From NCBI GenBank assembly GCA_012521875.1, contig JAAYLN010000141.1, positions 1 through 33,137 on the forward strand: 33,137 nt of DNA. Direction: 5' to 3'. The translations under genes were made by a program, and so were the position numbers. The DNA comes from Lentisphaerota bacterium (lineage in GTDB: Bacteria; Verrucomicrobiota; Kiritimatiellia; RFP12; JAAYLN01). This document shows, piece after piece, positions 1-33,137 of the stretch. The stretch's first letter is position 1. Every line of letters begins with the position of its first letter. The notes beneath the pieces are model-generated. The model searched no databases and had not been told where the DNA came from. It saw only the letters and a program-made list of their open reading frames with translations.

Positions 1-15
1 CTTTTAACACTCAGC

Positions 16-40
16 GATCATACGACTGGGTCGTATGATC
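16..40. promoter_or_regulatory. 25-bp perfect palindrome / stem-loop
   Basis: GATCATACGAC and its exact reverse complement are separated by TGG, giving an 11-bp perfect stem. No T-run follows on either strand, so it is not a classical terminator. It could be an operator or a transcript-end hairpin of a gene left of the window. Seen directly; the role is unknown. Confidence 0.4.
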
Positions 41-80
41 AACCAACCGCCCCGCCGCGAACACCTCTCCCGCCCCCCTC

Positions 81-325
81 ACACGGCGGGGACGCCGCAT
101 CTACCTACCAGCCGACTGCCCCATCACAGGGACTGGTGATTTATTCCCCGCGCGGATTAATCAGGAACTCAAGAACTCAAGAAGAATGGCAGTAATGCGC
201 GGTTTCCACAAATTAATTCCTGATTTCATGAGTTCCTGATAAAAAATCAGCAGGGATTTGCAATAAGTCAACACTCCCTCACAGCCGGGACTGGCGGTAT
301 ACGCGCCCCTTCAGGCTGTCATCAG
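81..325. repeat. Intergenic repeat words, left edge
   Basis: The 399 bases before the first gene hold no convincing coding sequence. They contain a GC-rich word (ACGGCGGGGACGCCGC followed by TCTAC, near 83-104) that recurs with small changes near 21548-21573. There are also A/T-rich words of the type 'aggaactcaagaactcaag' and 'tcatgagttcctga', the latter recurring near 3371, and a word near 294-325 (GCGCCCCTTCAGG) that recurs near 19787-19815. These are members of dispersed intergenic repeat families. Confidence 0.5.
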
Positions 326-364
326 CGCCATCCTTAGCACCCCACCGGAAATCCGGCGTTGCTA

Positions 365-393
365 TTGCCAAGCGGCGCCATTTGAGTTAAAGT
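365..393 (+). promoter_or_regulatory. Candidate sigma70-type promoter of the acyl-CoA ligase
   Basis: TTGCCA (365-370), a 17-base spacer and TAAAGT (388-393) resemble -35 and -10 boxes (4 of 6 in the -10). The predicted start of transcription lies near 400, which coincides with the TTG start offered by the ORF track. Translation may therefore begin at the ATG at 433 or 451, or the message may be leaderless. Weak on its own. Confidence 0.35.
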
Positions 394-399
394 CTTCTC

Positions 400-2160
400 T
401 TGCCGAAACCTAACATTCTCGTGACACCGGTTATGGGAACTTCAGCAGACATGACCATACGCACATATTTTGACCGGACGGTCGAGGGGCATCCGCAACG
501 GATCGCCATCCAGTACCGGCAGCAGGACCAGATCATCAGCCGCACCTACGCCGAAATGGCCCGGCGCGTGCGCGCGGTGGCCGAACTGGCGCACGAACTG
601 GGGCTTGCGCCACGGACGGCACCGGTGGCCGTCATCCTGGAAAACAGCCCGGAATGGATGGAGATCTATCTGGCCCACGCCGGATGCGGCATCACCGTCG
701 TCCCGATCGACCCCAAGCTGCGACCCTCGGAGGTGGCCTACATCCTGAAGGACTCGGGCGCGGCCGCCGTCTATACCGACCGCCGCCACATCCCCCTGCT
801 GCAGGAGATCCTGCCGGAACTGCCGGCCCTGCGGCAGATCGTGCTGCTCGACGGTACCGCCGACAAGGCCGAGACATGCGCCGACCGTCCCTGCCATGCC
901 TTCGTGCCGCGAGTGGAGGCGCTCGGCGGACAGGCGGAGAAGCCCGATGGCTTCTACCGGCAGCAGGTGGCGCGCCCCGCCGACATCGCCTCGATCATCT
1001 ACACCTCGGGCACCACGGGCGTCCCCAAGGGTGCCATGCTCACGCACGCCAACTTCTGCGCCGATGCCGAGGGCGCCCTGCAACTGATCACCCACATCAC
1101 GGGCGAGGACCGCTTCATGATCGTCCTGCCCCTCTTCCACTCCTTCTCCTTCACGGCCAACTTCGTGGCCCCGCTCTGCATCGGGGCGCGCATGCAGTTC
1201 GTCACCAACCTGCGCAGCGTCGGCGAGGATCTTAAGCGCTACAGCCCCACCGTGCTCATGGGCGTGCCGCTGCTGGTCGAGAAGGTGTACGCCAAGATCA
1301 TCAAGAACATCCGGCGCAGCCCCCTGGCGCAGTTCCTGATCTTCATCGGCCTGCGCTCGCTCGTCGCCCGCGGCGTCCGCCGCAACCTCGGCGGCGCCCT
1401 GCGCCTGATCGTCGTCGGCGGCGCCCCCTGCTCGAAGAAGGTCCTTATCGGCATGCGCAAGTTCGGCCTGCCGATCATCGAGGGCTACGGACTCACCGAG
1501 GCAGCGCCCATCGTCTCGATCACCAAAATAGACAACGTGCGCCCCGGCACGATCGGCGTGCCGCTGCCCAACATCGAGGTGCGCATCGCCGATGCCGACG
1601 CCAACGGCGTCGGCGAGCTGCAGATCCGCGGGCCGACCGTCACCCAGGGCTACCTGAACAAGCCGGAGGCCACGGCCGAGGCCTTCGACGGCGACTGGCT
1701 GCGCACCGGCGATCTGGCCTCGCAGGATGCCGACGGCCACCTTACGATCCGCGGCCGCAAGAAGGCCCTGATCGTCAACCGCGAGGGCAAGAACATCTAT
1801 CCCGAGGAGGTCGAGGTCTGCATCGCCCGCGACCGGCGCATACTCGATATCCTCGTCATAGGCTACCACGAGAAGGGCGAGGTGGGCGAGAAGGTCGGCG
1901 CGATCGTGGTGCCCAACCTCGAGAACTTCAAGTCCGTGGATGCCGACAATCCCGACTGGGAGGAGATCGAGAAGCGCACGCAGGCCATTGTCCGCAAGCA
2001 GTGCCAGAAACTGGCCGACTACAAGCATCCCCGCAAGCTCGAGGTGCGCCGCGAACCGCTCGAGCGCACCTCCATCCAGAAGATCCGCCGCCACATCTAC
2101 GAAGGCCAGCTCGACTCCCTCGCCCCGGCGTCCGCCGACGATGCCGACGATAGCCTATAG
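400..2160 (+). CDS. AMP-dependent synthetase/ligase, probable long-chain acyl-CoA ligase
   Basis: Member of the ANL adenylating superfamily. These cytoplasmic or membrane-associated enzymes activate a fatty acid with ATP to an acyl-adenylate and then transfer it to CoA. The P-loop is clear (YTSGTTGVPKGAMLTH, about residues 203-218). It is followed by the A5-type motif GYGLTEAAP, the A7-type LRTGDLASQDADGHL, the hinge GRKKALI and NREGKNIYPEEVE. A C-terminal lysine in the SIQKIRR context matches the catalytic lysine of the family. At 586 aa it is close to FadD/Faa-type length. The track start is TTG at 400; the ATGs at 433 and 451 are in frame and plausible, with no strong ribosome binding site for any. 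The 3' end overlaps the next gene by 20 bp, so the two are probably translationally coupled. An O-acyl-ACP synthetase role is possible; the acyl chain cannot be read from sequence. Confidence 0.88.
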   Translation: MPKPNILVTPVMGTSADMTIRTYFDRTVEGHPQRIAIQYRQQDQIISRTYAEMARRVRAVAELAHELGLAPRTAPVAVILENSPEWMEIYLAHAGCGITVVPIDPKLRPSEVAYILKDSGAAAVYTDRRHIPLLQEILPELPALRQIVLLDGTADKAETCADRPCHAFVPRVEALGGQAEKPDGFYRQQVARPADIASIIYTSGTTGVPKGAMLTHANFCADAEGALQLITHITGEDRFMIVLPLFHSFSFTANFVAPLCIGARMQFVTNLRSVGEDLKRYSPTVLMGVPLLVEKVYAKIIKNIRRSPLAQFLIFIGLRSLVARGVRRNLGGALRLIVVGGAPCSKKVLIGMRKFGLPIIEGYGLTEAAPIVSITKIDNVRPGTIGVPLPNIEVRIADADANGVGELQIRGPTVTQGYLNKPEATAEAFDGDWLRTGDLASQDADGHLTIRGRKKALIVNREGKNIYPEEVEVCIARDRRILDILVIGYHEKGEVGEKVGAIVVPNLENFKSVDADNPDWEEIEKRTQAIVRKQCQKLADYKHPRKLEVRREPLERTSIQKIRRHIYEGQLDSLAPASADDADDSL

Positions 2161-3244
2161 CGCCCTCGTGCTCCGCCCGCCCTTCTCCGGCGTCGAGAAG
2201 AGCGTGGCGGAACTGGCGCGCGCCCTCCTCGCGCGCCGGAGCTTCAACTACCGCCTGCTGCTGCCGGGCGGCAGCGGCAGCGCCGCCCTCCTGCCGGAGG
2301 CCGGCGAGGCGGTCTGGCCCATGCCGGGCTGGTGCCGCGGACGTGCCGGACGCATCCTCCACGAGCTCACGCTTCTGCCGCGCCAGGTGCGCCGTGCCGG
2401 CATCGCCCTCTTCCACGCCCCCGCCTACGTCGCGCCGCCGCGCCTCCCCTGCCCCCTCGTCCTCTCCATCTACGACCTCCACGTCTATACCCACCCGCAC
2501 TTCTGCACACCGGCCAACCGCCTGCACTACCGCGCCCGTCTGCCCGGCTCCATCCGCCGCGCCGCCGCCATCATCGTACCCTCGCGCGCCACGCGCGACA
2601 TCCTCGTGGCGCGCTTTCCCGCCGCCGCCGCCAAAACCCGCGTCATCCCGCTCGGCGTGTCGCCGGCCTACCTCGCCCCCGCCACCCACGCAAGCCAGAG
2701 CCGCGTCCGACAGCGCTACAGCCTCCCTGCCCGCTTCCTCCTCGCCGTTGGCGACCCCACCCCGCGCAAGAACCGCGGCGGCATCCGGCAGGCCTGGGCC
2801 GCGCTGCGCGCCGCCCACCCCAGCCTGCACCTGGTGCTGGCCGGCGCCCCCGGCCGCGCCGCCCCCGCCCGGCCGGAAGGCATACACGTTACCGGCTACG
2901 TTGACGAGGAAGACCTGCCGGTCCTCTACGGCCTCGCCGAGGCGCTGCTCTTTCCCTCGTTCGACGAAGGCTTCGGACTCCCCGTCCTCGAAGCCATGGC
3001 CGCCGGCTGCCCGGTGGTCTGCTCCGACGGCGCCGCGCGCGAGTTCGCCGGCGACGCCGTGCGCTACTGCAATCCCAGCGAGCCCGCCACCATCGCCGAC
3101 GCCCTGCGCCCCCTGCTCGACGATCCGGCCCTGCGCCGGGCGGTGATCGCCGCCGGACGCCACCAGGCTGAAGGCTACACCTGGGAACACACCGCCACCG
3201 CCACCGAGGCGGTTTATGCGGATGTGCTCGGGCACAAGCGGTAG
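2141..3244 (+). CDS. GT4-family glycosyltransferase
   Basis: Retaining, NDP-sugar-dependent glycosyltransferase of the GT-B fold, family 4. The ORF track begins far upstream inside the ligase. The likely start is the ATG at 2141 (MPTIAYSALVLRPPFSG), because the characteristic N-terminal strand and the glycine-containing loop PFSGVEKSV start there. This gives 367 aa, normal for the family. The C-terminal domain carries the donor-binding signature EGFGLPVLEAMAAGCPVV, preceded by VTGYVDEEDLPVLYGLAEALLFPS, both typical of GT4. No membrane segment is obvious. It overlaps the acyl-CoA ligase by 20 bp, suggesting one transcript and a link between lipid activation and glycan assembly (glycolipid, O-antigen or exopolysaccharide). 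Sugar donor and acceptor are not predictable. Confidence 0.88.
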   Translation: MPTIAYSALVLRPPFSGVEKSVAELARALLARRSFNYRLLLPGGSGSAALLPEAGEAVWPMPGWCRGRAGRILHELTLLPRQVRRAGIALFHAPAYVAPPRLPCPLVLSIYDLHVYTHPHFCTPANRLHYRARLPGSIRRAAAIIVPSRATRDILVARFPAAAAKTRVIPLGVSPAYLAPATHASQSRVRQRYSLPARFLLAVGDPTPRKNRGGIRQAWAALRAAHPSLHLVLAGAPGRAAPARPEGIHVTGYVDEEDLPVLYGLAEALLFPSFDEGFGLPVLEAMAAGCPVVCSDGAAREFAGDAVRYCNPSEPATIADALRPLLDDPALRRAVIAAGRHQAEGYTWEHTATATEAVYADVLGHKR

Positions 3245-3626
3245 CCTGCGGGGAAGCGCGCGGGTGGTGCATGAAAGGCAGACGGAACGCTGACGAATCG
3301 TCCTCGTCCTCGTCCTCGTCCTCGAAAATTTAACGCAGAGTCGCAGAGACGCAGAGAAAAAGCCTGGGGGCATGAGTTCCTGATTAAATGACCGTCGCAG
3401 CATCAGCATTGCGGATGAGAACGCGCAACACCAATCACAAAACCAAAATCCCAAATCTAAAATCTCCCCAGCATTCCCCGCCCGCCACAAATTCCTGCTT
3501 TCCTGCTTTCCTGATTCAAAAACCAGTCGCAGCGTCATCCTCGCGCATGATCACGCGCGGAGTTCCACCAATCACAAATCTAAAATCCCCAAATCCCAAA
3601 TCTAAAATTTCCCGCCGCGGCTGGTG
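3245..3626. repeat. Intergenic repeat cluster upstream of the dehydrogenase
   Basis: No credible gene. A hexamer tandem (CCTCGT)n runs at 3299-3324, followed by 'taacgcagagtcgcagagac' words at 3331-3360. Two related segments of roughly 80-90 bp then follow (about 3390-3470 and 3522-3610). Each begins with a GTCGCAGC word and ends in 'accaatcacaaa...ccaaatctaaaat' words. The hexamer and the 'aatctaaaat' words recur elsewhere in the window. Confidence 0.6.
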
Positions 3627-3655
3627 TTGACACCGGGCAGGGGCTTTGCCATGAT
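3627..3655 (+). promoter_or_regulatory. Predicted sigma70-type promoter of the Ldh_2 dehydrogenase
   Basis: A consensus -35, TTGACA (3627-3632), is followed by a 17-base spacer and CATGAT (3650-3655, 4 of 6 matches to TATAAT). The predicted transcript would have a leader of about 68 bases before the ATG at 3730. Confidence 0.5.
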
Positions 3656-3729
3656 TATGCCATCGGCGGTAGGCGCATGGAGCGCGCAATCATTGCCACC
3701 GATGATGCTGCATGAAAGGAAGCAATAGG

Positions 3730-4866
3730 ATGACTCAACAGCCCGCAACCATCACAAGCGAACCGCGTCTCGACTGCGACCTGCTCGAGCGCTTCATGTG
3801 CGACGCCCTTGTCGCCGCCGGCGTACCGGAGCCGGACGCCGCCATCATCGCGGACGTGCTGATCGAATCCGACAAGCGCGGCATCGAATCGCACGGCATC
3901 GGCCGCCTCAAGCCGATCTACCTCGACCGCATCAAGGCCGGCATCCTCAACCCCGTCACCAGAATCGAGGTCGTCAGGGACCAGCTCACCGCCGCCGTGC
4001 TCGACGGCCATAACGGCATGGGCCACGTGGTCGGCGTGCGCGCCATGGAGATGGCCATCGAGAAGGCCCGCACCTACGGCATGGGCATGGTGGCCGTGCG
4101 CAACTCCACCCACTACGGCATCGCCGGCTACTATGTGACCATGGCCACCGACGCCGGCATGATCGGCGTCTCCGGCACCAATGCCCGCCCCTCGATCGCC
4201 CCCACCGGCGGCGTCGAGAACATGCTCGGCACCAACCCGCTCACGTGGGGACTGCCGACCGACGAGCCCTTCCCCTTCGTCCTCGACTGCGCCACCAGCG
4301 TCTCCCAGCGCGGCAAGATCGAGGTGTATGAGCGCGCCGGCAAGGAGCTGCCGCCCGGCTGGGTCATCGGCGCCGACGGCCGCATGCGCACCGACACCGC
4401 GCAGGTGCTCAAGGATCTGACCACCGGCCAGGCCGCCCTCACGCCCCTTGGCGGCATCGGCGAGGAGACCGCCGGCTACAAGGGCTACGGCTACGCCACG
4501 ATCGTCGAGATCCTCAGCGCCGCCCTGCAGGACGGCTCCTGGATGAAGGCGCTCAACGGCACCGACGCCGACGGCAAGCGCATCCCCTACCCGCTCGGCC
4601 ACTTCTTCATGGCGATCAACCCCGAGTTCTTCATGGGACTGGAGACCTTCAAGCGCATAGCCGGCACCATCTGCCGCGAGCTGCGCGCCTCGAACCGCAT
4701 GCCGGGCTGGGAGCGCATCTACACCGCCGGCGAGAAGGAGTGGGATGCGCGCCGCGAGCGGCTTGAAAAGGGCTGCCCGATCCCCCCCGCCCTGCAGCGC
4801 GTGATGGTGGAAATCCGCAACCAGTACAAGCTGCCGTACCAGTTCGCCTTCGAGCCGGCGTCGTAG
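3730..4866 (+). CDS. Ldh_2 family NAD(P)-dependent malate/L-lactate-type dehydrogenase
   Basis: Soluble oxidoreductase of the Ldh_2 family, which includes malate, L-sulfolactate, ureidoglycolate and 2,3-diketo-L-gulonate dehydrogenases. It interconverts a 2-hydroxy acid and a 2-oxo acid with NAD(P). Family marks are ESHGIGRL near residue 52, the active-site histidine motif NSTHYGIAGYY, and the PTGGVENMLGTNPL and CATSVSQRGKIEVY stretches. I prefer the ATG at 3730 (MTQQPATIT) over the track start at 3712, because AAAGGA sits 9 bases before it. This gives 378 aa, slightly longer than the usual 330-360. It stands alone between repeat-rich spacers with its own predicted promoter. Sugar-acid catabolism is a reasonable guess given the carbohydrate-related neighbours, but the substrate cannot be assigned. 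Confidence 0.87.
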   Translation: MTQQPATITSEPRLDCDLLERFMCDALVAAGVPEPDAAIIADVLIESDKRGIESHGIGRLKPIYLDRIKAGILNPVTRIEVVRDQLTAAVLDGHNGMGHVVGVRAMEMAIEKARTYGMGMVAVRNSTHYGIAGYYVTMATDAGMIGVSGTNARPSIAPTGGVENMLGTNPLTWGLPTDEPFPFVLDCATSVSQRGKIEVYERAGKELPPGWVIGADGRMRTDTAQVLKDLTTGQAALTPLGGIGEETAGYKGYGYATIVEILSAALQDGSWMKALNGTDADGKRIPYPLGHFFMAINPEFFMGLETFKRIAGTICRELRASNRMPGWERIYTAGEKEWDARRERLEKGCPIPPALQRVMVEIRNQYKLPYQFAFEPAS

Positions 4867-4942
4867 TTGGTGGGTGGTTGATGGTTGGTGGTTGGTGGTT
4901 GGTGGTTGATGGGTGAACCGCCAAGACGCCAAGGACGCCAAG
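4866..4942. repeat. Short tandem repeats downstream of the dehydrogenase
   Basis: A run of 'ggttggt' type heptamers (4866-4914) is followed directly by GAACCGCCAAGACGCCAAGG-type words (4915-4942). The second word family recurs at 12204-12243 and, inverted, at 17744-17776. No coding sense. Confidence 0.6.
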
Positions 4943-4954
4943 CCGACGCCGCGA

Positions 4955-4996
4955 TAGAATCGAATGAATCGAGTGATTCGACGGAATCGATTCGCC
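4955..4996. repeat. GAATCGA-type short tandem repeat
   Basis: Degenerate repeats of the type 'gaatcgaatgaatcgag' lie next to palindromic element copy A. A similar run lies near 21677-21727, also beside a copy of the palindromic element. Confidence 0.5.
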
Positions 4997-5008
4997 CGGT
5001 TCATTCAA

Positions 5009-5106
5009 GGCTCTTGCAAAACCCCTTGCACGCACACGTGGCACGGGCATCTTGCCCGTGTTTCATGGGCGGAACGCCCATGCCACGAGGGGTTTTGCAA
5101 GCCCCT
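5009..5106. mobile_element. Palindromic MITE-like element, copy A
   Basis: About 98 bp. It has 13-bp perfect terminal inverted repeats (CTTGCAAAACCCC at 5013-5025; its complement at 5089-5101). Inside are two further palindromes, CACGGGCA-tct-TGCCCGTG and CATGGGC-ggaac-GCCCATG. A second full copy in opposite orientation lies at 21738-21836, and fragments lie near 10912 and 16834. There is no coding capacity. It is either a non-autonomous transposable element or a REP/BIME-like repeat. Confidence 0.6.
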
Positions 5107-5135
5107 CATTCGGTTTCCGATAATTTAGCACACCA

Positions 5136-5175
5136 CGGCAGTACCGGTAGTACCGGCAGTCCCGGCAGTACCGGG
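5136..5175. repeat. 9-bp tandem repeat (AGTACCGGC type)
   Basis: Four to five degenerate copies of 'agtaccggc/agtcccggc' lie between element copy A and the 3' end of the giant surface-protein gene. Seen directly; the function is unknown. Confidence 0.55.
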
Positions 5176-5181
5176 CTTATC

Positions 5182-5211
5182 CCCCGCCGCCCGTTACAGA
5201 CGGCGGCGGGG
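5182..5211 (-). terminator. Strong GC stem-loop after the giant surface-protein gene
   Basis: CCCCGCCGCC (5182-5191) pairs with GGCGGCGGGG (5202-5211) over a 10-base loop. On the minus strand it lies about 15 bases after the stop at 5227. There is no U-tract, so it may end transcription inefficiently or stabilise the 3' end. Confidence 0.45.
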
Positions 5212-5226
5212 CGCGCAACCGCCAGC

Positions 5227-8200
5227 CTACCGCACAATCAGCAGCGTTCTGGAGAGGGTGGTGTTCTCGTAGGCGCCCATGTCGCACACATTGAAGAGGA
5301 TGCGCGGGTTGCCTTCGAGGTCGAGGTCGTCCCTGGTCCAGAGATAGTTCACACCCGTGTTGACGCAGGGCGAGCCCGTGGTGAGGCGGTAGTTGCCGCA
5401 TGCGCGATCCTTGAAGCGCGGATTGGCGCCGGTGTTGCCGTCGGCGGCCGTTGCGCCGCTCCAGCAGGAGTGACCCACCGTGCCGCCCGTCTTGTGCAAG
5501 TCGTTGGTGCCGTTGAACCAAGCGATCGAGTTGGTCATGTTGCCGTTCGCCAGATAGATGCCGGAGCCGTCAACCCCGTGGCTGTTGTCGACCACCGTAA
5601 CATTCTCCAGACGGGAGATGGAATCGGTCAAAAAGAGTCCGTGGCCGTTCTGGGGTTTTGTTTCAAAGGACCGGTTGCCGGTCACCAGACTGTTGCGCAG
5701 CGCACCGGCGCCGCTGGACCAGGGCGCTGCTGTGCGCTTGCAGAAGTAGGCACCCCCGCCGTAGCCATAGGCGCGGTTGTTCACAATCTCGCAGGCCGTG
5801 GCACTTCCGCCCGCCAGATAAATGCCGCCGCCATGGCGTCCCGTAACACCGGAATAGCCGGAGGTGTTGCCCTCGATCCGGCACCGCTCGACGCTGCCAT
5901 CCGACATCCACACGCCGCCGCCGTAGAGATTGGCCTGGTTGTTGGTGACGATGCAGTCGCGCATCACGCCCCCGCGCACCCAGACGCCACCGCCCAAGCC
6001 GACGCCTGTGTTGCCGTTGCGCGTGGCCTGGTTGTTGAAGATCTTGCAATGCGTCAGCAGCCCCCCCGCCCTAAGTTCCACGGCACCGCTGTTGTCGGCA
6101 CCGTTGTTGTTGCGGATGACGCAGTTCGACACCACGCCGGCGACCAGTCGCAGCGCTCCGGGGCCGGCGTTGTCGCTGTCGCCGGCATAATTTCCGTAGA
6201 CATCCCCGTCCCTCAGGGTCAGTCCGGAGATGAAGGCACCACTGTGGTTGACCCGCAGCACGCGCCGGAAGCGCCATCCTGGGCAGGCCGCACGCAGCAC
6301 GGTCTCCGCCGGCCCGTTGACACTGCGCAGGGCGATGGGCTTCTCCACCTGCACCCAGAAGATGGGGATGTAGTAGTTGCCGTTGGTGATCCAGACCGAC
6401 GCCGGCACCGCGCCATCCCATGCCCAGACGGCGTCCACGGCATCCTGGAGGTTCGTGGCGGCCTTGGCCCACGTGTCGAAGGGCGGCGTATGGCTGCCGT
6501 CGAGGCTGACGTAGCTCGTGGCGCTGCCGGCGCGGATCACATTGACCCCGACAAAGGTTGCCGCCTGGCCGCTGGCGTTGCTGACGGTAAGCGCCACACT
6601 GTGGAACCCCGGCCCGAAGGTGTGCGAGACCGCTTGCTTGTCGGAGCCGGCCGCGTCAATTATACCGTCGTTGTCGAAATCCCAGCCAAACCATGTCAGA
6701 TCGGCATCAGCGCCATCGGCAAACGCCGCGAGGGTGGCCGTGACGGGGGCGAGCCCCTCCTCCGGTGTGGCCGTGAAGCCGCATGTCAGCGGGCCCGTCC
6801 CGGGAATCCTCTCGAATGCCCCCATGTCGGGCGCGCCGTTCTGCGGACGCGCGGTGCCGTTGAGATCGTCCGTGACGTCGTCCAGGACGGCGGCGGCATC
6901 CAGCGCCGGCGAGCCCGGCAGCAGGCGGTAGTCCCCCGCGGCCGCATCGGCAAAGAGCGGATCCGCAGCCACGTTGCCGGTGCCCTCGACGGCCGGCCAG
7001 GTACAACTGTAGTCAAAGGTGCCATCGGTCTTGACGATGTTGCGCGCCTCGATCTGATAGACTCTCTCCCCGTTGCCATACACGATGGCGCCGCTGACCG
7101 CACCGCCCGACTGGTAGAGTCCATTGGCACCCTCGTAAACGACGCGGTTGCCGGTCACGGTGACATTCCGCAGGTTGCCCGAGCTTAGATAGACGCCCGC
7201 GCCGTCGTAGAAGGAACGGTTGCCGGCGAACTGACAGTTGCGCACCGTGGCCGACGAGCCCGCGAGGTAGAGCCCGCCGCCATTTTTCGCCCAATGGTTG
7301 GACACCACCGTGCAGCGCTCCAGCGTGCCGCCGCTCATGTACACCCCGGCCCCCTGCATGTAGCCTGAGGTGTTGTCACGGAAGCGGTTGGCGGCTATCA
7401 GGCTGTCACGGACGATACCACCGGTGATGCGCAGGCCGGCTCCCAGATCGCATGCGCTATTGTTGGTGATGACGCAGGATTGGACTGTGCCGGCCTGTAG
7501 CCGGATACCACCCGCCTTGCCTTCACTGGGGTTATTGCTGGTGCGGTGCGCCGTATTGTTGGCAACTACGCAGTGCGTCAGCAAGCCGCCGCGCATGTCC
7601 ACGCCGCCGCTGTTGTCGAGCCCCTTGCTTCCGAGAATCCAGCAGTTGGTGACGGTGCCTGCGTCAATCCGCAGCGCGCACGCATTCACGGCGTCCGGCT
7701 GCGCATACGCGCTATCGTGGGTGTAGGCACTGACCATGCCCAGACCGGAAATAAGGGCACCCGCATGATTGACGCGCATCACGCGGCGCTGTGTCGGGTT
7801 GAAGGCTGCACATGCGGCTTTCAGCGATGTCACGGCGGGGCCGTTGAGGCTGGTGATCGTCAGCGGCTGCGTCACCTCGACCCAGAAGGAGGTGACGTTA
7901 TGGACGCCGTTGGAGAGGATGATCGTACCCGCCCCCCCGGCCGCCGCGACGGCGGCCTCGATCGTCTGCTTGGCCGTGGCCCAGCTCAGGCCATCGGCGC
8001 TGTCGTCGCCGTCGGTGCGCACGTGGTAGGTCTGCCCGAAGACGGCGGCGGCCGTGACCGGTTCCGCGGTCGGGAAGGAGAGCGTAGCCTGGTAGCGCTG
8101 CGCCTCGGGCACGTTGCCCGTCCAGTAGGCAAAGGCGGCGCCGGCATCGGGTATCGCCGTCACGGTGACGCCGGAGCCTGCGGTGTACCAGTTCCCCGTG

Positions 8201-10710
8201 GTGGAGACCGTGCCGCCGGAACCCGCCGTGACCGCGACGAAGTACTGGTTCGTGAAGTACCACTCCAGCCGCTCAATGTCCGTGTGGGTGTAGGTCAGCC
8301 CGTTGGAGGAGCCGGAGTCCAGCAGCGTCTCCGCGAGCGTCCCGCGGTCGATGCCGTAGCGCCGCCATCCCGTGCAGAGATACCGGACGCCCTCGCCGGC
8401 GGCGACCCAGGGCGAGACCGAGCAGGTGTACTCCCCGTCCTCAACCCGGTCCTCGTGGAGTCCGTAGGCAGGATCGGCGATCCCGTAGTCGGCGGGGCGG
8501 CCGACGACCTGCAGCGAGGTGCTTAAAGTGCCGACTGCGCTGTAGTCGTTGAACGCGGGGTCGGCCACCGTGTCGTGCTCTGCGCGCACCCAGTCGGCGG
8601 AGGCGACGGCGTCGAGCAGCCGGAACTCGTCGAAGCAGCCCTTGTAGGTGGTCACGCTGTTATCGGGATTGCTACCGAAGGCGAGTCCCAGGCCGTTGTC
8701 CGTCGCGGGGACGATGCCGGCGTTACTGACTTTCCTGACGCCGTTGACGTAGGCGTCGAGTTTATCGTTCTTGTAAACGAAGGAGACGTGATACCAGTCG
8801 CCCAGGCTGATATCCGGCGTGGGGACTTTGACCTGAGGATTTTGTGCGGCACCGCGAACTCCCATTTCGACTTTCGATCCGTTTGTGAGCTCGATTTCGA
8901 AGCCGTCCGAGTCTTGCCACCCTTTTTTACGGGAGAAGAGACGCTCCCAGCCATTGGCCGCGTTCTTGCGGTGGCGGCACCAGCCGGAGAGGGTGAAGGT
9001 GCTGCCGATGGCCAGCGCGTTGTAGTTGGCGGTTAGAAAGCCGGTCTTGTCCACCTGAGTAGTGGCGTCGTCGCTGTTCAGGACGCAGTTGCCGACGATG
9101 CCGTCGACGCGGCCGGTGGAGACGGTGGGCTTGTAGGCCGTGCTGTCGAGCCCGCTGGCAGTCGAGTCGGGCGTGACGCCGGCGGGGGAGATGGCGGCGA
9201 AGTGCCAGACCCCGCGGAAGTTGGCCGGTGCCCAGGTCGAGCCGTCGGTGGTGAATCCGGGCGCGCTGGCATCCGGGGCGCTGAAGTAGAGGCGGAGCGT
9301 GGTCGTGGCGGTCAGTTCCGGCACGCAGACCCAGACGAACGAGGTGCCGTTGGTGTTCCAGGTGTCGATCTCGTGCTTCAGGACTCTCCCGTCGGCGCCG
9401 AGGAAGAGGAGGTCGGCGCCGTCGGGCCGGCACATCGTGTAGTCAAAGCCCGTGATCCCCTCCGAGAGGCGCACGAGCACGGGGAAGTTGGTCAGCGGCA
9501 CGCTGCCGGCATAGCCGCGGGTGGTGATGTCTATGAAGCGGCTGCCCCGCGCGTAGAAGGCCGCGGAGGCGGCGACCGGCTCCGCGGCCGGGAAGGAGAG
9601 CGTAGCCTGGTAGCGCTGCGCCTCGGGCACGTTGCCCGTCCAGGAGGCGAAAGTGAAACCGGCATCGGGCGTGGCCGTGACGGTGACATTGGAACCGGCG
9701 GCATACCAGCCGCCGGTGGTGGAGACCGTGCCGCCCGCCCCGGCCGCGAAGGTGACCTTGTTGGAGGCGGTCGCGAACAGCCACTCCAGCACGTCAAAGC
9801 CAGCCTGATGGGTGTACGAGACGGAATTGCCGGTGCCGGAGTCGCAGGCGACACCGTTGGTGGAGAGCCTCCAGCCCGTGCAGTTGGCAATCATCGTGTC
9901 GCTGACAATGCTGGAGGCGACCGAGGCGACAACGTTGGATCCGACGGCCACGTCGTCATACATGCTGCAGGCGGGCGACGCCGACACGATATCGTAGTCC
10001 GAGACAATGTAGAGACGGTTTGTAGCGGGATTCTCACCCCTGTAGGCGCCTCGGGGCGGCGCGTAGAAGGTCTCGGACACCCGATCCCACAGTCCCGTCA
10101 CAGAGCCGACGGCGCAAGGCACGAAGTCGCGGACGAGATCGTCTTCCTCGTAAACCTTCACGGAGTAAATCCGATGCGTGGAAATATTAGAGATGTTGTC
10201 AAGGTTTGGCCCGACTCGTGACGCACCGATGGCAATGGGATAGGGGGTGGTGATGCTCATGCCGGGCGAAAGTGCCGTTTCGGGAGCCGTGGCGCCGTTG
10301 TCGATCTTGAGCGCCCGGCCCGTGGCGGTCTTGTAGTTGAAGTCGATCAGGTGCCTTTCGGTATCAACAGGGATGCCGGGAGCGACTTGGTTCCACCCCA
10401 TGGAACCGCTACAGTAGGTGTATGCCCAGTTGCCGTTGCCGTTCTGGCACATGCTGAAACCCCAGTTCGCCGATGTAAGGTGCGTTCCAAAGAAACGCTC
10501 CTGATTGCCCGTTGTAAGCTTCTGCATGTCGAGAACAAAGCGCGTCGTCGGCGTGGCGTGATACTGCGTGTCGATCCAGGGGCTGTTCGCTGCCGAGACA
10601 ATCGATCCGAGCTCGACGCGCGCGGTTCCGGCGGCCCGCAGAGGCGTGTCCGCGGCCAAACCGATGAACACCGCCAGCGCGGCGGTTGCGAAGCTGGTAT
10701 AATTCCTCAT
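5227..10710 (-). CDS. Giant exported beta-helix / LamG / PKD surface protein
   Basis: Predicted 1827-aa secreted or surface protein. I start it at the ATG at 10710 (the adjacent ATG at 10713 is the alternative) because GGAG lies 7 bases before it and a signal peptide follows (MRNYTSFATAALAVFIGLAA, ending near LRAAG). Approximate order: N-terminal jelly-roll-like region (30-220); InlB-like bacterial repeat (317-392); DUF2341-like segment (392-480); LamG/concanavalin-like domain (497-713, with GDWYHVSFVYKNDKLDAYVNG); second InlB-like repeat (823-890); right-handed beta-helix with Pmp-like turns (897-1293); PKD domain (1303-1393, WDFDNDGIIDAAGS); second beta-helix (1400-1813) with CDMGAYE near the end. 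No LPXTG, PEP-CTERM or type IX tail is evident. Such proteins usually bind or cleave polysaccharides or act in adhesion. No catalytic residues can be assigned. Confidence 0.85.
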   Translation of the reverse strand: MRNYTSFATAALAVFIGLAADTPLRAAGTARVELGSIVSAANSPWIDTQYHATPTTRFVLDMQKLTTGNQERFFGTHLTSANWGFSMCQNGNGNWAYTYCSGSMGWNQVAPGIPVDTERHLIDFNYKTATGRALKIDNGATAPETALSPGMSITTPYPIAIGASRVGPNLDNISNISTHRIYSVKVYEEDDLVRDFVPCAVGSVTGLWDRVSETFYAPPRGAYRGENPATNRLYIVSDYDIVSASPACSMYDDVAVGSNVVASVASSIVSDTMIANCTGWRLSTNGVACDSGTGNSVSYTHQAGFDVLEWLFATASNKVTFAAGAGGTVSTTGGWYAAGSNVTVTATPDAGFTFASWTGNVPEAQRYQATLSFPAAEPVAASAAFYARGSRFIDITTRGYAGSVPLTNFPVLVRLSEGITGFDYTMCRPDGADLLFLGADGRVLKHEIDTWNTNGTSFVWVCVPELTATTTLRLYFSAPDASAPGFTTDGSTWAPANFRGVWHFAAISPAGVTPDSTASGLDSTAYKPTVSTGRVDGIVGNCVLNSDDATTQVDKTGFLTANYNALAIGSTFTLSGWCRHRKNAANGWERLFSRKKGWQDSDGFEIELTNGSKVEMGVRGAAQNPQVKVPTPDISLGDWYHVSFVYKNDKLDAYVNGVRKVSNAGIVPATDNGLGLAFGSNPDNSVTTYKGCFDEFRLLDAVASADWVRAEHDTVADPAFNDYSAVGTLSTSLQVVGRPADYGIADPAYGLHEDRVEDGEYTCSVSPWVAAGEGVRYLCTGWRRYGIDRGTLAETLLDSGSSNGLTYTHTDIERLEWYFTNQYFVAVTAGSGGTVSTTGNWYTAGSGVTVTAIPDAGAAFAYWTGNVPEAQRYQATLSFPTAEPVTAAAVFGQTYHVRTDGDDSADGLSWATAKQTIEAAVAAAGGAGTIILSNGVHNVTSFWVEVTQPLTITSLNGPAVTSLKAACAAFNPTQRRVMRVNHAGALISGLGMVSAYTHDSAYAQPDAVNACALRIDAGTVTNCWILGSKGLDNSGGVDMRGGLLTHCVVANNTAHRTSNNPSEGKAGGIRLQAGTVQSCVITNNSACDLGAGLRITGGIVRDSLIAANRFRDNTSGYMQGAGVYMSGGTLERCTVVSNHWAKNGGGLYLAGSSATVRNCQFAGNRSFYDGAGVYLSSGNLRNVTVTGNRVVYEGANGLYQSGGAVSGAIVYGNGERVYQIEARNIVKTDGTFDYSCTWPAVEGTGNVAADPLFADAAAGDYRLLPGSPALDAAAVLDDVTDDLNGTARPQNGAPDMGAFERIPGTGPLTCGFTATPEEGLAPVTATLAAFADGADADLTWFGWDFDNDGIIDAAGSDKQAVSHTFGPGFHSVALTVSNASGQAATFVGVNVIRAGSATSYVSLDGSHTPPFDTWAKAATNLQDAVDAVWAWDGAVPASVWITNGNYYIPIFWVQVEKPIALRSVNGPAETVLRAACPGWRFRRVLRVNHSGAFISGLTLRDGDVYGNYAGDSDNAGPGALRLVAGVVSNCVIRNNNGADNSGAVELRAGGLLTHCKIFNNQATRNGNTGVGLGGGVWVRGGVMRDCIVTNNQANLYGGGVWMSDGSVERCRIEGNTSGYSGVTGRHGGGIYLAGGSATACEIVNNRAYGYGGGAYFCKRTAAPWSSGAGALRNSLVTGNRSFETKPQNGHGLFLTDSISRLENVTVVDNSHGVDGSGIYLANGNMTNSIAWFNGTNDLHKTGGTVGHSCWSGATAADGNTGANPRFKDRACGNYRLTTGSPCVNTGVNYLWTRDDLDLEGNPRILFNVCDMGAYENTTLSRTLLIVR
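8057..8220 (-). repeat. Intragenic duplicated InlB-like module, copy 2
   Basis: Near-identical at DNA level to about 9572-9730 in the same gene. Both carry 'agcgtagcctggtagcgctg' and the following 'cgcctcgggcacgttgcccg' with only scattered differences around them. The encoded motif is WTGNVPEAQRYQATLSFP in both. The copies indicate recent internal duplication or gene conversion. Confidence 0.75.
9572..9730 (-). repeat. Intragenic duplicated InlB-like module, copy 1
   Basis: Partner of the copy at 8057-8220. The duplicated unit probably also includes the preceding linker ('CTGWR ... YTH ... LEW'), which recurs as protein similarity in front of both InlB-like repeats. Confidence 0.75.
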
Positions 10711-10759
10711 CATGCGTCTCCGGTTGCGGCGTTTGAATACACGCCTGCTATTGTCCGCC

Positions 10760-10788
10760 ATTATAGCCGGAACCAGTGTGGCTGTCAT
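10760..10788 (-). promoter_or_regulatory. Sigma70 promoter of the giant surface-protein gene
   Basis: On the minus strand, ATGACA (10783-10788, 5 of 6) and a perfect TATAAT (10760-10765) are separated by exactly 17 bases. The predicted start of transcription is near 10753, giving a leader of about 43 bases before the ATG at 10710. This is the best promoter in the window. Confidence 0.7.
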
Positions 10789-10826
10789 TCCAGAACTGTA
10801 ATCGTGTCATTCCAGAACTGCAATCG
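10783..10826 (-). promoter_or_regulatory. Two 22-bp tandem direct repeats overlapping the -35 (candidate operator)
   Basis: Two abutting 22-bp copies (10783-10804 and 10805-10826) differ at one base; the shared core is TGTCATTCCAGAACTG. The promoter-proximal copy contains the -35 hexamer. A 22-bp period is about two helical turns, as expected for a dimeric regulator binding one face of the DNA. The role is inferred. Confidence 0.5.
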
Positions 10827-10837
10827 GGGTAGTGTGG

Positions 10838-10853
10838 GGCAGGCATTCCTGCC
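10838..10853. terminator. Stem-loop GGCAGG-catt-CCTGCC downstream of the oxidoreductase
   Basis: A short GC-rich hairpin between the end of the minus-strand oxidoreductase gene and the promoter of the next minus-strand gene. It lacks a T-run. It may be a weak terminator or part of a dispersed repeat word. Confidence 0.25.
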
Positions 10854-10911
10854 TGCCCACGCCGTCCCGTGCAGAGCTGACTTCGCTACGCTCGTCGATG
10901 CGGAGCGCATA

Positions 10912-10970
10912 GAGGCTCTTGCAAAAACCTTGCATGCGCACGCGGCCACGAGGGGGGGGCAAGATCCTGC
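10912..10970. mobile_element. Partial copy of the palindromic element
   Basis: The left arm (GAGGCTCTTGCAAAAACCTT) and part of the interior (GCCACGAGG, CAAGAT) match the elements at 5009-5106 and 21738-21836. The central palindromes are missing. It abuts the 3' end of the oxidoreductase gene. Confidence 0.5.
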
Positions 10971-10974
10971 GTAG

Positions 10975-12036
10975 TCAATCCGCGAGCGCTTCGGCGAGCG
11001 GCGTCACGCGCTCGAGGCGCCCGGAGGCGGCGGAGCGGAAGAGCGCGTCGGTTATGAGGGCTGTCTCGGTGGCGCTCTCGAACGTGCAGAGGGGCGGACG
11101 CCCTTCCCGCACGGCGGCGATGAAATCGGCGATCATCGGCAGATGCCAGTTGGGCGGTTCGGCGCCTGATGCGCCGGTGGTCGAATCCGCGACGGAACGC
11201 GCGATGTTGGTCACGACCTCGATGGGCAGGTCGAAATGCGGCGGCGCTCCGGGCCAGACGATCCTGCCGTCCGTGCCGAAGAACTCGTAGGAGTGCCGGA
11301 TGCGGGCATGCGAGGTGAGGTTGAGGCGGATTGCGAACTGCCGCCCGCCGAGGAAGCGCAGCAGGAGGTTGTCGAGGTCATCAACGTCGCGCCCCGGCTC
11401 CTGGTCGGGATTGAACGCGGAGAGCATAGCGAAGACGGCCTCGGGCATGCCGAAGAGGTGCTGGGCGATGTTGATGAGGTAGAAGCCGAGCGTCAGGATG
11501 GGCGAGAGACCGTCACTAAGCCGCAGCGTCTGACCGGATGGGTTGTAGAAGGGCTCGTAATCGACCGCCGCGCCACCCACAAGGCGGCCGATGCGCCCCT
11601 CCTCAATGAGCCGCCGGGTAGTGCGGAACTGTGATGTGAAGAGGCGGTAGTTCGAGCAGCCGGCCACAAGACCCGACGCACGCCGGGCGCGGATCATCGC
11701 GAGGCATTCGCCGGTGTCGCGTCCGAGGGGCTTTTCGCAGAAGACGTGCTTGCCGGCGGCCAGGGCGCGGCAGACCATCGTGGCGTGCAACCGGGGCTGG
11801 GTGGCGACATAGACGGCATCGGCACCCGATTCGGCCAGCGCGCGGTCGTAGTCGTCGAAGACCGCCGGATGGCCGGTACGCGTGGCAAGGGCGGCAGCCT
11901 TGGGGCTGCCCGCACGGCCGCAGATGGCAACCAGCCGCGAATCCGGAATCGCAAGCAGCGCCGGCGCGACGCGCCGCGTGGCGATGTCGCCCGGCCCTAC
12001 AAGGAGCCAGGTTAGCGGTTTGGAGGTGGAAGGCAT
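10975..12036 (-). CDS. Gfo/Idh/MocA family oxidoreductase
   Basis: NAD(P)-dependent sugar or cyclitol oxidoreductase, 353 aa, which is the standard length. The N-terminal Rossmann domain begins at once (WLLVGPGDIATRRVAPAL, with GPGDIA as the dinucleotide loop). It is followed by DAVYVATQPRLHATMVCRALAAGKHVFCEKPLG, whose EKP motif carries the family's conserved lysine. The C-terminal alpha/beta domain (from about residue 130) binds substrate. The ATG at 12036 is supported by AAGGA 8 bases upstream. There is no signal peptide, so it is probably cytoplasmic. Its long leader is built from repeat words also found in front of the WbsX-like gene. It is likely used in sugar modification or catabolism; the substrate is unknown. 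Confidence 0.9.
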   Translation of the reverse strand: MPSTSKPLTWLLVGPGDIATRRVAPALLAIPDSRLVAICGRAGSPKAAALATRTGHPAVFDDYDRALAESGADAVYVATQPRLHATMVCRALAAGKHVFCEKPLGRDTGECLAMIRARRASGLVAGCSNYRLFTSQFRTTRRLIEEGRIGRLVGGAAVDYEPFYNPSGQTLRLSDGLSPILTLGFYLINIAQHLFGMPEAVFAMLSAFNPDQEPGRDVDDLDNLLLRFLGGRQFAIRLNLTSHARIRHSYEFFGTDGRIVWPGAPPHFDLPIEVVTNIARSVADSTTGASGAEPPNWHLPMIADFIAAVREGRPPLCTFESATETALITDALFRSAASGRLERVTPLAEALAD

Positions 12037-12120
12037 GATGGATGTCCTTAAAAGGCAGACACAAGAGTGATAGTGCAGTCATTTTCCCATGCCCGGGCCA
12101 TAAGGGAAAGGCGAAATGTG

Positions 12121-12420
12121 GTAATCGGCTAGCGACAGGGATGCGCAAGAGGAGTGGACTGAATGCGGATGGAGCGTCCTCGTCCTCGTCCTCGATAGCG
12201 ATTGAACCGCCAAGACGCCAAGAGCGCCAAGAGGAACCACGAAAGACAGGAAGAGACGTGAAAAAGGGAGTAAGTGTGCGAGTGTGGGAAGTAAGTGCAA
12301 GAGTAGCGCACAGCACCCACTTAAACCCACTCTTAAACTCACTCTTAATCGGCACGCTTAATCCACCCGCTTACTCTTTAGCTTTCGACAAAGTTTCCGA
12401 CAAAGCTCGCGACAAAGTGG
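12121..12420 (-). repeat. Composite repeat leader block (oxidoreductase side)
   Basis: Read on the minus strand the order is: CGACAAAG-type repeats (12384-12420); 'ttaagagtgggtttaag' words (12311-12378); TTTCACGTCT; GCGTCTTGGCGGTTC words (12204-12243); GAGGACG hexamers (12175-12194); CCATCCGCATTC; and AGCCGATTAC (12121-12130). Most of these occur in the same order in front of the WbsX-like gene at 17586-17854. No gene is seen here. Confidence 0.6.
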
Positions 12421-12470
12421 GGGTCGCCACCACCCGCTCTCCATGCTCTCCCCGCGTCCCCTCTGTCAAC

Positions 12471-12526
12471 AGCCGATTACGAAATGTGCGAAACCGCTTG
12501 CACCGCAAGGGCGGCTGGGGTAGGCT
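12471..12526 (+). promoter_or_regulatory. AGCCGATTAC box plus candidate promoter of the 1358-aa protein
   Basis: AGCCGATTAC (12471-12480) lies 17 bases before TTGCAC (12498-12503). A 17-base spacer and TAGGCT (12521-12526, 3 of 6) follow. The same AGCCGATTAC word lies 20 bases before the candidate -35 of the WbsX-like gene and upstream of the oxidoreductase. Predicted start near 12533, with a leader of about 90 bases. Confidence 0.4.
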
Positions 12527-12621
12527 TGCATCTATTGAGCTGTAATCGCTCCGTGACGGGTGCGTGCATGCCACATGGCCCCGCTTCGGACCGGAGTCGC
12601 AACCGCCGGCAAGGATACCTT

Positions 12622-15600
12622 ATGACCATCAGACACCTCACCCGCCCGCTCATCACCGCCATGTCATTAGCTCTCGCAACGTCGCCGGCCTTTGCCGCCA
12701 CCGTCAGGACCGTCTATCAGGAGGAGTTCGACGGCTACGGCGATGCGGTCGAGGTCTTCAACCAGGGCGCCACCATCGCCGAGTGGCCCGCCTCGCTGAA
12801 GTCGCTCTGGCTCTCGGATGTGCGCGGCGACGCGCGCAAGACGCCTTTTCCCATCACCACGCCGCCGGCCACGGAGCGCTACACCTTTAGCTTCGCCTTC
12901 AAGTTCGGCCGTAGCGAGGCCCCGCGCGCCTTTCAACTGAAGCTCTACTTCAATGATTCCGGCCAATCCCGCGAAGTCATCCTCACCATTGATGAGGCGG
13001 GCTCGCGTTTCGGCCAGGCTGCCGTTGCCAAGCCCGCCGCAGGCCGGAAGGGCTTTCTCAACGATGGCAACTGGAACCAGGCGCTGATCGCGGTGCAGGG
13101 CCGTCAGGCGCGCCTCTTCCTCTGCCGCGGCGGTCTCTTTGCCGAGGAGTGTTCCGCCACCCTCCCCGCGGGGCGGCTGACCGGCTACAACTTCGCCTCC
13201 GGCACGCCCGTCGGCTTCGACTCCATCCGCATCGTCGAGAACGCCACGCACGAAGATCCCTATGCCTTCCGCTCCTACGTCGCGAAAATCGCGGCGGCGA
13301 GCGCGCGCGCCCGCGCCGCCGCCCTGCCCGATGCCCCCGCCGCCTACACCAACACCACCCCGCTCGGCAGCCTCGTCCTGGCCTACCGCTCCTCCGCCGA
13401 CACCCGCCGCAAGGACGACGTGATCAACCTCGCACTCCTGGACGGCACTTCGCATCCCATCCGTCTCCGCGCGCGGGACGGTCAGGCCCCCTTCGGCTAC
13501 CGCGCCTACGATGCGGCGGAGGGAGTTTTCAAGCCCGTCCCCGGCAACTGCGCCATCTCCAACCTGCTGCTCATGGTGAGCTCGCCCAAACTGGGCCGCA
13601 ACGTCTCCGTCTATACCCGACCGTGCCCGTACTACCGCTACAATCCGCCCGAACTGACCGAGAGTCTCGCCCACCTCGAAGCCTTCCCGGCCGCCGACAA
13701 CCATACGTTCGAGATCGCCCTGCACGCTACAGGCGTAGCCACCAACTACGAGGTCTGGGTCGATGCCAGGTTTGCCGGCCACCTGCCGCTCGCCGCGCCG
13801 CTGGCGGGCTTCACCGCCGCACTCAGCGGCCCCGCATCGAGCGTGCGTCTCGTCCGCGCCACGCCCGCCGGCCAGAGCGCCGGCCACGGCCTCTACCTGC
13901 CGCTGGACGTCAACGGCCTCGGCCGGCCCTTCGGTACACTCGCCGGCAAGGTCGAGTACCAGAAGGGTACCGTGCCCTTCCTGCCCGCCGATCCCGCCAA
14001 CGCCCTGAACCTGGCCCTCTGCCGCGAGAATCTCGGCTCCTTCGCCCTCGAATGCAACGGCTACCTCCAGCGCAGTGCCTTCGACGGCATGCCCTCCAGC
14101 ATGCACTTCGCCGTGCCCACCCGCCAGTATATCCGCGCCCACGCCCTCTGCGCGGTCGCACCCGACGCCCCCGCCGACTTCTTGCCCGTCGTGACCGCAC
14201 GCCTCACGCAGTTCCGCAGCGGCGACGGACGCTCCGAGGCGGTCTGCGACACCACCGTGCGCCTCCCCGCGCCCGGCTCGTCCGAGCCCCTCCCCGCCAA
14301 CGTGCGCGCCGTCGGCAAGGTCGGCAAAGTGCCGCTCTACCAAGTCGCCTTCGACTTCGACGTCGGCGCCATCCAGGACGTCGTCATGATGCAGGATCTG
14401 CCCAACCTCGACTTCGAGTTCCTGGGGCCGACCTACCGCAAGGACACCTACTACCTGAGCCGCAAGCGCTCGCCCGACTACGACACCTTCAGCTCGGTGC
14501 AGGTGCTGGCGGCCACGCTCGAACGCTCGCCCGTGGACTTCGTCGTGCTACCCGCGCGCGTCGGCAGCACCTACTATCCCGACGAGCAGGCGGGCTTTAC
14601 CGTCCGCGCCACCCCCGTGCGTCCCGGCGACAAGGCCACCTACACGGTCACCTGTACCGTCACCGACCGCGCCGGCCAGCAGCTCGATACCTTCACGGAA
14701 CGCTTTTCCGGCGCCATGGAACACACCTTCACCTTCCGCCAGAAGGCCTACGGCCCCTACAACACCATCTTCACCCTCGCGGACGCCGCCGGCAAGCTGC
14801 TCGTCACCCATCGCGCACGCTTCGCGCTGCTCCCGCCCGACACCCGCAAGGCCGGCTACGACGCCCCCTACTACAGTTGGAACTTCAACGGCGCCCACGG
14901 CACACCGCGCGACATCGCCGTCTGGGGCGACATGCTTAAGCGCATGGGCGTCCACCGCACCAATCTCGGCGGTCTCGCCGAGACCAACGAGCTCGCGCGC
15001 CGCTACCAGTTGACGATGGCCCAGTTCCCGCAACTGCGCGCCAAGACCGCCCCCGACGCCACCCCGGAGCAGCAGCGGCAGGCGATGATCGCGCAGGCAC
15101 GCGAACACACCGCCCGCTATCCCCACTGCAAGGCCGCGCTCATCTTCCACGAGAGCGGCGGTGGCGGCCCCTTCCCCGCCGAACTTCTGGGCGGCACAAC
15201 CACCATCACGCCCGAGCAGAAGCAGGAGGACGAGAAACGCACCGCCATCGCCCGCGAAGTGGCCGAGGCCTGGCGCGCCGCCGACCCCTCCGTCCGCATC
15301 GTGATCGGCAACACCGGCGAGTCGGTGGTGCCGATCGCCAAGATGTTCCGCGAAAAGCTGCCGCACAACCTGATCGACGCCATGGGCGAGGAGAGCGTCG
15401 GCATGACCATGCCGCCGGAACTCTCCACTGCCTACCCCGCCTTCAACCTCCGGCGCCTTGCCGAGATTTACGGCTACACCAATGTCATGCCGGAAGCCTG
15501 CTTCGAGTGGAAGTCGCGTGTGCGCCGCCACTTCCGCCCCGGTCTCGACGCCGCCTTCATCGCCCGCGACGCCCTGATCGCCCACGCCTGGCGCTTCCGC

Positions 15601-16698
15601 AATATCCCCGTCGTCGGCATCACCGAGATGGCCAACAGCTACTACGACACCATCTGGGGCTACGGTGCCTTCTCGCGCTGGCCGCTAGCCTACCCCAACG
15701 ACGCCTTCTCCGCCACCGCCACCCTCACTCTGGTGCTCGACCGCGCCACCTTCGTACGCCAGCTCCCCACGGGTTCGCCGACCCTCTACGCGCTCGAGTT
15801 CAAGCGCGACGGCAGCCGCATCTACGCGCTCTGGAGCGCACGCGGCGAGGCGGATGTCACGCTCGACCTCGGTACTGCGCGCTCCTACACCCGTACCGCA
15901 ATGTGCGGCGCGGTCGCGGAGGACCAGACCGCGACGCAGATCGTGGTTGACGAGGAGCCGCTCTACCTGACGCTGACCGCGCCCCTGGCCGGCGTCCGGA
16001 CCGCCCTCACGCGGCGCTACCCTCACGAGCAGTACGCCGGTGCCGACGCCGCCACCGTCGCCGCGCCCCTCGCCACGGCCGACGAGGTCGTGCTTGTCAA
16101 CACACCGGATCCGCGCATCGAGAGCACCACGTGCAACCCCTCCTTCATTGCCTTCTTCCGCCCCGGCGCCTACTCCGTCGCGGAGGTCGCCGACAACGAG
16201 CGCGGCGCCTGCATCGAGCTGACCCTCGCCACCAACACACCCGTCCCCTACCTCTACAACGAATACACCTTCCTGAAACTCGGCAAGACCGCCCCCGTGG
16301 CCGGCGAGCCCTCGACCATCAGCGTGTGGGTCAGGGGCAACTCCTCCTGGGGCAAAATCTTCTTCGAGGTCACGGATGCCGAGGGCGAGAAGTGGATCAG
16401 CGCCGGCTCCGGCGGCTACGGCTGCGTGACGCACGACTGGCCGGGACAGGCGGCCATCAACTTCGACGGCTGGCACTTCGTCCAGTTCCCCATTACCGCC
16501 GCCTCGCCCGTCAAGGTCCATGCCCCCGGCGAAAACCAGTGGCAGTGGCAGCACGACGGCGCGGACGGCAACAAGCGCATGGACTTCCCCATCCGCGTCA
16601 CGGGTCTCGGCGTGGCCATGCACCGCGAGGTGCTCAAGCTCACCGAGCTCGTCCCCGTCACACCCTCCATCCGCCTGCAGAACATTAGCGTTTTTTAG
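12622..16698 (+). CDS. Large exported protein, possible glycoside hydrolase of unknown family
   Basis: 1358 aa. The ATG at 12622 is preceded by AAGGA at a 6-base spacing and followed by a clear signal peptide ending AFA-A near residue 25, so the upstream part of the track ORF is not coding. The N-terminal ~200 residues look like a concanavalin/LamG-type beta-sandwich (EEFDGYGD, then beta-rich segments). Residues ~280-740 are mostly beta-rich. From about 745 (YYSWNFNGAHG) a barrel-like region follows. It contains FHESGGGG (Glu844), MPEACFEW (Glu958 and Glu962) and VVGITEMANSYYDT (Glu1002), acidic residues at strand ends as in clan GH-A. The last ~180 residues resemble a carbohydrate-binding sandwich. 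I do not recognise a named family. Periplasmic or extracellular polysaccharide hydrolysis is inferred from the architecture. Confidence 0.8.
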   Translation: MTIRHLTRPLITAMSLALATSPAFAATVRTVYQEEFDGYGDAVEVFNQGATIAEWPASLKSLWLSDVRGDARKTPFPITTPPATERYTFSFAFKFGRSEAPRAFQLKLYFNDSGQSREVILTIDEAGSRFGQAAVAKPAAGRKGFLNDGNWNQALIAVQGRQARLFLCRGGLFAEECSATLPAGRLTGYNFASGTPVGFDSIRIVENATHEDPYAFRSYVAKIAAASARARAAALPDAPAAYTNTTPLGSLVLAYRSSADTRRKDDVINLALLDGTSHPIRLRARDGQAPFGYRAYDAAEGVFKPVPGNCAISNLLLMVSSPKLGRNVSVYTRPCPYYRYNPPELTESLAHLEAFPAADNHTFEIALHATGVATNYEVWVDARFAGHLPLAAPLAGFTAALSGPASSVRLVRATPAGQSAGHGLYLPLDVNGLGRPFGTLAGKVEYQKGTVPFLPADPANALNLALCRENLGSFALECNGYLQRSAFDGMPSSMHFAVPTRQYIRAHALCAVAPDAPADFLPVVTARLTQFRSGDGRSEAVCDTTVRLPAPGSSEPLPANVRAVGKVGKVPLYQVAFDFDVGAIQDVVMMQDLPNLDFEFLGPTYRKDTYYLSRKRSPDYDTFSSVQVLAATLERSPVDFVVLPARVGSTYYPDEQAGFTVRATPVRPGDKATYTVTCTVTDRAGQQLDTFTERFSGAMEHTFTFRQKAYGPYNTIFTLADAAGKLLVTHRARFALLPPDTRKAGYDAPYYSWNFNGAHGTPRDIAVWGDMLKRMGVHRTNLGGLAETNELARRYQLTMAQFPQLRAKTAPDATPEQQRQAMIAQAREHTARYPHCKAALIFHESGGGGPFPAELLGGTTTITPEQKQEDEKRTAIAREVAEAWRAADPSVRIVIGNTGESVVPIAKMFREKLPHNLIDAMGEESVGMTMPPELSTAYPAFNLRRLAEIYGYTNVMPEACFEWKSRVRRHFRPGLDAAFIARDALIAHAWRFRNIPVVGITEMANSYYDTIWGYGAFSRWPLAYPNDAFSATATLTLVLDRATFVRQLPTGSPTLYALEFKRDGSRIYALWSARGEADVTLDLGTARSYTRTAMCGAVAEDQTATQIVVDEEPLYLTLTAPLAGVRTALTRRYPHEQYAGADAATVAAPLATADEVVLVNTPDPRIESTTCNPSFIAFFRPGAYSVAEVADNERGACIELTLATNTPVPYLYNEYTFLKLGKTAPVAGEPSTISVWVRGNSSWGKIFFEVTDAEGEKWISAGSGGYGCVTHDWPGQAAINFDGWHFVQFPITAASPVKVHAPGENQWQWQHDGADGNKRMDFPIRVTGLGVAMHREVLKLTELVPVTPSIRLQNISVF

Positions 16699-16709
16699 GC
16701 GCCGCCGGA

Positions 16710-16731
16710 TTACCGGCTTTTTTGCCGGTAA
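16710..16731 (+). terminator. Stem-loop just after the 1358-aa protein gene
   Basis: TTACCGGC pairs with GCCGGTAA across a TTTTTT loop, 11 bases after the stop codon. The T-run is in the loop rather than after the stem, so intrinsic termination is doubtful, but the position fits a transcript end. Confidence 0.35.
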
Positions 16732-16782
16732 CCTTGCCGACTTCGCTGCCTGCTGCTTGTTTTCTCTCACAGAGGCAGGGGC

Positions 16783-16880
16783 AATTTGTGATTTGTGATT
16801 TGGCAGTGGCCTCCCGTTCGCTTCCGATGCACTGGCACGGGCATCTTGCCCGTGTTGACGGCGTGAAACGCCGCCCGGAC
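16783..16880. repeat. Repeat words and a fragment of the palindromic element
   Basis: 'atttgtgatttgtgatttgg' at about 16785-16804 belongs to the A/T-rich word family. At 16834-16854 GGCACGGGCATCTTGCCCGTG-type sequence repeats the inner palindrome of the element at 5009-5106 without its terminal arms. Confidence 0.45.
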
Positions 16881-16918
16881 GATCGACGCTCGTCCCTCCC
16901 AGCACTGCGCGATCCCGA

Positions 16919-17076
16919 TCATCGTCCGACAACCAGATTGTCCATCATGCGGTCTTCATTGGCCTCATATGCCCAGAGTATATTCCGCAACACATCTTGT
17001 CTCGCGGAGTCTTCATCATCAAACCGAGACTGACAATCATATGCCTTGCTCTCTAGCCACCATCTTTTTCAAAATA
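16919..17076 (-). pseudogene. Coding-like remnant after hicA
   Basis: Downstream of hicA on the minus strand an open frame without a start codon reads with protein-like composition (for example ARQDVLRNILWAYEANEDRM) to a TGA at 16919. It begins just before the hicA stop in a different frame and is too short to name. It may be the tail of a decayed gene or a very small gene. Not recognised. Confidence 0.25.
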
Positions 17077-17283
17077 AGTTCGTGGCAACTGTGATTGTCG
17101 GATGATCGATAAAAGTGTTCCCATTCTGATTTCACGATGCAGTGGGACAGGAACGGTAATTGTACCGCGTGGAGTTTGCATCTGCATGATGGCATGCCTG
17201 CCTTTTTGACGCACCAGAAAAAAACCATGCTCGCTTAACAAACGGCAAATGTCATGCCCCGAAAAAACACCGAGCTTAGGCAT
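17053..17283 (-). CDS. hicA: HicA family mRNA interferase toxin
   Basis: 76 aa, typical for HicA (YcfA-like, double-stranded-RNA-binding fold), a ribosome-independent mRNA endonuclease toxin. The N-terminus MPKLGVFSGHDICRLLSEHGF matches the family pattern. VRQKGRHAIM contains the conserved catalytic histidine (His30), followed by GTITVPVPLHREIRMGTLLSIIRQ, the usual C-terminal part. I choose the ATG at 17283, which overlaps the end of hicB by 8 bases (ATGCCTAA), rather than the TTG at 17295. It is transcribed with hicB and translationally coupled to it. The local base composition is poorer in GC than the neighbours, consistent with acquisition by transfer. Confidence in the family is high; activity is not shown. 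Confidence 0.88.
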   Translation of the reverse strand: MPKLGVFSGHDICRLLSEHGFFLVRQKGRHAIMQMQTPRGTITVPVPLHREIRMGTLLSIIRQSQLPRTYFEKDGG

Positions 17284-17500
17284 AAACGGCTTCAAATCGA
17301 GAGATGTACACTTCCCCTTTTAAACGGCTCTTAATTTCTTGTGCATCAGCACACTCCAAGTAGAGTTCAACAGCCTCCCGCAAGTTAGCCGCAGCCTCTT
17401 CAACCGTTTTTCCCTGACTGGCAATGTCCAGTTCGGGACAGAGGGAAACAAAACCGTCTCCCTCACGCTCAACAAACGCTGTTAATGAACATTTCGCCAT
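17276..17500 (-). CDS. hicB: HicB family antitoxin (short form)
   Basis: 74 aa from the ATG at 17500, which follows GGGGAG at a 4-base spacing; the longer track start has no such support. The sequence MAKCSLTAFVEREGDGFVSLCPELDIASQGKTVEEAAANLREAVELYLE is the classical partial RNase-H-like HicB fold that binds and neutralises HicA. A DNA-binding tail (helix-turn-helix or ribbon-helix-helix) is absent, so autoregulation must differ from the long HicB type. The antitoxin gene precedes the toxin gene, the reverse of the classical hicAB order but seen in many short-HicB pairs. A candidate promoter (TTGGTT, 17-base spacer, TACGGT; 17524-17552) lies just upstream. Confidence 0.88.
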   Translation of the reverse strand: MAKCSLTAFVEREGDGFVSLCPELDIASQGKTVEEAAANLREAVELYLECADAQEIKSRLKGEVYISRFEAVYA

Positions 17501-17523
17501 AGGACTCCCCATTTCATGGCTAC

Positions 17524-17552
17524 ACCGTAGCACAAATTATCTACACAACCAA
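17524..17552 (-). promoter_or_regulatory. Candidate promoter of hicB-hicA
   Basis: Minus strand: TTGGTT (17547-17552), 17 bases, TACGGT (17524-17529). The predicted start near 17517 leaves a short leader that includes the hicB ribosome binding site. The boxes are weak matches. Confidence 0.35.
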
Positions 17553-17585
17553 GAATGATTTAGCGTGGGGTGCAATCGGTTGGTG

Positions 17586-17854
17586 CCGTTTAAGAGCGAG
17601 TTTAAGCGGGTGGTTTAAGTGTGTGCTTTGCACTTACTCTCACACTTAAACGGAACGCTTACTCCACCCGCTTACTCCCAGTTTCACGTCTTTTCATCTT
17701 TTGCGGTTAAACACACCCTCTCTGCGTGTCTTTTCTTTCGCGGCTCTCCTTGGCGCTCTTGGCGTCTTGGCGGTTCAATCTTTTTCGAGGATGAAGGCGA
17801 TCCATCCCGCATTCCGCCCGCTCTCCATGCGCACCCCTGCCGCCAGCCGATTAC
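17586..17854 (+). repeat. Composite repeat leader block (WbsX side)
   Basis: The order on the plus strand is: 'gtttaagcgggtggtttaag' words and related ones (17586-17680); TTTCACGTCT; CTTGGCGCTCTTGGCGTC (17744-17776); GAGGATGAAGGCGATCCATC (a degenerate hexamer part); CGCATTC; CTCTCCATGC; and AGCCGATTAC (17845-17854). It mirrors the block in front of the oxidoreductase gene. No gene is seen in it. Confidence 0.6.
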
Positions 17855-17874
17855 GGCGTCCCAGACCAGCGGCA

Positions 17875-17903
17875 TTGACCGGCCGGCCCGCCTGTGGCAC
17901 ACT
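17875..17903 (+). promoter_or_regulatory. Candidate promoter of the WbsX-like gene
   Basis: TTGACC (17875-17880), 17-base spacer, CACACT (17898-17903, 3 of 6). The predicted start of transcription falls at about 17910, directly before the ATG at 17911. This would make the message leaderless and fits the lack of a ribosome binding site. Confidence 0.4.
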
Positions 17904-17910
17904 TGATTTT

Positions 17911-19050
17911 ATGTCAAACACCTGCACTCTGGCCGCCTACTATTTCGGCAACTACCACCCGGGCGATCCCCGCAACACGCGCCTGAAGGGCTCGGCGGAG
18001 TGGAGCGAATGGGAACTCGTCAGGGAGGCGCGACCGCGCTTCCCCGGACACCTGCAGCCGCGGGTACCCCTCTGGGGCTACGGCGACGAGTCGGATCCCG
18101 CCGTGATGGCGCAGAAGATCGACGCGGCAGCCGATCACGGCCTCGATGTCTTCATCTTCGACTGGTACTACTACAACGACGGCCCCTTCCTCGAAAGATC
18201 CCTCGACCGCGGCTATCTCGGCGCACCCAACAACGGGCGGGTCAAGTTCGCCCTGATGTGGGCCAACCACGACTGGGTTGACATCCATCCGGCACGCCGC
18301 GGCGTCACACCGGCATTGCTCTATCCGGGCGCGGTGACGCCTGCCACCTTCGAGACCATCGCCGATCTGGTCATCGGGCGCTACTTCCGTCATCCATCCT
18401 ACTGGCGCATCGCGGGCCGTCCCTACTTCTCGTTCTACGATCTCGGCAAGCTGCTGGCCAGCTTCGGGGGCGTGGAGGAGACCCGCGCGGCACTGGAGGC
18501 GTTCCGCGAACGCGCCCGCACCGCCGGCGTGGGCGAACTGCACCTCAACGCCGTGGCGTGGGGACGGCCGATCCTGCCGCGCGAGCAGACGCCCGCCTAC
18601 CTGCCCAAACTGGTAAACGACCTCGGCCTCGACTCCACCACCTCGTATGTCTGGGTACACCATGTCGGCCTGCCGGAACTCGAGACCGACTACAACTGGG
18701 CCCGTGACCGCTACCTCGAGGACTTCGCCAACAACGAGCCCCTCTATTCCGTGCCCTGCTACCCCAATGTCACGCTCGGCTGGGACTCCACCCCGCGCTG
18801 CCATCCCGAGAGCGAATTCGCCCCCGTGGGCTATCCCTTCTCGAATACCATCAGCGGCAACACGCCGGCGCGTTTCCAGGAGGCGCTGTCGCGCGTCTGC
18901 GCGCTGGTAAAGGACCGGCCCACGGATCAGCGCATCGTCACCATCAACTCATGGAACGAGTGGACCGAGGGCAGCTACCTCGAGCCCGACAACATCAACG
19001 GCATGGGCTATCTCGAGGCCATGGCACGGGTAAAGGGTGTTGGTGAGTAG
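17911..19050 (+). CDS. WbsX / GH99-like domain protein
   Basis: 379 aa from the ATG at 17911 (MSNTCTLAAYYFGNYHPGD). The upstream part of the track ORF is repeat DNA. The family (glycosyltransferase WbsX, GH99-like fold) is found in O-antigen and polysaccharide loci, and its members are thought to act on glycans. Visible marks are AAYYFGNYHPGDPRN at the N-terminus, VFIFDWYYYNDGPFLERSLDRG, KFALMWANHDW and the C-terminal INSWNEWTEGSYLEPD with the conserved acidic residues of the WNEW.EG motif. There is no signal peptide, so it is probably cytoplasmic. The length is near the family's usual 350-400 aa. No ribosome binding site is visible and a promoter sits at leaderless distance. Whether it hydrolyses or transfers sugar is unresolved. 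Confidence 0.87.
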   Translation: MSNTCTLAAYYFGNYHPGDPRNTRLKGSAEWSEWELVREARPRFPGHLQPRVPLWGYGDESDPAVMAQKIDAAADHGLDVFIFDWYYYNDGPFLERSLDRGYLGAPNNGRVKFALMWANHDWVDIHPARRGVTPALLYPGAVTPATFETIADLVIGRYFRHPSYWRIAGRPYFSFYDLGKLLASFGGVEETRAALEAFRERARTAGVGELHLNAVAWGRPILPREQTPAYLPKLVNDLGLDSTTSYVWVHHVGLPELETDYNWARDRYLEDFANNEPLYSVPCYPNVTLGWDSTPRCHPESEFAPVGYPFSNTISGNTPARFQEALSRVCALVKDRPTDQRIVTINSWNEWTEGSYLEPDNINGMGYLEAMARVKGVGE

Positions 19051-19065
19051 TGAGCGGGGAGTGGT

Positions 19066-19154
<89 letters not shown>

Positions 19155-19176
19155 AGCGCGGGTACGGGGGCATGGG

Positions 19177-19512
19177 ATGCCAATGGACAAGGCTATAACG
19201 AAAAGTAACTTCACATTCCGGCTCATGGCCGGAATTTACGGAATTCAGGCGGTCATTGCCACGCTCACGGCATCCCTGGGAACCGCCTGTCCCGCATGGT
19301 TGAAACCCAATACCGTTTTCATTCCGATCTATCTGCTTCCGCTCGCCGGGGTGCCCTGGGCCATGCGCCGCATGGATACCCGGCGCGGCCGCATCCTCAT
19401 GCTTCTCCTTGCGCCCGCCGGCTCGCTCGTTGTGCTGGTTGTCTTCAGCGTGATCGGCGCCGCCTTGTCACTGTTCCTCTTTGGCACTTTTTCGATGGAC
19501 GGGATACAGTAA
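19177..19512 (+). CDS. Small membrane protein of unknown function
   Basis: 111 aa (109 if started at the ATG at 19183). The open frame shows three hydrophobic stretches: about residues 15-36 (FRLMAGIYGIQAVIATLTAS), 47-62 (VFIPIYLLPLAGVPWA) and 73-104 (ILMLLLAPAGSLVVLVVFSV and beyond). Charged residues (MRRMDTRRGR) separate the last two. This pattern is typical of a real inner-membrane protein rather than a chance frame. I do not recognise a family. It is flanked by repeat words on both sides. A purine-rich GGGGGCATGGGATG stretch precedes the start but gives no clear ribosome binding site. Confidence 0.55.
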   Translation: MPMDKAITKSNFTFRLMAGIYGIQAVIATLTASLGTACPAWLKPNTVFIPIYLLPLAGVPWAMRRMDTRRGRILMLLLAPAGSLVVLVVFSVIGAALSLFLFGTFSMDGIQ

Positions 19513-19605
19513 TCCTTCCACATTCAGGGCTGCCATCCGCAACCGGCGACGCCGTCCATTTATGCCGCGCCGTAGCCCGCAGGGCTTAAACCACCCGCTT
19601 CCACT

Positions 19606-20145
19606 TTCGCCTTCGTCAAAGCTCACGACAAAGCGACAACGTGGCGTCTCTGGCACTCGACGACAATCGACGACAATCGACGACAGCGGCCAACCGGAGG
19701 ATAAAACCTATTGTTAAAACTATGTCCCGCCCCTTCAGGGCTAGTCATTTTTTGCCACATTTCCCAGGGCGTTGCCCTGGGCTGGTATATCGCGCCCCTT
19801 CAGGGCTTTCATCAACTTTGTCGCGAGCTTTGCCGGTAACTTTGTTGGTAACTTTGTCGAAATCGCAAGGAACCGCGAAAGCACGAAAGAGAAGGTGCAA
19901 TTTGCCGCGAATGCACGCGAAACTGGATTAAGCGGGTGGAGTAAGCGTGCCGATTAAGAGTGGGTTTAAGTGTGGGGTTTAAGTGTGCACTTCGCACTTT
20001 CTTGATCTCCTACACCTTCGTCCCCTGCGTCCCATTCGTCCCATTCGTCCCATCATTGCCGCAAGCTAAAGATTAAGCGGGTGGAGTAAGCGTGCCGATT
20101 AAGAGTGAGATTAAGTGCGGAGTTTAAGTGGGTGCTTCGCACCTG
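19606..20145. repeat. Dense intergenic repeat region
   Basis: No gene is supported between 19513 and 20217. Present are: CGACAAAG-type repeats (19606-19640, and inverted at 19811-19864); 'cgacgacaat' decamers (19651-19689); a palindromic word CCCAGGGCGTTGCCCTGGG with GCCCCTTCAGGGC on both sides (about 19732-19812); two 'ttaagcgggtggagtaagcg' blocks (19926-20000 and 20069-20145); and 'cgtcccattc' decamers (20018-20052). All are short, degenerate and mostly seen elsewhere in the window. Confidence 0.6.
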
Positions 20146-20181
20146 CACCTTGTCCCCACACCTTGTCTCCCACTGTAGAGG

Positions 20182-20210
20182 TTGCCACCTGCCCCTCCAT
20201 GCACTATTCT
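20182..20210 (+). promoter_or_regulatory. Candidate promoter upstream of the DUF1848 gene
   Basis: TTGCCA (20182-20187), 17-base spacer, TATTCT (20205-20210, 4 of 6). The predicted start of transcription is about 20217, next to an ATG at 20218 that opens a 58-codon frame overlapping the DUF1848 start. Confidence 0.45.
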
Positions 20211-20217
20211 TAGCACA

Positions 20218-20394
20218 ATGCTGGAAATTTCTGAAGAACCCTGCACCGGCTTTGGTGGCAGGGGTGCAATCTGCGACGACCGCCCATTGCAGTCCGGCAA
20301 CCAAGAGCAACCCGCGCGGCAGCTCCACGGGCTTGTCACAACCGGCTACAGTACGGACAAGCGAGGTGATCGTGGCTTCCTGGGCAAAGGTTGA
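20218..20394 (+). CDS. Possible small leader ORF overlapping the DUF1848 gene
   Basis: 58 aa (MLEISEEPCTGFGGRGAICD...), starting at the predicted transcript start and ending 23 bases inside the DUF1848 gene in another frame. It could be a translated leader peptide coupling translation, or chance. No family is recognised and there is no ribosome binding site, as expected for a leaderless start. Confidence 0.28.
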   Translation: MLEISEEPCTGFGGRGAICDDRPLQSGNQEQPARQLHGLVTTGYSTDKRGDRGFLGKG

Positions 20395-21433
20395 ATTGAC
20401 GACCGAGGACGGCAGGACTGTGGAGGCCCAGGCGCCCGTCATCGTCTCCGCCAGCCGCTCGACGGATATTCCGGCATTTTACGCGGACTGGTTCATCAGC
20501 CGTCTTGAGAAGGGCTACGCAAAGTGGTTCAATCCCTTCAACGGAGTGCCACTCTACGTCTCGTTCGCAAAGACCCGGCTGGTCGTTTTCTGGTCGAAAA
20601 ACCCCCGGCCGATGCTGGAGAAGATCCCCGGCAGGCAGGAGACTCCGCTTGATATCGTGGAACAGCTCGGTCGGAATTACTACTTCCAGTTCACGCTGAA
20701 CGATTACGAGGCCGAGAGGATCGAGCCGAACGTTCCGCCGCTTGAAGCCCGCATTGGCACGTTCGTCGAGCTTGCCAGGAGGATTGGCGATTCCGGGCAC
20801 GGCAACGACCGTGTGATCTGGCGGTTCGACCCTCTTCTTCTGACGGATACGCTGACGCCGAGGTTGTTGCTCGAACGGATGGAGCGTATCGGCGACAAGA
20901 TCGCACCGCACACTCCGCGTCTCGTCTTCAGTTTTATCGATATTCAAGCCTATGCCAAAGTCGCACGGAACCTGAAAAGAGCAGGAATTAGCGTCCGGGA
21001 GTTCCGGGAGGAGGAGATGCTCGAGGTGGCGGAGGGGGTCGCACGGCTTGTAAAGGGGTGGGGAATTTCCGCCGGGACATGCGGTGAGGCGGCCGACCTT
21101 CCCGGCATCGGGCACAACCGCTGCGTTGACGACAGGCTGATGGTCAAATGCTTCCCAAACGACGAGGTGCTGATGAAGTTCATCGGGGCACAGTGCGTGG
21201 AGCCCGCCTTCTTCAATCAGGCAGCCGTCTGGAAGGCGCCCGACAGGCCGAGGAAGGATCCCGGACAGCGCGCCGCCTGCGGTTGCATCATGAGCAAGGA
21301 TATCGGCGCTTACAACACCTGCCCGCACCTGTGCCATTATTGCTATGCCAACTCAAGCAACAACGAGGCCATGACGAACTGGCTGCGTCACCGGAAAAAT
21401 CCCCACGCCGAGACAATCACTGGGAAATTTTAG
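20372..21433 (+). CDS. DUF1848 family protein with C-terminal radical-SAM-type cysteines
   Basis: 353 aa from a GTG at 20372 (MASWAKVELTTEDG), chosen because GAGG lies 5 bases upstream and upstream sequence is repeat words. The N-terminal core VIVSASRSTDIPAFYADWF and KWFNPFNGVPLYVSF is typical of DUF1848, as are FWSKNPRPML, FQFTLNDYE and VIWRFDPLL. The C-terminus holds CGCIMSKDIGAYNTCPHLCHYCYAN. Cys317, Cys321 and Cys324 form CX3CX2C, the spacing of radical SAM enzymes, and Cys303 and Cys305 form an additional pair. The family is uncharacterised but was noted for this iron-sulphur-like cluster. Unusually, the motif is near the C-terminus rather than the N-terminus. Cytoplasmic; substrate unknown. 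Confidence 0.9.
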   Translation: MASWAKVELTTEDGRTVEAQAPVIVSASRSTDIPAFYADWFISRLEKGYAKWFNPFNGVPLYVSFAKTRLVVFWSKNPRPMLEKIPGRQETPLDIVEQLGRNYYFQFTLNDYEAERIEPNVPPLEARIGTFVELARRIGDSGHGNDRVIWRFDPLLLTDTLTPRLLLERMERIGDKIAPHTPRLVFSFIDIQAYAKVARNLKRAGISVREFREEEMLEVAEGVARLVKGWGISAGTCGEAADLPGIGHNRCVDDRLMVKCFPNDEVLMKFIGAQCVEPAFFNQAAVWKAPDRPRKDPGQRAACGCIMSKDIGAYNTCPHLCHYCYANSSNNEAMTNWLRHRKNPHAETITGKF

Positions 21434-21727
21434 ATTTTAAATTTTAGATTTGTGATTGTCTGGAGCTTTGCACTGGCACATTAGCGATGCAGTATGCAAT
21501 GTGCCGTCGGTGGCGGCAGGAGACTGGGGTGGAAGACGGAGGCCCGCACGCGGCGGGGAAGCCGCGTCTACTACGCTTGCACATCCAGGAACGGTAATGG
21601 CCGTACCGAGGGGATGCATGGGCGGGAATGGCGGTACGAACGGGAGATAGGGGACAGGAGACGGGAGCACATGGGATGATCGAGCGAATCGACTCATTCG
21701 AATCCATCGATTCTATCGATTCTATCG
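21423..21727. repeat. Intergenic words downstream of the DUF1848 gene
   Basis: 'aattttagattttaaatttt' words (21423-21457) start at the very end of the gene. A stem-loop GGCACATT / AATGTGCC follows (21475-21482 with 21498-21505), then the CGGCGGGGAAGCCGCGTCTA word (about 21551-21570) and GAATCGA/TCGATTCTA repeats (21677-21727). No gene is seen. Confidence 0.5.
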
Positions 21728-21737
21728 AAAACCACTT

Positions 21738-21836
21738 GAGCCTCTTGCAAAAGCCTCGTGGCATGGGCGTTCCGCCCATGAAACACGGGCAAGATGCCCG
21801 TGCCACGTGTGCCTACAAGGGTTTTGCAAGAGGCTC
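21738..21836. mobile_element. Palindromic MITE-like element, copy B
   Basis: 99 bp with 15-bp perfect terminal inverted repeats (GAGCCTCTTGCAAAA at 21738-21752, complement at 21822-21836). It encloses the same two inner palindromes as copy A at 5009-5106 but in the opposite orientation. No coding capacity. Confidence 0.65.
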
Positions 21837-22000
21837 ACTTCATACGCCCCGCCAGGAACGGCAGGCAGTCCCTGTGGCGGCTCGCCGGTCACACCGCGTA
21901 GCGGCGTGACGGGGACGGCTCGCCCTACCTCTCGGTGGCTGTACCGTGAGCTTATGCCGGGTCGGCGGGCGGGGTGGTTCGGTACAGGCCGCAGCAAACA

Positions 22001-22052
22001 TTTAGAACTTTAGAACTTCCGAACTTTAGAACTTTAGAACTTTAGAACTTCC
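22001..22052. repeat. GAACTTTA tandem repeat
   Basis: Five to six units of 'tttagaact' or 'ttccgaact' form a short A/T-rich tandem array about 30 bases beyond the 3' end of the minus-strand CsgG-like gene. Its origin and role are unknown. Confidence 0.6.
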
Positions 22053-22082
22053 CCGCACCCCCTCCTCGCCAGCCGCTTACCT

Positions 22083-25000
22083 TCAGGGCTGGTTGCGGCG
22101 TTGAATCAGGAAAGTCTCGCCGAAGATGTTGACCAGTACCACGCCCGCATCCGTGGTGGTTGCGCCGATCAGATAAATCATGGGGTATCCGTCGTCGGTC
22201 TTCGCGCGCCGGGCGACGGGGCAGCCCGTGCGCGCCAGCAGCGCGGCGCGCGGCTCCTCCTTGCTAACCCACCAGGACTCGAGGGTGAAAACCGTGTCGC
22301 CATAGCACGCAAGCCGCTGGTTCGCATCCGCTGATGGCAGGTTTACGAGCGTGTTGTCAGATGGCATGAACGCCTTCGGGTGTCCCCCTACCTGCGCATG
22401 ATTGCGGCTGCTAGGCAGCCAGTACACGTTGTCGCGGGTGGAATTGTCTTGTATGCAGGCCAGGCTCTTGGCGGCCGGGCGCCACTCCCATATTTCCAGC
22501 CCGCAGGCGGTCTTCCATTTGATACGCATCAGCAGCCGGTCACGCGCCGGGTCGGGGAGCATGTCGGTGACTTCGCACCGGCAGCCGTCCAACGGCGTGC
22601 GCCGGCTCGACGTGCGCTGAGCCGCCAGCTCCTCGAAAGCGCCGCTTGCGGGATCCATCCGCAACAGGCTGGAGGCCGAGCCTTCGGCCTCGGCGTAGGT
22701 TGACAAGAACAGGGCGTTGTCGAACCATGCTACGGCGGTGACCCTGTTGCACGGCAGTCCCTCCCTGGTCGTCAGGCGTCTGGTGGTGAAGGTCTTGTCG
22801 TCAATGATCAGCAATCCCCGCGGCGTGGCCAGGAAGTAGTTTCCGGCCCCCCAGGCAAACCCATGAACCTCTGTTGTCAGCACATCGGGAACCGGACACT
22901 CCAGCGAGAGCGTGCGATCCGTCTCGACCTGGCAATCCGGCAGCCGCAGGCGCAGCAGCCGCACCTTCAGGGGCTCATGCTTGTTCTTCCAGGCCTGGAC
23001 ATCCGCCACATGCAGCAAGTCGCCGGCGGGATAGAGAAAGAGCCATTGCTGGTCGCGGGCATGGGCAACGCCATTATCGCGGTCGGGCTTGTCTTGCCCG
23101 CGCTGGTATCCCTTGCCGGCGCGCATCACCCGGTAGTCATCCCACGGGGAGGGCTTTGGGGCGGCGGGTGGCGGGGCATCCGCCGGCCTTGCTGCTGCCG
23201 CTGCCGCCGGCTGTGACTGTGCCGGCGCCTTCCGCGGGCCGGTCGCGGCGAGTGCGCGGCGTATGTTGCTGCGTGTTCGCTCTTGCAGTATGTACGTATG
23301 CCTGGGCCAATCCAGTTTTTCGGTCATTGCCAGAATCGCCGCCAGATCGGCGAGGCGTACCGGATCGGAGCGCAGGTCAACCTTCAACATCCGTCGCCGC
23401 TGGCCTCCCTCGACGGGAGCGAAGAGATCCAGCAGCAGGCCCTTCTCCAGCAGGTCGTTGTATTTGGTTTGTCTCTCCTGCTTGTATTTCAGGCGCGGGT
23501 GACTCTCGGAGAGCAGTTCGGGAAGGATTTCATGGCGCACGCTGCGCGCCGCGCGGCGCATGAGCTCCTGGTTGTCCGGCATGTCGTCGGGAACAAGGTG
23601 CGGCAGTTCCTGGTTGCGCGCGCTGTAGGCGCCCCGTCCGGCCGCCAGCCGGCACCAGGCGTTCGAGTCGCCCGCCAGTTCCGCCAGGTATGCGCGGAAC
23701 AACTCGCTCCGCTGCGGATCGTTGCCGCAATACCAGCAAATCTCATGCGAGACCGTCTCGAACAGCAGTTCCACGGCTACTTGCGGGGGACGGATATCGA
23801 GTTTCTGCGCCCGTTTGAATCCGGCAACCGCCTGGCGCAGTATCGCGGCCTGTGCAGCGGGGTTTTCCGGTTGATACTGCGCCAACTGCCTGGTCCGCTG
23901 CAGCAGGGCGCGTAGCAGGAGAAAGGGGTAGCCATAGTCGCGGCAGTAGCGCTCTCCCGTCGCCAACTGCGCCTGGAACATGCGCTCCTCGGCCCCGGCC
24001 AGCGCCTGTAGCTTCTGCCGGATCTCCTGCGTGTCGGTTGGTTGCGCCGGACGGGAGCGGTAGTCGGTTTCAAACACGACGATCATGTCGCCCGAGACAG
24101 GCTTATCATTCAAATCCTCGATATACCGTGTGCGCACCTCCACCGCCCGCCGCATCAGCCCGAGCATGGTGCCTTCATCAAGCTCCGGCGCTTCGCCCAG
24201 CCGCTTGCGCATGTCCTCCGACACCTTGTCCAGCGCCATGAACAGCATGACCCGGTGGTGCTGCCGGGTCGGCGCAAGGGCCATCAGCGCTTCCGCCGAT
24301 TCCTGCGCCTCCGTCCACGAGCGTGATGCCAGCAGCGTCTCTGTCCGGCGGGCCAGCAAGGTGATCTCGTCGGGCGTCAGCTCCGGCACCGCCGCGGCCG
24401 GCGGCGGGAGCGCCAGCAGCGCCGCGGCAGCGTCTGCCAGGCTTTGCGCACTCTGCTCCAGTTTGTCGAGATGCGTCTGTGTCTGCATATTCGTGACGGC
24501 TCCGCCCGATGGCCAGCGCGCACGCAGATTCAGCTCCAACCGGCCTCCAACGTCCATCTGGCGCATCCGCGCATCCAGCAGGATGACGGATGGCAGCAGA
24601 TTCTGGTCGAGACCGCTGATAAAGGCCTCCTCGCCCACGCGTTGCAGCCGGCGGCGGTCCAGCATGGCCACTCCCGGCAGCTCGCTGAGATGCATTTCAA
24701 CCAGTGCGGTCAGGATGCGGGACGCGCGTAGCCACGTCTCGCCGGTCGCGCCGGGGGAGACGCCCAGCCAGCCCACATGGTGTTTCGCCGCCGCCGGCGT
24801 CCGTATCCGGCGCAGGGCGTCGGCCGCCGCCTCGCGGATGTCCCGGCCGGGGGCATCCCCGGATCCGGCGTTCAGCAGCCGCGAGAGGACCAGGGTGCCG
24901 GACTGTGCCTCCACCGCTGTCAGATGCAGCCGTTTGCGCTTCTCGTGCGCGATAATCTCCAGAAACAGGAACCCGTCGGCTTGCAGCGTCGCGCCCAGAC

Positions 25001-25328
25001 TCTCCACCTCCTGACGCGCCAGGTCGGCGGACAACGCCTTTTCCTGCAGAACGGCGCCGATCTGCTCGCGCTCGATCATCTCGCAGGCGGGATCTGTTTC
25101 GAGCGCCGCCTGCACCATGACCGCCGCCGCCAGACTCTCCGCCGTGGATGTCACGGGTATCATGGCGATGCGCAGCACACGCTTTCCCGGCTGCCCCGCA
25201 TCCGCCCCGGTAGCGCACCAGGACGGCGCCGGCAGGCCGGCCAGCAGCAACGCCACGCCCAGGATCCGGCTAAACCGCCGCGCGCGCGACTTGGACAAGG
25301 TGGTTGTACCGCGACATTGTGTTGACAT
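22083..25328 (-). CDS. Exported tandem CsgG-like / helical / propeller protein
   Basis: 1081 aa from the ATG at 25328, with GGAG 9 bases upstream; the track start is a GTG without support. A signal peptide (RARRFSRILGVALLLAGLPA) precedes a CsgG-like alpha/beta domain (about 50-170: VLRIAMIPV, CEMIEREQIGAVLQEKAL, ADGFLFLEII). A second, more divergent CsgG-like domain (180-320: VAMLDRRRLQRVGEEAF), a mostly helical middle (330-695), an Ala/Pro-rich linker (699-730) and a beta-rich, probably propeller, region (735-1075: REGLPCNRVTAVAWFDNALFLST) follow. CsgG domains form outer-membrane pores in curli secretion, but related domains occur widely in periplasmic proteins. The SWC near the signal end is not a proper lipobox. 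It is a paralogue of the 1394-aa protein at 28921 and is divergent from the sigma-factor operon, so co-regulation is likely. Confidence 0.72.
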   Translation of the reverse strand: MSTQCRGTTTLSKSRARRFSRILGVALLLAGLPAPSWCATGADAGQPGKRVLRIAMIPVTSTAESLAAAVMVQAALETDPACEMIEREQIGAVLQEKALSADLARQEVESLGATLQADGFLFLEIIAHEKRKRLHLTAVEAQSGTLVLSRLLNAGSGDAPGRDIREAAADALRRIRTPAAAKHHVGWLGVSPGATGETWLRASRILTALVEMHLSELPGVAMLDRRRLQRVGEEAFISGLDQNLLPSVILLDARMRQMDVGGRLELNLRARWPSGGAVTNMQTQTHLDKLEQSAQSLADAAAALLALPPPAAAVPELTPDEITLLARRTETLLASRSWTEAQESAEALMALAPTRQHHRVMLFMALDKVSEDMRKRLGEAPELDEGTMLGLMRRAVEVRTRYIEDLNDKPVSGDMIVVFETDYRSRPAQPTDTQEIRQKLQALAGAEERMFQAQLATGERYCRDYGYPFLLLRALLQRTRQLAQYQPENPAAQAAILRQAVAGFKRAQKLDIRPPQVAVELLFETVSHEICWYCGNDPQRSELFRAYLAELAGDSNAWCRLAAGRGAYSARNQELPHLVPDDMPDNQELMRRAARSVRHEILPELLSESHPRLKYKQERQTKYNDLLEKGLLLDLFAPVEGGQRRRMLKVDLRSDPVRLADLAAILAMTEKLDWPRHTYILQERTRSNIRRALAATGPRKAPAQSQPAAAAAARPADAPPPAAPKPSPWDDYRVMRAGKGYQRGQDKPDRDNGVAHARDQQWLFLYPAGDLLHVADVQAWKNKHEPLKVRLLRLRLPDCQVETDRTLSLECPVPDVLTTEVHGFAWGAGNYFLATPRGLLIIDDKTFTTRRLTTREGLPCNRVTAVAWFDNALFLSTYAEAEGSASSLLRMDPASGAFEELAAQRTSSRRTPLDGCRCEVTDMLPDPARDRLLMRIKWKTACGLEIWEWRPAAKSLACIQDNSTRDNVYWLPSSRNHAQVGGHPKAFMPSDNTLVNLPSADANQRLACYGDTVFTLESWWVSKEEPRAALLARTGCPVARRAKTDDGYPMIYLIGATTTDAGVVLVNIFGETFLIQRRNQP

Positions 25329-25351
25329 TATGCATGACTCCGCAAACACTC

Positions 25352-25380
25352 TTTACACTTTCCTTAGACTCCTCTACAAA
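25352..25380 (+). promoter_or_regulatory. Candidate promoter of the ECF sigma operon
   Basis: TTTACA (25352-25357), 17-base spacer, TACAAA (25375-25380, 4 of 6). It lies in the 132-base divergent region. An ECF-type promoter could also be present but cannot be identified without knowing the factor's consensus. Confidence 0.3.
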
Positions 25381-25385
25381 GCAAT

Positions 25386-25425
25386 ATGTTTGAGGCTGAA
25401 TAAATTTTTCCGTGAGCTCAAACAT
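25386..25425. promoter_or_regulatory. 9-bp inverted repeat in the divergent promoter region
   Basis: ATGTTTGAG (25386-25394) and its perfect complement CTCAAACAT (25417-25425) are separated by 22 bases rich in A/T. The position between two divergently transcribed genes of one system suggests an operator or an RNA hairpin. Confidence 0.4.
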
Positions 25426-25460
25426 CTGCGCTCCTTGAAGCGTCTATCTCATCGGAAAGG

Positions 25461-26027
25461 ATGCGGAGTTTGAACGCTTTGGGCCGAACCGACAAGCAAT
25501 TGATTGCCGACTACCGCTCCTCCGGGGATCCGCGGATCCTGGAGGAGATCGTGGAACGGCATATGGGCAACGTGCGGGCCGCGGTATATCCGCTGGTCTT
25601 GAACGACGCGGATGCCGACGACGTGGCGCAGGAGGCCATGCTGCGCATTCTCGCCGGGCTGGGCTCCTTCCGGGGCTCCGCGGCCTTCTCGACCTGGTGC
25701 TACCGCGTGGCGGTCAACACGGCGCTGAGCTTCCTGCGCCGGCAGAAGCGCCGGCGTGCCCGCTTTACGGATGCCGACTTGTCGGACGAGGCGCTGGAGC
25801 ATGAGGATCACGCGCCGCCGCGGCAGGCCGAGGTCTCGGAGCTAAACCAGCGGATCACCGCCGCCATGGAGCTGCTGCCGCCGGAACAGCGCGCCGCCCT
25901 GGCGCTGGTCGCGATCCGGGGATTGAGCGAGAGGCAGGCCGCCGTCGCCTGCCAGTGCTCCTTCGCCACCCTGCGCTGGCGTCTCTTCCGCGCCCGGCAG
26001 CGGTTGAAACTGGAACTAGGTATGTAG
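25461..26027 (+). CDS. ECF-type RNA polymerase sigma factor
   Basis: 188 aa. Sigma-70 region 2 is clear (DADADDVAQEAMLRILAGLGSF, AAFSTWCYRVAVNTALSFLRRQKRRR), as is region 4 (LLPPEQRAALALVAIRGLSERQAAVACQCSFATLRWRLFRARQRLK). A short acidic linker joins them and there is no region 1 or 3, which is the group 4 (ECF) layout. The ATG at 25461 sits directly on AAAGG, so the TTG at 25470, 9 bases after that motif, may be the true start (MNALGRTDKQL). It is the first gene of an operon that continues with a membrane protein positioned like an anti-sigma factor and with CsgG-like proteins. It probably directs transcription of this operon and perhaps of the divergent gene. Confidence 0.9.
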   Translation: MRSLNALGRTDKQLIADYRSSGDPRILEEIVERHMGNVRAAVYPLVLNDADADDVAQEAMLRILAGLGSFRGSAAFSTWCYRVAVNTALSFLRRQKRRRARFTDADLSDEALEHEDHAPPRQAEVSELNQRITAAMELLPPEQRAALALVAIRGLSERQAAVACQCSFATLRWRLFRARQRLKLELGM

Positions 26028-26040
26028 GAGTGCCCAGGGT

Positions 26041-26127
26041 ATGCCGCAGGATGATGATTTCGACAGGGCGTCCCGCCTGGGCGGGCGCATGGAACACAGG
26101 ACAGATTTGACAACCACGCAGGCCTAG
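26041..26127 (+). CDS. Possible 28-aa ORF between sigma and anti-sigma genes
   Basis: MPQDDDFDRASRLGGRMEHR... runs from an ATG at 26041 to a TAG ending one base before the next gene's ATG. GGAG lies about 10 bases upstream. It exactly fills the gap and is hydrophilic. It may be a coupling peptide or chance; no homologue is recognised. Confidence 0.3.
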   Translation: MPQDDDFDRASRLGGRMEHRTDLTTTQA

Positions 26128-26128
26128 C

Positions 26129-26914
26129 ATGAAACAACCACTCGACAAGCTACTACGCGACTGGGCCGCCAGCCACGAGCCCGACGCGGCCGCCCGGCGG
26201 CAACTGGAGGCACGCGTCGTGCGGGCCGCCCGCCGGAAGCTCCACAACGGCGGCCCCGCCCCGGTGCCGGCCCCGCGGCACCGTCCCTCCCCGCGCCAGC
26301 TCCACCACCTGCTCTGGTTCGCCGCCGGCATGGCGGCGACCATCCTGATCGCGGTGGTCTGGCATTTTGCCGCCGCTCACGCGCCCGCCCCCGCGCCGGC
26401 CGCGTCGCCGCTGGCCGAGGAGCGCGGCCTGTTTGCCGGCCGCCACCGCTCGATGGTCCGCATCTTCCGCGAGACCGAGCAGCTCTTCGGCTCCAACCTG
26501 CAGTGGGTGGCGCAGAGCGGCGACGAGGCCGAGCTGGGCGTCTCGCAAACCTCCGCGGATGGCAGGCCGCTGGTCGTGCGGCTCGTCATCGTGGCCCGCC
26601 CCCTAGGGAACGGCGCCTGGCGCCGCCTCTGGGAGACGGAGGTCGTCGCCCGCGCCAACGCCACGCTGGATCTGACGCCCGCCGGCCGGCCGGACGACCG
26701 CCTGATGCTGTGGATGCACTGCCTGGAGGGTGGGGCGGCCCTCGTCGAGAGCCGCCTTATGCTGCACGGCCCCGTCACCATCGAGGCCGAGACCAGCGAG
26801 GTGCTGAAGTTCGGCGCCACGCGCAAGGTCACCCGCGTCCTGCACGAGGGTGTCGAGTATCTCTTGTTGCAGACCGTCGCGCCGGTGGATGGAGGTGAGT
26901 CATGCCGTTCCTGA
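26129..26914 (+). CDS. One-pass membrane protein, probable anti-sigma factor
   Basis: 261 aa. The N-terminal 60 residues are charged and cytoplasmic (MKQPLDKLLRDWAASHEPDAAARR). One membrane helix follows (about 62-84: LWFAAGMAATILIAVVWHFAAA), then a periplasmic Ala/Pro linker and a beta-rich domain of about 170 residues. This topology, and its place after an ECF sigma gene, suit an anti-sigma factor that holds the sigma at the membrane. A zinc-binding HXXXCXXC motif (ZAS type) is not present, so it would be a non-ZAS type. There is only a weak ribosome binding site (GCAGGCC). It overlaps the next gene by 13 bases. The function is inferred from position and topology, not from recognised family motifs. 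Confidence 0.65.
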   Translation: MKQPLDKLLRDWAASHEPDAAARRQLEARVVRAARRKLHNGGPAPVPAPRHRPSPRQLHHLLWFAAGMAATILIAVVWHFAAAHAPAPAPAASPLAEERGLFAGRHRSMVRIFRETEQLFGSNLQWVAQSGDEAELGVSQTSADGRPLVVRLVIVARPLGNGAWRRLWETEVVARANATLDLTPAGRPDDRLMLWMHCLEGGAALVESRLMLHGPVTIEAETSEVLKFGATRKVTRVLHEGVEYLLLQTVAPVDGGESCRS

Positions 26915-27870
26915 CGCCATCCTCCGCCGTGCGCCTGCGCCGCGCCGCCGCGCTGGCCGTGCTGCTTGCCTCTGGCGGCGCCCTGCCCGCCGCCGAGGCG
27001 GTTGTGAACGCCTTTGCCGGAAGCGAGACGCTGGTGATATGCCGCTCTTCCTTCGTCCCGCGGGCGGGCGAGGAGGTCTGGTTCCGCGTGGTCCGCGATC
27101 ACCGTACCGTGGCCGCCGGCACGGTACGTGCCGGTGGGGATGGCCGCATCGCGCTGCCCGTGGCCCTGCCCGGGATCAGGCCCGGCGTGGCCCTGCCGCT
27201 CGAGGTCACGCTGCGGGCCGGTTCGGAGCAGGGGAGGGTGCTGCCTGGCGGCGGTACGCTCTGGGCTCTCGCCGAACAGCCGCTGCCGCCGGGGCGCAAC
27301 CCCGCCGCACCGCGCGCGATCCGGCTCTATGACCCCGTCGGACGCACGGAGGCCGCCTTCCGCTCCATTAGCCTACCCTTCGAAAGCGTCGTCCGCCTCG
27401 CGGCGCTGGCGGCCATGACCAACACCACCCTGGTCGTGGGCGAGGATCTGGCGCTGGAGTCCGAGCGCGGCCTCTGGGAGGCGCTGATGGCCTCCGTCGC
27501 GCAGGGCAACCGCATACTGCTGCTGGCGCCCGCCGACGGTGTGCTGCGCCCGCCTGCCGACTGGCAACTGCTCATGGCCGGGCCTGCCGACAGGCTGCTG
27601 CGCGCCCCGCCCCGCGGCGGCGCGGCCTACAAGCTCGATCTCCGGGAATGGCCGCCGGCGGGTGCCGTGCGGATCCGTTTCCGGCTCGCCGCGATCCGTG
27701 ACCAGGTCGTCTTCGAGGCCGGCTCCGCCGCCGGCTGCGAGGCCGTCCGCTGGACCGATGCCGCCTCGGGCGGCTCCTTCACGGCCTGTGGCCTGGGAAT
27801 CATCGCTAGTTGGGAAACCGCACCCGCGGCCCGGTGGCTGCTGGTGGAACTGTTGAACGAGGAGAAGTAA
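26902..27870 (+). CDS. Exported protein of unknown function in the sigma operon
   Basis: 322 aa from the ATG at 26902, which has a strong GGAGGTG ribosome binding site 5 bases before it and overlaps the previous gene by 13 bases. A signal peptide is visible (RLRRAAALAVLLASGGALPAAEA). The first mature ~100 residues are beta-rich (VWFRVVRDHRTVAAGTVRAG). A mixed segment around 150-230 (RSISLPFESVVRLAALAAMT) and a beta-rich end follow. I do not recognise a family. Its location between the probable anti-sigma and the CsgG-like genes suggests a periplasmic partner of the system, perhaps in sensing or complex assembly. Confidence 0.7.
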   Translation: MPFLTPSSAVRLRRAAALAVLLASGGALPAAEAVVNAFAGSETLVICRSSFVPRAGEEVWFRVVRDHRTVAAGTVRAGGDGRIALPVALPGIRPGVALPLEVTLRAGSEQGRVLPGGGTLWALAEQPLPPGRNPAAPRAIRLYDPVGRTEAAFRSISLPFESVVRLAALAAMTNTTLVVGEDLALESERGLWEALMASVAQGNRILLLAPADGVLRPPADWQLLMAGPADRLLRAPPRGGAAYKLDLREWPPAGAVRIRFRLAAIRDQVVFEAGSAAGCEAVRWTDAASGGSFTACGLGIIASWETAPAARWLLVELLNEEK

Positions 27871-27872
27871 GC

Positions 27873-28907
27873 ATGAACACAAACCGCAAGCACTGGATCA
27901 TCCTGACCGCCTGTGCGGTCATCGGCGCCGCACTGCACGCGGAGCCCGATACGCCCGCGACAGCGGACGCACCCAAGGCCGACGCAGCACCCGCCGCAGC
28001 ACCCGCCGCGGCGGAAGCCGCCGGGGAGGCCGCGCCGCAGTTGGCGGCCGAGCCGGTTCCCGCCGCCATTCTGGCCTTCGCCGAGCGCGGGCCGGCCGTC
28101 AAGGGCACCGCCGACAAGGTCGCCGACCTGCTCTTTGCCGAGCTCGCCGCCCACGACGGGCTCTGGCTGGTCGACCGCCAGGATCTGCAGCAGACCCTGT
28201 CCGAGCAGGAGCTTTCCGCCTCGGGCATGGTCAATCCGGCCCAGGCCGTCAGGATCGGCTCGCTGACCGGCGCCAAGGTGCTGATCACCGGCTCCGTCTT
28301 CGAGATCGACAAGGATCTGCACATCGTGGCCAAGATCATCGGCACCGAGACCACCCGCGTCCTCGGGGCCTCAGTCAAGGGGCTGGCCCGCGACGATCTG
28401 GGGCCGCTGGTGACGCAACTGGCCGCCAAGGTGGCCGAGACCGTCACGCGGAAGTCCGGCCTGCTCATCGCGCCTGAAGTCCGGCTGGAGGACCGCATCG
28501 CGGCGCTCAACCGGGCGCTCGGCGACAAGCGCCGGCCCGTGGTCGCGGTGCGCATCGCCGAGCGGCATGTCGGCCAGGCCACCATCGATCCCGCCGCCGA
28601 GACCGAGGTCGCGCTCTTCTGCAAGGAGACCGGCTTCACGGTGCTGGACCACGCGGATGCGGACAAGGCGGATATCCGGATCGAGGGCGAGGGATTCAGC
28701 GAGTTCGGACTGCGCCGCGGCAACCTGGTCAGCGTCAAGGCGCGTGTCGAGGTCAAGGCGGTTGACCGCAAGAGCGGCGAGGTCGTGGCCATTGACCGCG
28801 AGACCGCCGTCGAGGTTGACCTGACCGAGCAGATCGCCGGCAAGAAGGCGCTGCAGGCCGCCGCCGCCCGTATCGCCGAGCGCCTGCTGCCGAAGCTGGT
28901 GAAGTGA
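27873..28907 (+). CDS. Exported CsgG-like protein
   Basis: 344 aa from the ATG at 27873 (MNTNRKHWIILTACAVIGAA), with GGAG 8 bases upstream and only 2 bases after the previous stop; the longer track frame is not needed. A signal peptide and an Ala/Pro-rich linker (to about residue 62) precede a CsgG-like domain (IPAAILAF-type first strand, then LADLLFAELA-like VADLLFAELAAHDGLWLVDRQDLQQTLSEQELSASG). It also contains LTGAKVLITGSVFEIDKDLHIVAKIIGTETTRV, typical of the family. A second alpha/beta half follows (about 205-344: PVVAVRIAERHVG, ETGFTVLDHADADKADIRI). No lipobox cysteine is seen, unlike curli CsgG, and no csgA/B/E/F genes are near. It is probably periplasmic or outer-membrane associated. 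The function is unknown. Confidence 0.8.
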   Translation: MNTNRKHWIILTACAVIGAALHAEPDTPATADAPKADAAPAAAPAAAEAAGEAAPQLAAEPVPAAILAFAERGPAVKGTADKVADLLFAELAAHDGLWLVDRQDLQQTLSEQELSASGMVNPAQAVRIGSLTGAKVLITGSVFEIDKDLHIVAKIIGTETTRVLGASVKGLARDDLGPLVTQLAAKVAETVTRKSGLLIAPEVRLEDRIAALNRALGDKRRPVVAVRIAERHVGQATIDPAAETEVALFCKETGFTVLDHADADKADIRIEGEGFSEFGLRRGNLVSVKARVEVKAVDRKSGEVVAIDRETAVEVDLTEQIAGKKALQAAAARIAERLLPKLVK

Positions 28908-28920
28908 TGGTGCGAAGGTG

Positions 28921-31900
28921 ATGACCGAACCACGAATCGCGTCATTCCGCACGCTGGCCGACCTGCTGACGGTGCAACTGGCGCAGACGCCCGGCGTCGA
29001 GACCGTCGAGCGCGCCGAACTGGACCGCGTTTTGCGCGAGCAGGCGCTCACCGCCGCCGGCCTGGCCGACGGCGCGCAGGGGCGCGTGGCCGTGGGACGC
29101 CTGCTGCGGGCCGATGGCTTTCTCTTCCTCGCGCGCACCGCCTCGCTGCGGCAGTACGCGTCGCGCCTGGTCGAGGCGCGCCACGGCTGCCAGGTCATGC
29201 AGATGCTCTACGCCACCAACGAGGCGCCGGCGGTGATCGCGGAACGCATCGCCGGTGCCGTGTCGGCCAAGCTGCCGACCCTGCGGCTGGCGGATGAGCA
29301 GCGCATCCTGCTCAACGTCATCCGCCTCGGCAACGCCACGCTCGATCCCCGGGCCGGCTGGATCGAGACCGACGGCGTCACGATGCTCTCGGGCTGTCTG
29401 GCGGCGCACCCCGCCGTCCTGGTTGTCGAGCGGCGCGAGATGGGCACGCTGCTGCAGGAGAGCCAGTTGGCCGATGCCGCCGCGCCCGCGTTCCGCGCCG
29501 CCGACTTCCTGATCGATGGCGATGTCTTTCTTACGCCTGGATCCACCAAGGCGCAAGATGATCTGCCCGTCACCCTCGTGCTGCGCCTGCGCGACATGCA
29601 ACTGGTGGAACAGGCGCGCGTGACGCGGTACGGTGGTCTCAACAATCTGGAGGACCTGCTGGTCGAGGCCGCCGCGGAGATGCTGAAAGAGGCAACGACT
29701 CGGCGGCCTGCCATCGAGGGCGCCGCGCAGCTCGAATCCCGCTTCATGAGGGATTTTGGACGCTTTGGCATGCATAAGCTTTGGGCGGTCGAGGCGGCAT
29801 ACGCCCTGGATGCCACCAATGCGGCTGCCCGCCGTGCGCTTGTCAATAGGCTGCTGCGCGTGGCGCAAACCGACAACACTCCCGCGCTTGCCACATGGGA
29901 ACAATGCCGCAGTGCTTATCTGGAGAGGGCGCATTATCTTGCGCAGGTTATCAGCCTCATCGAGCAGGATCCCGATTTGAGGAAGAAACGTTTGGTTGCC
30001 CAATTTCCCATGTCACACGTGCTTGTCGTCCGCGAGTACAAAACGACGCAGAGATATCTGGATTGGGCCAATGATCGCGAGTTGCAGGAGATCCTGCAAC
30101 CGGTACGGTCGCGGGCGCGCTTCGAGATGGCGCAGCACCTGCTGCCGCATGTCGGTTGGTACCCCTCCATGTGCCGGGAGCTCTACGCGATGTTCGAGAG
30201 CGTGGCGGAGTCGGCGACCTACTTGCAGACGCTGGCTGAGCGCCTGGCTGTAGATCCCCAGTTGAAGCCGCTCGAACGCCAGAAACGCGTCTCTGTGCTT
30301 CTGAGTTGCACAACGCTTCCGCCACGGCTCTACGACAACCTGTGTACCAACGCGGATCCTGTCGTCCGGTTTTTCGCGCATGTCAAGGCCGCCCGTGTCA
30401 GCGCCTCTGCCGAAAAGCGCGACCAACACTACACCGCCGTGTTGGAGCTGCTTCCCGATTTGCTGCGCTGCACGCAACTGGCCATCTTCTTCGCCGAGTG
30501 GCACTCGCGGAACGATGGACACCATCATTACAACTTTTTGCGCAATACGCTGCTTGCTATCCGCAACGCTGGCTTTGGTAAGCAGGTGAATGCCGCCCTG
30601 TTGGCCCAGTGCGAAATGTGGCTGGAAGCCGGCGATCTGGCCTCCCTGTGCGACACCTGGTCGGATCAGTATTTCGAATGGTTCGAGCAGGGCGTTGCCG
30701 ATTCACTGCTGGACCGGATAGGGATGCTTCGCACGGTGCCATCCACCCGTTTGCCGCGTTCACACCATGGAAAGAGGGCGCTGGAACGTATCGAGAAAAG
30801 CTGCATCGAGCTTGCCCGCCGCCGCAGTCCTGCGACTCAGGTCTCTCCCGGCGACAAGTTGGCGATGCTCGCGCCGAACGACCGTTACCTCAGGGAGCAC
30901 GGTATATCTCTGGATGGTCTCGACTTCGCGGTTACGCCGCAGCGCCTGTTGGTCGATGGCGATAAACTGTGGATTGCACTTGGCGGGCACGATCTAAACG
31001 ATTTTTCGCGGGACAATACCGACTACACCGGGTTGATACGGATGAACTTGAAAACCGGCGCCATCGACTACTCGCGCTTCGGTAAAATTGTAACCCCGCG
31101 TGGCCGCCCGTATGTATCGGACTGTCAACATGTGTACCATGCCTTTTCGCCTCTCTTCTTCTGGAAGGCAAATATCTGCCTTGCCAGGCGTGGACAGGGC
31201 GTATATCTGTTTCCCCGCGATGCACCTGCGGGCGCGGGCGACTTGTCCGACGTCCGACTGCTGGGCGCTGAGATCGGACTGTCGTCGCTCAACATAACGG
31301 ATGCCGCCGCGCTGGGCGACACGCTCTATATCGCGCTGCCCAACACCTTGCTTGCCTGGCGCAAGGACGCTGCCAAGGCGCGTGTCGTGGCGGTGACGGC
31401 CACGGAAACGGCGACCGGGCCACTGGCATCGGTCGGCTTGATTGATGGTCTGGTGGCTGATGCCGCGTCAGACCGGCTCTATCTTTTCACGAAGCGCTCA
31501 ATCTGGCGCTATACACCGGCTGACGATACATGGACAAAACTGGTCAGCGACGACCGCCGTGTCAGTACTTCGCGCTTGGCACATGGCATCATCACCAGCA
31601 CGCCTGGTCTGGTTCTGTTCACCAAAACACGGCGCAAGGGACGTGGTAGTGGTTCTTTGTTGAACGAGGCTTTAGTTGACATCACCGCTTGTTTCCGCCT
31701 GGCTGACGAGTCGATCGGAGACCCGCCTGTCGAACTCGCCACGCCCGAGAACTATCTGGCCCGCTACGATGTGGCGCGTTATCGCGGCGGTACGATCGTC
31801 ATCGGCGGCAACTATTTTATCAGCAGCCCTCCGGACTGGGAGTTGGCCTATCTGGTCGGGGCCACCAACACGATCAGCGGCGACATGCCCTGGCTCATTC

Positions 31901-33105
31901 CGCCAGCGGCACCCGCGACACCCCCTGCCGTGCCGTCGGGGAAGCCGGACACCCCACCCGTGTACACGCCGCTCGTCGCGGCCGCGCTGGCGGATGATAT
32001 TGACGGACTGAACCGTCTCCTGGATGCCGGAGCGTTAGTTGATGAATACGCCATGGATGGCATGACGCCGCTGGCGCATGCCGCGGCCAACGGGAAGGCG
32101 GCGGCTGTCCGGACGCTTATCGCCCGCGGTGCCGACATTGACGTGCCCAACGCCAAAGGCCGGACACCGCTCATGCTGGCGGCGGAACGCGGGCAGTTGC
32201 AATGCGTGGAACTGCTGCTGGTCGCCGGCGCCAACCCTCGTCACCGTGATAACCAGAGCCGCACTGCTTTGCAGGTTTCACCTGACCCGGGTATCTTGCG
32301 CGCCCTGATGGAGGCCGGTGCCAACCCGTTGGAGCCCAGCATTTCGGGACACTACCCAATGGATTTCTGTACATCAGGCTCAGAAAAGTATGAAATGCTG
32401 TGGCTGGGCACGATGCCGGGCGCGCTGGAGGTAAACCGGCGGCCCTTGCCGGTGCGCCCGCCATCGCACCTCGTCCATACCGCGCGCGTGGATCACGCTC
32501 TGGCGCGGCTGCGGCAGGGCGAGACACTTTCCGATGCGGAGCACAACGCCTGCCTCATAGCCTTTGCCCGCTATTATACCGAGGTCAGCAGCCGGCAGAA
32601 GTACATGTATGCCAGACGGTTCACCGAGCCCGAACGCACCGAACTTTTCCTGCAAGCCGTCAAGATGAGCTTCATTGATTGGCGGCGGCATGGCGGCTGG
32701 GCCTTCCGCTCCGATCTCCGCGCGGCGGTCTGTCCCGGGATCGAGCAGCGTCTGGCGGACGGGCCGTTCGACCCGTATCTAGCCTTCTGCACCCTCTTCC
32801 GCAAGGTGCAGCGTGGCGAGACGGAAGCCGCGCGCCGCGACTTCGAGCGCATCAGGGCGTCCGATCCTTTCCTTGCACGGCACGTGAGCCAGTGGTCCTA
32901 CCGCCACAACAAGCAGGCGGACTGGCTGATCGAGCCCTGCCTGGCCGGTGGCGACCGCGACAAGGTGCGTCAACTCGCCCAACTCGTCCGCCAGCAGGAA
33001 ACGCCCGAGATGCTGCGGATCGCCGCCGATCTCCACCGTCGCGGCGGCGACACCGCCGAAGCCGATGCGCTGCTGGCACGCGCGGAGAAGATGGAGGCAA
33101 AATGA
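28921..33105 (+). CDS. CsgG-like / helical / propeller / ankyrin protein without signal peptide
   Basis: 1394 aa from the ATG at 28921 (the track's GTG at 28918 is one codon earlier). Approximate order: CsgG-like domain lacking its first strand (10-120: LADLLTVQLAQTPGVETVERAELDRVLREQAL); second CsgG-like domain (120-270: VLVVERREMGTLLQESQLA); helical middle (270-650); propeller-like beta region (657-993); Pro-rich linker (AAPATPPAVPSG); about four ankyrin repeats (1014-1150: DGMTPLAHAAANGKAAAVRTLIARGADIDV); and a helical end. The domain order parallels the exported 1081-aa protein at 22083, so they are paralogues. Unlike that protein it has no signal peptide, although its neighbours do. It begins 13 bases after the CsgG-like gene, in the same operon, with a poor ribosome binding site (AAGG only 2 bases before). 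A scaffolding or sensing role is inferred. Confidence 0.72.
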   Translation: MTEPRIASFRTLADLLTVQLAQTPGVETVERAELDRVLREQALTAAGLADGAQGRVAVGRLLRADGFLFLARTASLRQYASRLVEARHGCQVMQMLYATNEAPAVIAERIAGAVSAKLPTLRLADEQRILLNVIRLGNATLDPRAGWIETDGVTMLSGCLAAHPAVLVVERREMGTLLQESQLADAAAPAFRAADFLIDGDVFLTPGSTKAQDDLPVTLVLRLRDMQLVEQARVTRYGGLNNLEDLLVEAAAEMLKEATTRRPAIEGAAQLESRFMRDFGRFGMHKLWAVEAAYALDATNAAARRALVNRLLRVAQTDNTPALATWEQCRSAYLERAHYLAQVISLIEQDPDLRKKRLVAQFPMSHVLVVREYKTTQRYLDWANDRELQEILQPVRSRARFEMAQHLLPHVGWYPSMCRELYAMFESVAESATYLQTLAERLAVDPQLKPLERQKRVSVLLSCTTLPPRLYDNLCTNADPVVRFFAHVKAARVSASAEKRDQHYTAVLELLPDLLRCTQLAIFFAEWHSRNDGHHHYNFLRNTLLAIRNAGFGKQVNAALLAQCEMWLEAGDLASLCDTWSDQYFEWFEQGVADSLLDRIGMLRTVPSTRLPRSHHGKRALERIEKSCIELARRRSPATQVSPGDKLAMLAPNDRYLREHGISLDGLDFAVTPQRLLVDGDKLWIALGGHDLNDFSRDNTDYTGLIRMNLKTGAIDYSRFGKIVTPRGRPYVSDCQHVYHAFSPLFFWKANICLARRGQGVYLFPRDAPAGAGDLSDVRLLGAEIGLSSLNITDAAALGDTLYIALPNTLLAWRKDAAKARVVAVTATETATGPLASVGLIDGLVADAASDRLYLFTKRSIWRYTPADDTWTKLVSDDRRVSTSRLAHGIITSTPGLVLFTKTRRKGRGSGSLLNEALVDITACFRLADESIGDPPVELATPENYLARYDVARYRGGTIVIGGNYFISSPPDWELAYLVGATNTISGDMPWLIPPAAPATPPAVPSGKPDTPPVYTPLVAAALADDIDGLNRLLDAGALVDEYAMDGMTPLAHAAANGKAAAVRTLIARGADIDVPNAKGRTPLMLAAERGQLQCVELLLVAGANPRHRDNQSRTALQVSPDPGILRALMEAGANPLEPSISGHYPMDFCTSGSEKYEMLWLGTMPGALEVNRRPLPVRPPSHLVHTARVDHALARLRQGETLSDAEHNACLIAFARYYTEVSSRQKYMYARRFTEPERTELFLQAVKMSFIDWRRHGGWAFRSDLRAAVCPGIEQRLADGPFDPYLAFCTLFRKVQRGETEAARRDFERIRASDPFLARHVSQWSYRHNKQADWLIEPCLAGGDRDKVRQLAQLVRQQETPEMLRIAADLHRRGGDTAEADALLARAEKMEAK

Positions 33106-33137
33106 TGATGACCGAACCACGAATCACGTCATTCCGC
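33105..33137 (+). CDS. 5' end of a further tandem paralogue (partial)
   Basis: The stop of the previous gene overlaps this ATG by one base (TGATG). The 11 visible codons (MMTEPRITSFR) repeat the start of the gene at 28918/28921 almost base for base, with one difference in the shared 30 bases. This is good evidence that another member of the same family follows. It is cut by the window end. Confidence 0.65.
   Translation, partial: MMTEPRITSFR

Follow-up and report, generated by a model that had tools for sequence, protein, structure and literature searches.

Two abutting 22-bp repeats lie upstream of a gene for a giant surface-type protein, and the nearer of them contains the -35 hexamer of a putative promoter. 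The question raised by this locus is whether the repeats set the expression of that gene or are an accident of the surrounding DNA. The initial annotation took them for a regulatory site of the kind typical of surface genes and suggested phase variation through a change in copy number. We favour a plainer reading, a housekeeping-type promoter carrying a one-off, incidental duplication of 22 bp, to which we assign a probability of about 0.7 (0.72). The features on which the argument turns, within the window (the whole 33,137-nucleotide stretch of DNA analysed), are as follows.

5227..10713, minus strand: giant surface-type protein gene; likely start ATG 10713 (MMRNYTSF...), with a GGAGA ribosome site
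10760..10765, minus strand: -10 hexamer TATAAT, 17-nt spacer to the -35 (coordinates re-checked)
10783..10788, minus strand: -35 hexamer ATGACA (promoter pattern search, coordinates re-checked)
10783..10804, minus strand: proximal, promoter-side 22-bp copy; in gene sense CGATTACAGTTCTGGAATGACA, its last six bases being the -35
10805..10826, minus strand: distal 22-bp copy; in gene sense CGATTGCAGTTCTGGAATGACA, one mismatch
10975..12036, minus strand: GFO/IDH/MocA oxidoreductase gene (Pfam), upstream of the surface-protein gene and in the same direction

The gene itself is what it had been thought to be. Its product carries an InlB-type repeat (Flg_new_2), a LamG domain (Laminin_G_3) and a choice-of-anchor Q domain in Pfam, and its N-terminus has a signal-like stretch; it is therefore a large surface or secreted protein. 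Other proteins of the genome share portions of it, and such portions were also found in 44 of the 59 genomes searched, the window's own counted. Judged by its protein content, the lineage may be one of the PVC group. In other genomes the giant protein was matched only in parts, at roughly 30-43% identity, and the neighbouring oxidoreductase only at roughly 24-42%, so that no syntenic locus was found; nor did the relatives searched yield an orthologous promoter region for comparison. Farther along the window, 25461-33105 holds a gene for an ECF-type sigma factor; after it come two open reading frames that have no match in Pfam, then a protein with a CsgG domain and one of 1395 residues with ankyrin repeats and a weak CsgG match.

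The promoter reads ATGACA, 17 nucleotides, TATAAT on the minus strand from 10788 to 10760, the latter position, at which the annotated range began, being the end of the -10 hexamer. It is the near-consensus promoter first described; it matches 11 of 12 consensus bases, and a pattern search of 9500-13000 returned it as the only promoter-like site. ATG 10713 lies 46 nt from the end of the -10, with the GGAGA ribosome site before it. An ORF finder places the start of the gene at ATG 10788, inside the -35 itself; translation likely starts at ATG 10713 and not at this upstream codon. Compared with the bacterial sigma-70 promoter (TTGACA-17-TATAAT), the likeness extends to 11 of 12 bases, a 17-bp spacer and a ribosome site followed by ATG, and we see no notable difference in this putative promoter: the hexamers are near consensus, the distance between them falls within 16-18 nt, and a gene start follows shortly downstream.

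How much weight such a match deserves was judged against the rest of the genome. Two samples were used, one of 302 kb made up of contigs with related genes or elements, and one of 315 kb taken in steps of about ten contig numbers. The first held only three sites at 11/12, each followed by ribosome-site-like sequence and then a start codon. In the second sample together with the window, a ribosome site and start lay within 150 nt of all three sites with at least 11 matches and of 8 of the 18 with at least 10, as against 11% of random positions. As the window's site was counted in both samples, these amount to five distinct sites with at least 11 matches in about 0.6 Mb, with a gene start after each. 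Because sites of this quality are rare in the sampled DNA and all precede a gene start, ATGACA-17-TATAAT is probably the real promoter of the large surface-protein gene, and we infer that it is active.

The repeat is equally well defined. TGTCATTCCAGAACTGTAATCG is followed directly by TGTCATTCCAGAACTGCAATCG, the limits of the array are exactly 10783 and 10826, and Tandem Repeats Finder (TRF) reports that interval with a period of 22, 2.0 copies, 95% matches and a score of 81, so the two abutting copies with one mismatch, the proximal one including the -35, stand as first described. At 43% GC against 60-64% in the genome samples, the unit is AT-rich for this genome. Shuffles of the 302 kb gave no duplications of 15-60 bp at 95% identity or more, and the 22-bp repeat is therefore a true duplication. 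True duplications of this kind are common here: the 302 kb hold 10 tandem ones within the same size and identity limits and the further 315 kb hold another 10, about one per 31 kb, so that one is expected in a 33-kb window, and the repeat looks ordinary for its genome. The intergenic regions of the window also contain many short tandem arrays, for example at 12320-12373, 19926-20115 and 22001-22050, of TTAAGCGTG-like, CGACAAAGT-like and TTTAGAAC types, and arrays like these are present elsewhere among the genome's contigs.

A regulatory site typical of surface genes, as the initial annotation had it, would be sought upstream of others. The 16-base core of the unit has only two matches in the 3.96-Mb genome at up to 2 mismatches, both of them at the repeat, and the proposed search upstream of other surface genes thus gave none beyond these. 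Against the unit, the upstream regions of paralogues C386, C241 and C216 score 12/22 and that of C435 11/22, which is background level. The exact 22-mer had no matches in GTDB genome contigs or in IMG/VR, collections from which records of the source or a very near genome may be left out, and among 145 genomes of the order there were just four single matches at 3 mismatches and none in tandem. A site shared by a regulon of surface genes was accordingly rejected at the length of the unit. The core is not scattered randomly through the genome either, the outcome that the annotation had said would count against it; it is unique, which is compatible with a gene-specific regulator, because a site serving one gene only is likewise expected just once per genome.

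The paralogous surface genes have near-consensus promoters of their own, without the 22-bp unit. The other 11/12 sites of the 302-kb sample precede C241 and C216, and C386 has a 10-of-12 site about 260 bp before its paralogous stretch; no frame of more than 200 amino acids from an ATG lies close behind that site, which makes the link between promoter and gene less sure for C386. These observations support near-consensus sigma-70-type promoters as a feature of large surface-protein genes in this lineage. Other origins or roles for the repeat region were considered and set aside: for a phage or plasmid origin, the interval 10715-10974 had no match in either collection, and for a structured RNA, the sole Rfam match was at chance level and outside the repeat.

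The DNA immediately upstream of the repeat consists of dispersed elements.

10829..10875, plus strand: element A, left half of a dispersed palindromic element, right half missing (nhmmer E 1.4e-11)
10876..10967, plus strand: element B, a portion of another dispersed element, abutting the truncated element A

This fused, truncated pair (10829-10967) begins 2 bp upstream of the repeat and marks an intergenic patch already altered by repeats. In its full form element A is about 70 bp long with inverted ends, CAGTGTGGGGCAGGCATTCCTGCCTGCCC ... CAGGAATGTCCGCGCCACACTGG; full copies are found in L053-L072 (e.g., L056:351-426), the genome has the element at 35 places or more, and of the 26 left halves in the first set of sampled contigs, 22 have the right half beside them. 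It resembles REP/REPIN elements in being a short dispersed palindromic unit with paired inverted halves, and a search of the 93%-complete genome for a cognate Y1 (RAYT) transposase of the REP/REPIN kind gave no PF01797 match. Element B has GAGGCTCTTGCAAAACC-type ends, and related copies occur in L004, L005 and L027.

The repeat and its -35 might themselves descend from a decayed copy of element A, in which case a mobile-type element would have supplied the -35. Positions 10773-10791 (CCAGTGTGGCTGTCATTCC) do align, with a 2-nt gap, to the reverse complement of the right end of A, at a score reached in only 16 of 2000 shuffles, but that score is matched by 130 of the 3287 other 61-base stretches compared within the window, and the element A model has no match to the repeat even at full sensitivity. 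The alignment is thus suggestive, neither the profile search nor the window control bears it out, and we regard this derivation as very improbable. The copies could instead be operators in tandem, both facing the same side of the helix, through which a gene-specific regulator activates or represses the promoter. The near-integral two-turn period, the position over and upstream of the -35 and the single mismatch in 22 bp fit this proposal, yet the genome has no further copy of the core and the paralogues lack the unit, no regulator gene adjoins the repeat in the set covered by the Pfam scan (that for the ECF sigma factor, at 25461, is some 15 kb off), and a recent duplication without selection would yield the same picture; we hold such operators to be unlikely. 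The PhoB operator, or Pho box, consists of direct repeats at 11-bp spacing in gene sense. TGTCAT-like direct repeats are likewise present at the -35 here, but the starts of TGTCAT, TGTAAT, TGTCAT and TGCAAT are 14, 8 and 14 bases apart and on the strand opposite to gene sense, and the locus was not assigned to this class.

Copy-number change is the remaining proposal, in which gain or loss of units would vary expression as phase variation or as a rheostat, through the DNA upstream of the -35. The gene is of the surface type, and there are precedents for repeats in the promoter regions of surface-protein genes. In the part of the literature consulted, nadA of Neisseria meningitidis is described as phase variable, with a promoter-region simple sequence repeat flanked by NadR operators (PMC2791445), and the sialic acid binding adhesin of Helicobacter pylori as controlled by a repetitive-element rheostat, a simple repeat varying by slipped-strand mispairing (PMC4081817). 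On these descriptions the present locus is like nadA in having a repeat in the upstream part of a surface-protein promoter, and like the adhesin in having one in the promoter region, an adhesin gene there and a surface-type gene here. It differs from both in that their repeats are simple sequence repeats, whereas the present locus, known from one genome, has just two copies of a long, 22-bp unit, with no known repressor site in place of the NadR operators. Moreover, the array and the -35 share their boundary at 10783, and the spacer falls beyond it. The core promoter is therefore identical with one, two or three copies, its -35, 17-bp spacer and -10 being unaltered by gain or loss of a unit, which excludes on/off phase variation of the spacer type and leaves the phase variation first suggested unsupported. 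Copy number might still have a weaker effect through the region upstream of the -35; overall we rate variation by copy number as highly unlikely. That the copies set the expression of the giant surface protein in some form, whether as a tandem operator specific to this gene or as a rheostat working by slow change of copy number, we consider unlikely.

We therefore return to the incidental duplication at a promoter of the housekeeping type. On this reading, the giant surface-protein gene would be driven by a minus-strand sigma-70 promoter of the constitutive type, and a 22-bp stretch including its -35 would have been duplicated once, through slippage or some comparable local process, where dispersed repeats had already rearranged the intergenic DNA. 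Such a duplication would leave the core promoter unchanged and at most extend an AT-richer stretch upstream of the -35; its specific function would most likely be little or none. We infer that it arose by slippage, and the simplest reading is that it is close to neutral. Some observations run counter to an incidental origin: a period of 22 bp approximates two turns of the helix, the copies are placed where activators or the alpha subunit of RNA polymerase would bind, and the unit is AT-rich.

As it stands, the finding means that one promoter has been annotated, and little otherwise. If the copies did prove to be operators or a rheostat, they would add a case of surface-protein regulation from beyond the well-studied pathogens, in a bacterial lineage that has received little attention.
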